This document shows positions 1 through 64,000 of a stretch of DNA of 64,000 nucleotides, piece by piece. The DNA is from Lachnospiraceae bacterium. GTDB taxonomy: Bacteria; Bacillota; Clostridia; Lachnospirales; Lachnospiraceae. The position numbers and the translations under genes were made by a program. Positions within the stretch are counted from its first letter, which is position 1, and every line of letters begins with the position of its first letter. Location: contig JAFUMV010000117.1 of NCBI GenBank assembly GCA_017482485.1, positions 22,023-86,022 on the forward strand, read 5' to 3'. The notes below the pieces were generated by a model. That model worked only from the letters and a program-made list of their open reading frames with translations. It searched no databases and was not told the origin of the DNA.

Positions 1-485
1 TTCAGGATGGAGGGGGAGGATTGAATCGCAGTAATCATTTCTTCTGAAATAAGCTTCTGATCCGTGATCAGTCCCTGCGCAGCGGACAGCGCAATGGCGG
101 AATCCGGATAGCAGATAATGACATCCGCAATGATCGGATAATAATCGGGATAGGACTTGATCAGGCTGCGCTGTTCCAAAAGGCTGGTATAATACCGGCT
201 TGGGGTAAGGGTGTTTTGGTTGATGAAAAAGGCAGTGAACTGATTCATGTTGGAAAGCCGGTTTAACTGAGAGGAAAGATCATACAATTCCGCGCAGAAA
301 TTTTCGGTCATATAGTGGTTGGTGGCCTGGGCGGATGCCTTGATTTCCTTTTGAATCTGCGCTTTTGACCAGGATAAAAACAGAAAACCCGCCAAAAGAA
401 CAGGCAGAATCGTGGCGATGACGATCAAAAAAAGGCGGAAAATAAGGGCTTTTGTGTGAAAAAAGAAATGTCTGTTATGATGCAT
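1..485 (-). CDS. Sensor protein, N-terminal part (YesM-like histidine kinase or AraC-type sensor), cut by window edge
   Basis: This is a partial gene that runs off the left edge; about 161 codons are visible. The start is the ATG read leftward from base 485, preceded on that strand by AAGGAG. The protein opens with a basic stretch and one strong membrane segment at about residues 16-40. An extracellular-type region follows, with short aromatic and acidic segments as in Cache-like sensor domains. Its position divergent to a sugar-binding lipoprotein operon is typical of YesM/YesN-type sensors or membrane-anchored AraC regulators. The catalytic or DNA-binding half lies outside the window, so kinase versus AraC regulator cannot be decided. 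The likely role, inferred from context, is sensing the sugar imported by the genes at 702-4348. Confidence 0.6.
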   Translation of the reverse strand, partial: MHHNRHFFFHTKALIFRLFLIVIATILPVLLAGFLFLSWSKAQIQKEIKASAQATNHYMTENFCAELYDLSSQLNRLSNMNQFTAFFINQNTLTPSRYYTSLLEQRSLIKSYPDYYPIIADVIICYPDSAIALSAAQGLITDQKLISEEMITAIQSSPSIL

Positions 486-701
486 ATGTTATCACTCCTT
501 ATATCCAGAATAACATGTCGAAAAAAAGGATTCAATTCACATATTTTAGCAAAGAAAAAATCCGGGGTCAAAAAGAAAAAATAAGTTAAACCAAACGGAA
601 AAACCGGGAAAATAATTGGAAGGCGGACCCTGAAAATGTGGAATGGAAAGCCGGTCGGAGATATTGTAACATCAGAGTATCAAAACAAGGAGGTACCGAT
701 T

Positions 702-2441
702 ATGGAAAAGAAAATGTTGGCGATGCTTTTGGGCATCAGTATGGTGACGATGTCTTTGGCCGGCTGCAGTCGGCAGGCTTCGGACACCTCATCCGAAAAG
801 GCAAAAGAGAGCGTAAGCGAGGCAGAAAGTGCAGAGGCCGAACAGACGGATGCCGGGGATGTGGAACAGGCGGCGGAAGAAATAAAGGATCCTTTGGGGA
901 AATATGAGGAAGAGATTACGCTTCGGGGCGCCTGGGGTAACAGCGGCGCAGCCGTTTTCTATCCCGGCCATGAAGGGCACGAATCCGCAGAAGACAACAT
1001 GTACATTACAGCCTATCAGGAAGAGCTGGGAATCAATGTGGTATATGACTGGATTTCTGAGGATGGAGAAGCGTATAAAACAAAATGGAATCTGGCGATG
1101 GCACAGAACAATCTTCCGGATTTTGGCGTGGTGGATTCCAATATTTATATGGCGCTTCGTGACGGCGGACTGATCATGGACATGTCGGAAGTTTTTGAAC
1201 AGTATGCCAGCGACACTTACAAGGAATGGCTGGATGCCGACGGCGGCATCGCAAGATCTTATGTAACGGAAGACGGAAAAATGTATGGTCTGCCCTTTGC
1301 CGGCAGTCAGCCGGATACCGTTCAGCTGATCTATATCAGACAGGACTGGCTGGATCAGCTCGGTCTGGAAGTTCCGGCAACAATTGACGAGCTGGTGGAT
1401 GTTGCCCAGGCTTTCGTGGACAGCAAGCTGGGCGGAGAACATACCTATGGCATCGCTTTCTGCGATAATTATGGGGACTACGATCTGTCATACAGAGGAT
1501 TTCTGGCAGGATACGGTGTTTATTTAAACGGATGGCAGCTGGAGGACGGCAAAGTCGTATACGGAACGACAAGGGATGCGAATAAAGAGGCGCTTCTGAA
1601 GCTGCAGGAAATGTACCAGAACGGTCTGATTGCGGAAGATTTTTCTGTCAGCCCGAAAGAAACGGTTAAGGAAAGCATTGCGGCCGGAGAAGTGGGAATT
1701 CTTTACGGCACTTTCTGGAATGGAACGGGCACCCAGGAAGCGAAGGAAATGAATCCGGATGCGGAGTGGGTCATCGCTGAGGTACCTACTGTGGACGGCA
1801 GCCCCGCACAGGGATTTGCGTCCGCTTCCAGCTCCAATTTTATTTTCGTCAATAAGGACTGTGAACATCCGGAAGCGGTTATGAAGATCATGAATCTTCA
1901 TATCGACAAGCTCAACAATGAAGACCCTGAAGTGGTGGCATATTATGGAACCCATGAGGCGCCTGAAGGGGAAGGAAATGTTGAGTGTCAGCATTATCAT
2001 GCATTTATGGGAAATAATGTCAATAAGCCCTGGAAAAACCTGAACCGTTATTTAGGCGTGCAGGAAATTCTGGAAACCGGCAATACGGAAGGCTATACCG
2101 CAGACGTTGTCAATAATTATAATTCCGTAAAAGAATATATGGAAACAGGAAATATGGACTGCTTCTTCCAGTATATGGTGTTTGGTCCTGAAGGCACCTT
2201 CAGCATCATCAACAAAATGAAGGAAGAGGGCCGGATTACCGCGGATGTTTACAGCGCATGTCCGACAGAAACCATGATCGATAAAAAGGATCTTCTGGAT
2301 GAGGCTCTGATGGCGGCGGTGTATAAGGTGATTATGGGAGAAGATATTTCGGTTTATGAGAAGGCCGTGGAAGACTGGTATAAAAACGGCGGTCAGATCA
2401 TGACAGACGAAGTGAATGCGTGGTACGCATCCAATCATTAA
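702..2441 (+). CDS. Extracellular sugar-binding lipoprotein (LplA-like, ABC transporter family 1)
   Basis: This is the solute-binding protein of a CUT1-type carbohydrate importer, anchored outside the membrane. The start is ATG 702, chosen because AAGGAGGT lies at 688-694; an upstream ATG at 636 in the same frame has no ribosome site and would hide the signal peptide. Residues 1-22 are a lipoprotein signal ending in the lipobox L-A-G-C with Cys22 lipidated. An acidic linker rich in Glu, Ala and Ser follows, and then a roughly 500-residue binding fold. The 579 residues fit the LplA/YtcQ group. Two permease genes follow, but no ATPase is present, so a shared MsmX-like ATPase encoded elsewhere is expected. 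The substrate is probably an oligosaccharide, judged from the GH99-like gene downstream. Confidence 0.9.
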   Translation: MEKKMLAMLLGISMVTMSLAGCSRQASDTSSEKAKESVSEAESAEAEQTDAGDVEQAAEEIKDPLGKYEEEITLRGAWGNSGAAVFYPGHEGHESAEDNMYITAYQEELGINVVYDWISEDGEAYKTKWNLAMAQNNLPDFGVVDSNIYMALRDGGLIMDMSEVFEQYASDTYKEWLDADGGIARSYVTEDGKMYGLPFAGSQPDTVQLIYIRQDWLDQLGLEVPATIDELVDVAQAFVDSKLGGEHTYGIAFCDNYGDYDLSYRGFLAGYGVYLNGWQLEDGKVVYGTTRDANKEALLKLQEMYQNGLIAEDFSVSPKETVKESIAAGEVGILYGTFWNGTGTQEAKEMNPDAEWVIAEVPTVDGSPAQGFASASSSNFIFVNKDCEHPEAVMKIMNLHIDKLNNEDPEVVAYYGTHEAPEGEGNVECQHYHAFMGNNVNKPWKNLNRYLGVQEILETGNTEGYTADVVNNYNSVKEYMETGNMDCFFQYMVFGPEGTFSIINKMKEEGRITADVYSACPTETMIDKKDLLDEALMAAVYKVIMGEDISVYEKAVEDWYKNGGQIMTDEVNAWYASNH

Positions 2442-2473
2442 TTGCAGTGTGAATGGAATAGTCAGCAGGTAAA

Positions 2474-2516
2474 TATGAAAGTACCGGTTATGTCTCCTGT
2501 AACTGGTACTTTCATA
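2474..2516 (+). promoter_or_regulatory. Long intercistronic hairpin between binding protein and permease genes
   Basis: A 17-base arm (2474-2490) pairs with 2500-2516 around a 9-base loop, with one G-U pair and no mismatch. No T-run follows. This is the usual place for an mRNA-stabilising hairpin that raises the level of binding protein over permeases, as in malE-malF. That role is inferred from position. Confidence 0.65.
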
Positions 2517-2535
2517 GATTTTAGAGGAGAAGGCT

Positions 2536-3456
2536 ATGAAAGAAAAAAAGAAGAAAGGTTTTTGGCGTACCATAAAAAAGGACGGAGCGCTTCATCTGAT
2601 GATTGCCATTCCTGTCATCATGCTGTTTGTTTTTCACTATATTTCGCTGGCAGGGATCATCATTGCCTTTCAGGACTATAAACCGGCCAAGGGCTTTTTT
2701 CAATCGGAATTTGTAGGGCTGGAGAATTTCAGGACTTTATTTTATACGCCGGGATTTCTGGTTTCTTTGCGCAATACGGTGATCATCGCATGCGGCAAAA
2801 TCGTGCTGGGAATTGTGGTGCCTGTGACCATAGCGCTTTTGCTGAATGAAATGAAAAAAAACGGCATAAAGAGGGTCATTCAGACGTTGATTTATCTTCC
2901 GCACTTCGTTTCCTGGGTTTTGCTGGCGGGCATTATCATTGAAATTCTCAATCCCAGAGATGGTCTGTTGAATCAGTTTTTGGGAATTTTCGGAGTGGAA
3001 CCGATTTATTTTCTGGGAGATGCGGATCTGTTTCGGCCGATTTTGTGGATAACGGACATATGGAAAGAATTCGGTTATTCCACCATTATTTATCTGGCGG
3101 CGCTGGCTGGAGTGGATACCGCTTTGTATGAGGCGGCAGCGCTGGATGGAGCGGGACATATGCAAAAAGTCTGGCATGTCACGCTGCCCGGAATTGCACC
3201 GACGATTGTTCTCATGATGACTTTGAAGCTGGGTTCCGTTCTGGATGCAGGCTTTGAACAGGTCTATAACCTGTACAGTGCGGTGACCATGGAAACCGGT
3301 GATATTATTGATACCCTGGTGTATCGGCTGGGAATCGGCGGCGGACAGTTCAGCATAGCGGCTACGGCGGGCCTGTTCAAATCGGTGATCGCCAGCGTGT
3401 TGATCGTGGTGTCTTATAAGCTGGCGTATAAGTTCAGCGGATATCGGGTTTTTTAG
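2536..3456 (+). CDS. Sugar ABC transporter permease, LplB-like
   Basis: This is the first of two integral membrane subunits of the sugar importer. The start ATG 2536 follows GAGGAGA at 2525-2531. After a Lys-rich cytoplasmic start there are about six membrane segments. The conserved EAA loop for contact with the ATPase is visible as E-A-A-A-L-D-G-A-G near residue 200. The 306 residues match the LplB/YtcP-partner family. The stop codon overlaps the ribosome site of the next permease, so the two are probably translationally coupled and form a heterodimer. Confidence 0.92.
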   Translation: MKEKKKKGFWRTIKKDGALHLMIAIPVIMLFVFHYISLAGIIIAFQDYKPAKGFFQSEFVGLENFRTLFYTPGFLVSLRNTVIIACGKIVLGIVVPVTIALLLNEMKKNGIKRVIQTLIYLPHFVSWVLLAGIIIEILNPRDGLLNQFLGIFGVEPIYFLGDADLFRPILWITDIWKEFGYSTIIYLAALAGVDTALYEAAALDGAGHMQKVWHVTLPGIAPTIVLMMTLKLGSVLDAGFEQVYNLYSAVTMETGDIIDTLVYRLGIGGGQFSIAATAGLFKSVIASVLIVVSYKLAYKFSGYRVF

Positions 3457-3466
3457 GAGGTTGTTT

Positions 3467-4348
3467 ATGTTTCGGAAAGAATCTCTGGGAAGAAAAATCT
3501 TCGTGATATTTAATTATGTATTTTGCAGTATCCTGGCCCTCGCCTGCATTATTCCGCTGATTCACATCCTGGCGATTTCGCTGAGCGACAAGGTGGCTGT
3601 GAACGCCGGAGAAGTGCTTTTATGGCCCGTGAATTTCACCTTTGCTTCCTATGAACATCTGTTGACCGAGGTGAAATTTTTCAGGGCGATGGGAGTGTCC
3701 GTTTTAAGGGTATTTTTAGCGGTCATCATTTGCATGACCATGACAATACTGGCCGGATATCCGCTGTCCAAAACGACCAGACAGTTTGCTGCCAGACAGT
3801 TTTATGTATGGTATTTCATGATTGCAATGCTGATCGGGGGCGGAATGATCCCCACATATCTGGTCATTGCCCAGATGGGGATGCTTGACACCATATGGTC
3901 CCTGGTGCTGCCGGGGGCAGTGAGTACATACAACATCATTTTGCTGCAGAACTATATCAAATCTTTGCCGGATGAAATCATGGAATCCGCGTTTGTGGAC
4001 GGAGCAGGGCACTGGATCACCCTATATAAAATCGTGCTGCCGCTGTGCAAGCCCGTGCTGGCAACCCTGGTGCTGTTTATCATGGTAGCGCATTGGAACG
4101 AATGGTTTAACGGACTGATTTATATGAACAGGCCGGAGCATTATCCCCTGCAGTCCTATTTGCAGACTATTGTGGTGGAAATTGACATGAGCATGATACA
4201 GAATGTGGATCCCACATTGCTGAATCTGACACAGAAGGGAAATAAAGCTGCCCAGATCTTTCTGGCGATGCTTCCGATTCTGTGTGTATATCCTTTCCTG
4301 CAGAAATATTTTACAGGCGGCATTGTGATGGGAAGCGTAAAGGGATAA
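3467..4348 (+). CDS. Sugar ABC transporter permease, LplC-like
   Basis: This is the second permease subunit of the importer. The start is ATG 3467, six bases after AGGAGG at 3455-3460; a TTG six bases earlier is in frame but sits directly on the ribosome site. There are about six membrane segments. The EAA loop reads E-S-A-F-V-D-G-A-G near residue 170, and the C-terminus ends G-G-I-V-M-G-S-V-K-G, which is typical of CUT1 LplC proteins. The length is 293 residues. It lies 10 bases after the LplB-like gene, and its expected partners are that permease and the lipoprotein at 702. Confidence 0.92.
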   Translation: MFRKESLGRKIFVIFNYVFCSILALACIIPLIHILAISLSDKVAVNAGEVLLWPVNFTFASYEHLLTEVKFFRAMGVSVLRVFLAVIICMTMTILAGYPLSKTTRQFAARQFYVWYFMIAMLIGGGMIPTYLVIAQMGMLDTIWSLVLPGAVSTYNIILLQNYIKSLPDEIMESAFVDGAGHWITLYKIVLPLCKPVLATLVLFIMVAHWNEWFNGLIYMNRPEHYPLQSYLQTIVVEIDMSMIQNVDPTLLNLTQKGNKAAQIFLAMLPILCVYPFLQKYFTGGIVMGSVKG

Positions 4349-4411
4349 GTGCGCCCTGAAAGGGGGCATGGCCGGCGGCGCAAACCGAAGATATTCAGGA
4401 GGAAATTTTTT

Positions 4412-6169
4412 ATGGAAAAGAAAAAAACAGTTTATGCAAATCTCTCCAATTTAACCGCGGTGGATCATCTGGGGCGCAGGCTGCCTGAGTATGGTGAGGT
4501 GAGAGAAAAACAGGACGGAAAAGTGGTGGCTCTTTTTTACTATTTGTGGCTTGGTTATCATGGAACAAACGGCCCCTATGATATTTCGAAGATTTTAGAA
4601 AAGCAGCCGGATGCCATGGAGCATCCGGAAAGTCCTGTGTGGCCGTCCTCCGCCAACGCGCCCATGCTCCATTGGGGGGAGCCCATGTTCGGGTATTATC
4701 TTTCCGAGGATGAGTGGGTGCTCAGACGGCATGTCCAGATGTTCATCGATGCGGGAATTGACGTGCTGTTTTTTGATGTGACCAACGGGTTTACTTACCG
4801 TAAGGCATATTTAAAGCTGTTTCGGATCCTTTCGGAACTCATGCGTGATGGATTTCCCGTTCCGAAAGTCGCATTTTATCTCGCTCCCGAAACCAGAGGA
4901 TGCGGCACCGGAAATATGATGGAACTGTGGGAACAGCTTTATGAGCCGCATCTGTATCCGGAATTGTGGTTTTACTGGAAAGGAAAGCCTCTGATTATCT
5001 GTCATTCGGCCAGGGCGATTCCGGATGAAATCCGGGAATTTTTCACCTGGAGAAGTCCCACCTGGAAGGATCCCAAAAGGCCGAATACCTGGGCCTGGGA
5101 GGGCAATCCCCAGAAGGTTGCGGTGGATGAATTTGGCAATCCGGAGGAAATTGCGGTGAACGTCTGTCGGGTGGGAGCAGATGCCTCTTATGACCCGAAA
5201 GGCTATTCCATCGGCATGAGTGACGGTTATTGGGGCGTGCCGGTGTTCGGACGTTCCTGGCACGATGGAGCCAGGGATACTCGGGAGAATGCCTCCCATT
5301 ATGGCTTTCATTTTCAGGAGCAGGCGGAATATGCGCTGAAACAGGATCCGCCGGTGGCGTTTTTATGCCAGTGGAACGAGTGGCTGGTTCCGTTTCTGAC
5401 ACAGGACACGATTGCCGCGCCCTCCTATCAGAAGGCACATTACATTCATTTTCAGGATGAGTTTGATGAGGAATACAGCCGGGATCTGGAACCCATGAAG
5501 GGCGGATATCAGGACGCCTATTATCTGCAGATGGCAGCCTTTGGCAGGCGACTTAAGGGGATGGAAAAACCCGCCGCAGAAACAGAAGAACATACCATTG
5601 ATATGAACGATTTTTCTTCCTGGGAGAGCGTGAGTCTGACCTACCGGGAATATACAGGGGATGTAAATCCCAGGGATTACAGGGCCTATGATGCGATCGG
5701 AAGGTATACAAATGATACCGGACGAAATGAGTTCAGAACATTAAAGGCGGCAGCGGATGCAGAATATGTTTATTTTTATGCGGAATGCTCCCATCCGTTA
5801 ACGCCGTCCACGGATCCAAACTGGATGCTGCTTTTTCTTAAAACAGAGATCGAGGCGCCCGCCTGGGAAGGCTATCAGTTTGTTGTGAACCGGAAAACGC
5901 CTTCTGAAAAAGAGGCTGTGCTGGAGCGCTGCTGCGCTGAGGGTCTTTATGAATGGGAAGAAGTAAAAAAAGTGGAGTGGTTCTGTCAAAAAAATCAGAT
6001 CCATTATAAAATCCCGAAAAAAGTGCTGGGACTGCCGGCGGAGGGAACTTTCAGGATCGCATTTAAATGGTCTGACAACATGCAGGAAGCGGATGTGATG
6101 GATTTTTATATCAACGGAGATGCGGCGCCCAGGGGCAGAATGAATTATCTTTATATTTTTGAAAAATAA
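4412..6169 (+). CDS. Cytoplasmic GH99/GH71-like glycan-active protein with C-terminal CBM9-like domain
   Basis: The start is ATG 4412 after AGGAGG at 4397-4402. There is no signal peptide, so the protein should act on imported glycans. Residues 25-400 read like an alpha/beta barrel of the GH99/GH71-like clan: an early F-Y-Y-L-W-L-G-Y-H segment, a D-V-L-F-F-D-V-T-N strand and a late F-L-C-Q-W-N-E-W strand, where the acidic pair could be catalytic. Residues 420-585 resemble a CBM9-type sugar-binding sandwich. It follows the importer by 63 bases and is probably co-transcribed. I infer hydrolysis of a mannan-like or similar imported oligosaccharide. The family assignment is by fold pattern and the substrate is unknown. 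Confidence 0.6.
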   Translation: MEKKKTVYANLSNLTAVDHLGRRLPEYGEVREKQDGKVVALFYYLWLGYHGTNGPYDISKILEKQPDAMEHPESPVWPSSANAPMLHWGEPMFGYYLSEDEWVLRRHVQMFIDAGIDVLFFDVTNGFTYRKAYLKLFRILSELMRDGFPVPKVAFYLAPETRGCGTGNMMELWEQLYEPHLYPELWFYWKGKPLIICHSARAIPDEIREFFTWRSPTWKDPKRPNTWAWEGNPQKVAVDEFGNPEEIAVNVCRVGADASYDPKGYSIGMSDGYWGVPVFGRSWHDGARDTRENASHYGFHFQEQAEYALKQDPPVAFLCQWNEWLVPFLTQDTIAAPSYQKAHYIHFQDEFDEEYSRDLEPMKGGYQDAYYLQMAAFGRRLKGMEKPAAETEEHTIDMNDFSSWESVSLTYREYTGDVNPRDYRAYDAIGRYTNDTGRNEFRTLKAAADAEYVYFYAECSHPLTPSTDPNWMLLFLKTEIEAPAWEGYQFVVNRKTPSEKEAVLERCCAEGLYEWEEVKKVEWFCQKNQIHYKIPKKVLGLPAEGTFRIAFKWSDNMQEADVMDFYINGDAAPRGRMNYLYIFEK

Positions 6170-6194
6170 AGGTCCTTAGACCCATAGGAGAAAA

Positions 6195-7052
6195 ATGATG
6201 TACATGTTATTGGTGCTGTCCGTGATGGCAGCAGCGTTAAACAGCATGCTTTTGCATAAGCTGCCGGCCTCAAAAAACATATTTGCATTCAATTTTTACG
6301 GTGCGCTGCTCTGGATTGTCATTCTGACAATGGCAAACGGGATGCATATTAGCCTGAGCAGGGAGGTTGTTTGGTGGGGAACTGCTTATGGTGCTGTCCA
6401 GGTTCTTTTTCTGGTTTTCAAGGCAAAAGCCATGGCAAGCGGTCCGGTTTCCATCACCACGTTGATCGGCAACTGTTCCATGCTGCTTTCCGTGGCGGCA
6501 AGCCTTCTTCTCTGGAAAGAAAAGGTGAGCGCCGGGCAGATATTGGGCCTTGTATGTTTGATGGTTTCGGTATTTTTGTGCACGCATGCAAAATCTGAAA
6601 TGCAGATGACCGGACAGTGGAAAGTAAACTGCATCCTTTTCTTTGTGCTGGCGGCCGGTGTGGGAATTGTGTTTAAAGGCTTTTCCCGCTCCGGCGCACA
6701 GGCAATGGCCGGCGATATGATGCTGTTTTCTTCGGTTGTCATGGCGCTGGCTCTTTGCATAATTTTGCTGCTGCAAAAAAGCAAAAAGAAGGATGCTGCG
6801 CTGCCAAAAACAGAACATTCCTATGGGATGCTGGTGATTTGCTGCGGTATTTTAAGCTGCATTTATAACCGGCTGAATATCAGCCTGTCCGGCGCCCTGC
6901 CCGGCATGGTTTTCTTTCCCTGCTTTAACGGAGGAGTCATTATCGTATCCGGCCTGCTGGGAAAATTTGTGCTGAAGGAAAAACTGACTCTGAGACAAAA
7001 TCTGGGACTTGTGATGGGAACGATGGCGGTTTTGGTCATAGGCATATTTTAA
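6195..7052 (+). CDS. DMT superfamily (EamA-type) transporter
   Basis: This is a polytopic membrane protein of 285 residues with about ten hydrophobic segments, arranged as two five-helix halves as in drug/metabolite exporters. Each half contains the usual short Gly-rich signature around the fourth helix (L-L-W-K-E-K-V-S in the first half, F-V-L-K-E-K-L-T in the second), which is the EamA hallmark. The start is ATG 6195 or ATG 6198, both served by AGGAG at 6186-6190. It lies 25 bases after the GH99-like gene, so it may belong to the same transcript. A sugar or metabolite export role is possible, but the substrate cannot be read from sequence. Confidence 0.8.
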   Translation: MMYMLLVLSVMAAALNSMLLHKLPASKNIFAFNFYGALLWIVILTMANGMHISLSREVVWWGTAYGAVQVLFLVFKAKAMASGPVSITTLIGNCSMLLSVAASLLLWKEKVSAGQILGLVCLMVSVFLCTHAKSEMQMTGQWKVNCILFFVLAAGVGIVFKGFSRSGAQAMAGDMMLFSSVVMALALCIILLLQKSKKKDAALPKTEHSYGMLVICCGILSCIYNRLNISLSGALPGMVFFPCFNGGVIIVSGLLGKFVLKEKLTLRQNLGLVMGTMAVLVIGIF

Positions 7053-7078
7053 ACTATATGGCTGCCCCGGCATTTTCT

Positions 7079-7125
7079 GCCCCTTCAGGGTACGAGGGCG
7101 TGTGTCCCCTGTACCCTGAGGGGGC
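7079..7125. repeat. Palindromic intergenic element, copy 1
   Basis: A 15-bp near-perfect inverted repeat: arm 7079-7093 pairs with 7111-7125 with one G-T pair, around a 17-base loop. Its right arm contains CCTGTACCCTGAGGG, which recurs exactly at 52247-52261 in another palindrome. No T-run follows in the plus direction, so it is not a clear terminator for the transporter gene. Confidence 0.6.
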
Positions 7126-7255
7126 GCGCCTACAATGATAGAATATCTGAAAAGTCTGACATGATACTGAAAGAAAGTTCCCATGTATTGTGATAGACTT
7201 ACATCAGTAAAATCAAAAAGGAAATGGCTTACACGCCGCAGAAAAAAGGGGCAAA

Positions 7256-8185
7256 ATGAATATTGTTGAAATAAAGAGCCACACATATACAGCAAAAATC
7301 AATTTGAGTCTGGGCGGAAACTGCATCAGTTTATATAACGCAGTTTACGATGCCCATATTTTAAGAGAACCCGATTATACCAAAGCGCTTGACAATCCCT
7401 TTCTTTATGGGATGCCGATTCTGTTTCCGGTAAACAGAATATCCGGCGGCAGATTTGAGTTTGAAGGAAGAGAATATGTGTTTCCGATAAATGAACCCGG
7501 CACAAACTGCCATCTGCATGGCAGCCTGCATCAGCAGGAGTTTCATGTGACTGCGCAGACTGATAACAGTGTGGTCTGTATTTATCGGTCCCGCAATCAT
7601 TATTTGGAGTTTCCCCATGATTTTGAGGTAAAGCTCGAATATAAGGTGACCGAGGAAGGATTGTTTCAGACGACGGAAATCACAAATCTGTCAGAGACGA
7701 ATATGCCGTGCCTGTTCGGATTCCACACCACTTTTCAGATTCCTTTTGTGAAAAAGGAATGTCGGGATGGTATAGTTTTAAAAGCAGAAGTGCTGGAGGA
7801 ATACGAGAGAGAGCGGCTTACTTATCTGCCGACCGGGAAAATACTTCCCGCCGATGAAACAACACAGAAACTGGTTAACGGTACTTTTGCGCCGCTCAGG
7901 GATAAAATCAGCAGACATTATGCTTCCGATCAGAAAGGGGATATGATTCTGTATGATGAAAGCCGGAATCTGAGCGTTGTTTATGAAAATGATAAAAAAT
8001 TTGACTTCCGCCTGATTTTCAATGGCGGCGCAGACGGATTTATCTGTCTGGAGCCGCAGAACTGCCTGGTGAATGCGCCCAATACGCAGCTGGCAGGTGA
8101 AAAGAAAGGATTTGATTATATTGGCCCCGGGGAGTCAAAGAAATATTTTTCCAAAATCAGCCTTATAAAAGGCGATATGAGATGA
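7256..8185 (+). CDS. Aldose 1-epimerase family protein (GalM-like)
   Basis: This 309-residue protein belongs to the galactose mutarotase superfamily, which interconverts alpha and beta anomers of free sugars. Visible family marks are the N-R-I-S-G-G-R-F segment near residue 60, the substrate-binding His in C-H-L-H-G near residue 80, a second His in F-G-F-H-T-T near 160, and a late acidic residue in C-L-E-P-Q-N near 265, the position of the catalytic Glu. ATG 7256 follows AGGGG. It lies 200 bases after the DMT gene, separated by the palindrome. It probably processes the sugar imported by the upstream transporter. Its exact sugar specificity is unknown. Confidence 0.85.
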   Translation: MNIVEIKSHTYTAKINLSLGGNCISLYNAVYDAHILREPDYTKALDNPFLYGMPILFPVNRISGGRFEFEGREYVFPINEPGTNCHLHGSLHQQEFHVTAQTDNSVVCIYRSRNHYLEFPHDFEVKLEYKVTEEGLFQTTEITNLSETNMPCLFGFHTTFQIPFVKKECRDGIVLKAEVLEEYERERLTYLPTGKILPADETTQKLVNGTFAPLRDKISRHYASDQKGDMILYDESRNLSVVYENDKKFDFRLIFNGGADGFICLEPQNCLVNAPNTQLAGEKKGFDYIGPGESKKYFSKISLIKGDMR

Positions 8186-8241
8186 AAGAAGGCGGGAGCA
8201 AATTAGTCACTGTTTCCCGGTGACGTGTACGCGAGGTGTTT

Positions 8242-8270
8242 TTGGGACTTTATTTTATGATGTGTATATG
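8242..8270 (+). promoter_or_regulatory. Possible SigA promoter (TTGGGA-17-TATATG)
   Basis: A -35-like TTGGGA at 8242-8247 and a -10-like TATATG at 8265-8270 are 17 bases apart and lie 40 bases before the GTG start of the next gene. Both boxes deviate from consensus, so this is only a candidate. Confidence 0.35.
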
Positions 8271-8309
8271 TTAAAATGAATCAAAGCAAATCAGAAGGGA
8301 GGGATCAGG

Positions 8310-8711
8310 GTGCGCATAAAGAATCGAAAGTTAATCTGTCTGATTCTGGCATTTTTTGTATTTGTGATGTGCGCAGATAATGCCAAAGCAGATGTTTCCC
8401 TGGTCCGTGCTCCTTTGAAACAGGCGAATTCCTATATTCTTTCCTCTGATGCTTCCTTTGAGAAGATTCAGCTTTGCACCACGGAAATGCTGGGCGTTCA
8501 TAACGACATCGGAATTCGTCAGACAACAGGCAGGTTTCTCAGTCAGAGAAGAGACCTGATGATCTGTCTGGCCCTTATTTTGCCGGAATTGTTGTCTTTT
8601 AATATCAGAAAATATCTGACGGATGGGCAGGTTTGGCAGGTGCCCGGTGCCGGTCTGGACAAACAGATCACAGCATATATACATAAATCTGATGGCAAAA
8701 AAAGAATCTGA
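8310..8711 (+). CDS. Hypothetical secreted or membrane protein, 133 residues
   Basis: I do not recognise this family. The start is GTG 8310, preceded by AAGGGAGGG at 8294-8303. Residues 1-28 form a signal peptide: a basic start, a hydrophobic core and an A-D-N-A-K-A-D end. A second hydrophobic stretch lies at about residues 82-97, after a twin-Arg turn, so it may sit in the membrane. It stands alone between the epimerase and a small single-span protein. Two Cys, one in L-C-T-T-E and one in the second hydrophobic stretch, are the only notable residues. Confidence 0.55.
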   Translation: MRIKNRKLICLILAFFVFVMCADNAKADVSLVRAPLKQANSYILSSDASFEKIQLCTTEMLGVHNDIGIRQTTGRFLSQRRDLMICLALILPELLSFNIRKYLTDGQVWQVPGAGLDKQITAYIHKSDGKKRI

Positions 8712-8821
8712 TCATTTTCCCCTATATTTATTTCGCCTGTGTGCGCACAGGCATTTTTGCAGTGGCAGGAAAACAGATGAACTGTCATAGCTTATCATAC
8801 TGAAAAATAAGAAAAAGTAAG

Positions 8822-8854
8822 GCATACAGAAATGGTATGCTTATTTCTGTATGC
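8822..8854 (+). promoter_or_regulatory. Perfect 12-bp hairpin upstream of small ORF
   Basis: GCATACAGAAAT (8822-8833) pairs exactly with ATTTCTGTATGC (8843-8854) around a 9-base loop. It has no T-run, and the ribosome site of the 46-residue ORF starts nine bases later, so it may end the upstream message or shape the leader of the small gene. Confidence 0.5.
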
Positions 8855-8872
8855 TTCATATGGAGGCAGGAA

Positions 8873-9013
8873 ATGACGCAGGATATTTTTGTAGGATTAT
8901 TATGTGTAGTGGCAGCGGTGGCAGGTGTATGGTGCCTGTGGGCAGAACGCGGAAGATCTTCTAAAAAAGATAAAAAGGAAGGTCCGAATAAGGACGACAC
9001 CAAAAAGCGGTGA
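8873..9013 (+). CDS. Small single-span membrane protein, 46 residues
   Basis: This small ORF begins at ATG 8873 after a GGAGG-type site at 8862-8866. Residues 4-24 are a single hydrophobic helix rich in Val, Ala and Leu with two Cys. Residues 25-46 are strongly basic and acidic, with repeated Lys-Lys pairs and no hydrophobic residues, so a cytoplasmic tail is expected. The reading frame and ribosome site support expression. The family and role are unknown. It could be a small membrane regulator or a peptide involved in stress response, but nothing here proves it. Confidence 0.5.
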   Translation: MTQDIFVGLLCVVAAVAGVWCLWAERGRSSKKDKKEGPNKDDTKKR

Positions 9014-9079
9014 GTCCGGATGGTCAGCCGATCAAAATCGGTCTGTTTTTCACCGGAATAGGTGCTTGAAACTTCACGC

Positions 9080-9116
9080 AAAACCCCCTTATACTGGAAA
9101 CAGGAAAGGGGGTTTT
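9080..9116 (+). promoter_or_regulatory. Hairpin covering the ribosome site of the PfkB-AraC gene
   Basis: AAAACCCCCTT (9080-9090) pairs perfectly with AAGGGGGTTTT (9106-9116), followed by ATTTT and the ATG at 9122. The G-run 9108-9112 is the only ribosome site for the gene. The structure therefore looks both like a rho-independent terminator and like a lid on translation. Confidence 0.65.
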
Positions 9117-9121
9117 ATTTT

Positions 9122-10348
9122 ATGAAAATACTCAATTTTGGCTCCTGTAATATTGATTTTGTGTACAGCGTTTCTCATATCGTTCGTCCGGGGGAAACAC
9201 TCACCGCAGGCAGCTTGTCCCAGTTCCCGGGAGGAAAGGGGCTCAATCAGGCAATTGCGATTGCCAAGGCCGGGGCACCGGTTTATTTTGCCGGCTGTAT
9301 CGGTGAAGACGATACGATGCTGCGCCAGGTGCTTTTACAGGCAGGGGTTGATTTAACTTATTTAAAAACCGTAAAGGAGCGGACCGGGCAGGCCATCATT
9401 CAGGTGGATGAAAACGGTGAAAACAGCATTTTCATTTACCATGGTGCCAACGGGGCTGTGTCAAAGGAACAGATTGACAGGGTTCTTGCCGATTTTGAAG
9501 CCGGGGATATTCTGCTTTTACAAAATGAAATCAGCAATCTGAAATATTTGATTGAGCGTTCTTCTGACAGAGGGATGAAGATTGTGTTAAATCCGTCCCC
9601 TTTTGAGCCAATGCTCAAAGAAATTGATCCCAGGGATCTGTTTTGCGTTATTTTGAATGAAACGGAAGCAATGCAGTGGAGCGACACGCAGCATCCTTAT
9701 GATTTTCTTTTCTGGGCGCAGAAAAATTATCCGGCTCTTCATGTAGTGCTCACCCTCGGCAAAAAAGGAAGCATTTACTTAAAAGACGGAAAGATGTACA
9801 GACAGCAGGCGTTCAAGGCAACAGCAGTGGATACCACCGCGGCCGGGGATACCTTTACCGGATATTTCCTTGCCGGCCTCTATAAAAATGCGGAGGTTTT
9901 ACAGGGCCTTAAAATGGCTTCGGCAGCCTCTGCCATTGCGGTTTCCAAAAAAGGAGCGGCTTCTTCCATCCCCACCTGTCAGGAGGTGGAAAATGCAATT
10001 GACGGGATGGAATTGAGTCCCATTGATACGCTGGAAGAACAAAAGGAAGTGGTCAGAACTTTTATCGCCACCCATATTAAGGATGTGAAACTTTCTGATG
10101 TCGCAGCGTTGATTAATTATACGGAAGACCACACCTGCAGATGGGTACATAAAAATTTTGGTATGGGATTTTCTGAGTTTTTGCAGGCAGAACGCTGCAG
10201 AATTGCAGCAGAATATTTGAAAAATACGGATATGCCCATTCATGAAATTATTGAGCTGGTAGGATATAATAACGGAAGCTTTTTCAGGAAGGTTTTTCAT
10301 AAATATTATCAAATGTCTCCTCTGGAGTATCGAAAAGGGAAGGTATGA
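9122..10348 (+). CDS. PfkB/ribokinase-family sugar kinase fused to AraC-type DNA-binding domain
   Basis: This is a 408-residue two-domain protein. Residues 1-295 are a PfkB carbohydrate kinase: the N-terminal G-G-K-G-L-N-Q sugar-binding motif, the N-P-S-P segment, and the PfkB signature D-T-T-A-A-G-D-T-F-T-G with catalytic Asp243. Residues 310-408 form an AraC/XylS helix-turn-helix pair ending in the family's M-S-P-L-E-Y-R. The start is ATG 9122; an in-frame GTG at 9062 has no ribosome site and lies in the hairpin leader. I infer a sugar kinase that also acts as a sugar-responsive regulator, or a regulator that uses a kinase fold as sensor. The kinase active-site residues look intact, so catalysis is plausible. 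It stands alone as a gene. Confidence 0.88.
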   Translation: MKILNFGSCNIDFVYSVSHIVRPGETLTAGSLSQFPGGKGLNQAIAIAKAGAPVYFAGCIGEDDTMLRQVLLQAGVDLTYLKTVKERTGQAIIQVDENGENSIFIYHGANGAVSKEQIDRVLADFEAGDILLLQNEISNLKYLIERSSDRGMKIVLNPSPFEPMLKEIDPRDLFCVILNETEAMQWSDTQHPYDFLFWAQKNYPALHVVLTLGKKGSIYLKDGKMYRQQAFKATAVDTTAAGDTFTGYFLAGLYKNAEVLQGLKMASAASAIAVSKKGAASSIPTCQEVENAIDGMELSPIDTLEEQKEVVRTFIATHIKDVKLSDVAALINYTEDHTCRWVHKNFGMGFSEFLQAERCRIAAEYLKNTDMPIHEIIELVGYNNGSFFRKVFHKYYQMSPLEYRKGKV

Positions 10349-10468
10349 TGGAGGATGTCCTGCGGAGATTTCTTCAAAAATATTGTTGTATCCGATCGGA
10401 TTCCGGAGTATGATTGTCCCAATGAAAGCAGTCTTTCAAGATATTATTTTGGAAAGGGATGATTTGAA

Positions 10469-11032
10469 ATGCTTACGTTAAGCAGAGCGAAAGAATTAAA
10501 TGCAACAATGGTGACAGAAGAACATCTGATTATTCATGCCATGAATGTGATGGCGGCAATGGGTGCCATGGCCAGACATTTCGGAGAAGATGAGGAACAT
10601 TGGATGGCGGTGGGATATCTGCATGATTACGATTATGAGAAATATCCGGAGGAACATCTGCAGCATACGGAAGAGCCTCTTTTGGCAGCAGGCGTTCCCA
10701 AAGAAGATGTCCGTGCAATTTTAAGCCACGGGTATGGACTGGTAAATGATGTGAAGCCGTTAACCAATATGGAAAAAAGTATTTTTACGGTTGATGAACT
10801 GACCGGAATCATCCAGGCATGCGCCAGAATGAGGCCCCATGGAATCACGGATCTGGAAGTGAGCAGCTTCATGAAGAAGTTCAAGGATAAGAAGTTTGCG
10901 GCAAAATGTAATCGGGATGTGATTAAGCAGGGCTGTGAGATGCTCGGCATGGAAGTAAAAGAAGTAGCAGCGATCTGTATTGAGGGCATGAAACAATATG
11001 CAGCTGAGATTGGACTGGCCGGTGCAGAATAG
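10469..11032 (+). CDS. HD-domain phosphohydrolase family protein
   Basis: This 187-residue protein is of the HDIG/HD superfamily of metal-dependent phosphohydrolases. The metal-binding His-Asp pair is His52-Asp53, in the segment Y-L-H-D-Y-D-Y-E. An earlier His19/His23 pair and a later S-H-G-Y-G complete the expected ligands. It has no sensor or membrane part. The start ATG 10469 follows a GAAAGGGA site. Its closest type is the small stand-alone HD proteins common in Clostridia, whose substrates are mostly unknown. A strong terminator follows at 11071, so it is probably a single-gene transcript. Confidence 0.8.
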   Translation: MLTLSRAKELNATMVTEEHLIIHAMNVMAAMGAMARHFGEDEEHWMAVGYLHDYDYEKYPEEHLQHTEEPLLAAGVPKEDVRAILSHGYGLVNDVKPLTNMEKSIFTVDELTGIIQACARMRPHGITDLEVSSFMKKFKDKKFAAKCNRDVIKQGCEMLGMEVKEVAAICIEGMKQYAAEIGLAGAE

Positions 11033-11070
11033 AAATTTTATGCCCCTGTTCAAAATGACATTGAAATGAA

Positions 11071-11109
11071 AAACAGCGGAGAGCTTAAAAAGTTCTCCGC
11101 TGTTTGTTG
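11071..11109 (+). terminator. Rho-independent terminator after HD gene
   Basis: A perfect 12-bp stem, AAACAGCGGAGA at 11071-11082 with 11094-11105, is followed by GTTGT. A second small GC-rich hairpin (11112-11130) comes right after. Confidence 0.75.
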
Positions 11110-11192
11110 TGGTGCGCCCGGCGGGCGCACGTTCCAATATTAACAAATGCGGTGCGTCTGCTGCAAAAGGCGGAACTGTTACGCTGTTTTTA

Positions 11193-11221
11193 TTGAAAAA
11201 AAATAGTCGATATATTATAAT
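11193..11221 (+). promoter_or_regulatory. SigA promoter for the NCS2 permease operon
   Basis: TTGAAA at 11193-11198 and a perfect TATAAT at 11216-11221 are separated by 17 bases, 52 bases before the permease start. I saw no purine-riboswitch-like core in the short leader that follows. Confidence 0.8.
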
Positions 11222-11272
11222 ATTTCCGTTTTCAATGTGTCATAAAAAGATATCTGCAAAGGAGAAAATCTT

Positions 11273-12631
11273 ATGAGCAAAGGGAAGAATTGCAGTGTGG
11301 AAAATATCTACAAACTTGATGGAAGAGTTCCGGTTTTAAAAGCGATTCCATTTGGTCTCCAGCACATTCTGGCAATGTTTGTTGCAAACCTGACACCGAT
11401 TACAATCATTGCGGCGGCGGGCGGACTGGATCAGGCAGAAATTGCGATCCTTTTGCAGAATGCGATGTTTGTGGCAGGAATTGCGACTCTGATTCAGCTG
11501 TTTCCGATCTGGAAAGTCGGCTCTGGGCTTCCGATTGTTATGGGGGTCAGCTTTACATTTGTAACGGTGTTAAGCACGGTGGCTGTCAATTATGGATATC
11601 CGGCCGTGATCGGTGCAGTGATTTGCGGCGGTATTTTTGAAGGCACGCTGGGCCTTTTTGCAAAATACTGGAGAAAGATCATTTCTCCGATTGTAGCGGC
11701 ATCTGTTGTTACGGCAATCGGATATTCCTTATTCTCGGTAGGAGCAAGATCTTTTGGCGGCGGTTATGCAGAGGACTTCGGTTCTGCAAAGAATCTTTTA
11801 TTAGGGACAATTACACTGGCAGTGTGCCTGATCTGGAATATTCTGGCGAAGGGATATTTAAAACAGCTGTCGGTTTTGGCTGGTCTGATTGTAGGCTATT
11901 TTGCAGCAATCCTGATGGGACAGGTTGATCTGTCGGTCATCTTCTCCGGCGGATTGATTTCATTGCCCAGATTTTTGCCGTATAAGCCGGAATTTCATGT
12001 GGGTGCAATTTTTTCCGTTGCAATCATTTTCATGGTTTCAGCAGCTGAAACCATTGGAGATACGACCGCAATGGTTTCCGGCGGCCTGGACAGAGAAATT
12101 GCTTCGGAAGAAATTTCCGGGTCTCTGGCATGTGACGGTTATGCATCTGCGATTTCTGCATTGCTGGGATGTCCTCCGGTCACCTCATTTTCTCAAAATG
12201 TGGGTTTGATTAATATGACGAAAGTGGTAAACCGTTTTACGATCGGAACCGGAGCTGTTTGCATGATTCTGGCCGGGCTGTTGCCTCCTGTCGGCAATTT
12301 CTTTGCATCTCTTCCCGAATCTGTTTTGGGAGGATGCACGATCATGATGTTTGGCACGATCATGGTTTCCGGTATCCAGATGATTGCCAAAGCGGGATTT
12401 TCACAGAGAAATATCACGATTGCGGCATTATCCCTGTCCGTGGGAATCGGCTTTACCGCTGCCAGCGAAATTGATTTGTGGCACATTTTTCCGGAAACGG
12501 TTCGCTCCGTGTTTGCTGAAAATGTGGTTGCAGTCGTGTTTGTGGTTTCCATTATCTTAAATCTGGTTCTGCCCAAAAACATGGAAGTTGAAAAGGCAGA
12601 TAAATATAATAGTAACAGATCTGATTTATAA
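11273..12631 (+). CDS. NCS2 family xanthine/uric acid/uracil permease
   Basis: This is a polytopic proton-coupled nucleobase transporter of 452 residues with about 12-14 membrane segments. The family signatures are a Q-H-I-L-A-M-F segment near residue 25, the A-E-T-I-G-D-T-T motif with the substrate-binding Glu, and a later N-V-G-L-I-N-M-T-K-V segment. These point to the xanthine/urate branch rather than uracil, though this is not certain. ATG 11273 follows AAGGAG at 11259-11264. The adjacent flavoprotein is probably co-transcribed, 23 bases downstream. Confidence 0.9.
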   Translation: MSKGKNCSVENIYKLDGRVPVLKAIPFGLQHILAMFVANLTPITIIAAAGGLDQAEIAILLQNAMFVAGIATLIQLFPIWKVGSGLPIVMGVSFTFVTVLSTVAVNYGYPAVIGAVICGGIFEGTLGLFAKYWRKIISPIVAASVVTAIGYSLFSVGARSFGGGYAEDFGSAKNLLLGTITLAVCLIWNILAKGYLKQLSVLAGLIVGYFAAILMGQVDLSVIFSGGLISLPRFLPYKPEFHVGAIFSVAIIFMVSAAETIGDTTAMVSGGLDREIASEEISGSLACDGYASAISALLGCPPVTSFSQNVGLINMTKVVNRFTIGTGAVCMILAGLLPPVGNFFASLPESVLGGCTIMMFGTIMVSGIQMIAKAGFSQRNITIAALSLSVGIGFTAASEIDLWHIFPETVRSVFAENVVAVVFVVSIILNLVLPKNMEVEKADKYNSNRSDL

Positions 12632-12654
12632 AGTGACGAAAGGAGTTTACGAAG

Positions 12655-14025
12655 ATGAAGTATGATGTGATTATTGTAGGTGCCGGCCCCGGAGGTATTT
12701 TTGCGGCATATGAACTGGCAAAAAAGAACCCTGAATTAAAAATTGGTGTGTTTGAAGCAGGCCATGCACTGGAAAAAAGAAAATGCCCGATTGACGGAGA
12801 CAAAGTGAAATCCTGTATCAAATGTAAAAGCTGTTCCATTATGAGCGGTTTTGGAGGAGCGGGCGCTTTCTCAGATGGAAAATATAATATTACCAATGAT
12901 TTTGGCGGTACATTATATGAGTATATCGGAAAAAATAAAGCCACAGAGCTGATGAAATATGTGGATGATATTAATATGGCTTACGGCGGGGAAGGCACGA
13001 AAATGTATTCGACAGCCGGTACCAAATTCAATAAAATCTGTTTACAGAATAAGCTGCAGCTTTTGAATGCATCTGTGCGGCATTTGGGCACTGATGTTAA
13101 CTACGTGGTTTTGGAAAATCTGTATAATGCGTTGAAGGAAAAGGTCGATTTCTATTTTGATACTCCGGTAGAAAAGGTGGAGATTCGTGATGGAAAATAT
13201 ATCGTATTTACGAAAGACACAGCCTATGAATGTGATAAATGTGTGCTTTCGGTAGGAAGAGTCGGCAGCAAATGGATGGAAAAAGTGTGTGAAGATCTGC
13301 ATATTCCGACCAAATCCAACCGTGTGGATATCGGCGTGCGTGTGGAGCTTCCGGCGGTGATTTTTTCCCATCTGACAGATGAACTGTATGAGAGTAAGAT
13401 TGTATATCGGACGGAAAAATTTGAAGATAGGGTCCGCACGTTCTGTATGAATCCCTATGGAGCGGTGGTAAATGAAAATACAAACGGAATTGTGACTGTA
13501 AACGGTCACAGCTATGAGGATCCGGAAAAGCATACCGAAAATACCAATTTTGCACTTCTGGTAGCAAAACATTTCTCAGAGCCTTTTAAGGACAGCAATG
13601 GTTATGGAGAAAGCATTGCCCGGCTGTCCAACATGCTGGGCGGCGGTGTGATTGTGCAGCGATTCGGGGATCTGGTTCGCGGACGCAGAAGCACAGTTAA
13701 CCGTATTGAAGAGGGCATTGTACGTCCTACACTGGCGGCAACGCCCGGCGACTTAAGCCTTGTGCTTCCGAAACGAATTCTGGACGGTATTATTGAAATG
13801 ATTTATGCGCTGGATAAGATTGCGCCCGGAACGGCAAATGATGACACTCTGCTTTATGGTGTGGAAGTAAAATTTTATAACATGGAAGTGGAAGTGGATG
13901 AAAACCTGGAATGCAGGCACAAAGGACTCTATATTATTGGCGATGGCAGCGGCGTAACCCATTCTCTGTCACATGCATCAGCGAGCGGTATCCATGTTGC
14001 CAGAAAGATTTCGGAAAGTGTGTAA
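12655..14025 (+). CDS. FAD-dependent dehydrogenase, COG2509 family
   Basis: This is a 456-residue flavoprotein with an N-terminal dinucleotide fold (G-A-G-P-G-G at residues 9-14) and a C-terminal G-D-G-S-G-V-T-H FAD motif. Between residues 45 and 65 is a cluster of Cys that includes C-I-K-C-K-S-C, and it is followed by the G-F-G-G-A-G-A-F-S-D-G-K segment typical of COG2509 'uncharacterised FAD-dependent dehydrogenases'. The Cys set could bind a metal or form a redox disulfide. It follows the purine permease with a 23-base gap, and its ribosome site is AAAGGAG. A role in oxidising or reducing a purine or related heterocycle is possible by context only. Confidence 0.82.
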   Translation: MKYDVIIVGAGPGGIFAAYELAKKNPELKIGVFEAGHALEKRKCPIDGDKVKSCIKCKSCSIMSGFGGAGAFSDGKYNITNDFGGTLYEYIGKNKATELMKYVDDINMAYGGEGTKMYSTAGTKFNKICLQNKLQLLNASVRHLGTDVNYVVLENLYNALKEKVDFYFDTPVEKVEIRDGKYIVFTKDTAYECDKCVLSVGRVGSKWMEKVCEDLHIPTKSNRVDIGVRVELPAVIFSHLTDELYESKIVYRTEKFEDRVRTFCMNPYGAVVNENTNGIVTVNGHSYEDPEKHTENTNFALLVAKHFSEPFKDSNGYGESIARLSNMLGGGVIVQRFGDLVRGRRSTVNRIEEGIVRPTLAATPGDLSLVLPKRILDGIIEMIYALDKIAPGTANDDTLLYGVEVKFYNMEVEVDENLECRHKGLYIIGDGSGVTHSLSHASASGIHVARKISESV

Positions 14026-14049
14026 CGGGTAAAAGGAAAAATTTTCATT

Positions 14050-16494
14050 ATGAAATTAAACGATTATGAGAAAAAGCATCTGCAGGCGTTCAGAACCGTT
14101 GCGGCAGAATGTACGGTTTTGCTGAAAGAAAACGGCGACTTTCCGCTTGATACATGTGGAAAGATCGCCCTCTACGGAAGCGGAGCCAGGCATACGGTTA
14201 AAGGCGGCACAGGATCCGGCGAAGTCAATTCCCGCTTTTTTGTGACGGCAGAACAGGGACTTGAGGATGCCGGTTTCACCATAACGACAAAAGCCTGGCT
14301 GGATGGATATGACAGGATGCTCACAAAAGCCCGTCAGAATTTTAAGAAGGAAATTAAGGCGCTGGCCAGGAAAAATCATACGCTGGCAGTCAATATTGGT
14401 ATGGGAGCTGTGATGCCCGAACCAGAATATGAACTGCCCCTGGAAGGGGATGCCGATGCTGCGGTATATGTTTTATCCCGTATTTCGGGAGAGGGCAATG
14501 ACAGAAAGCCGGTCAGCGGGGATGTTCTGTTAAGCCGTACGGAGCAGCGCGATATTCTGGCCCTTCAGAAAAAATATAAAAAATTTCTGTTGGTGCTGAA
14601 TGTGGGAGGCCCAGTGGATCTGACACCGGTCCTTTGTGTGGAAAACATTCTCATTTTATCGCAGCTGGGCGTGGAGACAGGAGCTGTGCTGGCGGATATT
14701 ATTTTAGGCAGGGCATATCCTTCCGGCAAGCTGACCACCACCTGGAGCGCCTGGCAGGATTATCCCACAGTGGGAGAGTTTGGCTGTTTTGATGACACCA
14801 GATATCAGGATGGCATATATGTTGGCTACCGCTATTTTGACTCTGTGGGCAAAATAGCGCTTTTTCCCTTCGGTTACGGAGCTTCTTACACCAGCTTTTT
14901 CATCCAATGCAGGGACGTAAGGGTGGATGGTGAAAATATCGCTGTTACCGCAAAGGTGCAAAATACCGGAAAATGCAGCGGCAGAGAGGTAGTACAGTTA
15001 TATGTTTCCGTGCCAGAAGGAAAGCTGGATCAGCCCTATCAGGTGCTGGCAGGCTGGCAGAAGACAAAGGAGCTTAAGGCAGGGGAGCAGGAAGAACTTA
15101 CGATATGCTTTAAACTGAGCGATCTGGAATCTTATGATACCGCTGCGGAAGCCTACATTCTGGAACAGGGAGATTATATCCTTCGCCTGGGGAACAGCAG
15201 TGTGAATACGGATATCTGCAGCGTTATCAGGCTGGAGGAAACAGTGACAACACTGCGGGCGAAAAGATGTCTGGGAAAAACCGATTTTGTGGATTGGAAA
15301 CCAGCGGTACGGCCTGTGGCCGCAGTGCCAAATGAGATACCGGTTCATTCTGTAAAGGCATCGGATATTGCATGCCGAAAGCTTTTGGAAGAGGTGTCAA
15401 AAGAAATTGATCCGGAAGTGGAAACGTTTACGGATCAGCAGCTGGCCTGGATGAACGTGGGCGGTTTTGACCCGAAAGCCGGTATTTTAAGTATCGTTGG
15501 AAATGCCAGCACGAGGGTTGCAGGTGCGGCGGGAGAAACCACCGGAGAATTAAAGGATAAAAACGTGCCGATGCTGATCATGGCAGACGGACCGGCGGGA
15601 TTGCGCCTGAGCCAGAAATATATGAAAGAAGGGGAACGGGCAATTGCCCTGGGCGAGTCCATGCCCCGGTCCGTTGCGGAATATTTGCCCAAAATAGCAT
15701 TGTGGCTTTTAAAGGTGCTCCGTAAGAAGCCCAAAAAGGACACGGTCATTCATGAACAGTATACGACGGCAATCCCTATCGGAACAGCCCTGGCACAAAG
15801 CTGGAATCCGGATGCGGCTCAAATCTGCGGCGATATTGTGGGAGATGAGATGGAGCGCTTCGGCGTGCATCTGTGGCTTGCCCCCGCTTTGAACATACAC
15901 AGAAATATTCTTTGCGGAAGAAATTTTGAATATTTTTCAGAAGATCCTCTGATCAGCGGCACTTTTGCGGCAGCGCTGACCAAAGGCGTGCAGAAGCATT
16001 CCGGCTGCGGCACCACGATCAAGCATTTTGCGGCAAACAATCAGGAGACGAATCGCTATTCCAATAACAGCATGGTCAGCGAACGGGCCATGCGGGAAAT
16101 TTATCTGCGTGGATTTTATATCTGTATAAAACAATCTCAGCCTCATGCGCTGATGACATCCTATAACCTGTTAAACGGCGTACATACTTCCGAGCACAAA
16201 GGCCTTTCAGAGGATATTTTAAGAAGAGAATTCGGATTCAAAGGCATTGTAATGACAGACTGGATCATTCCTCAGGCGGTCAGCAAAAAGTCCGTCTATC
16301 CCATGCCGCAGCCGGCGAAGATGGCCGCTGTGGGTTCCGATCTGATGATGCCGGGGACGAGGGACGATGTCGAAAATATTTTAAAAGGACTTACTGACGG
16401 CACGGTGAGCAGAAAGCAGCTTCAGATGAATGCTACACGGGTGTTTCGAATGGCGAAGAAACTGGTAGGACGAAGTGATATGACAAGTAAATAA
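14050..16494 (+). CDS. Glycoside hydrolase family 3 beta-glucosidase with swapped domain order
   Basis: This is an 814-residue intracellular enzyme without a signal peptide. The usual GH3 order is reversed. The alpha/beta sandwich domain and a fibronectin-III-like domain occupy residues 1-400, and the barrel domain with the active site occupies about 440-810. In the barrel the G-R-N-F-E-Y-F-S-E-D-P segment, the K-H-F-A-A-N-N-Q-E-T segment and the nucleophile Asp737 in V-M-T-D-W are all present. Such permuted GH3 enzymes are known from Ruminococcus and Butyrivibrio. It should release glucose or related sugars from short beta-linked oligosaccharides. It lies 24 bases after the flavoprotein but is otherwise unrelated to it. 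Confidence 0.9.
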   Translation: MKLNDYEKKHLQAFRTVAAECTVLLKENGDFPLDTCGKIALYGSGARHTVKGGTGSGEVNSRFFVTAEQGLEDAGFTITTKAWLDGYDRMLTKARQNFKKEIKALARKNHTLAVNIGMGAVMPEPEYELPLEGDADAAVYVLSRISGEGNDRKPVSGDVLLSRTEQRDILALQKKYKKFLLVLNVGGPVDLTPVLCVENILILSQLGVETGAVLADIILGRAYPSGKLTTTWSAWQDYPTVGEFGCFDDTRYQDGIYVGYRYFDSVGKIALFPFGYGASYTSFFIQCRDVRVDGENIAVTAKVQNTGKCSGREVVQLYVSVPEGKLDQPYQVLAGWQKTKELKAGEQEELTICFKLSDLESYDTAAEAYILEQGDYILRLGNSSVNTDICSVIRLEETVTTLRAKRCLGKTDFVDWKPAVRPVAAVPNEIPVHSVKASDIACRKLLEEVSKEIDPEVETFTDQQLAWMNVGGFDPKAGILSIVGNASTRVAGAAGETTGELKDKNVPMLIMADGPAGLRLSQKYMKEGERAIALGESMPRSVAEYLPKIALWLLKVLRKKPKKDTVIHEQYTTAIPIGTALAQSWNPDAAQICGDIVGDEMERFGVHLWLAPALNIHRNILCGRNFEYFSEDPLISGTFAAALTKGVQKHSGCGTTIKHFAANNQETNRYSNNSMVSERAMREIYLRGFYICIKQSQPHALMTSYNLLNGVHTSEHKGLSEDILRREFGFKGIVMTDWIIPQAVSKKSVYPMPQPAKMAAVGSDLMMPGTRDDVENILKGLTDGTVSRKQLQMNATRVFRMAKKLVGRSDMTSK

Positions 16495-16504
16495 AGCCTA
16501 TTTT

Positions 16505-16546
16505 AAGTCCTGTTGCTGAAGTAACATTCGGTGACAGGACTTTTTG
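16505..16546 (+). terminator. Terminator after GH3 gene
   Basis: AAGTCCTGT (16505-16513) pairs with ACAGGACTT (16534-16542), followed by a T-run. It separates the GH3 gene from the FAD-Rieske gene. Confidence 0.7.
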
Positions 16547-16606
16547 TATCCTTTTTTGCCCATTGCACATACTAAGCCTGAAAATAATTGGAAGGAACAG
16601 GATATT

Positions 16607-17989
16607 ATGGAATCTTTATGGAGAAAGCAGGCAGGGAAAACCATCGGAAAAATGAATTTGGCAGAAAGAAAATGCGGCCCGGACCATTGGGACGTGATCG
16701 TCATAGGAGCTGGAATGGCCGGGCTTCTGACTGCATTTTATTTAAAGGAAAAAGGAAAGGCGGTGCTTGTTCTGGAAGCCAACGAAATTGCCTCTGGACA
16801 GACAGAAAAGACTACTGCAAAAATCACAAGCCAGCATGGTCTTAAATACAGCAGCCTGATCAAAAAAGTGGGAAGAAAAAAAGCACAGATTTATGCCCGG
16901 GCCAATGAGGCAGCAATTTTAGAATACGAGAAGCTGATCCGGAAAAATAACATAGAGTGTCAGTTTAAGAAGGGGAACGCATATTTATACACCAGACAGG
17001 ATGCGGCCGTTTTACAGAAAGAGGCAGAAGTTGCCAAAAGCCTTGGCCTTGATGCTTTTTTTACAAAGGAAACAGAGCTGCCCTTTGAAATAACCGGAGC
17101 GGTGGGATTTCGGAATCAGGCGCAGTTTTCCCCGCTGGAATTTGTCAGACAAATTTCAGAAAAGCTGGAAGTTTGGGAGCATACGAAAGTGATTTCTGTT
17201 CATGGAAACAGCGTTTTGGCACAACAGATGGGCGGCGGGCATTTGCCCGCGGGGATGGAAGCAAAAACACAGGTGGTGCTGCATGCCGATAAAATTGTGA
17301 TTGCCGCGCATTATCCGTTTCTGAATGTTCCCGGATTCTATTTTTTGCGTCAGCATCAGGAAAGAAGCTATGTTCTGGCTTTGTCAGGATGTGAGAAAAT
17401 CAACGGGATGTATTACGGAATCGACACAGACGGCCTTTCTTTACGTCAGTCGGGCGATTGTCTGCTTCTGGGCGGAGGCTCCCACCGGACAGGGAAAAAC
17501 GGCTGTGGAGGAGCTTATGATATGCTGATGCAGGCCGCTGACCGGTATTTTCCGGATAACAGGATAGAGGCACGCTGGTCTGCCCAGGACTGCATGCCGC
17601 ATGATGGAATTCCTTTTATTGGAAAATATTCCGTTTTCACACCGAATCTGTATGTGGCGACAGGATTTTTGAAATGGGGAATGACTTCTTCCATGGTGGC
17701 GGCAATGATTTTAAGCGATGAGCTGTGCGGTGAGGAAAATGAATGGACGGAACTGTTTTCTCCGCAAAGGCTGTATCTGCGTGCGGGAATAAGCAATATG
17801 CTGACCGACATCGGAGAAAGTATAAAAGGACTGTTTAGAGGATTTTTTTACAGACCCCGCTGCCCGCACCTGGGATGTGAGCTCGTCTGGAATCCTGACG
17901 ACAAAAGCTGGGACTGTCCCTGTCACGGATCCCGCTTTGATGCGGATGGAAATTTACTGGACAATCCCGCAAAGCATGGATGCGCATAG
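16607..17989 (+). CDS. FAD-dependent oxidoreductase with C-terminal Rieske [2Fe-2S] domain
   Basis: This is a 460-residue protein. Residues 20-370 are a DAO-type FAD fold: V-I-G-A-G-M-A-G near residue 28 and the E-A-N-E-I-A-S-G-Q-T segment. Residues 415-460 are a Rieske domain with iron ligands Cys419, His421, Cys437 and His440 and the disulfide pair Cys424/Cys439. The start is ATG 16607 with GGAAGGA at 16590-16596; the in-frame TTG at 16544 lies in the preceding terminator. Proteins of this architecture are widespread in Firmicutes and are thought to pass electrons between FAD and a Rieske cluster, but the substrate is unknown. The gene seems to be single. Confidence 0.88.
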   Translation: MESLWRKQAGKTIGKMNLAERKCGPDHWDVIVIGAGMAGLLTAFYLKEKGKAVLVLEANEIASGQTEKTTAKITSQHGLKYSSLIKKVGRKKAQIYARANEAAILEYEKLIRKNNIECQFKKGNAYLYTRQDAAVLQKEAEVAKSLGLDAFFTKETELPFEITGAVGFRNQAQFSPLEFVRQISEKLEVWEHTKVISVHGNSVLAQQMGGGHLPAGMEAKTQVVLHADKIVIAAHYPFLNVPGFYFLRQHQERSYVLALSGCEKINGMYYGIDTDGLSLRQSGDCLLLGGGSHRTGKNGCGGAYDMLMQAADRYFPDNRIEARWSAQDCMPHDGIPFIGKYSVFTPNLYVATGFLKWGMTSSMVAAMILSDELCGEENEWTELFSPQRLYLRAGISNMLTDIGESIKGLFRGFFYRPRCPHLGCELVWNPDDKSWDCPCHGSRFDADGNLLDNPAKHGCA

Positions 17990-18060
17990 ATTTGGGGATC
18001 AGGCGTCGATACAAAATGTGTGAAATCTGTCTCATCGGAATGCTGTGTATGAATTGTGAT

Positions 18061-18089
18061 TTGAAAAGATCTGTGGAGGATGATATAAT
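18061..18089 (+). promoter_or_regulatory. SigA promoter for the DegV gene
   Basis: TTGAAA at 18061-18066 and TATAAT at 18084-18089 are 17 bases apart. The transcript start would give a leader of about 95 bases. Confidence 0.75.
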
Positions 18090-18189
18090 AAATATTGATA
18101 TGCAGAAGGCGATATTCAGAAATTGATATTGTCTTCTGCACGCGATGCCAAGACAATAATGAAAACTTTCAGAGGGAGAGGAAAGTTAT

Positions 18190-19068
18190 ATGCAATCAAT
18201 TGGTATTGTCACAGACAGTCATGGGGGAATTTCGCAGAAGGAAGTCAGAAGATTAAGGGTCAAAGTGCTTCCGATGCCGTTTTATTTTGGCGAAGACTGT
18301 TTTTACGAAGATATTTCCATCACCAGGAAGGATTTTTTTGAAAGATTAAATTCCGGGGAACGGGTTTCCACATCACAGCCGTCTCCGGATGCGGTCATGG
18401 AAATCTGGCGGGACAGTCTTAAGGAGTTTGAAAAGATCCTGTATATGCCGATCAGCAGCGGCCTGAGCGGTTCCTGCAATACGGCACAGGTCCTGGCGCA
18501 GGAAGAGGAATTCGCAGGAAAAGTTATTGTGGTGGACAATGGACGGATATCCACGCCGATGCATCGTTCCATTCTGGATGCGCTGGAATTGATTGAAGAA
18601 GGTTACAGTGCGGAAAATATTAAGGAAATCCTGGAAGCTTCCAGAGATAAAATGGCGATTTATATTGCGGTCGAGACGCTTGAACTTTTGAAACAGGGAG
18701 GGCGTATATCCGGTGCAACTGCAGCGATTGGGACGATTTTGAATATAAAACCCATTCTGAAGCTGAATGTGGGACTTTTGGAAACCTATAAAAAGAGCAG
18801 AGGCATGAAAAAAGCCCGCAGAGAAATGCTGGAAGCGATGAAGCAGGAACTTGAGACGACATATCGGGAGTATTATGACCGAAATGAAGTGCATCTGTTG
18901 GCTGCAACCAGCGCGGATGAGGCAACCACGCAGGAATGGCTGGATGAAATTCATGACTTTTTCCCGAGTATGGAGGTTCTTTGTGACGATTTGTCGCTGG
19001 GAATTTCCTGCCATACAGGAGAGGGCGCGCTGGGCATCGGATGCTCCTGCAAGCCGAAACGTTTTTAA
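18190..19068 (+). CDS. DegV family fatty-acid-binding protein
   Basis: This is a 292-residue cytoplasmic DegV/FakB-type protein, a family that binds one fatty acid and presents it to FakA kinase. Marks are the T-D-S-H-G-G start motif (usually T-D-S), the T-S-Q-P-S-P segment near residue 60, the P-I-S-S-G-L-S-G-S-C-N-T motif near residue 90, and the K-Q-G-G-R-I-S segment. ATG 18190 is preceded by GAGAGGAAAG. No FakA partner is nearby. It probably forms its own transcript from the promoter at 18061. Confidence 0.88.
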   Translation: MQSIGIVTDSHGGISQKEVRRLRVKVLPMPFYFGEDCFYEDISITRKDFFERLNSGERVSTSQPSPDAVMEIWRDSLKEFEKILYMPISSGLSGSCNTAQVLAQEEEFAGKVIVVDNGRISTPMHRSILDALELIEEGYSAENIKEILEASRDKMAIYIAVETLELLKQGGRISGATAAIGTILNIKPILKLNVGLLETYKKSRGMKKARREMLEAMKQELETTYREYYDRNEVHLLAATSADEATTQEWLDEIHDFFPSMEVLCDDLSLGISCHTGEGALGIGCSCKPKRF

Positions 19069-19111
19069 AAAAGACCATTACTACTTATGAGAGAAAACGG
19101 AGGAAAGAAAA

Positions 19112-20209
19112 ATGAGCGCATATCAGAATGGAAACAATCCGTTCGGCCGCTTTTCCGGCAAACGGGCGGACGATACGGTAACCTTTGACGCAAGCGGACG
19201 TAAAATTAAAAAGAAGCCGCCCTTTAAGGTGATTTTGGCGGCGGTAGTTGTGATCGTTGCCTTCTTTCTGGTGTCAAACTGTTATTATGTGCTGGACGAA
19301 GATAACTATGCGGTAGTGACCACCCTTGGAAATCCGGAAGCGGTATCTGATGCCGGACTGCATTTTAAAATCCCCTTCATTCAGCAGGTGCGCAAGGTGT
19401 CCAAGGTCATCAAGGGGATGCCCATCGGTTATGATGCGGAAACAGGAGAGTCCATTGATGAAGAAGCAATTATGATCACCAAGGATTTTAACTTTGTCAA
19501 TACAGATTTTTATCTGGAATATATGGTCAGCGATCCTGTGAAATATCTGTATGCTTCCGAGAATCCGGAAGGAACGCTGAAAATGCTGGCACAGTCCTAT
19601 ATTCGTGATACGGTCGGCATCTATAATGTGGATGATGTGATCACCACCGGCAAGGCGGCTATTCAGTCTGAAATTAAGGAAAAGCTGACGGAACGCATGA
19701 TTCGGGAGGATATCGGTCTTTCCGTGGTCAATATCACAATTCAGGATGCCTTTCCGCCAACGACAGAGGTTATGAATGCCTTCAAGAATGTGGAAAACGC
19801 AAAGCAGGGCAAGGAAACTGCAATCAATAATGCCAACAAGGACCGCAACGAAAAAATTCCGCTTGCGGAGGCAGAATGTGACCAGATCATCAAGGATGCG
19901 GAAGCTCAGAAAGAAGCCAGAATCAATGAGGCACAGGGACAGGTGGCCCGTTTTGAGCAGATGTATGCGGAATATACGAAATATCCGCTGATCACCAAGC
20001 AGCGCATGTTTTATGAGACGATGGAAGAAGTGCTTCCTTATCTGAAAATCATTATTGTGGATGATAACGGAACCCAGAAGTTTTTACCGCTGGACAGCTT
20101 CACAACAGCAGGAACGTCTGAAGCTGCGGGCAAGGCTTCTGATGCAAAAGCTTCTGCAGCCGGCAGCGAAAATGCAGGCAGCACAGCTGAAAATGACAGC
20201 CAGGAATAG
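19112..20209 (+). CDS. hflK: SPFH/band 7 protein HflK, FtsH modulator
   Basis: This is a 365-residue membrane protein with a soluble N-terminal arm (residues 1-40), one membrane segment (about 42-62) and an SPFH/band 7 domain (about 65-260). A Glu/Ala/Lys-rich coiled coil follows, then a low-complexity Ala/Ser tail. HflK pairs with HflC in a large ring around the FtsH protease and restrains its activity. The HflC gene follows 14 bases downstream with a GAGGAGG site, so the pair is one operon. Start ATG 19112 follows GGAGGAAAG. The Ala-rich tail (residues 330-365) is probably disordered. Confidence 0.88.
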   Translation: MSAYQNGNNPFGRFSGKRADDTVTFDASGRKIKKKPPFKVILAAVVVIVAFFLVSNCYYVLDEDNYAVVTTLGNPEAVSDAGLHFKIPFIQQVRKVSKVIKGMPIGYDAETGESIDEEAIMITKDFNFVNTDFYLEYMVSDPVKYLYASENPEGTLKMLAQSYIRDTVGIYNVDDVITTGKAAIQSEIKEKLTERMIREDIGLSVVNITIQDAFPPTTEVMNAFKNVENAKQGKETAINNANKDRNEKIPLAEAECDQIIKDAEAQKEARINEAQGQVARFEQMYAEYTKYPLITKQRMFYETMEEVLPYLKIIIVDDNGTQKFLPLDSFTTAGTSEAAGKASDAKASAAGSENAGSTAENDSQE

Positions 20210-20223
20210 AGAGGAGGCAGCAA

Positions 20224-21096
20224 ATGAAAAAATCAGGAAAATTCATCGGAATCGCAGCAGTGATCGCTATTGTCTTTGTGCTGCTGTCTTCCATGGTAGT
20301 TACATATCCGAACGAATACAAGCTGATCAAACAGTTTGGAGAGATTGTAAAGGTGATTGAACAACCCGGCGTATCGTTCAAAATACCGTTTATTCAGGAA
20401 AGCGCATCCGTTCCGAAAGAATTACAGCTCTATGATATTCCGAAATCAGATGTCATCACCAAGGATAAAAAGAGCATGATTGCAGATGCCTTTGTGCTCT
20501 GGAAAATATCAGATCCTGTGCTCTTTACCAGACACTTAAACGGACAGGTGGCTCAGGCACAGTCACGCATCAGTGCCACTGTCTTTTCCTCAATGAAATC
20601 CGTCATCTCCAACATGGATCAGGCCGAAATCATCGAAAACCGGGATGGAAAGCTGGCGCAGGACATCAGCGATAACATCGGTACATCCCTTGACGGATAT
20701 GGCATTGAAGTGGTAGCAGTGGAAACCAAATCCCTGGATATGCCCGATGACAACAAACAGTCTGTCTACGAGCGTATGATTTCAGAGCGAAATAACATTG
20801 CCGCATCCTATACCGCACAGGGAAAATCATCCGCCCAGAAAATTTTAAACGATACCTCCAAAGAGGTTTCCGTGATGAAATCAGAAGCGGAAGCAGAGGC
20901 GGAAAAAATCAAGGCCGAAGGTGAAGCAATGTACATGCAGATTCTTTCAGAGGCCTATAACGATGAAAACAAAGCCGACTTCTACAACTTTGTTCGTTCC
21001 CTCGACGCTGCCAAAGAATCCCTGACAGGAGGAAACAACACCCTGGTCCTGGATAAAACCTCACCCATCGCCCAGATTTTTTACGGCTATGAATAA
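20224..21096 (+). CDS. hflC: SPFH/band 7 protein HflC, FtsH modulator
   Basis: This is a 290-residue partner of HflK with a short cytoplasmic start, one membrane segment (residues 7-25) and a band 7 domain. A Lys/Glu/Ala helical region ends with K-A-E-G-E-A-M-Y, which is typical of HflC. The C-terminus, S-P-I-A-Q-I-F-Y-G-Y-E, is short. The ribosome site GAGGAGG lies at 20211-20217. The gene is the second and last of its operon, followed by the terminator at 21157. Confidence 0.88.
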   Translation: MKKSGKFIGIAAVIAIVFVLLSSMVVTYPNEYKLIKQFGEIVKVIEQPGVSFKIPFIQESASVPKELQLYDIPKSDVITKDKKSMIADAFVLWKISDPVLFTRHLNGQVAQAQSRISATVFSSMKSVISNMDQAEIIENRDGKLAQDISDNIGTSLDGYGIEVVAVETKSLDMPDDNKQSVYERMISERNNIAASYTAQGKSSAQKILNDTSKEVSVMKSEAEAEAEKIKAEGEAMYMQILSEAYNDENKADFYNFVRSLDAAKESLTGGNNTLVLDKTSPIAQIFYGYE

Positions 21097-21156
21097 GTGA
21101 ATTGTTTTAAGAAAACAGGCTACAATAAGAATATAAATATTTGTAATGCAAAGCGG

Positions 21157-21191
21157 AAAGGGAATCCAAAGTATTTTTGGAATCCCTTTTT
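21157..21191 (+). terminator. Terminator after hflC
   Basis: A 14-bp stem with one mismatch (21157-21170 with 21175-21188, tight loop) ends in a T-run. Confidence 0.7.
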
Positions 21192-21364
21192 CTATCGCTT
21201 TTTTGGAAAACGAATGCAGGCCTTGCCGCGAGGAAACAGTAACACAATAGGGAAACATTTATGAAAAAAGCATAAATCTATGGAAAAAGGAATGTATGCG
21301 TGATAGAATAAAAGGCGAACATACATTCACATAGAGGTTTCAATGGAAGTGAGGCTGATGGTAA

Positions 21365-21757
21365 ATGACAGAAGAAACCAGAGCGCGGATTGAAAATGCA
21401 GCCGCTTTTGCTGCGAATTTATGCATGTACGCAGGTGAGGATCAGGCGTTTTATGATGCCTTCTGGAGGCGGCTGTTGGCACATCCCGATATTCTGGCAG
21501 AGTTTGTCTATTACAGGGAGCATGAGAGTTTTTCCTGTAAGAAAAAGGTATCGGGGAAAACTGTGGTCGATATTATGATCTGGCAGATCGACCATTTTAA
21601 GGCGCATCTGGATCGTGATCCGCAGATGCGCTGCAATAAGGACAAAATGGTGCTCTACGCCTTTGATACGATGACGAAGATGGCAGAAAAACCGGAGCTT
21701 TTTGAAGGAAAGATGGAAGGAGAAACGGGGACTGACTTTGTTGGGAAATATAATTAG
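21365..21757 (+). CDS. Conserved hypothetical protein, 130 residues
   Basis: I do not recognise the family. The protein is soluble, helical and rich in aromatic and charged residues. It has no signal peptide or membrane segment. Notable parts are the A-F-Y-D-A-F-W-R-R segment at about residue 28 and the I-M-I-W-Q-I-D-H-F-K segment at about 70. The ATG at 21365 follows a purine-rich GTGAGG site. Its last 17 bases overlap the start of the Mbeg1-like gene, so the two are translationally coupled and probably functionally linked. Confidence 0.6.
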   Translation: MTEETRARIENAAAFAANLCMYAGEDQAFYDAFWRRLLAHPDILAEFVYYREHESFSCKKKVSGKTVVDIMIWQIDHFKAHLDRDPQMRCNKDKMVLYAFDTMTKMAEKPELFEGKMEGETGTDFVGKYN

Positions 21758-22871
21758 TTATCTGAAAGAATATGGCAGCAAAAGCTTTCAGGAATATCAT
21801 TTTTGTGAGGTGGATATCCTTGTGCTGGCACAGCTTTCCTACCTGAAATTTGACGGTGCTGTTCCGGCTCTGGGCGAAAGAAAAAAGGCTGTCACTCTGC
21901 TAAAGATCAATGAAATCATGAATCCGGACAAAGTGTTTGAGGATAAATGGTATGAGAAGCAGAATCGGGAGCTTTGGAGTACGCTGCTTTCCTGTAAGCG
22001 TTACCAGAGAATGAAGTGTAACTATTACCGTTCCAGGCTGGATGAGGAAAATGTCACCCAGTTTGGTGCGATCACATTTTTTCCGGAAGGCTGTGAACCG
22101 GTGGTGGCATTTCGTGGAACAGATGGTTCTATTGTAGGCTGGAAAGAGGACTTTAATATGGTTTTCTCAAAACCGATTCCCTCGCAGATGGAAAGCGCAC
22201 TTTATCTGGAACAGGTCAGCTGCAGGATTCCGGGCAGCTTTATGGTGTGTGGACATTCCAAGGGCGGTAATCTGGCTGTATATTCCTCTATTTGGGCGGA
22301 TGGTTATGTGCAGCAGAGAATTACGGATATCTACAGTCTGGATGGCCCGGGATTTGTGCCTGAGGTGATCAGCGGCGCTTCTTATGAAAATATTCGCGAC
22401 AGAATTCATCGGATTTTGCCGTATTCATCGCTGGTTGGAATGCTTTTGCAAAATTATGAATTCTACGAAGTGGTAAAAAGCAGCGCTTTTGGGCCGAGGC
22501 AGCATGACTGTTATACCTGGGAAATCGAAGATGGCGCTTTTGTGAAGGCTCCGGATATTGAAGCAAAGCAAAAAAGGATGAATGAAGTGCTCAATCAGTG
22601 GATATTTTCATTACCGGAAGAGGAGCGAATGCTTTTTGTGAATGCGCTTTTTGAGACAATTGAGCAGACGAAAGTGTTGACTGTGTCGGAATTTGCAGAA
22701 AACTGGCAGAAGAATTTAAAACTCTGTTTTAAGCACATGCGGAAGTTTGATGCAACAACGAGAAAGCGATTCCGCCAGATCTTTAAAATGTTGTTTGAAA
22801 TTTATGGAAGTGTTTTACGGGGCAGGCAGCACGAAGGAATGGAACAGGAGTTTCATGCGGATGAGAAATAA
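21741..22871 (+). CDS. Mbeg1-like / DUF2974 alpha-beta hydrolase fold protein
   Basis: This is a 376-residue protein of the DUF2974 (Mbeg1-like) group, lipase-like proteins common in Lachnospiraceae. The nucleophile elbow G-H-S-K-G-G-N-L-A and the preceding A-F-R-G-T-D segment, which supplies the oxyanion hole, are present. The start is uncertain. I chose TTG 21741 because family members usually begin M-G-N-I-I-S-Y-L-K-E-Y-G; TTG 21738 and TTG 21702 are alternatives. It overlaps the 130-residue gene at its start and the polymerase gene at its end, so the three form one operon. The substrate is not known. Confidence 0.75.
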   Translation: MGNIISYLKEYGSKSFQEYHFCEVDILVLAQLSYLKFDGAVPALGERKKAVTLLKINEIMNPDKVFEDKWYEKQNRELWSTLLSCKRYQRMKCNYYRSRLDEENVTQFGAITFFPEGCEPVVAFRGTDGSIVGWKEDFNMVFSKPIPSQMESALYLEQVSCRIPGSFMVCGHSKGGNLAVYSSIWADGYVQQRITDIYSLDGPGFVPEVISGASYENIRDRIHRILPYSSLVGMLLQNYEFYEVVKSSAFGPRQHDCYTWEIEDGAFVKAPDIEAKQKRMNEVLNQWIFSLPEEERMLFVNALFETIEQTKVLTVSEFAENWQKNLKLCFKHMRKFDATTRKRFRQIFKMLFEIYGSVLRGRQHEGMEQEFHADEK

Positions 22872-24117
22872 AATTGTATTTCATATAGATGTAAACAGCG
22901 CATTTTTAAGCTGGAGCGCCCTTGAGAGACTGAAAAGCGGACTCGATTCGGTGGATTTGCGCACGGTACCGTCCGCTGTGGGAGGCGACGAGGAAGCGCG
23001 CCATGGAGTGGTGTTGGCAAAAAGCTCACCGGCTAAGAAATATGGTGTGACTACCGGCGAACCATTGGCGGCGGCAAAGCGCAAATGTCCCAATCTGATT
23101 GTTATAAAACCGGATTTTGCAGTTTATGTAGAACAGTCCAATCGATTGAGGAAGCTTCTGGCAAAGTATACGGATCAGGTCATTCCCTACAGCATTGATG
23201 AGGCCTGGGCTGAATTCGAAGGCTTTGAAGAGCTTTATTGCAATCCGGAACAGTTTGCAAACCGGCTTCGGGAAGAAATAAAACAGACACTGGGATTTAC
23301 GGTGAATATCGGTATTTCCACAAATCGTCTGCTGGCAAAGCTGGCGGGAGATTTTAAAAAGCCTGATCTGGTACATACATTATTTCCGGAAGAAGTCCCG
23401 AAGAAGCTGTGGCCGCTTTCTGTGGATAACCTTCTGTTTTGCGGAAAATCTGCAGCACAGAAATTGAAGAGTCTGGGAATTTATACAATCGGGGATCTGG
23501 CGCATGCAGATCTGGGAATGCTGCGCGCTCATTTGAAAAAGCATGGGGAAGCACTCTATGAATATGCATGGGGAAGAGAACCTGCAGATATGTTCGACAT
23601 GCAGGAAGAGAACAAAGGCTGCGGCAACAGTGTAACGACTCCGGAGGATGTGACGACAATTGCGTATGCCAGACAGATTCTGCTTTCTCTTTGCGAGACT
23701 GTGGGAATCCGATTGCGTGCGGATCAGCGTAAGGCGCAGGGGGTTTCTGTAGGCATGCGTACATCAACTTTTGAAAACAGCTCCAGACAGATGCAGCTGG
23801 ATTCTGCAACGGATGTGACAGAAGAAATTTATAAAGCTGCCTACACGCTTCTTATGCGTATGTGGGACGGACATACGCCGCTGCGCCTGCTAAACGTGAC
23901 AGCCACTCGGCTGACCAGCGAAGAGTACCGGCAATACAGCCTTTTTGATCAGACAAACTATGAAAAACTGGAGAAGGCCAATAAGGCGATAGACAGCATT
24001 CGTGCCAAATTCGGCGAAAATGCGGTAATGCGTGCCAGCTTTCTGAAAAGTAATGTATCACCGACCAGTGGCGGATTAAACAGAGAAAAGCGAAAAGAAC
24101 ACCTGGAAATGGAATAG
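22855..24117 (+). CDS. dinB: Y-family DNA polymerase (DinB/Pol IV-like)
   Basis: This is a translesion polymerase of 420 residues. The metal-binding motifs are present: D-V-N-S-A-F with the first catalytic Asp, and Y-S-I-D-E-A-W with the Asp/Glu pair. The palm, thumb and little-finger parts follow in order. The motif has Trp where DinB usually has Phe or Leu (S-I-D-E-A-F), as in several clostridial members. ATG 22855 or ATG 22861 could be the start: AGGAG at 22846-22850 gives spacings of 4 or 10 bases. It overlaps the end of the Mbeg1-like gene by 17 bases. The C-terminus has no clear beta-clamp motif that I can identify. Confidence 0.85.
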   Translation: MRMRNKIVFHIDVNSAFLSWSALERLKSGLDSVDLRTVPSAVGGDEEARHGVVLAKSSPAKKYGVTTGEPLAAAKRKCPNLIVIKPDFAVYVEQSNRLRKLLAKYTDQVIPYSIDEAWAEFEGFEELYCNPEQFANRLREEIKQTLGFTVNIGISTNRLLAKLAGDFKKPDLVHTLFPEEVPKKLWPLSVDNLLFCGKSAAQKLKSLGIYTIGDLAHADLGMLRAHLKKHGEALYEYAWGREPADMFDMQEENKGCGNSVTTPEDVTTIAYARQILLSLCETVGIRLRADQRKAQGVSVGMRTSTFENSSRQMQLDSATDVTEEIYKAAYTLLMRMWDGHTPLRLLNVTATRLTSEEYRQYSLFDQTNYEKLEKANKAIDSIRAKFGENAVMRASFLKSNVSPTSGGLNREKRKEHLEME

Positions 24118-24123
24118 AGCAGC

Positions 24124-24171
24124 TTTTTTATGCTATAGGAAAGCCGGAAGACTTTTCTGTAGCATAAAAAA
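24124..24171 (+). terminator. Strong terminator after dinB
   Basis: A 20-bp stem with two G-T pairs (24124-24143 with 24152-24171) and an 8-base loop. Flanking T and A runs make it work in both directions. Confidence 0.7.
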
Positions 24172-24172
24172 A

Positions 24173-24200
24173 GAAACATTTTGCTTTTGCAAAATGTTTC
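24173..24200 (-). terminator. Terminator for tRNA-Leu
   Basis: GAAACATTTTGC (24173-24184) pairs exactly with 24189-24200 over a TTTT loop. On the minus strand the stem is followed by a run of T, directly beyond the tRNA 3' end. Confidence 0.75.
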
Positions 24201-24208
24201 TTTTGCAG

Positions 24209-24292
24209 TGCAGGAAAAGAGACTTGAACTCTCATGATATTGCTATCATACGGACCTGAACCGTACGCGTCTGCCAATTCCGCCATTCCTGC
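24209..24292 (-). tRNA. tRNA-Leu (anticodon CAG)
   Basis: Read on the minus strand, the acceptor arm GCAGGAA pairs with TTCCTGC, followed by A as discriminator base. The D-arm, the anticodon stem TACGG/CCGTA with loop TTCAGGT, a long variable arm typical of class II tRNAs and a T-arm with TTCAAGT are all present. The loop gives anticodon CAG, which reads CUG. The length is 84 bases and CCA is not encoded. Confidence 0.93.
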
Positions 24293-24854
24293 GCGACAAA
24301 ACATATTATATAGGATTGTGGCGAAAAAGTCAACAGCTTTTTTTAAAATTGTTTAATTGTTTAGTTGTAGTTTAGTTATAGTTTAGTTATTAGTTTAGTT
24401 ATTCGGGTATTGGCCGCTTACCGAACAGTACCGCAAAGATATTGCTGCGCCTGCAGCTTCGGGGTATATACAGATTTTTTCTTTTAAAATACCCCGAAAT
24501 AGCCTATTTTGTCAGGCTTAGATGCCTTCAGGGGGTATATGGAATCAAATTTCTTAGAAATACCCCATATTTAGCCGCTTTACGGGGTATTTACAGAAAA
24601 TTCGCTTCCATATACCCTCATCTCGGTATTTTATTTTTTTAGGTTTATGGCACGAAATCAGGGTATTTTCGGCAGTTTCGATCGTATATACCCTGGTAGA
24701 GATAAACTGGCTGAACGAAAGGTCGAACCAATACCTGAATCACATGCCTGAATCCGAAAGTACCTGAATCCGAAAGTACCCAAATCCAAAAGTACCTGAA
24801 TCTGAAAAATCAGTTACTGTTCAGAAGGCCTCTGAACAGTAACGTAACAACATG
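24293..24854. repeat. Gene-free repeat-rich region
   Basis: This 560-bp stretch holds three kinds of repeats. First, short TAGTTTAGTTA-type direct repeats at 24350-24402. Second, four inverted modules of the form GGGGTAT-N20-ATACCCC at 24461-24495, 24531-24567, 24584-24618 and 24661-24693. Third, a 16-base direct repeat of the form TACCTGAATCCGAAAG in four copies at about 24745-24808. A perfect 13-bp hairpin (24813-24825 with 24831-24843) closes the region. A 66-codon open frame at 24442-24642 mirrors the inverted modules as three similar peptide units and has no ribosome site, so I do not call it a gene. Confidence 0.65.
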
Positions 24855-25253
24855 TTAATCGGAATCCCGCATAATTACCCGCTCAAACAGCAGGCCGACA
24901 AGAAACCATGCAGGTGCATAGTCCAGCCTGATGACACCATTGATATTCCAGGGGGAACGGTGATAGTGCCAGGGACAGCAGCCTTTTTTCTGCAAAAAGC
25001 GTCCGCTTGCGTATTCCCCTGAGAATATACATATCATATAGGTAATTCCACGGATGAACCAGTGAAACCCTGAAAGCAGGATGCAAAAGGGCCTGAGCAG
25101 GCAGGCTGCACCGTAAATCGGGAACATAAACAGGGAAGTATGACCGGTAAGGGTAGCCTCTCTTTTTCGAAACGCGTCAAGGGCAGTAACCAGTATTTCC
25201 ATGCACCAGCCGATGGTGCCGCATTTTATAAAATCTTTACATAACTTTTTCAT
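24855..25253 (-). CDS. PF06541-type putative ABC transporter permease (CmpB-like)
   Basis: This is a 132-residue membrane protein with about three to four hydrophobic segments. The late segment W-N-I-N-G-V-I-R-L-D-Y-A-P-A-W-F is the hallmark of the PF06541 'putative ABC-transporter type IV' family, and the G-L-L-F-E-R after it supports this. The start is uncertain: ATG at 25253 gives the usual M-K-K-L start, while ATG at 25271 is closer to a weak AAAGAAG site. A much longer frame upstream has no support. The gene is isolated on the minus strand. Its function is unknown. Confidence 0.65.
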   Translation of the reverse strand: MKKLCKDFIKCGTIGWCMEILVTALDAFRKREATLTGHTSLFMFPIYGAACLLRPFCILLSGFHWFIRGITYMICIFSGEYASGRFLQKKGCCPWHYHRSPWNINGVIRLDYAPAWFLVGLLFERVIMRDSD

Positions 25254-25416
25254 AAGAAATAGTATGGACATAACTTCTTTTTTTATGCAAATTGTGATAT
25301 AATTTTGAAAAGGATTGTCTTTGTAAAGGTATGTGCCGCCGACTTTTGAATGTATGGCATAGCTGTAACGCAAAATGAAAGAACAGGATCCGATGAATTT
25401 GAAGGGAGGAAGTGTC

Positions 25417-26229
25417 ATGGATGAAATCAGAATCGAGAATCTGGAAGTTTATGCTTATCACGGAAGAACCCGTCAGGAAAAGGAACAGGGACAGGTTTTT
25501 TATATCAGCGCCGTTTTGTATACCGATCTGCGGCCAGCTGGACTGACAGATCAGATCGAGCGCGCGATTGATTACGGAGAGATTTGTGATTTTATTGCAC
25601 GGTTCATGCGCACCCGGACCTATCAGCTGATTGAGACTGTAATCGAACGACTTGCAGAAGAGATTTTACTTAATTTTTCAAAAATCAAAGAGGTCAAGCT
25701 TGAGATCCGTAAGCAGAGTGCATTGGCAGCACAGCCTTTTGAGGCGATCAGCGCCATGATACACAGAAGCTGGCACACGGTATATTTAAGCTTTTCCTCC
25801 AATTTTGGAGATCGGGAGTCCTACATTAATCAGGGGATTGTCATGTTAAAGGAGTCGAAAGCCTGCAAGGTGGAGCAGTACTCGGACGTATTTGTTTCCG
25901 GTACACCGGATAATACCTATTACAGCGGTGTTTTAAAACTTCGTACGTTGTATACGCCATGGGAACTTCGGGATATTTTGACACGTATTGAGGAGCGCAC
26001 CGGCAGAATTCCCAATGATTATCGTGCCCCCAGAACCCTGGATCTGGATATCCTGTTTTACGATGATCAGGTGATTCAGAGCGCTGAACTGTGTGTGCCG
26101 CATATCGATATGGAAAACCGGGACTATGTGCTGATCCCGCTTGCGCAGATTGCAGGATTTTTACGGCATCCCGCCACGGGAAAGAGTGTAAAGCAGATGG
26201 CTGAGGAACTGATGAAAAAGAAGGAATGA
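25417..26229 (+). CDS. folK: Bifunctional dihydroneopterin aldolase / HPPK (FolB-FolK)
   Basis: This is a 270-residue folate-pathway fusion. Residues 1-118 are dihydroneopterin aldolase, with Y-A-Y-H-G-R near residue 12 and a conserved Lys in L-E-I-R-K. Residues 122-270 are 6-hydroxymethyl-7,8-dihydropterin pyrophosphokinase, with L-S-F-S-S-N-F-G-D-R at its start and the R-A-P-R-T-L-D-L-D-I-L-F-Y motif that binds pterin and magnesium. The start ATG 25417 follows GGGAGGA; an upstream frame start at 25375 is rejected for lack of a site. The fused form is common in Clostridia. Other folate genes are not in the window. Confidence 0.93.
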   Translation: MDEIRIENLEVYAYHGRTRQEKEQGQVFYISAVLYTDLRPAGLTDQIERAIDYGEICDFIARFMRTRTYQLIETVIERLAEEILLNFSKIKEVKLEIRKQSALAAQPFEAISAMIHRSWHTVYLSFSSNFGDRESYINQGIVMLKESKACKVEQYSDVFVSGTPDNTYYSGVLKLRTLYTPWELRDILTRIEERTGRIPNDYRAPRTLDLDILFYDDQVIQSAELCVPHIDMENRDYVLIPLAQIAGFLRHPATGKSVKQMAEELMKKKE

Positions 26230-26300
26230 GCAAATTCTCAGATCGGACAAAGATCCGGTTATGAGCGAAAATAAACGAAAGAAGATGGAGGAAACTTTTG

Positions 26301-27425
26301 ATGGATTTATTACAGCTGCGGCAGCAGCTTGACGAAATCGACAGCCGGATTGTAGAGCTGTACGAGAAACGGATGGATGTATGCGGCCAGGTTGCACAAT
26401 ACAAAATTGAAACAGGTAAGAAGGTTTTTGATAAGGCCAGAGAAGAGGAGAAGCTGGCGAAGGTTCGCTCATTGACTCATAATGATTTTAACAGTCATGG
26501 AATTACAGAACTGTTTGAACAGATTATGTCCATGAGCCGCAAGCTGCAGTATCAGATGCTGAATCAGCAGGGGCAGACCGGCAGGCTGCCCTTTATCGCG
26601 GTAGAAGAGCTGGATACCCGTAAAGTCAGGGTGGTATTTCAGGGGGCGGAGGGCGCCTATTCCCAAGCCGCTATGGTGAAGTTTTTTGGGGAGGAAATCG
26701 ACAGCATTCATGTAGATACTTTCCGGGATGCCATGAGCGCCATTGATGAAGGAAGCGCCGATTTCGCCGTTTTGCCCATTGAAAATTCCACAGCAGGAAT
26801 TGTGAATGAAATTTATGATTTACTGGTAGAATTTGAAAATTATATCGTGGGAGAGCAGATTATCAAAATTGAACACTGTCTGCTCGGAGTGCCCGGGACA
26901 CAGCTTTCTGATATTAAGACAGTTTATTCCCATCCTCAGTCACTGATGCAGAGTTCCCGTTACCTGGGCGCACACAGCTGGCAGCAGATTTCCATGCCCA
27001 ACAATGCATTTGCAGCCCGCAAGGTGGCGGAAGAGGGACGTAAAGATCAGGTTGCCATTGCCAGTGAGTATGCCGGAAAGGTATACGGACTGGAAGTACT
27101 GGAAAAACCGGTGAACAACGTTTCTTCAAATTCCACACGTTTTATCATCGTTACGAATCAGAAGATTTTTAAAAAGGATGCAAAGAAGGTGAGCATCTGT
27201 TTTGAAGTGCGTCATGAGAGCGGATCCCTTTACCATATGCTTTCGCACTTCATTTACAATAACCTGAACCTGACAAAGATCGAGAGCCGTCCTATTGAAG
27301 GCCGGACCTGGGAATACCGCTTCTTTATTGATTTTGAGGGCAATCTGGCAGACAGCGCCGTAAAGAATGCGCTGCGGGGCCTGCGCGAAGAAGCATCAAA
27401 CATGAAAATTTTAGGCAACTACTAA
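26301..27425 (+). CDS. pheA: Bifunctional chorismate mutase / prephenate dehydratase
   Basis: This is the P-protein of phenylalanine synthesis, 374 residues. Residues 1-90 are an AroQ-type chorismate mutase (L-R-Q-Q-L-D-E-I-D-S-R start). Residues 108-285 are prephenate dehydratase (F-Q-G-A-E-G-A-Y-S-Q, then the N-S-S-N-S-T-R-F motif). Residues 295-374 are an ACT domain with E-S-R-P-I-E-G-R, which gives feedback inhibition by phenylalanine. The start ATG 26301 follows TGGAGGAA. No T-box or leader peptide is visible in the 70 bases before it, so control appears to be allosteric. Confidence 0.95.
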   Translation: MDLLQLRQQLDEIDSRIVELYEKRMDVCGQVAQYKIETGKKVFDKAREEEKLAKVRSLTHNDFNSHGITELFEQIMSMSRKLQYQMLNQQGQTGRLPFIAVEELDTRKVRVVFQGAEGAYSQAAMVKFFGEEIDSIHVDTFRDAMSAIDEGSADFAVLPIENSTAGIVNEIYDLLVEFENYIVGEQIIKIEHCLLGVPGTQLSDIKTVYSHPQSLMQSSRYLGAHSWQQISMPNNAFAARKVAEEGRKDQVAIASEYAGKVYGLEVLEKPVNNVSSNSTRFIIVTNQKIFKKDAKKVSICFEVRHESGSLYHMLSHFIYNNLNLTKIESRPIEGRTWEYRFFIDFEGNLADSAVKNALRGLREEASNMKILGNY

Positions 27426-27493
27426 GCAACATTTCGCGCAAAATCGCGCGAAATGTTGCGCTACTTCTCGAACAGCAAAGCTGTTTGAGAAGT
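27426..27493 (+). repeat. Two back-to-back hairpins between pheA and the DUF815 gene
   Basis: The first stem, GCAACATTTCGCGC (27426-27439), pairs exactly with 27446-27459. The second, 27463-27476 with 27480-27493, has one G-T pair and an AAA loop. Neither has a T-run. They lie 4 bases apart in a 100-base gap. Confidence 0.7.
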
Positions 27494-27525
27494 TTCCCGA
27501 AAGAAGAGCGCAAAATGAGGAGATT

Positions 27526-28815
27526 ATGAAAACAGAAAAACTGATTGTATACAAAAATTTTGAAGATGGTGAGCTGCTTCAGGATATGGTGTGGCTCATG
27601 GAAAATTATGATGATGAATTTTATAACCAGGAGGACAAGGCAGGTCTGCTCTACGACTGTGTGCACCGAATGCTGGAAATGGCCGGTAAATATGGATTTT
27701 ACGGAAATCTCTGGCATTGCTATCTGACCAATCTTCTGGTAAACAATGAAAACAGTTACAGCCGTGCATGCGAAATCAGAGGTGAAGTGGATGGAACCAT
27801 AAACAAAGCGGTGCTCCATGACATTGTGATTTTCAAAGAATTTTATGATTATGATTTCAAGCCAATGCAGGAGGCTCTTGACGCAGAGGACTTTGAACTG
27901 GTGCTGGATTATGAGAGCAATACCCAGGAGAGTAAGGTTTACAATACCAGAATCAAGGATCGAATCTGTACGCTTGCACAGAAGTTCTGTAAGGATCATA
28001 CCCCGGAAGAAATGAAGCATACATTGACGGAATTTTATCGGGAATACGGGGTTGGAAAATACGGCCTGCACAAGGCGTTTCGGATTGCACGCAATGAAGG
28101 CGGCGTGGCGATTGAGCCGATTTTAAATATCGCCCATGTGAAGCTGTCCGATCTGGTTGGCTATGAAATGCAGAAAAAGAAACTGATAGAAAATACGGAA
28201 GCTTTTGTCCGTGGGAAAAAGGCCAATAACTGTCTGCTGTTTGGTGATGCGGGAACCGGAAAATCCTCCAGCATCAAGGCGATTGCCAATGAATATTATG
28301 ACAGAGGGTTGCGTATCATTGAGGTGTACAAGCATCAGTTCCAGGATCTGAATGATGTGATTGCGCAGATCAAAAACCGGAATTATAAGTTCATCCTGTA
28401 TATGGATGATCTCAGTTTTGAAGAATTCGAGATTGAATATAAATATCTGAAGGCTGTAATTGAAGGCGGTCTGGAGAAAAAACCGAAAAACGTACTGATA
28501 TATGCTACCTCCAACAGACGCCATCTGATTCGTGAAAGCTTTAAAGATAAGGAAGAGAAGGATGAAGACCTGCACACAAGAGATACCGTGCAGGAAAAGC
28601 TGTCTCTTTCTTCGCGGTTCGGTGTGACAATCTATTTCGGATCGCCGGATAAGATGCAGTTTAACGGCATTGTAAAGGCGCTGGCGGAGCGTTACGGCAT
28701 CACAATGCCGGAAGAGGAACTTCTTTTGAAAGCAAATCAGTGGGAACTGTCCCATGGAGGTCTGTCAGGCCGTACTGCTCAGCAGTTTGTGGATTATCTG
28801 CAGGGCCTTGAGTGA
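27526..28815 (+). CDS. DUF815 family AAA+-type ATPase
   Basis: This is a 429-residue cytoplasmic protein. Residues 1-190 are an all-helical domain of unknown role. From about residue 230 there is a P-loop: Walker A G-D-A-G-T-G-K-S-S and Walker B F-I-L-Y-M-D-D-L. An Arg-rich sensor part near A-T-S-N-R-R-H-L follows. This matches the DUF815 family, present in most Clostridia but of unknown function. ATG 27526 follows GAGGAG at 27515-27520. It directly precedes ppx, so a link to polyphosphate or stress metabolism is possible from context alone. Confidence 0.85.
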   Translation: MKTEKLIVYKNFEDGELLQDMVWLMENYDDEFYNQEDKAGLLYDCVHRMLEMAGKYGFYGNLWHCYLTNLLVNNENSYSRACEIRGEVDGTINKAVLHDIVIFKEFYDYDFKPMQEALDAEDFELVLDYESNTQESKVYNTRIKDRICTLAQKFCKDHTPEEMKHTLTEFYREYGVGKYGLHKAFRIARNEGGVAIEPILNIAHVKLSDLVGYEMQKKKLIENTEAFVRGKKANNCLLFGDAGTGKSSSIKAIANEYYDRGLRIIEVYKHQFQDLNDVIAQIKNRNYKFILYMDDLSFEEFEIEYKYLKAVIEGGLEKKPKNVLIYATSNRRHLIRESFKDKEEKDEDLHTRDTVQEKLSLSSRFGVTIYFGSPDKMQFNGIVKALAERYGITMPEEELLLKANQWELSHGGLSGRTAQQFVDYLQGLE

Positions 28816-28852
28816 AATAAAGGTGCTGCCTACGCAGCAGGATGAGGAGAAT

Positions 28853-30391
28853 ATGAAAACTTTTGCAGCAATCGATGTTGGTTCCTATGAACAGTCTCTG
28901 AAAATTTTTACAATATCAAAATCAACCGGGATCCGTGAGGTTGATTGCGTTAGAAACCGTCTTGACCTGGGAAGTGAGACTTACGTAGAAGGAAAAGTCA
29001 GCCATGAAAAGATGGACGAACTCTGTCAGGTACTGCGCGAATTTGTGGACATCATGAACAGCTATAAAGTGGATGATTACAAGGCTTATGGAACCAGTGC
29101 CATTCGTGAAATTAAAAACACGGTAATTTTTCTTGATCAGATTGAGCAGCGAACCGGGGTGAAAATTGAGGTATTGAGTAACTCCGAGCAGCGTTTCCTG
29201 GATTATAAGTCAATTGCGTCCAAAGGAGAAGGTTTCGAGAAAATTATCGAAAAAGGTACTATTGTTTTGGATATCGGCGGCGGCAGCATTCAGCTTTCGC
29301 TTTTCGACAAGGATAAGCTATCCTCTACTCAGAATTTAAGGCTTGGTGTACTGAGACTGCAGGAGAAGCTTCATCCGCTGAATGTGCGCCCCAGCCAGTA
29401 TGAAGAACTGCTGGATGAGGTGCTTTCCGCGCAGCTTTCCGTATTTCGGAAAATGTATTTAAAGGACAGAGTGATTGAAAATATCATCGTAGTGGATGAC
29501 TATATTTCTGCGCTCATACAGAACAAGCTGGCTTCACCGGAGCTTTCCGGTTATCTGGACAGCGCCTCTTTTCAGAGTTATCTGGAATATCTGGGCGGGC
29601 ATACGGCGCAGGAAATCGCGCAGAGATTTGACATGCCTGAGGAAAATATACAGCTTTTGAGAATTTCTTCTGCCATTGTAAAACAGGTGGCAATTCAGAC
29701 AAATGCAAAACTGATCTGGGCTCCCGGTGTAAGCCTGTGCGACGGCATGGCTTATGAATATGCCGAGAAGCGCCGACTGTTATCACAGGTTCATGATTTT
29801 GAACAGGACATTATTACCTGTGCACGGGGAATCAGCAAACGTTATATGGGAAGTAAAAGACGGGCGGAAACGCTGGAACAGATTGCCCTGACGATTTATG
29901 ACAGCATGAAAAAAGTGCATGGACTGGGAAAAAGAGAGCGGCTTCTTCTTCGAATTGCCACGCTGCTGCATGACTGCGGCAAGTACATCAGTATGCTCAA
30001 TCTTGCCGAGTGCTCTTATGCGATCATCATGTCAACGGAAATCATTGGCCTTTCTCACATGGAACGGGAAATCGTGGCAAATGTGGTGAAATATAATCAT
30101 CTGGAATTCGATTATGATATGAACAGCATGGAAGGCGGCAAAATGAGCAGAGAGGAATATCTGATCATTGCCAAGCTGACCGCGATTTTACAGATATCCA
30201 ATGCACTGGACCGCAGTCATAAGCAGAAATGCAAAGATGTCAAAGCTGCACTCCGGGAGGATCAGCTGATTCTCAATGTTAATACGATAGAAGATATCAC
30301 GCTGGAAAAGGGACTTTTTGACAGACGTGCAGATTTCTTCGAAGAAGTATACAGTATCCGTCCGGTGATCAGACAGAAGCGGATATTGTAA
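28853..30391 (+). CDS. ppx: Ppx/GppA exopolyphosphatase with HD domain
   Basis: This is a 512-residue enzyme of the Ppx/GppA family that removes phosphate from polyphosphate ends or from pppGpp. The N-terminal ASKHA fold has D-V-G-S-Y-E near residue 8 and the phosphate-binding D-I-G-G-G-S-I-Q near residue 145. The C-terminal half holds an HD domain with L-L-H-D-C-G-K near residue 375. The start is ATG 28853; AGGAG at 28845-28849 is close (spacing 3). The open frame extends upstream into the DUF815 gene without a ribosome site. It is followed 23 bases later by ppk, and together they form a polyphosphate turnover unit. Confidence 0.92.
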   Translation: MKTFAAIDVGSYEQSLKIFTISKSTGIREVDCVRNRLDLGSETYVEGKVSHEKMDELCQVLREFVDIMNSYKVDDYKAYGTSAIREIKNTVIFLDQIEQRTGVKIEVLSNSEQRFLDYKSIASKGEGFEKIIEKGTIVLDIGGGSIQLSLFDKDKLSSTQNLRLGVLRLQEKLHPLNVRPSQYEELLDEVLSAQLSVFRKMYLKDRVIENIIVVDDYISALIQNKLASPELSGYLDSASFQSYLEYLGGHTAQEIAQRFDMPEENIQLLRISSAIVKQVAIQTNAKLIWAPGVSLCDGMAYEYAEKRRLLSQVHDFEQDIITCARGISKRYMGSKRRAETLEQIALTIYDSMKKVHGLGKRERLLLRIATLLHDCGKYISMLNLAECSYAIIMSTEIIGLSHMEREIVANVVKYNHLEFDYDMNSMEGGKMSREEYLIIAKLTAILQISNALDRSHKQKCKDVKAALREDQLILNVNTIEDITLEKGLFDRRADFFEEVYSIRPVIRQKRIL

Positions 30392-30414
30392 TTGCAAAGA
30401 AGGGATAACTGATT

Positions 30415-32556
30415 ATGGAAAATGTAGAACTTATTAACCCTGTTTATTATACAAATCGTGAAAAAAGCTGGCTGCTTTTTAATAAAAGGGTGCTCTCAGA
30501 GGCGAGGGATAAGCAGATCCCGCTTTTTGAAAGGCTGAAATTTTTAAGTATTACCGCGTCTAATCTGGATGAATTTTTCATGGTGCGCATCGGGTCTTTA
30601 GTGGATATGGTGAATGCCAAATATTCCAAAAAGGATATTGCAGGACTGTCTCCGAAAGAGCAGTTGGCCATGCTTGCAGAGGAAACACATGCATTTGCTG
30701 CGCTACAGTATTCTACATATAACAGAATGCTGCTTCCGTTGTTAAAACAAAACGGACTTACCTTTGTGGAACGGCATGAAGCGCTCAACGCACAACAGGC
30801 CAGATTTGTGGATCGCTATTTTGAGGATAATGTATATCCGGTTCTCACCCCTATGGCGGTGGATTCCTCACGTCCTTTTCCTTTGCTGAGAAACAAATCG
30901 CTCAATATTGGTGCCCTTCTCATTAAAAAGGGAAGCACGGAGCAGGAAACCGAGTTTGCGACAGTGCAGGTTCCTTCCGTACTTCAGAGAATAGTACCCA
31001 TTCCGTCAGGAGAGGAAAGTGAAGGGACGAACAAGACAGTCATTTTACTGGAAGAGATTATTGAGAGAAATATCAGCAAGCTTTTCTTAAATTATGATGT
31101 GATTTGCGCCTATCCTTTCCGTATCACGAGAAATGCCGATCTGGCCATTGATGAGGATGAGGCGGAGGATCTGCTTTTGGAGATTGAAAAGCAGATAAAA
31201 AAGCGTCGCTGGGGTCAGGCTGTGCGTCTTGAGATTGAAGATGGCGCCGATAAGCGGATGCTCAAGCTCTTAAAAAAGGAACTCAGTGTGGAAGAATCGG
31301 ACATTTTTATGGTTGATGGTCCTCTGGATCTGACATTTCTGATGAAGCTTTATGGGCTGGAAGGTTTTGATCATCTGAAGGCGGCAAAATTTGTTCCACA
31401 GCCTGTAAGCGAGTTTGAATCGGAAGGCTCTGTCTTTGACATAATTAAAAAGGGAGATATTCTTTTACATCATCCCTATCAGACCTTTGAACCTGTAGTT
31501 GATTTCATACGGCAGGCGAGCAAGGATCCGGATGTTTTGGCAATCAAGCAGACATTATATCGTGTCAGCGGTAATTCTCCGATTATCGCGGCCCTGGCGC
31601 AGGCGGCCGAAAACGGCAAGCAGGTTTCTGTTCTGGTGGAATTGAAGGCGCGCTTTGATGAAGAAAATAACATTGTCTGGGCAAGAAAGCTGGAGAAAGC
31701 CGGCTGTCATGTTATTTACGGTTTGGTGGGCTTAAAAACGCACAGCAAGATCACTCTGGTAGTGCGCCGCGAGGAGGACGGTATCCGCCGTTATGTGCAT
31801 CTGGGCACCGGTAACTATAATGATGCAACGGCTAAATTATATACCGATGTGGGCCTGATGACAGTGAATGAAGCGATCGGAGAGGATGCAACTGCAGTAT
31901 TCAACATGCTGTCCGGTTATTCGGAGCCCCGTTCCTGGAATTGCCTGAGCCTTGCACCGCTCTGGCTGAAGGACCGCTTTTTGTACCTGATCAACAGAGA
32001 AAAGAAAAATGCGCTGGAAGGAAAATCCGCGCGTATTGTTGCAAAAATGAACTCTCTGTGTGACAGAGATATTATTGTGGCGTTGTATGAGGCCAGTCAG
32101 GCAGGGGTGGAGATTGATCTGATTGTCCGTGGTATCTGCTGTTTAAAGGTTGGTATTCCCGGTGTCAGTGAAAATATCCGGGTTCGATCGATCGTGGGTA
32201 CCTACCTGGAGCATGCGAGAATATTCTATTTTGAAAATAACCAGAAACCGGAATATTACTGCAGCAGCGCGGACTGGATGCCAAGAAATCTGGAGCGCCG
32301 TGTGGAAATTCTGTTCCCGGTGAAGGACACAAAATTACAGGAAGAGTTAAAGCATATTCTGGCCGGTCAGCTTAAGGATAACATGAAGGCTCATATTCTG
32401 CAGCCTGACGGCAGTTATGAAAAGGTGAACAGAAGAGGAAAGGAACTCTACTGTGCACAGGAAACTTTTTGCAAAGAAGCGTTGGAAGGCGGACACAGAA
32501 AGGAAGAATTTAAGGATACCAGACTGTTCGTGCCGGAAACCCGAGTGGAGGAGTAA
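30415..32556 (+). CDS. ppk: Polyphosphate kinase 1
   Basis: This is a 713-residue reversible polyphosphate kinase that transfers the gamma phosphate of ATP to polyphosphate. The N-terminal domain begins L-L-F-N-K-R-V-L-S-E-A. The catalytic halves contain the A-I-K-Q-T-L-Y-R segment near 375, the autophosphorylated His region in Y-V-H-L-G-T-G-N-Y-N and the second His in T-Y-L-E-H-A-R. ATG 30415 follows AAGAAGGGA. The length fits the PPK1 family. Pairing with ppx suggests coupled synthesis and breakdown. Confidence 0.95.
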   Translation: MENVELINPVYYTNREKSWLLFNKRVLSEARDKQIPLFERLKFLSITASNLDEFFMVRIGSLVDMVNAKYSKKDIAGLSPKEQLAMLAEETHAFAALQYSTYNRMLLPLLKQNGLTFVERHEALNAQQARFVDRYFEDNVYPVLTPMAVDSSRPFPLLRNKSLNIGALLIKKGSTEQETEFATVQVPSVLQRIVPIPSGEESEGTNKTVILLEEIIERNISKLFLNYDVICAYPFRITRNADLAIDEDEAEDLLLEIEKQIKKRRWGQAVRLEIEDGADKRMLKLLKKELSVEESDIFMVDGPLDLTFLMKLYGLEGFDHLKAAKFVPQPVSEFESEGSVFDIIKKGDILLHHPYQTFEPVVDFIRQASKDPDVLAIKQTLYRVSGNSPIIAALAQAAENGKQVSVLVELKARFDEENNIVWARKLEKAGCHVIYGLVGLKTHSKITLVVRREEDGIRRYVHLGTGNYNDATAKLYTDVGLMTVNEAIGEDATAVFNMLSGYSEPRSWNCLSLAPLWLKDRFLYLINREKKNALEGKSARIVAKMNSLCDRDIIVALYEASQAGVEIDLIVRGICCLKVGIPGVSENIRVRSIVGTYLEHARIFYFENNQKPEYYCSSADWMPRNLERRVEILFPVKDTKLQEELKHILAGQLKDNMKAHILQPDGSYEKVNRRGKELYCAQETFCKEALEGGHRKEEFKDTRLFVPETRVEE

Positions 32557-32630
32557 AACAGCTGTTACGGTAATTTAACTGTGCTGTCCTGTGAAAAGGG
32601 GCACATTGCCGGCTGCTGTCTGATAGAAGT

Positions 32631-33242
32631 ATGAACAATTATCGAATTGTGCTGGCATCGGCATCACCGAGAAGACAGGAGCTGCTTAAGCAGATCGGTC
32701 TGATTTTTGAAGTATGCCCCAGCAAAAAGGAAGAACAGGTAACTTCGGCTGTTCCTTCTGAGGTTGTAAAAGAGCTTTCCTTTCAGAAAGCAGAAGATAT
32801 TTTTCAACAAAAAAGTAAAGAAATGAAATCGATGCCGCTTCTGGTAATCGGTTCGGATACCATTGTTTCCTGTGACGGCCAGATACTGGGAAAACCGGCA
32901 GACGAAGCGGATGCCTGCAGAATGCTTAAGCTGCTGCAGGGCAGAAAACATCAGGTTTATACGGGGGTTACCGTGTTCTGGACAAAGCGCGGGGAAGAAT
33001 GTGAGCACTTTACTTTTTATGAGTGCACGGAAGTGGAGTTTTACCCGATGAGCGATCAGGAGATTGCTTCTTATGTAGCCTCAAAAGAGCCCATGGATAA
33101 AGCCGGCGCATACGGAATTCAGGGATTGTGTGCCGCGCATATCAGGGGAATTAGCGGAGATTATAATAATGTGGTCGGACTGCCAGTGGGCAGACTGTAT
33201 CAGGAACTTCACAGGAGAAATCTGTGTACTGTGGGAATTTAG
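32631..33242 (+). CDS. maf: Maf-like nucleotide pyrophosphatase
   Basis: This 203-residue Maf-family protein hydrolyses noncanonical nucleoside triphosphates. The start L-A-S-A-S-P-R-R-Q-E-L-L is the family signature, and G-S-D-T-I-V near residue 75 contributes catalysis. Later K-P-A-D-E-A-D-A and G-A-Y-G-I-Q-G blocks are also present. ATG 32631 has only a weak site (AGAAG). Its end is 29 bases before the HAD-SARP gene and the two may be co-transcribed. Confidence 0.92.
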   Translation: MNNYRIVLASASPRRQELLKQIGLIFEVCPSKKEEQVTSAVPSEVVKELSFQKAEDIFQQKSKEMKSMPLLVIGSDTIVSCDGQILGKPADEADACRMLKLLQGRKHQVYTGVTVFWTKRGEECEHFTFYECTEVEFYPMSDQEIASYVASKEPMDKAGAYGIQGLCAAHIRGISGDYNNVVGLPVGRLYQELHRRNLCTVGI

Positions 33243-33270
33243 CAAAAGGATATGGAGAAATAACAGCAGA

Positions 33271-35253
33271 ATGATTAAGTTGATCGCAACAGATATAGAC
33301 GGTACTCTGATTCAGGATTCCACACCGGATTTATATCCTGAGATAGAGGAAGAAATCAGGCGTTTAACGGATCTTGGAATAATTTTTGTATGCGCCAGCG
33401 GACGTCAGTATGCCAGCATTAAAAATGTTTTTCGCGCCGTTTCAGACCGTATTGTATATATTGCAGAAAACGGAGCACATATTCGATATCAGGATCGGGA
33501 TCTGTCCCTGACAGAAATGCGCCGTGATTATGTGGAACAGCTGATATTACAGCTGCGAAACTATCCGGATTGTGAAATGGTGGTGTCCACTCCTACGGGA
33601 AGTCTGCTTGAGACGGATAATCAGGAATTTCTGGATTTGATGACCTATGGTTATCACAACACATACCGGGTTGTGAAGGATGTGCTGGCGGAGAATGAGC
33701 CGATTTTGAAGGTGGCAATTTATCAAAAAAACAGCATACGCCAGCTGGGAGAGTCCGTTTTTATTCCGGAGTGGGGAAAGAAGTTAAAAACCTGTGTTGC
33801 CGGAGAGGAATGGGTGGATTTTATGGATCTGTCCGTGGATAAGGGAAATGCAATTATTTTTTTACAGAAATTTTTCGGCATTACAAAAAGCGAGACAATG
33901 GCTTTTGGAGACAATACCAATGATATTGGACTGATTCAGGCAGCCGGAGAAAGTTATGCGGTGGAAAATGCCCGGCCGGAGCTAAAAGCGCTGGCCAAAT
34001 ATATTTGTCCTTCCTGGAAGGAAAAAGGCGTCTGGCAGATTGTTCGCAGGCTGAAACGCAATGATGGGAATGCCGACAGCGATGTAATTGATGTGAATTT
34101 CTTTGGCGGATTTCGTCTCATGTTAAACGGGACAGAGCTGAAGCTGGATAAGACCAGTACAAGTAAACCCATGCAGCTTCTGGCAATTCTTTTGCATGTG
34201 GGTGAGGACGGTATCTCCCGGGAAGAATTGCAGGAAGCTCTGTATGGAAAAGGAAAGGTTGAGGATCAAACCAACAATTTAAAGCAGACAGTTTTTCGGC
34301 TGCGCAAACTGGTCGCAGCTTCAACGCTTCCTGAGGATACGGAAATTATGATTGAAAAAAGCCGTTATTGCTGGAAGAGCAGTTTTCATACACTGACAGA
34401 TACCCAACGATTTAAAAATGCTTTCAAAAATGCGGAGACGGAAAGCGAAGAAAAGAAAAAGCTTCACTATTTAAAGGAAGCCTGCGATATTTATCAGGGA
34501 GAATTTTTTCCCAGACTTCAGAAAGCATGGGCGCTGACCGAACGACAAAAATACAGGGAAATGTATTATAAGTGTTTAAAGGATGCCTGCAGCATTTTAA
34601 AACAGGAAGAGCGCTATGAAGAGGTGCTGGATTTATGCGTTCGGGCTGAAAAAGTCTATCCAAACGAAGAATGGTCTCTGGAGAGTCTGGATTGTCTGAT
34701 TGCCCTCGGAAGATATCAGGAAGCGCAGCAGTTTTATAAAAAGACAACAGAATACTATTCAGAGGAGCTTCATAACAATTATTCCGATGAGATGAGAGAG
34801 CGGCATGAAATGATGCGTGACCGGATTCGAAATGCGGCAGGAACGATTGAAGACATTCAGAGAGAACTCACTTTATCAGGAAAAAATATTCATGGAACCT
34901 ATTATTGCACCTATCCGAATTTTGAAGGAATCTGTAATCAGATAGTGAGAAACAACCGGGGAGTGGAGGAACATGCCACATTGCTTCTATGCACAATGCT
35001 GAATGAAAAGAAAGGAACTCCTCTCACGGAAAAGAGACTGAGTATTTTGAGTGAAAAGCTGCAGACTGCGATCTGGAGAAATCTGCGGAAAAGTGATTGC
35101 TTTACCCGCTACAGTGATAATCAGTTTTTAATACTGCTGGTGAACTGTAATCCGGAAAATGCAGTTTTTGCACAGAAAAGAATCATGTATTATATGGAGC
35201 GGGAATATGGAATAAAAAACGGGATTTGTTATGATATCGCTGTTTTGAAGTAA
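33271..35253 (+). CDS. Cof-type HAD phosphatase fused to SARP/BTAD transcriptional activator and GGDEF-like tail
   Basis: This is a 660-residue protein with three parts. Residues 1-262 are a Cof/HAD phosphatase with D-I-D-G-T-L at residues 8-13 (nucleophile Asp8) and the late G-D-N-T-N-D motif. From residue 271 (F-F-G-G-F-R-L) there is an OmpR/SARP-like winged helix, followed by a bacterial transcriptional activator (BTAD) TPR region at about 360-520. The last 130 residues resemble a degenerate GGDEF domain, with S-D-N-Q-F in place of the catalytic loop. The frame is continuous, so this is one polypeptide. The start is ATG 33271, with GGAG 13 bases upstream as a poor site. I infer a phosphosugar- or metabolite-sensing transcription factor. 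The exact ligand and targets are unknown. Confidence 0.78.
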   Translation: MIKLIATDIDGTLIQDSTPDLYPEIEEEIRRLTDLGIIFVCASGRQYASIKNVFRAVSDRIVYIAENGAHIRYQDRDLSLTEMRRDYVEQLILQLRNYPDCEMVVSTPTGSLLETDNQEFLDLMTYGYHNTYRVVKDVLAENEPILKVAIYQKNSIRQLGESVFIPEWGKKLKTCVAGEEWVDFMDLSVDKGNAIIFLQKFFGITKSETMAFGDNTNDIGLIQAAGESYAVENARPELKALAKYICPSWKEKGVWQIVRRLKRNDGNADSDVIDVNFFGGFRLMLNGTELKLDKTSTSKPMQLLAILLHVGEDGISREELQEALYGKGKVEDQTNNLKQTVFRLRKLVAASTLPEDTEIMIEKSRYCWKSSFHTLTDTQRFKNAFKNAETESEEKKKLHYLKEACDIYQGEFFPRLQKAWALTERQKYREMYYKCLKDACSILKQEERYEEVLDLCVRAEKVYPNEEWSLESLDCLIALGRYQEAQQFYKKTTEYYSEELHNNYSDEMRERHEMMRDRIRNAAGTIEDIQRELTLSGKNIHGTYYCTYPNFEGICNQIVRNNRGVEEHATLLLCTMLNEKKGTPLTEKRLSILSEKLQTAIWRNLRKSDCFTRYSDNQFLILLVNCNPENAVFAQKRIMYYMEREYGIKNGICYDIAVLK

Positions 35254-35257
35254 GTAC

Positions 35258-35286
35258 TTGCCCACTATAGTATCTTGTATTATAAT
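35258..35286 (+). promoter_or_regulatory. SigA promoter for the 85-residue acidic protein
   Basis: TTGCCC at 35258-35263 and a perfect TATAAT at 35281-35286 are 17 bases apart, in the gap after the HAD-SARP gene. Confidence 0.7.
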
Positions 35287-35374
35287 CGGCTTAACGCGGC
35301 AGGAATGATTGCCGGTCAGGATATTTGCCTGTCAGTAGGAATTCGATTATTTTACAAAGGAGGAACGATTGCAT

Positions 35375-35632
35375 ATGCATGAATACGATGAAATGGTTTT
35401 AAAATGTTTTATAGAGCAGCAGGGGAAACTTTTCCCGGAAGATGTGGCAGACAATCTGGAGTCTGCGGAAGCATTTCTGGAAGAATGTATGGCAGTTGTG
35501 GTGGACAGTGCCGATGAAGTTGTTGAGTACTTTGAAGAAGAAGGAATCGATATGGAAGATCCTGACAATATTCTGGAGGCAGCGGAAGTATTTGAAGTCG
35601 GAGATGGAAGATATCTGATCGTAGAGGGTTAG
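35375..35632 (+). CDS. Small acidic conserved hypothetical protein
   Basis: This 85-residue protein is rich in Glu and Asp (about 30 percent) and has no membrane segment. The M-A-V-V-V-D-S block and the closing G-R-Y-L-I-V-E-G are recognisable from other Lachnospiraceae proteins of no known function. AAAGGAGG at 35357-35363 serves ATG 35375 at 11 bases or the in-frame TTG 35369 at 5 bases. It has its own promoter at 35258 and a bidirectional terminator at 35641, so it is a single-gene unit. Confidence 0.65.
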   Translation: MHEYDEMVLKCFIEQQGKLFPEDVADNLESAEAFLEECMAVVVDSADEVVEYFEEEGIDMEDPDNILEAAEVFEVGDGRYLIVEG

Positions 35633-35640
35633 TAAAACAG

Positions 35641-35680
35641 GGCAGCAGCCATGTGACAGAATCACTGGCTGCTGCCTTAT
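35641..35680. terminator. Bidirectional terminator between convergent genes
   Basis: GGCAGCAGCCA (35641-35651) pairs with TGGCTGCTGCC (35666-35676) over a 14-base loop, with A- and T-rich flanks. It ends the plus-strand acidic gene and the minus-strand operon that stops at 35684. Confidence 0.75.
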
Positions 35681-35683
35681 TAT

Positions 35684-36499
35684 TTACAAATCAAAATATT
35701 TCAATATCACTTCTGAAAGTCCGTCATGGTTATTGTCATTTTGCGTGACAAAGTCCGCATGTTTTTTCACCTCAGGGCGGGCATTGGCCATAGCAGCGGA
35801 AATGCCTGCAGCTTCCAGCATGGTGATATCATTTTCAGCATCCCCAACCGCAACCGCATTTGCAATCGGAATATTGAGCTGTTTGCAGACAAATTGTACA
35901 GCGCTTCCCTTGCCGGCAGTTTTATCGAAAATTTCCAGATATTCATTGCAGGAAAAAATGGCCGTGACAGTGCTGCCGTAACGCTCCAGTACGTCCTTTT
36001 GAAGCAGAGTCAGTCTGGTTCTGTCTTTTAAGTCAATGGCAAGCAGTTTGCAGGGAGGCTTTTCAAGGGTTTTGGCAATGTCATCAGTAATGATTGCCTC
36101 CATTCCGGTTGCTTTTTTATATTGATCAAGCTCCGGACATTCCTTTTCGCAGACAATATACTGATCATTATAGGACTGAATATGAAGACCGTATTTGTGA
36201 GCCAGTTCAATGACACCATTTACAATATCCAAAGGGACAGTTTTGTTTATCAGGTACTGTCTGCGGTCATAGTCATAGACCATATTGCCGTTGACTGCAA
36301 TGATGAGGGTGTCAGGAAAAAGCAGTTTGTTTTCCAAAGCCACCTTCAGAATGCTGTTTAGAGCACGGCCGGAAGAAAGGACAAGTCTGTTGCCGGCTTT
36401 CACCATTTTGGTGAGCAGTTCCCGCATGGTTTCCGTAACTTTTTTGTCGGAGGTCAGAAGAGTCCCATCCATATCTGTGAAAAGAATTTTTTCAGACAT
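35684..36499 (-). CDS. Cof-type HAD phosphatase
   Basis: This is a 271-residue haloacid dehalogenase-like hydrolase of the Cof subfamily, which dephosphorylates sugar phosphates or cofactors. The N-terminal F-T-D-M-D-G-T-L-L (nucleophile Asp8 in this numbering), the S-S-G-R motif II near residue 42, and the late G-D-A-E-N-D-I motif IV are present. It is the last gene of a three-gene minus-strand operon (ABC-F, PHP, HAD). Its start overlaps the PHP gene's end by 8 bases, so translation is coupled. The substrate is not known. Confidence 0.88.
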   Translation of the reverse strand: MSEKILFTDMDGTLLTSDKKVTETMRELLTKMVKAGNRLVLSSGRALNSILKVALENKLLFPDTLIIAVNGNMVYDYDRRQYLINKTVPLDIVNGVIELAHKYGLHIQSYNDQYIVCEKECPELDQYKKATGMEAIITDDIAKTLEKPPCKLLAIDLKDRTRLTLLQKDVLERYGSTVTAIFSCNEYLEIFDKTAGKGSAVQFVCKQLNIPIANAVAVGDAENDITMLEAAGISAAMANARPEVKKHADFVTQNDNNHDGLSEVILKYFDL

Positions 36500-37364
36500 G
36501 AAACAGTTCCTTTCTCTTATTCTTTAAGTTGATCAGCACATCTTCAGGCACAAACAGTTTGCCATAGCCGGTGCCGATTTCCAGATTCGGCTTGTTTTTT
36601 CCGTGAAAATCCGAACCGCCGGAAATGAGTAACTGATATTTTTCGGCAAGCTGGCGCATCTGTCGTTCTTCACCGGCGCTGTAAGTGGAGTAGATGGCTT
36701 CGATTCCGACAAGTCCGGCTTCTTTGAGATTCTGAACCAGAGAATTTAACTGATCTTTTCCTAAATGATACAGGGTAGGATGTGCCAGAATCGGAATCCC
36801 CTTCACATCCAGAATCAGCTGAACGGCCTGAGCCGGTGTGATTTTTTCTCTGGGGACAAAATATTTTGTGTGGTCTCCCAGATAGCGGTCAAAGGCCTCC
36901 GGTTGACTTTTGACGTATCCGTGCTCAAAAAGATAGCGTGCGTAATGTCCACGGGTGATAACGCTTCCGGGAAAAGCCTCCAGCAGCTGCTCGTAGCTGA
37001 TGTCTATGCCGTCCGCACGGAGTCTGTCACACATTTTCTGATTTCGCACAATGCGGGCATCCACAAACTGTTTCAGATGTTTCTGAAAGGCGGGCGCATT
37101 CTCATCGATGAAAAGCCCCACGATATGGATATCCTTTTCAGCGGTGCCGGCGATAGGATAGCCGGTGGAAAATTCAATGCCGCTTATGACCTCAATTCCC
37201 TTTTCTTTACCGGCAGCCTGGGCTTCTTTCAATCCTGCCGTGGTGTCATGATCGGTTAAAGCAAAGGCGCTGAGCCCTTTGGCCAGCGCCAGATCCACCA
37301 CCTGGGAGGGAGTAAAGCTGCCGTCCGATTTATCGGAGTGTACATGCAGATCTACCGTGTTCAA
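36492..37364 (-). CDS. PHP-domain phosphoesterase (nucleoside 3',5'-bisphosphatase-like)
   Basis: This is a 290-residue protein of the PHP superfamily, with metal ligands in the N-terminal D-L-H-V-H-S-D block, the L-T-D-H-D-T block near residue 37 and a late S-G-G-S-D-F-H-G block. The family includes phosphatases that act on 3',5'-nucleoside bisphosphates (RNase AM/YciV type) and trimming nucleases. The start is the TTG at 37364, overlapping the ABC-F stop in the form TTGA. The site AGAGGATG precedes it. It is the middle gene of the operon. Confidence 0.85.
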   Translation of the reverse strand: MNTVDLHVHSDKSDGSFTPSQVVDLALAKGLSAFALTDHDTTAGLKEAQAAGKEKGIEVISGIEFSTGYPIAGTAEKDIHIVGLFIDENAPAFQKHLKQFVDARIVRNQKMCDRLRADGIDISYEQLLEAFPGSVITRGHYARYLFEHGYVKSQPEAFDRYLGDHTKYFVPREKITPAQAVQLILDVKGIPILAHPTLYHLGKDQLNSLVQNLKEAGLVGIEAIYSTYSAGEERQMRQLAEKYQLLISGGSDFHGKNKPNLEIGTGYGKLFVPEDVLINLKNKRKELFHV

Positions 37365-38998
37365 TTGTCATCCTCTTCTCTGTTAGCAGTATAAACAGTA
37401 CGTTTTCTTGCCATTTCATCGCTTGCAAGGTATTCGTCATAGGTTGTGATCTTATCGATCATGGAGCCGTTGGGAAGAATTTCCATGATGCGGTTTGCTG
37501 TGGTCTGTACAAACTGATGGTCGTGGCAGGAGAAAAGTGCAACGCCGGGGAATTTGATCAGACCATTGTTGAGTGCGGTGATGGATTCCATGTCAAGATG
37601 GTTGGTAGGCTCATCCAGAACCAGGCAGTTTGCGCCGGAAATCATCATCTTGGAAAGCAGGCAGCGAACCTTTTCACCACCGGAAAGTACTTTTACCTTC
37701 TTCACGCCGTCCTCACCTGCAAACAGCATACGACCCAAAAAGCCGCGGACATAGGTTGCGTCCTTGACGGGGGAGTAGCCGGTCAGCCAGTCGGCAATCG
37801 TATCTTCACAGTCAAATTCATTGGTGGGATCTTTCGGGAAATATGCCTGTGAAGTGGTTACACCCCATTTAAAATGTCCTTCATCAGGTTCCATTTCGCC
37901 CACCAGAATCTGGAACAGGGCGGTTTTAGCCTGCTCATTGCCGCCAACGAAAGCGATTTTGTCATTGTGTCCTACAATGAATGAAATATTGTCCAGCACC
38001 TTGACGCCGTTGATGGTTTTGCTGATGCCTTCTACCGTGAGCACTTCATTGCCGATCTCGCGGTCAGGACGAAAATCAATATAAGGATATTTTCGGCTGG
38101 AAGGTTTGATTTCGTCCAGCTGAATCTTTTCGAGAGCACGTTTTCTGGAAGTTGCCTGTTTGGATTTGGAAGCGTTTGCGGAGAAACGGGAGATAAACTC
38201 CTGCAGTTCCTTGATCTTTTCTTCCTTCTTGCGGTTGGCTTCTTTCATCTGTTTTACAAGAAGCTGGCTGGATTCATACCAGAAATCGTAGTTGCCTGCA
38301 TATAAAGTGATTTTGCCGTAGTCAATATCTGCGATGTGTGTACAAACCTTATTTAAGAAATAACGGTCATGAGATACCACGATGACGGTATTCTCAAAGT
38401 TAATCAGAAATTCCTCCAGCCATGCGATCGCATCCAGATCCAGATGGTTGGTAGGCTCATCGAGCAGAAGAATGTCAGGGTTGCCGAAAAGCGCTCTTGC
38501 AAGCAGAACTTTCACCTTTTCGTTACCGTTTAATTCACTCATCAATGTGTAATGCAGATCTGTATCGATGCCAAGACCATTAAGCAGAGTAGCAGCATCG
38601 GATTCTGCATTCCAGCCGTCCATTTCCGCAAATTCGCCTTCCAGTTCGGAAGCGCGGATACCATCTTCGTCCGTAAAGTCTTCCTTCATATAAATGGCAT
38701 CTTTTTCCTTCATGATCTGATAAAGGCGGGCATTGCCCATGATGACAACATCCATAACCGGATATTCATCGTATTTGAAATGATCCTGTTCCAGCACGGA
38801 CAGACGCTGGCCCGGGGTGATAACAACATCACCGTTTGTGGTCTCAAGCTGACCGGAAAGAATCTTTAAGAAGGTAGACTTGCCGGCACCGTTTGCACCG
38901 ATGAGGCCGTAGCAGTTGCCTTCTGTAAATTTGATATTCACATCTTCGAACAACGCCTTCTTGCCGAGGCGCAGTGTCACATTGTTAGCACTGATCAT
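37361..38998 (-). CDS. ABC-F family ribosome-associated ATPase
   Basis: This is a 545-residue soluble tandem ABC ATPase without membrane parts, of the ABC-F group that acts on the ribosome (translation factors and antibiotic protection). The first Walker A (G-A-N-G-A-G-K-S-T) is complete. The first signature is L-N-G-N-E and the second L-S-G-G-E. The second Walker A is altered to G-G-N-E-Q-A-K-T-A, as in the YkpA/YbiT subgroup. Each half ends with L-L-D-E-P-T-N-H-L-D or its variant. A short linker rich in Lys and Glu lies between the halves. The start is ATG 38998 (AAAGAAAGGAAA upstream). It is the first gene of the operon. Confidence 0.88.
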   Translation of the reverse strand: MISANNVTLRLGKKALFEDVNIKFTEGNCYGLIGANGAGKSTFLKILSGQLETTNGDVVITPGQRLSVLEQDHFKYDEYPVMDVVIMGNARLYQIMKEKDAIYMKEDFTDEDGIRASELEGEFAEMDGWNAESDAATLLNGLGIDTDLHYTLMSELNGNEKVKVLLARALFGNPDILLLDEPTNHLDLDAIAWLEEFLINFENTVIVVSHDRYFLNKVCTHIADIDYGKITLYAGNYDFWYESSQLLVKQMKEANRKKEEKIKELQEFISRFSANASKSKQATSRKRALEKIQLDEIKPSSRKYPYIDFRPDREIGNEVLTVEGISKTINGVKVLDNISFIVGHNDKIAFVGGNEQAKTALFQILVGEMEPDEGHFKWGVTTSQAYFPKDPTNEFDCEDTIADWLTGYSPVKDATYVRGFLGRMLFAGEDGVKKVKVLSGGEKVRCLLSKMMISGANCLVLDEPTNHLDMESITALNNGLIKFPGVALFSCHDHQFVQTTANRIMEILPNGSMIDKITTYDEYLASDEMARKRTVYTANREEDDN

Positions 38999-39224
38999 GT
39001 TGTGTTTCCTTTCTTTCATAAAAGCGGTTTAACGCTATCCTTTCCTATTGTACAGAAAATCAGGGATTTTTCAAGAGAAAAAGTTTTTCTTTTCTGTTTT
39101 AATATTGATGCTCTTTAAAATTGGTCGACAAAGTCCGTTCAATTGGACTCTTTGAATGAGATAATGATATCAGAGCAGTTGATTGCGGAACAGATTGATT
39201 CATATTTCAAGGAGGAAAACAGGA

Positions 39225-39338
39225 ATGAAGGGCTATTATGTGAGTGATGGTTATATGGGTTATGTGAATGGTAGTTATCGCCTTTTTTCCGATGAAGGAG
39301 ATTATCTCGAAATGATGCGGGAGGACAAAGAAGATTGA
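39225..39338 (+). CDS. Small Tyr/Gly-rich protein, 37 residues
   Basis: ATG 39225 follows an excellent AAGGAGGA site at 39209-39216. The 37-residue peptide begins M-K-G-Y-Y-V, carries G-Y-M-G-Y-V-N-G, and ends in an acidic D-Y-L-E-M-M-R-E-D tail. Similar small Tyr/Gly-rich proteins occur in other Lachnospiraceae, but no function is known to me. The frame, ribosome site and independent position support a real gene. An inverted repeat lies about 85 bases upstream, around 39131-39153. Confidence 0.55.
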   Translation: MKGYYVSDGYMGYVNGSYRLFSDEGDYLEMMREDKED

Positions 39339-39464
39339 TCGTTACCGGTTCACAGGGCCATGAATAAGGTTCCCGATGTTTTCGCTAGACAAAAGATGTC
39401 CCAGAGGATATAATCATACCAAAGCAATAACTTGTGAGAATCGGGGAAAAGAGGTTATCAGAGT

Positions 39465-40382
39465 ATGAAATATGGGGCATTGTCGTTAGAACAGAGGCTG
39501 AAAGAGAATGTGAAGGACTACAGCCTTGAGAATCTTTTTGACTTAGCTAAGGTGGAGGAATATTTAACCAATCTGCACAAAGTTATGGGGGTTGAACTTC
39601 TGCTGACTCAGCGTCATGGGGAGACCGCAGTGGAAGTTGGTGATTTCAGCGGTTTCGTGCCGGATGTGGTAAATGAGCCGGGACGCAAGATCAGAGTCCA
39701 GGGCAGAACTGTAGGCCATTTATATGCGAAGACAGAGGCTGCACCGGACAGAGCGCTGGCAGAGCAGTTATTGGATAATATTGTGGACATTTATGCCAAT
39801 ATGGGCAATAAGCACTACTTATACAGAGAAACCGCGATTTATGCAGATGAGCTGGAAGCTGTCATTGAGAAGGAACGCTATCGTGCAAAGCGTGGAGAAC
39901 ACGAGGATGCACTTACCGGAACGTTAAGCAAGACTTACTTTATCGGCCGGCTCAAGGAGATGGAAGAGGTGGCTCCTGCCGCCGTTATCTGCGCGAATAT
40001 CAATGACTGGAAATTTGTCCATGATCATTTCGGCATTGAAGAAAGCGACCGTCTGATTAAGACGATTGCAGGAATCGTCCGCAGTGAAGCGGGCAGCAAT
40101 TATCTGATTGGCCGTGTGGACGGTGATGTTTTCGGAATTGTGATTCCGATGCCGGAGGATGGTGAGGCAGAAGATTACTGCAGCAGAATTCAGCGGGCCT
40201 GTGTGGAGTTTGATGATCCGGTTCTGGCTCCTTCTCTCGCAGTTGGCATGGTTTATCGAAGTAATGTTGAGGTTTCATTTATGAGTTGCTATTCCGATGC
40301 AGAATATGAGATGTTCAACAATAAATACGATATCAAGAATGCTCCCGGTTATCGGGAGAGACTGGAGCACGGCCTGAGATAA
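39465..40382 (+). CDS. Degenerate GGDEF-domain protein
   Basis: This is a 305-residue soluble protein. Residues 1-125 may be a small sensor part with V-E-V-G-D-F near 55. Residues 145-300 are a GGDEF fold: D-A-L-T-G-T-L-S-K matches the D-x-L-T-G-L-x-N-R start, but the catalytic loop reads V-D-G-D-V-F instead of G-G-D-E-F. Diguanylate cyclase activity is therefore doubtful. A binding or scaffold role is more likely. ATG 39465 follows AAGAGG. No receiver or membrane domain is present. Confidence 0.72.
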   Translation: MKYGALSLEQRLKENVKDYSLENLFDLAKVEEYLTNLHKVMGVELLLTQRHGETAVEVGDFSGFVPDVVNEPGRKIRVQGRTVGHLYAKTEAAPDRALAEQLLDNIVDIYANMGNKHYLYRETAIYADELEAVIEKERYRAKRGEHEDALTGTLSKTYFIGRLKEMEEVAPAAVICANINDWKFVHDHFGIEESDRLIKTIAGIVRSEAGSNYLIGRVDGDVFGIVIPMPEDGEAEDYCSRIQRACVEFDDPVLAPSLAVGMVYRSNVEVSFMSCYSDAEYEMFNNKYDIKNAPGYRERLEHGLR

Positions 40383-40420
40383 GAGGACTGTATGGACTGC
40401 GGTCTTATTTGTGGTGTGAT

Positions 40421-41152
40421 ATGGCAAACAGTTTATATAATAAAGGTTATGAAGAAATCAGGGAAAATCTGATCTGCAGACTGATTTCGGAAAGTGAAAG
40501 AGAATATTTAAGCAGGGTACCGCATAAAAAGGCATTTGGAGATTTGTATCTGGTGCCCTGCCTGTATCAGATGAAGGATGATCAGACTGCCTGCGGATTT
40601 TCAGTGACCCGGGAAATTATGAGTGACTGGAACATTGATACAGAGCAGCTGATTGCGGATGCTTTTGAGAATATGCAGAAGGTGATGCCCTGTAAACTGG
40701 ATCGGATGGGCAGCCTGATGGAAAGTGACAGAGGCGGTTCTGTAAAAGAAACGCTGCGCAAATTGCTCCTGGAAAAGTTTCCCGATAAACAGCCGGATGT
40801 GCTGGACCGGCTTGCGGTGGCGCTGACGAAGCAGTTTGACAGAAAAGTGCAGGATCACAGCTTCTTAAGACCCATGTGGGTATTGGGAAATACCTGCTGG
40901 CTGTTTGGCGCGGTGTCTGTTCTTTATCCAGGGGTGTTGGAACAGTTTGCACAACAGATGGACAGCGGAATTTATATTTTACCATCCAGTATTCATGAAG
41001 TGATTCTTTTGCCGGAAGGCGGCAATGAAAGCAGAGACTTTCTGTATGGAATGGTTGCTTCTGCAAACAGCAGAATGACGGATTGTTCTAAGAAGCTTTC
41101 TGATCGGGTATATTACTACGACAGGCACAAAAAGGAAATTCAAACTTTCTAA
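40421..41152 (+). CDS. DUF5688-family protein
   Basis: This is a 243-residue soluble protein of a family common in Lachnospiraceae, recognisable by D-L-Y-L-V-P-C-L-Y near residue 40, T-R-E-I-M-S-D-W-N near residue 64, and a late I-Y-I-L-P-S-S-I-H-E-V-I-L-L-P block near residue 190. Function is unknown. The start is weak: ATG 40421 has no good site and an in-frame TTG at 40409 is the alternative. It lies 38 bases after the GGDEF-like gene and may be read from the same transcript. Confidence 0.6.
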   Translation: MANSLYNKGYEEIRENLICRLISESEREYLSRVPHKKAFGDLYLVPCLYQMKDDQTACGFSVTREIMSDWNIDTEQLIADAFENMQKVMPCKLDRMGSLMESDRGGSVKETLRKLLLEKFPDKQPDVLDRLAVALTKQFDRKVQDHSFLRPMWVLGNTCWLFGAVSVLYPGVLEQFAQQMDSGIYILPSSIHEVILLPEGGNESRDFLYGMVASANSRMTDCSKKLSDRVYYYDRHKKEIQTF

Positions 41153-41159
41153 AAATTGC

Positions 41160-41189
41160 TGGACAAGATGAAAATCATGTGCTATTATG
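41160..41189 (+). promoter_or_regulatory. Probable promoter for tRNA-Arg
   Basis: TGGACA at 41160-41165 and TATTAT at 41184-41189 are 18 bases apart, 51 bases before the tRNA. Confidence 0.45.
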
Positions 41190-41239
41190 TGACAGAGTGA
41201 TGCGTAATAATTCTGTAATATCTTTTGATGTTACATTAA

Positions 41240-41311
41240 GCAACCGTAGTCTAACGGATAGAACGGAGGCCTCCGACGCCTTTAATGCAGGTTCGATTCC
41301 TGTCGGTTGCA
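41240..41311 (+). tRNA. tRNA-Arg (anticodon CCG)
   Basis: Acceptor GCAACCG pairs with CGGTTGC, followed by discriminator A. The anticodon stem GAGGC/GCCTT encloses loop CTCCGAC, giving anticodon CCG that reads CGG. The T-arm contains TTCGATT. The D-loop carries the usual AACGGAT. The length is 72 bases and CCA is not encoded. Confidence 0.93.
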
Positions 41312-41454
41312 TTTTAAGCATCACTCTGCTTTTTATCTGGGGGAAATGTTACCGTGTCTATTAAGAAATGTTTACAGGACTTTTCATTAAAGGCGTGACA
41401 GTGATTTACAAAGGCGGAGTTTTTTAAACAGGCCGCTTAAGAGGTTGGGATTAT

Positions 41455-42738
41455 ATGGATAAAAGGAGAAAGGAAAAAGGGACAGCCCCTTTTATGGAAT
41501 CTCTGAAAGAGAAAAAGATGAATGTAATTATAATTGCTGCTATTGTGGTAATTGTTATTGCAGTGATTATTGTTGCGGCAGTTTTTCTGGGAAAGGATGC
41601 AAAGGAGACAGCGTCTGACTCAGATACTCAGGTGAGCGAAACTGTATCGGAAACAGAATCTGTTACAGAATCTTATGTGGTGCCGCTGGAGGAAGAAGCC
41701 TATCCGGAGATTCATGCATTAATAGAAGAATATTATCAGGCTCTGACGGATGGAGATACAGAGAAGATTAAACAGTTGTCTGATGAAGTGGACGAAGAGA
41801 CAATTATTTATTTACAGAAGAGAAGCGGTTATATCGAAGCTTATCAGAATCTGGTCTGCTATACCAAAAACGGACTGGAAGAGAATTCATATGTTGTTTA
41901 TGCTTCCTACGAAATCAAATTCAAGGATATGGATACCCCGGTACCTGGTGTAAGCCCTTATCTTGTATATACGAAAGAAGACGGAAGCCTTTATATCCAT
42001 GAGGGTGAAGTCGATGAGAATGTGAATGCATATCTTGAGGAGATTTCTGCGCAGGATGACGTTGTGGATTTGATGAATCGTGTTCAGGTAGAGTTTAATG
42101 AAGCTGTAGTTGCAGATGAGAATCTGAACAACTATCTGGCACAGATGCGTGAAAATCTGAAAGTAGAGGTTGGAGAAGCTCTTGCGGAGGCTGAATCGGC
42201 AGCTGCTGCAGCCCAGGAAGAGGCAGATGCAGCTACTGTTACCAAAGCGGGAGGAGAAGTTCGCGCAACGGATGTCGTTAATGTAAGAGCATCTGACAGT
42301 GAGCAGGCAGAACGAATCGGTAAAGTTCAGACCGGTGAAGTTCTTAAGCTTATAGAAAGCCGTGCAAATGGCTGGTCCAAAGTGGAATACGATGGAAAAG
42401 AGGCATTTATCAAATCCGAGTTTCTTGAGTATTTAGCGGATGATACCGATGAAAAACAGGATGAGGAACAACAGCAGGCAGATGCGCAGAATGAGAATAC
42501 TTCTTCTGCCGGGGAAGCTGCTGCATCCACAGATCTTCCTGCCTCAGGAACGATCAAGGTCGGTGATACTGTTAATGTTCGTGAATCAGCCAGCGAGAAT
42601 GCTGATAAGATCGGCGTATGCTATAATGGTGACAAACTGGAAATCGTGATGCATCAGGCAGATGGCTGGACAAAGGTTAAATTTGACGGCAAAACAGGGT
42701 ATGTGAAGACGGCCGTACTGAAAGTGTGGGAAGATTAA
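41455..42738 (+). CDS. Membrane-anchored protein with two bacterial SH3 domains
   Basis: This is a 427-residue protein. Residues 1-22 are basic, and residues 23-48 form one long Ile/Val-rich membrane segment, giving an outside-facing body. A Thr/Ser/Glu linker follows, then a region around residues 75-200 that resembles a small NTF2-like or unknown fold. SH3b domains lie at about 268-322 (V-V-N-V-R-A-S-D) and 368-425 (T-V-N-V-R-E-S-A), joined by a Gln/Glu/Ala-rich linker. Such proteins bind cell wall peptidoglycan. ATG 41455 with GAGG at 41441 is chosen, and ATG 41494 is a possible alternative. It lies alone after tRNA-Arg. Confidence 0.8.
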   Translation: MDKRRKEKGTAPFMESLKEKKMNVIIIAAIVVIVIAVIIVAAVFLGKDAKETASDSDTQVSETVSETESVTESYVVPLEEEAYPEIHALIEEYYQALTDGDTEKIKQLSDEVDEETIIYLQKRSGYIEAYQNLVCYTKNGLEENSYVVYASYEIKFKDMDTPVPGVSPYLVYTKEDGSLYIHEGEVDENVNAYLEEISAQDDVVDLMNRVQVEFNEAVVADENLNNYLAQMRENLKVEVGEALAEAESAAAAAQEEADAATVTKAGGEVRATDVVNVRASDSEQAERIGKVQTGEVLKLIESRANGWSKVEYDGKEAFIKSEFLEYLADDTDEKQDEEQQQADAQNENTSSAGEAAASTDLPASGTIKVGDTVNVRESASENADKIGVCYNGDKLEIVMHQADGWTKVKFDGKTGYVKTAVLKVWED

Positions 42739-42766
42739 CGGAATATTTTTTATAAAAACTGCTGAT

Positions 42767-42804
42767 AATACCAGAAGTATCTGTAAGATGCTTCTGGTAT
42801 TTTT
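42767..42804 (+). terminator. Terminator after SH3 gene
   Basis: AATACCAGAAG pairs with CTTCTGGTATT with a small internal mismatch near the loop, followed by TTTT at 42801-42804. Confidence 0.75.
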
Positions 42805-42910
42805 GTTGGCGGGAATTTTTCCAAAATTTCTGCCAAGCAAAAATGCGACGCGCGAAGATGCATACTCGGGCACTTTTTTAGGTTAACATTATATTGTAAA
42901 GGAGCAGGGG

Positions 42911-43342
42911 ATGAAAAAAGATGATATTGAACTTTTGAGAGAAATTCAGAAGAGTACGGAAATGGGGATGCATGCGCTGGAGCTGGTGAACAATAAGGTA
43001 TATGACGACCGGTTTTCACTGCAGCTTACAAGAGAGTCCATTAAATACGGAGAACTGCACGACCGGGCAAGAGCGCAGCTTCTTGCAGGAAAACAGAGGC
43101 CTGAGCCGGAAAATAAGGTGAGTAAGATGATGCTCTCCGCCTCTGTAGCAGCAAATACCATGTTGAATTCTACCACAAGTCACCTTGCAGAAATGATGAT
43201 CCGCGGTTCGAATATGGGCATGACGAGCCTCTGGAAGGTGATGAATCATACGCCGGAGGCTGGGGAAAAGACAGTTTCTCTGGCGAAAGAACTGATGGAT
43301 TTTGAGGAAAATAATATAAAAGAGTTAAAAAAGTATCTGTAA
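42911..43342 (+). CDS. Conserved hypothetical helical protein, 143 residues
   Basis: I do not recognise this protein. It is almost entirely helical, with heptad-like patterns, and resembles a four-helix bundle of the ferritin-like or DUF type, but no metal-binding motif is certain. Residues 75-110 are Ser/Ala/Met-rich. ATG 42911 follows AAAGGAG at 42898-42904. It lies between the SH3 gene and the gdhA promoter and has no terminator of its own visible. Confidence 0.55.
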   Translation: MKKDDIELLREIQKSTEMGMHALELVNNKVYDDRFSLQLTRESIKYGELHDRARAQLLAGKQRPEPENKVSKMMLSASVAANTMLNSTTSHLAEMMIRGSNMGMTSLWKVMNHTPEAGEKTVSLAKELMDFEENNIKELKKYL

Positions 43343-43379
43343 AACCTAAAAAATTTTTCGAGTTAATGTAATAAAGTGC

Positions 43380-44781
<1,402 letters not shown>

Positions 44782-44812
44782 TCACGAAATTCTAAGATAA
44801 TAATTGATATTG

Positions 44813-44850
44813 AAAAGTCCTGTAAACTCGGTGTTTATAGGGCTTTTCTT
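44813..44850 (+). terminator. Terminator after gdhA
   Basis: AAAAGTCCTGTAAAC pairs with GTTTATAGGGCTTTT using G-T pairs, followed by CTTTAT. Confidence 0.7.
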
Positions 44851-45151
44851 TATGTATTGAAGTGATAAAAAATTGTCAGAATATTCAAAAATAAGAAAAG
44901 ATGGGATATAATAGAAAGTAATCCGGAATTGGAAATTAATAGCAACCCGCTCAACTTGTATTCACATCCCATGATACAAGGCAGTTATCAAATCAGTTGT
45001 TACGCCGTGACGAAATAAAAGAGAGGGTAAAGAGAAACCATCAGAGATGTGCCCATGTACACCGGTGCATGAACTGGTGGGAGAGGTTAAAGGTAAAATA
45101 CAATAGAAGAGAGAATAATGATGTATAGTATGAGGAAATGGGGCGTTGATA
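44851..45151 (+). other. 300-base structured leader before the STAND gene; possible group II intron remnant
   Basis: A TATAAT at 44907-44912 with TTCAAA 17 bases upstream could start a leader of about 230 bases. It holds a 7-bp stem CTTGTAT/ATACAAG with a 12-base loop (around 44956-44982), then purine-rich segments with CACCGGTG and GGTGGGAGAGG. Base composition is richer in GC than the gene that follows. The order and wording recall domain I of a bacterial group II intron, but no reverse transcriptase or intron 3' end is present, so only a remnant or a structured 5' UTR can be claimed. Confidence 0.35.
44884..44912 (+). promoter_or_regulatory. Candidate promoter for the STAND gene
   Basis: TTCAAA at 44884-44889, 17 bases, then TATAAT at 44907-44912. 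The -35 box is a weak match. Confidence 0.4.
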
Positions 45152-47515
45152 ATGCTTAATTATGAAAATTTGAGTGATTATGAGTTTGAAAATCTGTGTT
45201 GTGATATTATGTCAAAAAAGTTAGGGGTACAGTTGCGGATATTTGCGACAGGAAGAGATGGGGGAATAGATGCTACGGATGATACAAAGATGCATAATAT
45301 TGTTGTGCAGGCGAAGCATTACATAAGGAGTGGATATACAGCATTAATGCGTACATTGAGAGGTGAGGTTGAGAAGGTAAAACAACTTAATCCTAATCAA
45401 TATTATGTTTGTTGTGCACAAAAGTTGACACCTGGAAATATAAGTGAAATATACGATTTATTTTCTGAATACATGTGTGATACCAATAACGTGATAGATT
45501 TGAATGTTATAGATACCTTTTTAAATAAGCCAGAAAACTCTGATGTTTTAAGAAAACATTATAAGTTGTGGCTAGAATCAACAGAAATTTTAAGTCAAAT
45601 ATATAATAAAAATATATTTATAGATTGTGAAGTTTTGTTGGCTGATATTGAAGAACAGAGTAAGTTTTTTGTAGAAACCAATTATTATTATGAAAGTATA
45701 AAAGTATTGGATAGAAGCAGGATATTAATGCTTTTGGGACTTCCAGGAGTAGGAAAAACGGTAACAACGAAAATGGTTGCCCTTCATTATGCATCGCTAG
45801 GATATTGCATAAGATTTACTACTGATGGAAGTATTACAAATTTAAAGAAGGTCGTTTCTGAATCAGAAGAAAAAAAAGAACTTATTATATTGGATGATTG
45901 TTTGGGACAAGCATATTTTAAAATGAAGGAGAATCAAGAAAATGAATTGATATCATTAATAAAATATGTTTCTCGTCATAATAATAAAAAAATTATAATG
46001 AATTCCAGAATAACAATTTATAATGAAGCAAAAGAGCATTCTGGTTTGTTTGCAGACTTCTTTGATGATAAGGACAACTTGATAAAGTATATTGATATGA
46101 ATAATCTTTCAATAGAAAATAAAGGTCAAATTTTCTTTAATCATTTATATTTTAAAGGTGTGCCGAGGGAATATTATAACAATATCATAAAAGACAAGGT
46201 GTATAAAAGAATTGTATTGCACGTGAATTATTGTCCTCGAATAATAGAATTCGTAACAAAAAGGAAACAATATGAAAGTATATTACCAGAAAATTATGCA
46301 AACTATTTGATTGAATGTTTACGTAAACCAAGTGAAGTATGGAAGGAAGAATATAGATTTCGCATACAACAAGAAGATAGGTTGTTATTAACAACAATGT
46401 TTTCGCTTACAGACACGATAGTGAAGAATGATATTTTAAAACGAGCCTATAATGAAAGAATGAAACACAGATCTGGTGTAGATGTTACTCAAAATTATTA
46501 TGAGAATGCATTAAAGCGAATGAACGGGTCTATGATTAAGCTTGTAGATAAGGATAATCAAATTTGGGTTGGGGCTGCTAATCCATCTGTAAACGATTTT
46601 TTGAGAGAAATACTTTTTAAAAATGCTCTGGAATATGAAGATATAAAAGAGCATTGTACAGAGTATATTCAAATATTAAGACTTTTTCCAGAATATTTAG
46701 AGGCGGCTATTATAAATGGAAGAGCTGAAAATTTACATTATGTATCAGAAGAAGAGAAGTATGCGGTTATACTTTCTTTCATTTGTACAAATAAGGTATA
46801 TAATGAAGGGTGTAAAAATATTGTATGTGAATATTTAGGTAAATTGATTTCTTTTCAAATCGATGGAAAGGCTTCATACATAGAGGTGATTTGCACATTA
46901 TTATCAGGCGAAATGAATGCTTATTATTCGTCAAGACAAATGTTGGATGAGATGGCATTGATAAAATTGTTTGAGAATATGGATATGAATGAATTTGCAG
47001 AGATGCTACAATGGTATGAACAATATGATATTGATTTAGAAGATGATAATATAGAGACCATAATGATTAAGGAGGTTAATAGAGCTATAACTGATTATTG
47101 TACGAATGTTCCAGGAGAAGAATATTATGAAGAATATGATGTAAAGATGTTGCTTGATTCATGTTTAGAATCAAAGGATGTATTTCGTTATTGTAGTAAT
47201 GGGGATCCTTATATTGATCAAGAATATGAATTAGACTATGACAGAGCCCATCAAATAGTTCTTGAGTACATAGTCGATGATATAAAAGAAGAAATAGCAA
47301 GCAAATTTATGAAAATTCCTTCGAAATTTGTATCTAAAATAATGTTGGAACCTCAAGAAAAGGATTTTGAAATAGATTTAAGTTCGTTAGATGAATATTT
47401 AGATTCACAATTTGAACCAATGGAGCCGGATTATTATGATTATGATGAAGATTATGGCGTGCGAGACTATGTAGGGGATGTGCTGGATTGTATATTTAGA
47501 GATGGAGCAATATAA
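45152..47515 (+). CDS. Mrr-like nuclease fused to nSTAND3-type NTPase (candidate anti-phage effector)
   Basis: This is a 787-residue protein. Residues 1-110 are a type IV restriction (Mrr-like) PD-(D/E)XK domain: G-R-D-G-G-I-D with Asp40, then Q-A-K at residues 53-55, and Glu11 in Y-E-F-E-N-L. Residues 185-400 are a STAND NTPase of the nSTAND3 kind: Walker A G-L-P-G-V-G-K-T with Lys202, and Walker B L-I-I-L-D-D at 244-249. The last 380 residues are helical and very acidic and may be the sensor. The gene is much more AT-rich than its neighbours, which suggests transfer. Start ATG 45152 is chosen over the in-frame TTG 45146. This layout, with nuclease, STAND switch and C-terminal sensor, matches defence proteins such as the Avs group, but it is shorter than typical Avs. 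Its function is inferred. Confidence 0.78.
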   Translation: MLNYENLSDYEFENLCCDIMSKKLGVQLRIFATGRDGGIDATDDTKMHNIVVQAKHYIRSGYTALMRTLRGEVEKVKQLNPNQYYVCCAQKLTPGNISEIYDLFSEYMCDTNNVIDLNVIDTFLNKPENSDVLRKHYKLWLESTEILSQIYNKNIFIDCEVLLADIEEQSKFFVETNYYYESIKVLDRSRILMLLGLPGVGKTVTTKMVALHYASLGYCIRFTTDGSITNLKKVVSESEEKKELIILDDCLGQAYFKMKENQENELISLIKYVSRHNNKKIIMNSRITIYNEAKEHSGLFADFFDDKDNLIKYIDMNNLSIENKGQIFFNHLYFKGVPREYYNNIIKDKVYKRIVLHVNYCPRIIEFVTKRKQYESILPENYANYLIECLRKPSEVWKEEYRFRIQQEDRLLLTTMFSLTDTIVKNDILKRAYNERMKHRSGVDVTQNYYENALKRMNGSMIKLVDKDNQIWVGAANPSVNDFLREILFKNALEYEDIKEHCTEYIQILRLFPEYLEAAIINGRAENLHYVSEEEKYAVILSFICTNKVYNEGCKNIVCEYLGKLISFQIDGKASYIEVICTLLSGEMNAYYSSRQMLDEMALIKLFENMDMNEFAEMLQWYEQYDIDLEDDNIETIMIKEVNRAITDYCTNVPGEEYYEEYDVKMLLDSCLESKDVFRYCSNGDPYIDQEYELDYDRAHQIVLEYIVDDIKEEIASKFMKIPSKFVSKIMLEPQEKDFEIDLSSLDEYLDSQFEPMEPDYYDYDEDYGVRDYVGDVLDCIFRDGAI

Positions 47516-47886
47516 GATTAAAAATGATATTCATAATTCACAGTCCTTTCTAACATAGGTGTTATTTGAAATTGTCAGACAATCAATATATACACGTGAT
47601 ATACAAACGACTTCAAAATCCCAGTGAATATGCGGTTGCCTTAGAAGCTGCGATGGTGAATCATGGGAAACTGTCTGCATCTGCATAAATGGGCTTCTTG
47701 CTCATCGGAGCTATCGGAATCTGTATTGTTGAAGGATAGGAGCGATAGGAGCCGTATGAAAGTTGATTCCTACAAAATTGTAGTATTACGGTAATCGCGC
47801 TGTAAGGTACGAATGATACACTTTGCTCTTCTATTGTTCGAACGGGCATAGTTAGCCTGCCAACGGGCGGAGAAAGGAGAGGAAAC
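47516..47886 (+). other. Gene-poor junction with a possible coding remnant
   Basis: An open frame without a start at 47554-47688 encodes a peptide ending in H-G-K-L-S-A-S-A before TAA. It looks like the tail of a lost gene. The rest of the stretch contains the operator repeat (47767-47806) and the GAAAGGAG site for the response regulator. No other gene is seen. Confidence 0.3.
47767..47806 (+). promoter_or_regulatory. Operator repeat, copy 1, upstream of the response regulator
   Basis: A 40-base element containing CTACAAAATTGTAG, a perfect palindrome of form TACA-N4-TGTA, then ATTACGGTAAT, also near-palindromic. It recurs with 39 of 40 identical bases at 49596-49635. Its form agrees with BceR-type operators known in Firmicutes (TNACA-N4-TGTAA). 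Confidence 0.6.
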
Positions 47887-48573
47887 ATGAATAGGATATT
47901 GCTTCTTGAAGATGATTTGAGTTTGATGAACGGACTTTCCTTTGCCTTTAAAAAGCAGGGATTTGAGTCAGATGTTGCCAGGACGATCAAAGAGGCGTAT
48001 GCGCTGTGGACGGATGGTAAATACGATTTATTGGTCCTGGATGTATCTCTCCCGGATGGCTCCGGGTTTGAATTTTGTCAAAGGGTTCGGCAGACATCCA
48101 AAGTACCGATTATTTTTCTGACGGCTTCCGATGAGGAGACCAGTATTATCATGGGACTGGATATCGGCGGCGATGATTATATTACAAAGCCCTTTAAGCT
48201 GGGGGTATTGATATCCAGGATCAACGCCCTGCTTCGCCGGGCAAAAGATTTTAGTTCTGCAGATACGCAGCTGAATTCCAACGGAATAAAGGTGCTGCTG
48301 CTGCAGGGACAGGCATACAAAAACGGCGAACTTTTAGACCTGACTGCAGCAGAATATAAACTGTTGTGTCTTTTCGTCCAAAATCCCAATACGGTGCTTT
48401 CCAAGGAGCAGATTTTGGATAAGCTTTGGGACTGTGATGGCAACTATATCGATAACAATACGCTCACCGTTTATATCCGCAGATTGAGAATGAAAATTGA
48501 GGATGATCCAGGCGTTCCGCAAATGATCCTGACAGTTCGGCGCATGGGATACAAATGGAATGTGATCCGTTGA
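47887..48573 (+). CDS. OmpR-family response regulator (BceR-like)
   Basis: This is a 228-residue regulator. Residues 1-115 are a receiver with acidic pocket Glu8/Asp9 and phosphorylation site Asp52 in L-V-L-D-V-S-L-P-D-G, and Lys near 103 in T-K-P-F. Residues 130-228 are an OmpR/PhoB winged helix ending R-R-M-G-Y-K-W-N-V. GAAAGGAGAGG precedes ATG 47887. The kinase gene follows 8 bases later. Together with the ABC genes this is the order of peptide-antibiotic sensing and resistance modules (Bce/Vex type). It likely activates the transporter via the repeat at 49596. Confidence 0.88.
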   Translation: MNRILLLEDDLSLMNGLSFAFKKQGFESDVARTIKEAYALWTDGKYDLLVLDVSLPDGSGFEFCQRVRQTSKVPIIFLTASDEETSIIMGLDIGGDDYITKPFKLGVLISRINALLRRAKDFSSADTQLNSNGIKVLLLQGQAYKNGELLDLTAAEYKLLCLFVQNPNTVLSKEQILDKLWDCDGNYIDNNTLTVYIRRLRMKIEDDPGVPQMILTVRRMGYKWNVIR

Positions 48574-48581
48574 GGTGTGCA

Positions 48582-49634
48582 ATGAGATTATTTTCAAACA
48601 GAGATACAAAACATTTTTTCCTTGCCGTATCTGCTGTCATGGCTGTGTTTTTCCTGTTGGCAGAGCTTTTGATTTGGGCGCTTTATGGGAAAGCATCCGG
48701 GGTGCTGTTTCTTTTGTTTTTGCTGATGGCGGGCGGTGTACTGGCGGTATGTCTTTGGTTTTTTAACAAACAGAACAGGATCATGGAAACAGCTGTCTCT
48801 CAAATCAATTCTTATCTTGACGGAGATACAAATGCCCGCATTGCCTGTGAGGAAGAGGGCGAAATGTACCGGCTGTTTCATTCCGTGAACATGCTGGCGG
48901 CAGTATTAAACGCCCACGCCGCAAATGAAATAAAAGAAAAGGAATTTTTAAAAAATACCATATCCGATATTTCCCATCAGCTGAAAACGCCCCTTGCGGC
49001 TCTGAACATTTACAATGGCCTGCTGCAGGAGGAAGCCGAGGCGCTTCCGACAGTCAGGGAATTCGCTGCGCTGTCAGAAAAAGAATTGGATCGGATTGAT
49101 ACGCTGGTACAAAACTTACTGAAAATCACGAAGTTGGACGCCGGTTCCATTGTATTTGAAAAGGCGGATGAAAATGTGGCGGATATGATGAAGGACGTTG
49201 AGCTGCATTTTGCTTACAGGGCAAAACAGGAACAAAAAGAAATCTTACTGTCCGGAGCTGAGAATATTTCGCTTTTTTGTGATCGAGATTGGCTCATCGA
49301 AGCCATAGATAATATCGTTAAAAATGCGCTCGATCATACCGGGAAAGGCGATTTCGTTCATATTGAATGGAAACAGTCAGCATCTGTAGTACAGATTGCG
49401 GTGAAAGATAGCGGCAGCGGGATTCACCCGGAAGATTTGCATCATATCTTTAAGCGGTTTTATCGCAGCCGTTTTTCAAAAGATACGCAGGGTGTTGGCC
49501 TCGGTCTTCCTCTTGCAAAAGCAATTATTGAAGCCCATAACGGCACCATTGAAGTTGACAGCAAATTGGGCGTCGGAACAGCCTTTGTGATTAACTTCCT
49601 ACAAAATTGTAGTATTACGGTAATCACGCTGTAA
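48582..49634 (+). CDS. Sensor histidine kinase (BceS-like, intramembrane-sensing)
   Basis: This is a 350-residue kinase with two membrane helices close together (about residues 13-33 and 40-60) and no extracellular domain, as in intramembrane-sensing kinases. A HAMP-like linker follows. The H-box is I-S-H-Q-L-K-T-P with phosphorylated His132, and the ATPase domain has N-A-L-D-H-T, D-S-G-S-G-I and G-L-G-L-P-L. The last about 13 residues (N-F-L-Q-N-C-S-I-T-V-I-T-L) are encoded by the operator repeat, so the tail is probably recently altered. ATG 48582 follows GAGG; the frame open from 48555 is rejected. Confidence 0.85.
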   Translation: MRLFSNRDTKHFFLAVSAVMAVFFLLAELLIWALYGKASGVLFLLFLLMAGGVLAVCLWFFNKQNRIMETAVSQINSYLDGDTNARIACEEEGEMYRLFHSVNMLAAVLNAHAANEIKEKEFLKNTISDISHQLKTPLAALNIYNGLLQEEAEALPTVREFAALSEKELDRIDTLVQNLLKITKLDAGSIVFEKADENVADMMKDVELHFAYRAKQEQKEILLSGAENISLFCDRDWLIEAIDNIVKNALDHTGKGDFVHIEWKQSASVVQIAVKDSGSGIHPEDLHHIFKRFYRSRFSKDTQGVGLGLPLAKAIIEAHNGTIEVDSKLGVGTAFVINFLQNCSITVITL

Positions 49635-49635
49635 G
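49596..49635 (+). promoter_or_regulatory. Operator repeat, copy 2, inside the kinase 3' end
   Basis: Thirty-nine of 40 bases match 47767-47806; the only difference is A versus G in the CGC/CAC part. It lies 49 bases before the ATPase start at 49684 and overlaps the last codons of the kinase gene up to and including its stop codon. Confidence 0.65.
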
Positions 49636-49683
49636 ATATGGATGGTATGCTTTTCGCATCATACAGGAAAGAGGTGCTATACG

Positions 49684-50367
49684 ATGGACTTATTGGAAGT
49701 CAAATCAATTTCTAAAACTTATGGCAGCGGTGAAACCGCTGTGCAGGCTTTAAAGAATGTCAGTTTTACTGTCCCCAAGGGGGAGTTTGTTGCGATCGTC
49801 GGAGAATCCGGTCCCGGCAAAAGTACGCTTCTTAATATGCTGGGAGCCTTGGATCCCCCTACTTCCGGCCAGGTGTTTATCGATGGCAAAGATACCTTTT
49901 CGATGAAGGAACGGGAGCTTACCATCTTTCGCCGCCGAAATATCGGCTTTATCTTTCAGGCGTTTAACTTAATTCCGGAGCTGACCGTGGAGCAGAACAT
50001 TGTTTTTCCTGTGCTGCTGGATTATAAGAAGCCGGATAAAAAGTATCTGGAAGAGCTGCTTGCGGTGCTGAACTTAAAAGAACGTCGTCATCATCTGCCC
50101 AGCCAGCTGTCCGGCGGTCAGCAGCAGCGAGTTGCAATCGGACGTGCGCTGATGACGCGGCCCTCCCTGATTCTCGCAGATGAGCCCACCGGTAATCTGG
50201 ATTCGCAAAACAGCAGCGAAGTCATTGCATTGTTGAAAAAAACTGCCAAAAAGTACGAGCAGACCATCATTATGATCACTCATAGCAGGAGCATTGCGCA
50301 GACAGCGGATCGGGTACTGCAGGTAACAGATGGTGTACTGACCGATTTTGGGAGGTGCTGTGAATGA
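49684..50367 (+). CDS. ABC transporter ATPase (BceA/MacB-type)
   Basis: This is a 227-residue ATPase of the lipoprotein/antimicrobial-peptide export group. Walker A reads G-E-S-G-P-G-K-S-T (Pro where Ser is usual), the Q-loop F-Q-A-F-N-L, the signature L-S-G-G-Q-Q-Q-R and Walker [14 protein letters not shown] 49684 is chosen after GAGGTG; the frame open from 49642 lacks a site. Its stop overlaps the permease start as ATGA. It works with the permease to expel or displace a peptide antibiotic, judged from the Bce-type context. Confidence 0.92.
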
Positions 50368-52175
50368 AAAGCTATCTTAGCCTGATTCCCCTCTCTGCAA
50401 AAGTACACAGGCGGCAAAACCGTATGACGAACCTGTGTATCATATTCGCTGTGTTTTTGGTCACCGCGGTCTTTGGCATGGCTGAAATGGGCATCAAACT
50501 GGAGATGGGCAGACTGCTGGAAAAGCATGGCAGTCAGGCTCTTGTAAACTTAAGCAGTAATCAGGCGGTTCAGACCATGATTCTGGCGGCTGTGGTATTG
50601 TTTGTTCTGATTTTAATTGCTGGCGTATTGATGATCTCAAGCAGTCTTAACAGCAACGTTGCCCAAAGAACAAAGTTCTTCGGGATGATGCGCTGCATCG
50701 GCATGAGCAAGGAGCAGATCATCCGCTTTGTGCGGTTAGAAGCGCTGAACTGGTGTAAAACCGCCATTCCGATCGGCGTCCTGCTGGGGATCGTTATGAC
50801 CTGGGCATTGTGCGCTGTACTGCGTTTCTTTGTCGGCGGCGAATTTTCAGAAATGACCCTTTTCGGCGTCAGTCCGATCGGCATTGCCAGCGGAGTGATT
50901 GTGGGCGTTGTTACGGTCCTCATTGCTGCCAGCGCACCGGCAAAACGGGCTGCAAAGGTGTCAACGATAACGGCTGTGTCGGGGGGCATGGAGAATGAAA
51001 ATATTACAAAATGTGCAGTAAATCCCCGTTTTTATAAAATTGAAACTGCCCTTGGTGTCCATCACGCGGTATCCGCAAAGAAAAACCTGTTCCTGATGAC
51101 CGGTTCCTTTGCCCTGAGTATCATCCTTTTTTTAAGCTTTTCGGTTTTGATAGAGCTCATCGGTCATGTGATGCCTCAGTTTTCCAACACCCCCGATCTC
51201 ACCATTTCGAGTGCTGATCATTCAAATGCGGCAGATACTGCATTGCTCGATAAAATAAGCGGAATGGAGGGCGTAAAGCGTGTCTATGGCCGCAGGAGCT
51301 TTTTCAGTGTTCCTGTTGAGACGGATTCAGATGCCGGTCAGGCGGAAGTGGCTGACCTGATCTCCTATGACACATTTGATCTGGAATGCCTTGTAAAAGA
51401 TAAGCTCCTTCAAAAAGGCAGCGATATCTCGAAAGTGTATGGAGACAGCAGGTGGGTGCTTGCAATTTGTGATGCAGGCGGCCGGCTGAAAACAGGCGAC
51501 ATCGTCCGGGTGGGAAGCGAAGAGCTGGAAATTGCAGGCTTGCTGAAATATAATCCCTTCAGTGATGACGGAAGCACAAACGGCGAGGTGACCCTGATTG
51601 CATCCGGTGAAACCTTTGTCCGCCTGACGGAAGAAAACGATTATTCCCTCATTATGATACAGACAACAGCGGACGCCACCGATGAGGATGTGGCGGCGAT
51701 CTGCAGTATCCTGGACGAAAACTGTGTATTTCAGGATAAGCGTGAGCAGCGCACAACCAGTCTCTATCTGGCTTTCATGCTGTTTGTATATGGGTTTCTG
51801 GCAATGATTACGCTGGTCGCTGTGTTAAATATAATGAACAGTATTTCCATGAGCGTATCTGCGAGAACCAAACAGTATGGTGCCATGCGCGCAGTCGGTA
51901 TGGACGAACGTCAGCTGACCCGAATGATTGCTGCCGAAGCATTTACGTATGCTCTGTCCGGCTGTGTCGTCGGCTGCATAATTGGCCTGTTGATCAGCAG
52001 GCTGCTGTATGACAATCTTATCACAACCCATTATAGCTATGCTGTCTGGCGCATCCCCACAGGTTCGCTGACGATTATCATTCTGTTTGTTGTAATTGCT
52101 GTCATCGCTGCTGTTTATGCTCCGACAAAACGTATTCGGAACACATCCGTAACAGATACAATAAATGAATTATAG
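50364..52175 (+). CDS. FtsX-like ABC permease lacking its first extracellular domain
   Basis: This is a 603-residue permease with two FtsX-type helix bundles. A first helix lies at about 27-45 and three more at about 72-200. A second half starts near 245, has an extracellular domain at about 275-470 (S-A-D-H-S start) and ends with three helices. Close relatives are about 780-800 residues and carry a MacB-type extracellular domain between the first two helices. Here only some 27 residues remain (from G-I-K-L-E-M to A-V-Q-T), and the frame is kept. It is therefore a deletion variant, possibly still functional. It shares an ATGA overlap with the ATPase. Confidence 0.85.
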   Translation: MKSYLSLIPLSAKVHRRQNRMTNLCIIFAVFLVTAVFGMAEMGIKLEMGRLLEKHGSQALVNLSSNQAVQTMILAAVVLFVLILIAGVLMISSSLNSNVAQRTKFFGMMRCIGMSKEQIIRFVRLEALNWCKTAIPIGVLLGIVMTWALCAVLRFFVGGEFSEMTLFGVSPIGIASGVIVGVVTVLIAASAPAKRAAKVSTITAVSGGMENENITKCAVNPRFYKIETALGVHHAVSAKKNLFLMTGSFALSIILFLSFSVLIELIGHVMPQFSNTPDLTISSADHSNAADTALLDKISGMEGVKRVYGRRSFFSVPVETDSDAGQAEVADLISYDTFDLECLVKDKLLQKGSDISKVYGDSRWVLAICDAGGRLKTGDIVRVGSEELEIAGLLKYNPFSDDGSTNGEVTLIASGETFVRLTEENDYSLIMIQTTADATDEDVAAICSILDENCVFQDKREQRTTSLYLAFMLFVYGFLAMITLVAVLNIMNSISMSVSARTKQYGAMRAVGMDERQLTRMIAAEAFTYALSGCVVGCIIGLLISRLLYDNLITTHYSYAVWRIPTGSLTIIILFVVIAVIAAVYAPTKRIRNTSVTDTINEL

Positions 52176-52219
52176 AGCCGGTAACAGATGGCGCAGCCAA
52201 ACGGTTGTCTTTAAACGGA

Positions 52220-52263
52220 TACCCTCAGTGCACAGGGAGCCTCACTCCTGTACCCTGAGGGTA
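52220..52263. repeat. Palindromic intergenic element, copy 2
   Basis: Arm TACCCTCAG (52220-52228) pairs with CTGAGGGTA (52255-52263), with an imperfect inner part. The right half CCTGTACCCTGAGGG is identical to 7109-7123. Confidence 0.55.
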
Positions 52264-52299
52264 ATACTTAAGCAAAGATCGAAGCAGACATTAAACGAC

Positions 52300-52340
52300 A
52301 AAAGTCTCCCCGGGAACCTCAGGTTTCCGGGGAGACTTTT
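52300..52340. terminator. Strong bidirectional terminator between permease and pdxR
   Basis: AAAAGTCTCCCCGGGAACC pairs with GGTTTCCGGGGAGACTTTT with one mismatch over a very short loop. It overlaps the last codons of the minus-strand pdxR. Confidence 0.8.
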
Positions 52341-53737
52341 GTGATAATATCATAAATGATTTCAATTGCCGGATTTATGGAATCTTCCGGGATGGAGGAA
52401 TAATTTATGACAAAAAAGTGTTCTGCATCCTGTGGCGGCTGCGCATAAAAACTGGAGAGTGCAGTAATTCGGACCCCGTTTTGTTCTGCCAAAAGACAGA
52501 ATGTGCGGTCGCTCAAACCGGTCCTTATGCCGAGAATGAAATGCAGTCCCGCATCTTCTTCCATGATTTTTACGTAAGGGGCCAGTCTGGAGTTTTGAAG
52601 GGCTTTCAGAAGAAGATCCCGTTTCGCATGATAGTAATTCCGCATGCGGTTGATGTGTTTTTCAAAATATCCGTCTTCGATAAACCTGGCCAGAGTATAT
52701 TGCTCGAAATTGGAAACGGTACAGGAATAGAAGGAAAGTTCTGTATAAAATTGATTCACCAGATGTTTGGGCAATACCATATAGCTGATTCGGACGGTTG
52801 ATGCCAGGGTTTTGGTAAAGGTATTGATATAGATCACTTTTTCCTGCACATCGATATTGAGCATGGACGGGATCGGTTTGCCTGTCATACGAAATTCGCT
52901 GTCATAATCATCTTCAATAATATATCTGGAATCCGACTTCGATGCCCAGGCCAGCAATTCATATCTGCGGCTGATTGGCATTACTATACCGGTAGGGAAA
53001 TGATGCGAAGGGGAAATATGAATGATATCCGACTTTTTCTGTTCCAGCTCGTCAATTGTCATTCCGAAATGGTCCATGGGAATCAGGTCGCAGGTCACGT
53101 TATGCTTCTGGTAGATGCGATAAATTTTGCCGTAGCCGGGATCTTCGACCGCATATTTTTTATCAAATCCAAGTAACTGGATTAGAAGCCCGTAAAGATA
53201 TTCTGTTCCGGCTCCGATGATAATCTGCTCCGGTTCCACGCAGATATTTCTGAATTCTCTCAGATATTTGGCAATTGCTTTTCTCAAGGGCAGAATACCG
53301 CCGCAGGGAGGATTGGTAACCAGCTCCTGCTGATAATCATTCAAAATTTCACGAATCAGTTTTGCCCAGATGGAAAACGGGAAATTGTCAGAGCTTGTCT
53401 GGTTGCTTGAAAAATCGGCAAGGTAGTGCGAAACACCGGCGGAAAGCTGTACATTTTCGGAAGAAAGTATCGGTGCCTGCCTGGGATGCATATTTTTTAT
53501 GTCGGATACAAAATAGCCCTTTTTGGGAATGGAATATATATATCCTTCTGCCTGCAGCTGGGCATAGGCATTTTCAACCGTGATGATGCTTATACCCAGA
53601 TTTTTTGCAAAAGTACGTTTGGAAGGCAGTTTGGTACCGGGAACTAAAATCTGCTGAATAATATCGTTTTTGATACATTTATAAAGATGTTGATACAGGG
53701 AATCTGACCCTATATTTGTAAAGGAATATGTCAGCAT
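52319..53737 (-). CDS. pdxR: MocR/PdxR-type GntR-aminotransferase regulator
   Basis: This is a 472-residue regulator. The N-terminal GntR winged helix (residues 1-75, with L-P-S-K-R-T-F-A-K-N-L-G) is fused to a fold-type I aminotransferase-like domain. The PLP Lys lies in T-F-T-K-T-L-A-S-T-V. Such MocR proteins sense pyridoxal phosphate or GABA. Being divergent to pdxS/pdxT it is almost certainly PdxR, activator of PLP synthesis. The start is uncertain: ATG 53737 without a good site, or in-frame TTG 53755 with AAGG upstream. It ends inside the terminator at 52300. Confidence 0.88.
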   Translation of the reverse strand: MLTYSFTNIGSDSLYQHLYKCIKNDIIQQILVPGTKLPSKRTFAKNLGISIITVENAYAQLQAEGYIYSIPKKGYFVSDIKNMHPRQAPILSSENVQLSAGVSHYLADFSSNQTSSDNFPFSIWAKLIREILNDYQQELVTNPPCGGILPLRKAIAKYLREFRNICVEPEQIIIGAGTEYLYGLLIQLLGFDKKYAVEDPGYGKIYRIYQKHNVTCDLIPMDHFGMTIDELEQKKSDIIHISPSHHFPTGIVMPISRRYELLAWASKSDSRYIIEDDYDSEFRMTGKPIPSMLNIDVQEKVIYINTFTKTLASTVRISYMVLPKHLVNQFYTELSFYSCTVSNFEQYTLARFIEDGYFEKHINRMRNYYHAKRDLLLKALQNSRLAPYVKIMEEDAGLHFILGIRTGLSDRTFCLLAEQNGVRITALSSFYAQPPQDAEHFFVINYSSIPEDSINPAIEIIYDIITKVSPET

Positions 53738-53755
53738 ATAAGGAAAAAACTCCAA

Positions 53756-53883
53756 TCTGACCTTACTGAATATATTTAAAATGGGTATTTTTAAAAAGGC
53801 CAGATATCATTATACTTCATATATGCTCTGTTGTAAATAATTGGAATCGAACAGAGGAATAAGAAAGTATAGGAGAAAAAATC
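53756..53883. promoter_or_regulatory. Divergent pdxR / pdxS control region
   Basis: The 128 bases contain TATACT at 53811-53816 as a -10 for pdxS, but no recognisable -35 box at the right distance. The missing -35 fits a promoter that depends on an activator such as PdxR. AT-rich blocks around 53775-53805 with GGGTATTTTTAAAAAGGCC could be its site. Confidence 0.4.
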
Positions 53884-54759
53884 ATGGCAGGAAGCAGATA
53901 TGAATTAAACAAAGAATTGGCGCAGATGTTAAAGGGCGGCGTTATTATGGATGTTACGACTCCGGAACAGGCTAAAATTGCAGAGGAAGCAGGAGCATGT
54001 GCCGTAATGGCATTGGAAAGAATTCCGGCGGATATCAGAGCTGCAGGAGGCGTTTCGAGAATGAGCGATCCCAAAATGATCAAGGGAATTCAGGAAGCGG
54101 TTTCGATTCCGGTTATGGCAAAATGCAGAATCGGTCATTTTGCGGAAGCTCAGATACTGGAAGCAATTGAGATTGACTATATCGATGAAAGCGAGGTGCT
54201 TTCCCCGGCAGATGATGTATATCATATTGATAAGACAAAGTTTAAAGTACCATTTGTATGCGGTGCAAAGGATTTGGGAGAAGCCTTGAGACGAATTGAA
54301 GAAGGAGCTTCCATGATCCGGACCAAAGGTGAACCGGGAACCGGCGATGTGGTGCAGGCAGTGCGGCATATGAGAAAAATGAATCAGGAAATTGCAAGGA
54401 TTACTTCCATGCGGGAAGATGAGCTTTTTAATACCGCAAAGGAGCTTCAGGTGTCCTATAATCTGGTAAAATACGTGCATGAAAACGGAAAGCTTCCGGT
54501 TGTCAATTTCGCAGCAGGCGGTGTGGCAACACCTGCGGATGCAGCCCTCATGATGCAGTTGGGGGCAGAAGGTGTTTTTGTCGGTTCGGGAATTTTTAAA
54601 TCCGGCGATCCGAAAAAGCGCGCAGCAGCAATTGTAAAAGCAGTAACAAATTATCAGGATGCCCGGATGCTCGCTGAGCTTTCTGAAGATCTCGGAGAAG
54701 CCATGGTGGGCATCAACGAGCAGGAAATTGAGCTGTTAATGGCAGAGCGGGGAAAATAA
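53884..54759 (+). CDS. pdxS: Pyridoxal 5'-phosphate synthase lyase subunit PdxS
   Basis: This is a 291-residue enzyme that builds PLP from ribose 5-phosphate, glyceraldehyde 3-phosphate and ammonia supplied by PdxT. The V-I-M-D-V-T start, the M-A-K-C-R-I-G-H block with the catalytic Lys, and the late [15 protein letters not shown] block are conserved. It forms dodecamers with PdxT. The ribosome site GGAGAAAAA precedes ATG 53884. pdxT starts one base after its stop codon. Confidence 0.96.
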
Positions 54760-54760
54760 A

Positions 54761-55363
54761 ATGGTAATTGGCGTTTTGGCGCTGCAGGGCGCTTTTATTG
54801 AACATGAGAAAGTTCTGAAATCGCTGGGAGCAGAATGTTTTGAAATTCGTCAAAAGAAGGATCTGGAAAGACACATGGACGGGCTGGTTCTTCCCGGCGG
54901 TGAAAGTACTGTGATGGGGAAACTGATGGTTGAACTGGACCTGTTTGAAAATTTAAAAGAACAGATTCTAAATGGGCTTCCTGTTTTCGGAACCTGCGCA
55001 GGGTTGATTCTTCTTGCTCAAAATTTGTCAAATGATACGAAAAAATATTTTGGCACGCTGCCTGTCACGGTAAAACGAAATGCCTACGGAAGACAGCTGG
55101 GAAGTTTTTCAAAAGAAGAAGAGATGAAATATGTCGGAAAAATTCCGATGACTTTTATCCGGGCACCTTATATAGAAAGTGTACGCGGAGATGTGGAGGT
55201 GCTGGCGAAGGTAGACGGAAATATCGTAGCGGTGCGGTATGGAAATCAGCTTGGAATTTCTTTTCATCCTGAAGTAACCCAAAACAGTGCTGTGCATGCA
55301 TATTTTCTGAAAATGTGCAGGCAAAAACAAAATGCCCTGAAGACCCTTTCAGGGATTGGGTAA
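54761..55363 (+). CDS. pdxT: Pyridoxal 5'-phosphate synthase glutaminase subunit PdxT
   Basis: This is a 200-residue class I glutaminase that delivers ammonia to PdxS. The catalytic Cys is in F-G-T-C-A-G-L, and the His/Glu pair in S-F-H-P-E. The early L-P-G-G-E-S-T forms the oxyanion part. It is tightly coupled to pdxS, with one base between stop and start. A terminator follows at 55383. Confidence 0.95.
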   Translation: MVIGVLALQGAFIEHEKVLKSLGAECFEIRQKKDLERHMDGLVLPGGESTVMGKLMVELDLFENLKEQILNGLPVFGTCAGLILLAQNLSNDTKKYFGTLPVTVKRNAYGRQLGSFSKEEEMKYVGKIPMTFIRAPYIESVRGDVEVLAKVDGNIVAVRYGNQLGISFHPEVTQNSAVHAYFLKMCRQKQNALKTLSGIG

Positions 55364-55382
55364 GAAGATAATAGTCAGAAGT

Positions 55383-55413
55383 GGCCTGTCTTAAGACAAA
55401 GACAGGCCTTTTT
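55383..55413 (+). terminator. Terminator after pdxT
   Basis: GGCCTGTCT (55383-55391) pairs with AGACAGGCC (55400-55408), followed by a T-run. Confidence 0.75.
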
Positions 55414-55528
55414 GTGTCGGTACTATTTCAGCCTGTGCCATTTGCAGGGCGCGCCCATGTCACTTTCCCGCGGCTTTGTTCATTTACGGGCGCTCAGACG
55501 CATGACTGGGTATTATGAATTTATATTG

Positions 55529-55557
55529 TTGACAACTGATCTTAAGAGGAGTATAAT
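55529..55557 (+). promoter_or_regulatory. Perfect SigA promoter of the sulfur operon
   Basis: TTGACA at 55529-55534 and TATAAT at 55552-55557 with a 17-base spacer, both exact consensus. The leader peptide starts about 40 bases after the expected transcript start. Confidence 0.9.
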
Positions 55558-55572
55558 ATTCTAAAATAAAAC

Positions 55573-55587
55573 ATACTTAAATAGTAG
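55573..55587 (+). promoter_or_regulatory. Possible Rrf2-type operator
   Basis: ATACT-TAAAT-AGTAG is an imperfect inverted repeat (last base differs) placed just downstream of the promoter. Rrf2-family regulators of cysteine and iron-sulfur metabolism (CymR, IscR) bind similar boxes. The regulator itself is not in the window, so this is an inference. Confidence 0.35.
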
Positions 55588-55605
55588 GTTAGAGGGAGAA
55601 AGTAT

Positions 55606-55683
55606 ATGAAGAATGTGATAGCGTATAGATTCATGTGTAATGTGATGTGCTGCTGTCAGGTTGTATGTATGAATACAACTTAA
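55606..55683 (+). CDS. Cysteine-rich leader peptide, 25 residues
   Basis: ATG 55606 is preceded by GAGGGAG at 55592-55598. Of 25 codons, five are Cys: residues 11, 15, 16, 17 and 21, with a run of three (TGC TGC TGT at 55648-55656), plus four Met including the start. It has no other features of a functional protein. It sits between a consensus promoter and a terminator, upstream of a sulfur operon. Cys-rich leader peptides act as attenuators: when charged tRNA-Cys is scarce the ribosome pauses at the Cys codons and changes folding downstream. A small hairpin (55660-55679) lies in its last codons. Confidence 0.75.
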   Translation: MKNVIAYRFMCNVMCCCQVVCMNTT

Positions 55684-55693
55684 TTTCTCATGC

Positions 55694-55703
55694 CTATGAT
55701 ACC
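55694..55703 (+). promoter_or_regulatory. Candidate antiterminator arm
   Basis: TATGATACCT can pair with AGGTACCATA at 55731-55740 (9 of 10 pairs), which is the 5' arm of the terminator hairpin. The two structures exclude each other. Confidence 0.5.
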
Positions 55704-55728
55704 TCGTACATTTTTGAACGCAAAAGAT

Positions 55729-55758
55729 GCAGGTACCATAATGGTACCTGCTTTTTTA
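55729..55758 (+). terminator. Attenuator terminator
   Basis: GCAGGTAC (55729-55736) pairs with GTACCTGC (55744-55751) around CATAATG, or a longer 11-bp form with a tight loop, followed by TTTTTTAT. It lies 45 bases after the leader peptide stop and before all structural genes. Confidence 0.8.
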
Positions 55759-55793
55759 TACGACAGGAAACTTCGTTTCCCGTCGTATAAAAA
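55753..55793 (+). promoter_or_regulatory. Second long hairpin overlapping the terminator T-run
   Basis: TTTTTATACGAC (55753-55764) pairs with GTCGTATAAAAA (55782-55793), with an inner GGAAA/TTTCC stem and a CTTCG loop. Smaller GC-rich hairpins (CCCCTCCGGGG near 55795 and others) follow to about 55880. The T-run of the terminator is the 5' arm here, so the two structures compete. Confidence 0.6.
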
Positions 55794-55924
55794 GCCCCTC
55801 CGGGGGATGCGTACTCGCACGCGGCGAAATTGTCGCTTACGCGACCGCGCTTGACGCGGAGTGCGCGCTATTGCACACACTTTTTTATGACATATATATT
55901 AATGATTAACAGGAGGCGCTGGCG

Positions 55925-56077
55925 ATGCCCAATTCAGAAGAAATAAAAAAGGAATCCTATTTAAATATCATAAATAACCTGGTTAAAGACATGAAATATG
56001 GAATGATTACCGTAATAGTCCAGGATGGAAAAGTAATCCAGATTGATAAAACAGATAAAATCAGATTGAAGAGCTGA
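55925..56077 (+). CDS. YezD-like small protein (DUF2292)
   Basis: This is a 50-residue protein. The Y-G-M-I-T-V-I-V-Q-D-G-K-V-I-Q-I-D-K core and the closing K-I-R-L-K are characteristic of the YezD/DUF2292 family, short proteins often encoded next to cysteine and sulfur assimilation genes. Its function is unknown. AGGAGG at 55911-55916 gives a spacing of 8. It is the first structural gene after the attenuator. Confidence 0.8.
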   Translation: MPNSEEIKKESYLNIINNLVKDMKYGMITVIVQDGKVIQIDKTDKIRLKS

Positions 56078-56115
56078 CCGGAAAAGTTGCCCGGAATGAG
56101 GATGGTGTGAAGCGC

Positions 56116-56547
56116 ATGTTGGTTTTTCAAAAAGACACAGTGGACAGGATCTGTTCTCATGCACAGAGCGAATATCCGGAGGAATGCTGCGGAATTCTGC
56201 TGGGCAGGCGACAGGGAGGACAAAGAATTGCATGCGGAGCAATTCAAACCGAAAATATGATGGGTGAAGGAAAAAAGGCAGCTCATTTTATGATAAATCC
56301 GATGGAAATTGTAAAGGCTGAATTATCTGCAGAGAGAAAAAAACTTGAGATTATAGGGTTTTATCATTCACACCCGGATTATGAAGCGGTTGCCTCCAAG
56401 GAAGATACGCTTCATATGATCGAAGGGTATTCGTATCCAATAATCTCTGTAAAAAATGGAATATGCGTCGGACTGAAAAGTTTTGAAAAGATAAAGCAAA
56501 CGGATACAGTCGCAAAAGAAGAAAATATTTTGGCAAAGGAGAAGTGA
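56116..56547 (+). CDS. JAMM/MPN+ metalloprotease (first copy)
   Basis: This is a 143-residue Zn peptidase of the JAMM family, related to Mec/QbsD-type enzymes that release amino acids or peptides from the C-terminus of ubiquitin-like sulfur carriers. The complete motif is seen: Glu22, His84 and His86 in Y-H-S-H-P, then Ser94 and Asp97 at the H-x7-S-x2-D spacing. ATG 56116 is preferred to GTG 56107 for spacing to the AGGATGG site. Its stop is one base before the MoaD-E1-rhodanese start, so it probably acts on that protein or on the ThiS-like carrier. Confidence 0.88.
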   Translation: MLVFQKDTVDRICSHAQSEYPEECCGILLGRRQGGQRIACGAIQTENMMGEGKKAAHFMINPMEIVKAELSAERKKLEIIGFYHSHPDYEAVASKEDTLHMIEGYSYPIISVKNGICVGLKSFEKIKQTDTVAKEENILAKEK

Positions 56548-56548
56548 A

Positions 56549-58003
56549 ATGCAAATCTCAGTATATGTCTCAGCAACATTACGGACTTTTGTAAACCGAA
56601 AAGCAAAGATAGAAATAGAAGGAAATAATGTCCGAAAAATATTGGAGCGGCTGCAGGATGAATATCCGGAAAGCAAAGCTTTGTTTGAGGAAGATGGAAC
56701 ACTCAAACCTTTTGTGAGTGTGTACCTGAATGAGGAAAGAGTTTCGGAACAATCAGAGACTTCTGTACAGGAGGGCGATCAGATTTTGCTGCTGCCGGCA
56801 ATTGCAGGAGGCGCACCTGCAGAAAGCGTAATCTCCGATGAAAGAAGAAAACAGGTGGCTCTGGACGATTCCGAAATAGAACGATTCAATAAGCATTTGA
56901 TGCTTCGTGAAATCGGAGTCAAAGGACAAAAGCGAATAAAAGCCGCTAAGGTTCTGATTATCGGACTTGGATCGCTTGGTTCTCCGGTAGTACAGTATCT
57001 GGCAGCTGCCGGTGTCGGAACCATCGGAATTGCAGATTTTGATGAAGTTTCTCTGGGCAATTTACAAAGTCAGGTCATTCACGGAACCAGAGATGTGCAT
57101 CGGCCGAAAATTGCATCAGCGAGAGATTCGATCAAGGCAATCAATCCGAAAATTAAAATCGAAACGCATAATGAGAAATTAGAGGTAGACAACATTGCAG
57201 ACATTATAGAGGATTATGACATCATTGTGGATTGCACAGACAATTATAAGTCAAGATATTTGATCAATGATGCCTGCGTGCTTTTGGAAAAACCGGTAGT
57301 GTTTGGAGCCATGTATCAGTTTGAGGGGCAGGTAAGTGTCTTTGATGCAAAATCAGGCCCATGCTTTCGGTGTCAATTCCCGGCTCCGCCGCCGTCAGGG
57401 CTGGTACCCACCTGTGCGGAAGGCGGTGTGATCAGTCCGTTGCCGGGAATTATCGGCAGTATTCAGGCAAATGAAGTTTTGAAACTCATCATTGGCGGCG
57501 GTGAAAGTCTGGCAGGAAAAATGCTGGTGGTGGATACATGGAATAACCATTCATCGGTTCTTCGTATCCATAAAAATGATAATTGTCCCATCTGCGGCAA
57601 AAATCCATCCATAACAGAGATAGAAACCTTTGACTATGAGGATTTTTGCGGATTGAAACAGGAAGAAAATGAACTTTTGGTAGAAGCAATTGAGGCGGAA
57701 GAATTAGCTGCAAGGATTGAAAAAGGGGATCCGTTGACGATTGTAGATGTAAGGGAGCCTCATGAAAGAGCGATTCAACGTTTCCCGAATGCAATTGTAA
57801 TACCAATCGGGCAGCTGGCAAGAAGGCAGAAGGAACTGGATCCTGATGTTGACACAATTTTTATCTGCAGAGAAGGAAAGAGAAGCATTCTGGCAATCAA
57901 TACATTGAGAGAAGCCGGATATAAAGGGCCGATGTACAGCTTAAAAGGCGGCATCGAATCAGCCAAAAATATTATTTTTTCTAATGAAGGAGCATGGTTG
58001 TAA
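56549..58003 (+). CDS. MoaD-E1(ThiF/MoeB)-rhodanese triple fusion
   Basis: This is a 484-residue protein. Residues 1-88 are a MoaD-type ubiquitin-like sulfur carrier whose family C-terminal Gly-Gly is Gly87-Gly88, here followed directly by more protein. Residues 110-370 are an adenylating E1: G-L-G-S-L-G at 139-144, a V-P-T-C block, and two Zn Cys pairs (C-F-R-C and C-P-I-C). Residues 390-484 are a rhodanese with active Cys440 in I-F-I-C-R-E-G. The E1 would adenylate a carrier Gly, and the rhodanese would supply persulfide. The internal Gly-Gly needs cleavage to become usable, for which the JAMM gene upstream is the natural candidate. Good AAAGGAG site. Confidence 0.9.
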   Translation: MQISVYVSATLRTFVNRKAKIEIEGNNVRKILERLQDEYPESKALFEEDGTLKPFVSVYLNEERVSEQSETSVQEGDQILLLPAIAGGAPAESVISDERRKQVALDDSEIERFNKHLMLREIGVKGQKRIKAAKVLIIGLGSLGSPVVQYLAAAGVGTIGIADFDEVSLGNLQSQVIHGTRDVHRPKIASARDSIKAINPKIKIETHNEKLEVDNIADIIEDYDIIVDCTDNYKSRYLINDACVLLEKPVVFGAMYQFEGQVSVFDAKSGPCFRCQFPAPPPSGLVPTCAEGGVISPLPGIIGSIQANEVLKLIIGGGESLAGKMLVVDTWNNHSSVLRIHKNDNCPICGKNPSITEIETFDYEDFCGLKQEENELLVEAIEAEELAARIEKGDPLTIVDVREPHERAIQRFPNAIVIPIGQLARRQKELDPDVDTIFICREGKRSILAINTLREAGYKGPMYSLKGGIESAKNIIFSNEGAWL

Positions 58004-58104
58004 ATTTTCACTGATGGCAGAAATGCGAATTCTGACAGAATAACTGCAGGCAGACTCAGAGAAAATTTTACATAAAAATTAAAGCAGAACAGGAGGTCAT
58101 GAAA

Positions 58105-59052
58105 ATGGCAAAAGAAGAACAGGGTATTAATGCGTTAGGTGCTCAGGCAGCATATAATCTGGCCAATGTGACGAAAACAAAGCCGCAGTATGGTGCTCTG
58201 ACACCAAAGTGGTTAACAAAGGTGCTGGAATTTAAGGGTCTGGAGACAGGCATCTACCGCGTCAACAAGGTAGTGGAAGGAGAAACACCTCTGGATGTTT
58301 TATGCAGTCAGACAAAGAAATCAGACATTATTCCGGATGGATATGTTGCATATGAAACAGAGCCGAGAGAATATCGTTTAAATTCCATTTCCACCATCAT
58401 CAATGTCAATACTGCAATTGAGGATGTATATGGTGCGCCTTATGATCAGGTAAAAGAACAGCTGGCTCTGGCAATTGAGAGCTTAAGAGAAAGACAGGAA
58501 AGTCAGCTGATCAACAATGATGATTATGGACTTTTGAAAAATGTGCCTGATTCCCAGAGAATTCAGTCCCGGACAGGAGCGCCCACACCGGATGATCTTG
58601 ACGAACTGATCACAAAGGTTTGGAAAGAGCGTTCTTTCTTCCTGGCTCATCCGAGGGCAATTGCCGCATTTGAAAGAGAATGCACAAAGAGAGGAGTTCC
58701 GCCTGTAACAGCAAATATCGCCGGTGGCACCTTTATTCTCTGGAGAGGAATTCCGATCATTCCCACAGATAAGCTTCTGGTTGACGGATTAAAAAACCCG
58801 AAGAGTCAGAGCGGTAAGACCAATATTCTTCTGGTTCGTACAGGAGAAGCAAAGCGCGGCGTTATCGGACTTTACCAGGCAGGCATGAAATATGAACAGT
58901 CAAGAGGTTTATCTGTAAGATTCAGAGGAATTGATGACAAAGGAGTAGCATCTTATCTTTTATCTTTATACTGCTCAGCAGCAATTTTAGCAGACGATGC
59001 AATTGCAGTATTGGAAGATGTTGAGGTAGGTGAGTATTATGACTACGAATAA
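58105..59052 (+). CDS. Family 2A encapsulin shell protein
   Basis: This is a 315-residue HK97-fold shell protein of encapsulin family 2A. The N-terminal N-L-A-N-V-T-K-T-K-P arm, L-T-P-K-W-L-T-K-V-L-E-F, Y-R-V-N-K, the central I-E-S-L-R-E-R-Q-E block with L-I-N-N-D-D-Y-G-L-L, R-T-G-A-P-T-P-D-D-L-D-E-L, and F-L-A-H-P-R-A-I-A-A-F are all clear. Family 2A shells encapsulate cysteine desulfurase, and one studied case stores elemental sulfur. It lacks the cNMP domain of family 2B. ATG 58105 is chosen (AGGAGG 8 bases upstream) over ATG 58099. It overlaps the cargo gene by 14 bases, which couples shell and cargo synthesis. Confidence 0.95.
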   Translation: MAKEEQGINALGAQAAYNLANVTKTKPQYGALTPKWLTKVLEFKGLETGIYRVNKVVEGETPLDVLCSQTKKSDIIPDGYVAYETEPREYRLNSISTIINVNTAIEDVYGAPYDQVKEQLALAIESLRERQESQLINNDDYGLLKNVPDSQRIQSRTGAPTPDDLDELITKVWKERSFFLAHPRAIAAFERECTKRGVPPVTANIAGGTFILWRGIPIIPTDKLLVDGLKNPKSQSGKTNILLVRTGEAKRGVIGLYQAGMKYEQSRGLSVRFRGIDDKGVASYLLSLYCSAAILADDAIAVLEDVEVGEYYDYE

Positions 59053-60700
59053 TTTTGGAGGGTATGCCGCAGATTTGGGGTTGCCTTCCGAAGTGGAGCT
59101 GGAAAAGCTTGCCAATCAATTATTTTCAGATATTGACGGAAGTCTTCTGGAGCCGCAGGTATGTGCAGACGGTATTGAAAAACTTGTAACCACCGGTGAT
59201 ACCGGGGTGGTTGATACTGCTGCCAATAAAGCTTCAAGAGTATTTGGCGGACAGCTTGGTGTATCGGATTTTGAAAATATTCTTGGAGAATTAAAGCGGG
59301 AATTCCGCTATGATGAGGCATCTGAAAACAGAGGAGGTTATTCTCCTTCCGTGATTTCAGAAAAGCAGGCGGCATCTGAATCTGAGATAAAGGTACAGAC
59401 GGCTGCCGGCGATCCGGGTGGAATTTCGAAGAATAATACCGGTTCTGCTCCCAACACCGTAGGGGGACAGAAGAACAACAGCCAGATTGTTATCGGAACA
59501 AAAACGCTGGAACAGATTCGTCAGGATTTCCCGATTTTACAGGAAAAAGTAAATGGCAATCCATTAATCTGGCTGGATAACGGTGCGACTACCCAGCGGC
59601 CGAAGCAGGTGATTGACCGACTCAGCTATTATTATGAACATGAAAACTCCAATGTGCACCGAGGTGCGCATACCCTGGCGGCAAGATCCACAGATGCCTT
59701 TGAAAATGCGAGACAGATTGTTGCAGACTTTATCGGTGCTCCTTCCAAAGATAATATCGTTTTTGTCAGGGGTACTACTGAAGGAATCAATCTGATTGCA
59801 CATTCCTATGTAAAGCCGCTTCTTCAGCCGGGAGATGAAATTATCGTATCCTTACTGGAGCATCATGCCAATATTGTTCCGTGGCAGCTAATCGCACAGG
59901 AAACGGGGGCTGTGATCAAAGTCATTCCGGTAGATGAGTCGGGACAGCTGATACTTTCCGAATATGAAAAACTGTTTACAAAAAGAACAAAATTCGTTTC
60001 GGTGACACACGTTTCCAATGTACTTGGAACCATTACACCGGTGGCTGAGCTTGTTGCGATCGCCCATCGGCATGGAGTGCGTATCCTGATTGACGGAGCG
60101 CAGTCTGTAGCACATATTCCGGTGAACATCACTGCTTTGGATGCTGACTGGTTCGTATTTTCAGGACATAAAATTTATGCTCCGACAGGAATCGGTGCTG
60201 TTTACGGGAAAAAGGAAGTTCTGGAAGAGGCAAAGCCGTATCACGGCGGCGGCAACATGATTAAGGATGTTACCTTTGAGAGAACGATCTATAATCCCGC
60301 ACCGAATAAGTTTGAAGCCGGAACAGGAAGTATTGCTGACGCAGTAGGCCTTGGGGCAGCGTTAGAATATTTAACCAAAATCGGGATGGCGTCCATCAGC
60401 CAATATGAGCATGAGCTTGTAAGTTATGGCATGAAGGAGCTTGCAAAGATCAAAGGCCTTCATTTGATCGGTACTGCAGCCAATAAATCCAGTGCTTTGT
60501 CATTTGTATTTGATGGGGTTTCCAATGATACGGTTGGGCAAAAGCTGGACCAGAACGGAATTGCGGTACGTGTCGGCCACCATTGTGCACAGCCGATTTT
60601 AAGGCACTATGGTCTGGAAAGTGTTGTGCGTCCTACCCTGGCATTGTACAACACCTTTGAGGACATTGATACGCTGGCAAAAGTATTAAGATCACTGTAA
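59039..60700 (+). CDS. Cysteine desulfurase, encapsulin cargo with N-terminal loading domain
   Basis: This is a 553-residue PLP enzyme of the SufS-like type that takes sulfur from cysteine as a persulfide. The catalytic part covers about residues 160-553, with PLP Lys378 in S-G-H-K-I-Y-A-P-T-G and persulfide Cys516 in V-G-H-H-C-A-Q-P. The first 155 residues are extra. They comprise a helical start, a segment around 60-95 with a hydrophobic V-F-G-G-Q-L-G core, and a long Ser/Asn/Gly-rich disordered linker. This fits the cargo-loading domains of family 2A desulfurases. GAGGTAGG at 59023-59030 serves ATG 59039. Confidence 0.95.
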   Translation: MTTNNFGGYAADLGLPSEVELEKLANQLFSDIDGSLLEPQVCADGIEKLVTTGDTGVVDTAANKASRVFGGQLGVSDFENILGELKREFRYDEASENRGGYSPSVISEKQAASESEIKVQTAAGDPGGISKNNTGSAPNTVGGQKNNSQIVIGTKTLEQIRQDFPILQEKVNGNPLIWLDNGATTQRPKQVIDRLSYYYEHENSNVHRGAHTLAARSTDAFENARQIVADFIGAPSKDNIVFVRGTTEGINLIAHSYVKPLLQPGDEIIVSLLEHHANIVPWQLIAQETGAVIKVIPVDESGQLILSEYEKLFTKRTKFVSVTHVSNVLGTITPVAELVAIAHRHGVRILIDGAQSVAHIPVNITALDADWFVFSGHKIYAPTGIGAVYGKKEVLEEAKPYHGGGNMIKDVTFERTIYNPAPNKFEAGTGSIADAVGLGAALEYLTKIGMASISQYEHELVSYGMKELAKIKGLHLIGTAANKSSALSFVFDGVSNDTVGQKLDQNGIAVRVGHHCAQPILRHYGLESVVRPTLALYNTFEDIDTLAKVLRSL

Positions 60701-60712
60701 CAGGTGAAGACA

Positions 60713-60762
60713 GGGCTAATCGGATACGGTGCGGTTTCAAACCGGACGTACCTAATTAGCCC
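60713..60762 (+). promoter_or_regulatory. Intercistronic hairpin after the desulfurase
   Basis: GGGCTAAT (60713-60720) pairs with ATTAGCCC (60755-60762), and an inner CGGTTT/AAACCG palindrome lies at 60732-60744. No T-run, so it is more likely a processing or stability element than a terminator. Confidence 0.45.
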
Positions 60763-60857
60763 GATTTGACATGATACAGATACGCGGTACATCTTCCTCT
60801 GATTTGATCGATGGAAGCGGTAAGATTATCCGGAAAAAACGAAAAGGGAGCAAAATC

Positions 60858-61103
60858 ATGGCAGACTATAAAATTGATGACACGGTGGATATCACGAATG
60901 TAAATTGTCCCATAACATTTGTGAAGGCAAAAGTGGCTTTAGAGGAACTTGAAGAGGGCGAAGTGCTGAAAATTCATATGAATGGCGGAGAACCTGCAAA
61001 AAATGTGCCGAGAAGCATGAAGGAAGAAGGACATGAAATTCTTGATTTGCTGGAAAATGCAGATGGGACATATGATCTGATCGTCAGGAAAGTCGGTGAA
61101 TAA
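60858..61103 (+). CDS. TusA-like sulfur carrier
   Basis: This is an 81-residue TusA-type protein. The family C-P-x-P motif is degenerate: Cys17-Pro18-Ile19-Thr20, so the persulfide Cys is kept but the second Pro is lost. The alpha-beta pattern of the fold otherwise holds. GGGAG at 60846-60850 precedes ATG 60858. It probably accepts sulfur from the desulfurase or a rhodanese and passes it on within the operon. It ends three bases before the thioredoxin gene. Confidence 0.85.
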   Translation: MADYKIDDTVDITNVNCPITFVKAKVALEELEEGEVLKIHMNGGEPAKNVPRSMKEEGHEILDLLENADGTYDLIVRKVGE

Positions 61104-61106
61104 CGT

Positions 61107-61424
61107 ATGGCTGAAAGAATAACATATCGCGAATTTGATGAAAAGATAATTGCATATTCCGGACTGGCAATTGTCGATTTTTATTCTGACACCTGTGTGC
61201 CATGTAAAAGGATGTCTCCGGTCCTGGCAGCGCTCGAAAAACAGTATCCGGATGAGGTTTACATTGCAAAAGTCAATGTTGCATATGAAGGGGAGCTGGT
61301 AGAAAAATACCAGATCAGATCTGCCCCCACCTTTTTATTCTTCAAAAACGGTGAAGTGGTGGAACGGTTTTCCGGGGTGAGAAAAAAAGAAGAACTGGAA
61401 CAGATCATTGAAGCAAACAAATAA
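61107..61424 (+). CDS. Thioredoxin-like protein with CVPC active site
   Basis: This is a 105-residue thioredoxin fold with the cis-Pro in S-A-P-T-F. The active site is Cys30-Val-Pro-Cys33 instead of the usual C-G-P-C, which changes redox potential in known variants. The rest, V-D-F-Y-S-D-T-C and F-F-K-N-G-E, is standard. Likely role is reduction of persulfides or disulfides on the desulfurase or carriers, judged from the operon. It has a weak ribosome site and is coupled to the TusA-like gene. Confidence 0.9.
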   Translation: MAERITYREFDEKIIAYSGLAIVDFYSDTCVPCKRMSPVLAALEKQYPDEVYIAKVNVAYEGELVEKYQIRSAPTFLFFKNGEVVERFSGVRKKEELEQIIEANK

Positions 61425-61441
61425 AAGATTGGAGAGAAAAG

Positions 61442-61648
61442 ATGAAAATTACAGTATCCGGTGAAGTAAAAGAAGTTAAGGATGAATTGACAATAGCAGA
61501 ATTAATAGAACTTGAGAATGTTGAAACACCTCAGTATGTATCAGTCTCTGTTAATGATGAGTTTGCAAAAAGTGAAGATTTTAAGACACAGAAACTGCAT
61601 GAAGGGGATATCGTGGAATTTTTGTACTTTATGGGAGGTGGACAGTAA
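61442..61648 (+). CDS. ThiS/MoaD-like sulfur carrier with extra C-terminal Gln
   Basis: This is a 68-residue ubiquitin-like carrier (M-K-I-T-V-S-G-E start, beta-grasp pattern). It ends F-M-G65-G66-G67-Q68. Functional carriers must end in Gly-Gly, so the last Gln has to be removed before adenylation. Carriers with such tails are known where a JAMM peptidase is encoded nearby (CysO/Mec and QbsE/QbsD). Here a JAMM gene lies at 62470. Its stop codon overlaps the E1 start (TAATG), so carrier and E1 are made together. GGAGAGAAAA precedes ATG 61442. Confidence 0.88.
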   Translation: MKITVSGEVKEVKDELTIAELIELENVETPQYVSVSVNDEFAKSEDFKTQKLHEGDIVEFLYFMGGGQ

Positions 61649-62454
61649 TGGCATTTTCTGATGAGCAGTTGGAACGCTATTCAAGACATATTATTCTCAA
61701 AGAGATTGGTGTGAGGGGGCAGAAAAAGCTGCTGAATGCCAAAGTTCTCATTATCGGAGCGGGCGGGCTCGGCGCTCCTGCAGCCATGTACCTTGCGGCG
61801 GCAGGCGTAGGAACCATCGGCATCGCTGATGCGGACGAGGTGGATCTGTCAAATCTCCAGAGACAGATTATTCATGCTACGGATGATGTGGGAAAGCCTA
61901 AAGTGGAATCGGCAAAAGAGACGATGAACAAAATGAATCCGGATGTAACAGTAAAAACATATCATGAATTTGTCTCATCCGAAAACATTCTGGATTTGAT
62001 AAAGGATTATGATTTTATTATAGATGGAACAGATAATTTCCCTGCAAAATTTCTGATTAATGACGCCTGTGTTATGGCTAAGAAACCATTTTCCCATGCC
62101 GGAATCATTCGGTTTAAGGGACAGCTCATGACATATGTGCCGGGAGAGGGCCCCTGCTATCGCTGCGTATTTAAAAATCCGCCGCCGAAGGATGCTGTAC
62201 CTACCTGTAAGCAGGCCGGCGTTATCGGTGCTATGGGAGGCGTCATCGGAAGCCTTCAGGCAATGGAAGCCATCAAATACATTACAGGTGTAGGGGAATT
62301 GCTGACAGGATCACTGCTTACTTTTGATGCAATAAAGATGAATTTTCATAAGGTCAAACTTCCGAAAGCGGATTGTAACTGTGCAGTGTGCGGAACACAT
62401 CCAACCATAACAAAGCTTATCGATTACGAGCAGGCAGAATGTGATGGTATTTAA
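61648..62454 (+). CDS. E1-like adenylyltransferase (ThiF/MoeB family)
   Basis: This is a 268-residue enzyme that adenylates the C-terminal Gly of the carrier. The nucleotide motif is G-A-G-G-L-G at residues 37-42, with R-Q near 71, the D-G-T-D-N block, and Zn ligands C-Y-R-C and C-A-V-C. V-P-T-C marks the region of the MoeB/ThiF catalytic Cys. No C-terminal rhodanese is present, unlike the triple fusion upstream. It is very similar in layout to that protein's middle part. ATG 61648 overlaps the carrier stop; GGAGGTGG precedes it. Confidence 0.92.
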   Translation: MAFSDEQLERYSRHIILKEIGVRGQKKLLNAKVLIIGAGGLGAPAAMYLAAAGVGTIGIADADEVDLSNLQRQIIHATDDVGKPKVESAKETMNKMNPDVTVKTYHEFVSSENILDLIKDYDFIIDGTDNFPAKFLINDACVMAKKPFSHAGIIRFKGQLMTYVPGEGPCYRCVFKNPPPKDAVPTCKQAGVIGAMGGVIGSLQAMEAIKYITGVGELLTGSLLTFDAIKMNFHKVKLPKADCNCAVCGTHPTITKLIDYEQAECDGI

Positions 62455-62469
62455 GGAGCAAAGATTGCC

Positions 62470-62898
62470 ATGATAAAAATATCGAAACAAGATTATAAAA
62501 AAATAGTGGATCATGCGGTTGCACAGCTCCCAAATGAGGCCTGCGGACTGATTGCCGGTAAGACTGACGGGGCAGATAAGCGGATTGAAAAAGTGTATCT
62601 GCTTACGAATACAGATCAATCCAGGGAACACTTTTCACTGGACCCCAAAGAGCAGCTGGCTGCGATCAAAGACATGAGAAGTCTGGGATATATTCCGCTT
62701 GGCAACTGGCATTCTCATCCGGAAACTCCATCAAGACCATCAGAGGAAGATAAACGGCTTGCCTATGACAAAAATGCCAGTTATCTGATTTTGTCGCTGA
62801 TGGAACGGGAAAATCCGGTGCTGAATTCTTTTCATATTGAGGGTACAGATGCAAAGAAAGAAGAACTGATTATAGAGGATCGGTCCGAAATAGAATAG
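62470..62898 (+). CDS. JAMM/MPN+ metalloprotease (second copy)
   Basis: This is a 142-residue Zn peptidase. Glu23, His81 and His83 in W-H-S-H-P, and Ser91 and Asp94 complete the JAMM motif at the right spacing. It differs from the first copy in most positions, so the two are not a recent duplication. It lies 15 bases after the second E1. The most likely substrate is the Gly-Gly-Gly-Gln tail of the ThiS-like carrier, or an amino acid bound to that carrier. The ribosome site AAGGAG is at 62452-62457. Confidence 0.9.
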   Translation: MIKISKQDYKKIVDHAVAQLPNEACGLIAGKTDGADKRIEKVYLLTNTDQSREHFSLDPKEQLAAIKDMRSLGYIPLGNWHSHPETPSRPSEEDKRLAYDKNASYLILSLMERENPVLNSFHIEGTDAKKEELIIEDRSEIE

Positions 62899-62910
62899 CG
62901 AGGAATGAGT

Positions 62911-63342
62911 ATGGGGACTTTGAGTGATGTTGATGAGATTGAAGTAAAGAATATTTCTGCTGAAGATTTCGCCAAATTAGACTTTTCAAAAGTGACACTG
63001 GTGGATTTAAGAGAAGAAGATGAAGTGCTGGTTGCGGGAATAAAAGGAGCGATTAATATTCCTTTTTCAAAATTTTCCAGCAAGCTGAGCAGCATACCAA
63101 AGGATTTGCCGGTATATGTGTTCTGCAGAACCGGAGACTGGAGCGAAGAGGTCGCAGAAATACTGACAGAGCGCGGATACGATACGTATAATGTTACAGG
63201 CGGTTTCAAAGCATATAAAGAATATATCGCAAACAGAAAGCCCGTTGAAATAGATGCCAAAGGATTAAAATGTCCGGGACCGATTGTAAAGGTGGCTGAT
63301 ACGATTCGAAATCTGGAAGATGGACAAAAGGTATTTGTTTAA
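62911..63342 (+). CDS. Rhodanese-TusA protein, N-terminal half of an interrupted fusion
   Basis: This is a 143-residue product. Residues 10-108 are a rhodanese with Cys72 in V-F-C-R-T-G-D. Residues 112-143 begin a TusA domain with C121-P-G-P124 but stop after G-Q-K-V-F-V at an in-frame TAA (63340-63342), in the middle of the fold. The next codons in the same frame continue the missing TusA part and lead into a DsrE-like domain. The TAA is one base away from a Lys, Gln or Glu codon. ATG 62911 is the start, six bases after GAGGA. The rhodanese part should work; the TusA part is probably unfolded. Confidence 0.7.
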   Translation: MGTLSDVDEIEVKNISAEDFAKLDFSKVTLVDLREEDEVLVAGIKGAINIPFSKFSSKLSSIPKDLPVYVFCRTGDWSEEVAEILTERGYDTYNVTGGFKAYKEYIANRKPVEIDAKGLKCPGPIVKVADTIRNLEDGQKVFV

Positions 63343-63375
63343 GCAACGGAAGACGCCTTTGCATCCGATATTGCC

Positions 63376-63957
63376 GTGTGGTGTCAAAGAACCGGTAATT
63401 ATCTGGAAAAGCTGGAAGTGAAGTCTGGGGTGATCCAGGCAACGATTGAGAAACGCACTGTCCAGAACAATACCGTGACAGAACTGCCAAACGGAAAAAC
63501 CTTTGTAGTTTTCAGCGGAGATCTGGACAAAACGATAGCAGCATTTATTATGGCAAACGGAGCTGCTGCGATGGGAAGAGAGGTCACAATATTTTTTACA
63601 TTCTGGGGCTTGAATATTTTGCGAAAACCCAATAAGATAAAGACGGAGAAAACATTGATTGAAAAAATGTTTGGCATTATGATGCCCAGAGGAACCAAAA
63701 AGCTCGGACTGTCCCGGATGAATATGGGCGGCGCCGGAGCCAAAATGATTCGGGCCGTCATGAAGAGCAAGGGAGTTTCATCTTTGGAGGAACTGATTCA
63801 AAGTGCCATAGAGCATGGAGTTCGTCTTGTGGCCTGCCAGATGTCCATGGAAATTATGGGGATCAAAAAAGAAGAATTGATTGATGGTGTTGAACTGGGC
63901 GGAGTCGCTACTTTTCTTGGCTCAGGGGAACAGTCCAATATGAGCCTATTTATTTAA
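63376..63957 (+). CDS. DsrE/DsrF/DrsH-like domain protein, C-terminal half of an interrupted fusion
   Basis: This is an open frame of 193 codons from GTG 63376 with no ribosome site. Its first 20 residues are the end of the TusA domain (V-W-C-Q-R-T-G-N). From about residue 43 there is a DsrE/DrsH-like domain: V-V-F-S-G-D-L-D-K, F-F-T-F-W-G-L-N and late A-C-Q-M-S-M-E with a conserved Cys. In related genomes rhodanese, TusA and DsrE parts are found in one protein, and the frame match across the TAA supports that here. Expression would need readthrough or reinitiation. It may be a decaying gene or a sequence error. Confidence 0.6.
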   Translation: MWCQRTGNYLEKLEVKSGVIQATIEKRTVQNNTVTELPNGKTFVVFSGDLDKTIAAFIMANGAAAMGREVTIFFTFWGLNILRKPNKIKTEKTLIEKMFGIMMPRGTKKLGLSRMNMGGAGAKMIRAVMKSKGVSSLEELIQSAIEHGVRLVACQMSMEIMGIKKEELIDGVELGGVATFLGSGEQSNMSLFI

Positions 63958-64000
63958 AAGAAGATACCGCACCATTCAAAACGGATAGCGTCGGTGCAGA

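Follow-up and report, generated by a model that had tools for sequence, protein, structure and literature searches.

The locus described here raises the question of why the genes for a family 2A encapsulin and its cargo cysteine desulfurase stand in one run with the genes of two ubiquitin-like sulfur-carrier modules. It occupies positions 55,529 to 63,957 of a window (the whole stretch of DNA that was analyzed, 64,000 nucleotides) from a Lachnospiraceae bacterium, and all features given below lie on its + strand. The reading that we favor, with a probability of roughly 0.55, is that the locus is an encapsulin operon of family 2A with two acquired thiocarboxylate carrier modules, in which desulfurase sulfur held in the shell, along with other sulfane sulfur, would be turned into cysteine and/or homocysteine at cysteine shortage.

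From JAB1 to the last gene, the operon forms a single + strand run (56107-63957) that extends up to the contig end, with intergenic gaps of -23 to 95 bases. Its order is JAMM, ThiS.E1.rhodanese fusion, family 2A encapsulin, desulfurase, TusA, thioredoxin, ThiS, E1, JAMM and a stop-interrupted rhodanese-TusA-DsrE. Pfam and NCBIfam matches in the run comprise Prok-JAB, ThiF, ThiS, Rhodanese and TusA (two each), thioredoxin, an SrpI-like shell and a SufS-type desulfurase. No + strand terminator-like site was listed by the scan of 56107-64000; promoter-like sites do occur within the run (the best, an 11/12 match, at 63163) and are not enriched, with 24 observed against 20.6 in shuffles. All of the genes that a preliminary description had assigned to the operon were recovered in their places on one strand with Pfam/NCBIfam support. 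The first E1, moreover, holds ThiS and rhodanese domains of its own, and the operon therefore has two carriers, one of them hidden in the fusion.

The shell protein (58099..59052; 317 aa; Pfam PF19307, 1e-92) scores 477.7 bits on encap_f2a (NCBIfam NF041162) against a cut-off of 380. On the 2B model it reaches 369, below the cut-off of 400, and a cNMP-binding domain, which is a 2B trait, was not found in its 317 aa, where the SrpI-like match is the sole domain. PDB entries 8t6r and 6x8m are among its relatives. Family 2A shells are assemblies of ~25 nm that hold cargo inside. The cargo desulfurase (59030..60700) consists of an N-terminal extension of about 160 aa and a SufS domain (NCBIfam sufS, above cut-off); on f2_encap_cargo1 (NF041166) it falls just under the cut-off (786.2 vs 800), with residues 145-556 alone matched. 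Its extension contains LEKLANQLFS, which resembles the LARLANEFFS-type loading motif, one of the desulfurase loading motifs given in PMC8049743. A strict pattern for this motif was matched in 45/76 loci and in 0/1520 shuffles; the second published motif had loose matches alone (16/76 loci).

Module 1 lies directly upstream of the shell. JAB1 (56107..56547; Pfam Prok-JAB, 4e-20) is a JAMM/M67 peptidase whose metal-site motif, HxH...S..D, is intact in all 66 ORFs of >=110 aa, that of the window among them. The 484-aa ThiS.E1.rhodanese fusion (56549..58003; Pfam ThiS, ThiF and Rhodanese) is made up of a carrier (residues 1-88), an E1 (about 114-347) and a rhodanese domain (about 383-471), with Cys272, 275, 289, 346 and 349 and the rhodanese Cys440 invariant in 53 sequences. 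The carrier/E1 junction, Gly87-Gly88 (56807..56812), is the predicted JAMM cut site; Gly-Gly occurs there in 79/79 fusions, and the fusion model has a pLDDT <50 at residues 85-90. In Aliarcobacter, ThiS is a separate ORF ending in GGI.

Module 2 follows the desulfurase and is preceded by TusA (60771..61103; Pfam PF01206, 1.3e-17), for which the true start is possibly further downstream, and by a thioredoxin with the motif CVPC (61107..61424; Pfam PF00085, 2.5e-26). The stand-alone ThiS carrier (61442..61648; Pfam PF02597) ends in MGGGQ, and residues beyond GGG were present in 55/55 matches. To judge from their sequences, both carriers, the fused and the stand-alone ThiS, look like proteins made as precursors. 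A ThiF/MoeB-type E1 without rhodanese (61648..62454; Pfam PF00899, 5e-91) is followed by JAB2 (62470..62898; Pfam Prok-JAB, 1e-24), a JAMM/M67 peptidase with the metal-site motif kept in 46/46. The last protein begins with a rhodanese and the first part of a TusA domain (62905..63342), inside which it is ended by an in-frame TAA (63340-63342); the same frame continues with the TusA end and a DsrE2 domain (63376..63957; Pfam DrsE_2, 2.6e-64). Intact relatives encode rhodanese-TusA-DsrE as a single protein, such as that of 358 aa at locus L030.

Upstream of the run lies a putative control region. The start given in the preliminary description, 55529, coincides with a sigma-70 type promoter, TTGACA-17-TATAAT (55529..55557), which was recognized by consensus match alone (12/12). 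Behind it lie a 25-codon leader peptide ORF with five Cys, including Cys-Cys-Cys (55606..55683), an intrinsic terminator with a 10-pair stem and T run 45 nt past the leader stop (55729..55751) and a gene for a 50-aa YezD/DUF2292 protein (55925..56077; Pfam PF10055, 56.1 bits). YezD was detected by tblastn in 11 other loci, in 10 of which JAB1 is the next gene among those sought. The promoter, leader and terminator together look like a candidate cysteine attenuator, by which the operon would be switched by cysteine shortage. Under strict settings, leader-terminator pairs occur in only 6/71 regions (the window and 5/70 other loci), with 0.0 expected from shuffles. Leader peptides with Cys runs are likewise carried by the cys operons of mycobacteria (PMC1262725).

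Neighbors were counted at the 80 best shell loci, using as denominators the loci with room to see the gene in question and taking as "next" the nearest of the genes sought. In 79/79 loci the shell has the fusion as its next upstream gene, and in 73/73 the desulfurase as its next downstream one. Because this core arrangement hardly varies among the 80 best shell relatives, the clustering of shell and carrier genes exceeds chance. The two modules are unequally tied to the shell, since JAMM stands directly ahead of the fusion in 66/72 loci and is missing there in 6/72, and the whole second module occurs in 31/43 wide-flank loci, being incomplete or out of range (9.5 kb) in 12/43. In the window's family, 200 genomes were sampled: five have the shell, and a match across the whole fusion occurs in exactly those five (four and four, n=199, when the window's own genome is left out). 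Of the 118 genomes sampled from the Treponema family, the same two contain both genes, and one of these two is the sample center. A test set beforehand, co-occurrence within 10 kb, has thus identified shell and carrier genes as a conserved unit; the two outcomes that had been named as counting against the linkage, a neighborhood not conserved in relatives and terminators splitting shell from carriers, were seen neither in the relatives nor in the + strand scan. Module-linked shells group as one clade (97/89) in a 36-shell tree, and this clade includes Treponema and an Aliarcobacter plasmid. Of the six genomes with a shell in a phylum sample of 348, four show no fusion. The linkage is confined to one shell clade and does not extend to family 2A at large. 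Distances between shells correlate with those of the fusion (r 0.72), the desulfurase (0.77) and the module-2 E1 (0.69), as common descent of the locus would also produce. Named strains with the system are Pseudobutyrivibrio xylanivorans DSM 14809 and Treponema zioleckii kT3.

The genes surrounding the relatives' runs point to amino-acid synthesis. Serine acetyltransferase (SAT) is present in 34/43 wide-flank loci, MetY or CysK in 35/43 and cysteine synthase in 9/43. No CysK, MetY or SAT match was found in the window's operon as far as the contig reaches; elsewhere in its genome, CysK reaches identities of 78% and 69%, and homologues of MetY just 34-39%. On the Aliarcobacter plasmid that bears the shell, a cysteine-synthase gene is accompanied by JAMM, ThiS, E1, rhodanese, shell, desulfurase, CysE and CysK. 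In four genomes where the fusion occurs apart from a shell, CysK and JAMM lie beside it, which also favors the amino-acid reading. Iyer et al. 2006 (PMC1779556) tie E1-rhodanese with JAMM and ThiS to cysteine synthase, and SirA with ThiS, E1 and JAMM to O-acetylhomoserine sulfhydrylase, and the thiamine and Moco operons that they describe are without JAMM genes. The role in cysteine or homocysteine formation put forward in the preliminary description fits the SAT, CysK and MetY neighbors and the Cys-rich leader, with the choice between the two products left to inference. In that description, the linkage of such shells to ubiquitin-like carrier maturation was regarded as not previously described; the two carrier modules by themselves are of kinds already known (PMC1779556).

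With SrpI/CyD of Synechococcus elongatus (family 2A with desulfurase), the locus has in common the shell family, the cargo type and an N-terminal extension of the cargo that bears a loading-like motif. EpsC, CysK and a rhodanese adjoin the shell on the S. elongatus plasmid; that rhodanese is free, and JAMM, ThiS and E1 are not among the genes listed within 6 kb, whereas in the present locus the rhodanese forms the tail of a ThiS.E1 fusion and is accompanied by JAMM and usually by a second carrier module. Knocking out shell and desulfurase in S. elongatus is reported to cause no growth defect (PMC8049743). With CysO/MoeZ/Mec/CysM of Mycobacterium (Iyer class 4c/4d), module 1 shares a carrier with GG, an E1 with CxxC pairs and rhodanese, a JAMM with intact motif and, in some loci, CysK. 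Here, however, the carrier is linked to a shell and fused to its own E1, and therefore must be cut, and the window run is without a cysteine synthase. As the fusion E1 scores 380.6 on the MoeZ equivalog model, far below the cut-off of 647, we regard it as working like MoeZ rather than as being MoeZ. MoaX, the fused molybdopterin synthase of M. tuberculosis, also holds a ubiquitin-like carrier with an internal Gly-Gly that must be cut from the fusion; its partner is MoaE and the account in PMC4326299 does not name the protease, whereas here the partner is the carrier's own E1 and a JAMM gene adjoins.

In Wolinella, HcyS/HcyF/HcyD and MetY constitute a protein-thiocarboxylate methionine pathway. 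Module 2 resembles it (Iyer class 4e, SirA/TusA) in having a ThiS with a tail past GG, a rhodanese-free E1, JAMM and TusA, which stand together at 60771-62898 and, as TusA/SirA, in 31/43 wide loci. Relatives such as L095 and L102 add MetY and a sulfite-reductase-like gene, as in the Wolinella type; in the window, neither O-acetylhomoserine sulfhydrylase nor sulfite reductase was found up to the contig end. The thioredoxin, the rhodanese-TusA-DsrE and the adjacent encapsulin are extra here.

Gene content, order, conservation, precursor architecture and the leader-terminator layout are established for this locus; from them we infer the chemical steps that follow, including the use of shell sulfur by module 1. 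Lack of Cys-tRNA would stall the ribosome on the Cys-Cys-Cys leader, so that transcription passes the terminator, as its layout suggests. The desulfurase, loaded via its N-terminal extension, would deposit or hand on sulfane sulfur from cysteine, by analogy with S. elongatus. As the invariant GG junctions and the residues past GGG suggest, JAB1 would cleave the ThiS.E1.rhodanese precursor after Gly-Gly, and JAB2 would remove the tail of the stand-alone ThiS. Each carrier would be adenylated by its own E1 and would receive thiocarboxylate sulfur from the fused rhodanese domain (module 1) or from TusA/thioredoxin/rhodanese-TusA-DsrE (module 2); the sulfur that the carriers pass on probably comes from the shell. 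CysK or MetY would then transfer the carrier-bound sulfur to an amino acid, with O-acetylserine (from SAT, in most relatives' runs) or O-acetylhomoserine as acceptor. A JAMM peptidase would finally release the amino acid, much as Mec releases cysteine from CysO-cysteine. Making cysteine from a cysteine-filled store is circular, unless the store acts as a buffer or the product is homocysteine.

The same gene arrangement might reflect regulation alone. The shell and both modules would then belong to one cysteine-starvation regulon and be kept together for co-expression or co-transfer, with no sulfur passing from shell to carriers and the carriers fed by sulfite, thiosulfate or sulfide. Such a source independent of the shell is indicated by apparent sulfate-activation, APS-reductase and sulfite-reductase genes inside the runs of L102 and L095, and the 12/43 wide loci with module 2 incomplete or out of range point the same way, as do at least four CysK-JAMM-fusion clusters without a shell in the phylum sample. 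We nevertheless consider this account rather unlikely, because the fusion is next upstream of the shell in every one of the 79 loci and travels with it through the window's-family and Treponema-family samples, and because CysK, EpsC and a lone rhodanese lie beside the S. elongatus shell, so that shells outside the module-linked clade can have a sulfurtransferase partner too.

Two further accounts place the end point of the carriers elsewhere. In a relay like that of Urm1/Uba4 or MOCS3, the desulfurase would charge the rhodanese domain, and the thiocarboxylate on the carrier would serve tRNA thiolation or a cofactor instead of amino acids. The similarity of the E1-rhodanese part to Uba4 and MoeB/MoeZ and a tRNA-Cys-like gene within the run of 8/80 loci agree with this, yet the neighbors that could be named, a part of the flanking ORFs, are SAT, CysK, MetY and, in a few loci, sulfate-assimilation genes, and JAMM is missing from the thiamine and Moco operons covered by Iyer et al. 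(PMC1779556), which makes such a relay improbable. Still less credible is SAMP-like conjugation, in which carriers would be joined to proteins, possibly those of shell or cargo, and detached by JAMM. Iyer et al. consider conjugation a possibility for E1s linked to JAMM (PMC1779556), and here both JAMMs match the haloarchaeal desampylase model (61.8 and 77.9 vs a cut-off of 130) and both E1s the SAMP E1 model, all below cut-off; against it, an E2-like family was not found among the window proteins scanned, and the PLP enzymes and the presence of rhodanese and TusA as partners indicate sulfur chemistry.

The encapsulin operon with acquired carrier modules, which we prefer, can be extended, more tentatively and at somewhat less than even odds, to a regulated sulfur bank. 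In it, a virus-derived shell would store desulfurase sulfur, and a carrier freed by JAMM from its E1-fused precursor would withdraw that sulfur via the rhodanese tail for protein-bound delivery to cysteine/homocysteine under Cys-tRNA control. If true, this would give a name to the acceptor of family 2A encapsulin sulfur and couple a maturation step like that of ubiquitin precursors to a nanocompartment. The carrier-fused E1-rhodanese beside the shell in 79/79 loci is a concrete candidate acceptor for family 2A sulfur, with a likely product, and a carrier-E1 fusion next to a JAMM gene may offer a simple bacterial model for ubiquitin-precursor processing. In some gut bacteria, the position of shell and desulfurase genes beside ubiquitin-like sulfur-carrier genes suggests a destination for the sulfur of the shell.

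The window lies at the very end of contig C88 in its genome (assembly of 3.48 Mb in 153 contigs), and from 56107 to 63957 every gene lies on the + strand, which bears out the same-direction run of sulfur genes claimed in the preliminary description. The order is JAB1 (a JAMM gene), a fused ThiS.E1.rhodanese protein of 484 aa (56549-58003), the family 2A encapsulin shell (58099-59052), desulfurase, TusA, thioredoxin, ThiS, E1, JAB2 (a second JAMM gene) and rhodanese-TusA-(stop)-DsrE. The shell protein scores above the NCBIfam 2A cut-off (477.7 vs 380). The desulfurase exceeds the SufS cut-off and falls slightly below that of the NCBIfam encapsulin-cargo model (786.2 vs 800), its residues 1-144 lying outside the match to the latter. 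Its N-terminal extension contains LEKLANQLFS, near the loading motif LARLANEFFS published for family 2A cargo (PMC8049743), and the strict form of the motif was present in 45 of 76 relatives vs 0 of 1520 shuffled extensions. No serine acetyltransferase (SAT), CysK or MetY occurs in the run up to the contig end; two CysK copies are found elsewhere in the same genome (78% and 69%), where MetY homologues are distant only. An in-frame TAA (63340-63342) interrupts the TusA domain of the rhodanese-TusA-DsrE2 protein, which is intact at the related loci L024 and L030. A frameshift was first suspected in this last gene and was ruled out, the interruption being an in-frame stop that may reflect either a true mutation or a fault in the assembly. 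Just upstream of the run lie pdxS and pdxT (53884-55363), separated from it by their own terminator-like site (55383-55408). These genes make PLP, the cofactor of desulfurase, CysK and MetY, and four of the 80 other loci have PdxS matches.

Those 80 loci are the best of 524 shell relatives obtained from one scan of genome contigs, and therefore represent close relatives only; a neighbour is the nearest among the genes sought by tblastn, and loci without enough flank were left out of each count. Within this set, the fusion was the next gene 5' of the shell in 79/79 loci (one without room), at a distance of 25-279 bases (median 70), and the desulfurase was the next gene 3' in 73/73 (seven without room). 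A JAMM gene lay 5' of the fusion in 66 of 72 loci, with eight lacking room. Where the flanks reached at least 4 kb upstream and 8 kb downstream (43 loci), SAT was found in 34, MetY in 34, CysK in 9, either MetY or CysK in 35, the complete ThiS-ThiF-JAMM-TusA module in 31 and thioredoxin in 13. The fullest run, at locus L102, begins with APS-reductase- and sulfate-activation-like genes (the Apr and Cys names here are presumptive, assigned by reading the sequences) and proceeds through JAB1, fusion, shell, desulfurase, SAT and MetY to a sulfite-reductase-like protein (named from Pfam NIR_SIR), TusA, thioredoxin, ThiS, E1 and JAB2. Median pairwise identity was 0.91 for the shell (77 sequences), a figure inflated by the choice of loci for shell likeness, vs 0.63 (fusion), 0.70 (desulfurase) and 0.84 (E1 downstream of the desulfurase); the shell exceeded its partners across Lachnospiraceae, Oscillospiraceae and Treponema.

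The fusion has the features of a carrier precursor. The junction between carrier and E1 reads GG in all 79 fusion ORFs longer than 330 aa (78 besides the window's; L029 and L041 have none of that length and are outside the count), and the linker after it differs in length and sequence among fusions. In an AlphaFold2 model built from 53 sequences (mean pLDDT 78.9, pTM 0.65), residues 85-90, which include the GG and come right after the last carrier strand, have pLDDT below 50. The 53 aligned fusion sequences all share Cys289, two CxxC pairs and the rhodanese Cys440. The stand-alone ThiS ends 1-6 residues past GGG in 55/55 matches above 45% identity, with an odd reading upstream of the L063 match. 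The JAMM motif is present in 66/66 JAB1 and 46/46 JAB2 proteins; seven of the JAB1 proteins have a different residue after the second His and were missed by a first, over-strict pattern. A precedent for a carrier that needs excision from a fusion at GG is MoaX (PMC4326299). On an Aliarcobacter plasmid the order is cysteine-synthase gene, JAMM, ThiS, E1, rhodanese, shell, desulfurase, CysE and CysK, with IS elements inserted, and ThiS is a separate ORF ending ...SIAGGI, with E1 next. The separation of ThiS and E1 there suggests that the fusion junction corresponds to a carrier C-terminus. This plasmid, Aliarcobacter cibarius pACIB (L143), is typed as mobilizable; it carries the cluster together with cysteine-synthase genes and a sulfate-transport gene, and an IS5-type element sits between the E1 and rhodanese parts.

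The nearest relatives of the window's shell come from MAGs whose labels read Lachnospiraceae or other Clostridia. Genome samples each included their centre, and some of the genomes also supply loci of the 80-locus set. The sample of the window's family had 200 genomes, each from a different genus; five had the shell, and a carrier-to-rhodanese match was present in the same five and absent from the remaining 195; without the window's genome, the shell occurs in 4/199 and the fusion in the same four. In the Treponema family, 2 of 118 genomes have the shell and the same two have the fusion, one being the sample centre and both belonging to the 80-locus set. The phylum sample gave six shells in 348 genomes, with the fusion in two (the window's genome and G537, at 86% identity). 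For the other four shells, in genomes G249, G391, G416 and G510 (44-70% identity), the fetched stretches yielded no match to a carrier, an E1 or JAMM, and these members of the phylum's other families rule out carrier linkage as a rule for family 2A in general. In G249, a single rhodanese-domain match (31%) sits about 5 kb from the shell. Likewise, no carrier, E1 or JAMM appeared among the genes listed (an incomplete gene table) within 6 kb on each side of the Methylosinus and Azospirillum plasmid shells.

Fusions were also found without a shell in genomes G407, G503, G327 and G508, all adjoining CysK and JAMM. In G361 a ThiS.E1 fusion accompanies CysK and JAMM, and in G254 a related fusion occurs with JAMM and without a CysK match. 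Clusters of fusion, JAMM and CysK thus exist without a shell, and it seems that they became joined to one shell lineage. A shell tree of 36 rows (the window, 26 of the 80 loci, G537, G249, G391, G510, G416 and four plasmid records) groups the 29 module-linked shells together as a single clade (97/89), as read from a midpoint-rooted tree with several long outer rows and unsettled bootstrap. This clade takes in Treponema, with the Aliarcobacter cibarius plasmid outermost, and the next row outside it is G249, which is without the module. One genome, G135, has two shells (contigs C26 and C40) and a ThiS.E1.rhodanese fusion for each.

Upstream of the run, a perfect match to the promoter consensus (55529-55557, +) is followed on the same strand by a leader ORF of 25 codons, MKNVIAYRFMCNVMCCCQVVCMNTT, and, 45 bases past it, by a terminator with a 10-pair stem and a T run; promoter-like sites in the window are not commoner than in shuffles (24 vs 20.6). 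This arrangement is the classical attenuator layout and makes the region a candidate attenuator for cysteine. A DUF2292/YezD gene sits between the terminator and JAB1. A loose screen for Cys-rich leaders (16/74 vs 9.3 in single-base shuffles) was dropped as too permissive in favor of a leader-plus-terminator test against dinucleotide shuffles (40 per region). The 71 upstream regions tested, one from the window and 70 from other loci, included six with a Cys-Cys leader and a terminator after it vs 0.0 in shuffles, and Cys-Cys leaders alone numbered 17 vs 6.7 expected. A second leader type, identified by eye in 15 of 80 loci and mostly 5' of MetY, has a Cys-Cys/Trp-Arg-Met core with small variations (C-C/W-R-M-x-x-S/T/A-R-A) and precedes MetY, CysK, JAB1 or transporter operons (for example L050:574, L068:3534, L063:5084 and L034:17218), with a terminator after it in 10 of the 15. 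Cys-run leaders precede mycobacterial cys operons, where they lack terminators (PMC1262725). Control by a known SAM riboswitch or T-box was considered and none was seen, Rfam at gathering thresholds returning nothing but tRNAs in the window and in the seven loci searched out of the 80.

Eight of the 80 loci have a paralogous tRNA-Cys-like RNA directly 5' of a run gene: ahead of JAB1 (L003:7947-8016, L006:7776-7847, L017:7788-7855), between MetY and the fusion (L021:2388-2458, L023:3548-3618), before CysK (L032:7005-7074) and before MetY (L035:6650-6722, L074:6718-6787). A ninth locus, L013, has a copy after pdxT, and the sole copy in the window's genome is on another contig (G000:C107:28043-28115), beside ABC-transporter-like genes. 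At three loci (L003, L017 and L074) the RNA comes after a Cys leader and a terminator and may therefore be made only under cysteine shortage there. A model from seven copies scored the copies at 70-98 bits, and the remaining tRNAs of 13 genomes reached at most 47.7; several of these genomes were picked for carrying the RNA. Position 73, judged by eye, is A or G in 17/17 copies vs U in 10/10 ordinary tRNA-Cys; CysRS uses U73 as an identity element (PMC8762117). Most copies have a GCA anticodon, and ARAGORN reads ACA, TCA or CAT in four loci. The RNA was found in 10 of the 200 genomes of the window's family. Of the seven new copies, five have CysK and a radical SAM gene as neighbors, one MetK and one a Cys/Met PLP enzyme, four of these loci having been checked in Pfam and the others named by likeness. 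In loci L155, L156, L157, L160 and L161 (3,073 bases each) the RNA lies between CysK-like and radical SAM genes; L155 has a DUF2292 gene, NifX- and NifH-like ORFs (by eye) follow in several, and the five may represent a nitrogenase-like sulfur-salvage cluster.

Family 2A shells that neighbor SAT and rhodanese genes (PMC8346489) and JAMM-E1-carrier classes 4b, 4c and 4e (Iyer et al. 2006, PMC1779556) were already known. Our literature search, in one part of which ThiS was matched as the word 'this', found no paper that links encapsulins with ThiS, E1 or JAMM; the supplementary neighborhood tables of PMC8049743 and PMC8346489 may list such neighbors. The union of shell and carrier modules, with the carrier fused to its own E1 and a candidate Cys attenuator, appeared in no paper in that search.

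Control by starvation is puzzling when paired with a desulfurase, a cysteine-destroying enzyme; S. elongatus, whose shell goes up in sulfur starvation, shares this puzzle (PMC8049743). In Mycobacterium, MoeZ makes the thiocarboxylate of CysO, CysM supplies the serine skeleton and Mec frees the cysteine (PMC3227635). Distances among shells correlate with those of the fusion (r 0.72), the desulfurase (0.77) and the downstream E1 (0.69), values reached in none of 500 permutations; common descent of the whole locus would also produce such correlations. Later work reportedly has family 2A encapsulins storing sulfur as S0. From adjacency, co-distribution and the distance correlations, we give roughly even odds to a hand-over of sulfur from shell to carriers. 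Given the company of SAT, CysK and MetY, the Cys leader, and the clusters that lack an encapsulin, the carriers likely serve amino-acid synthesis.
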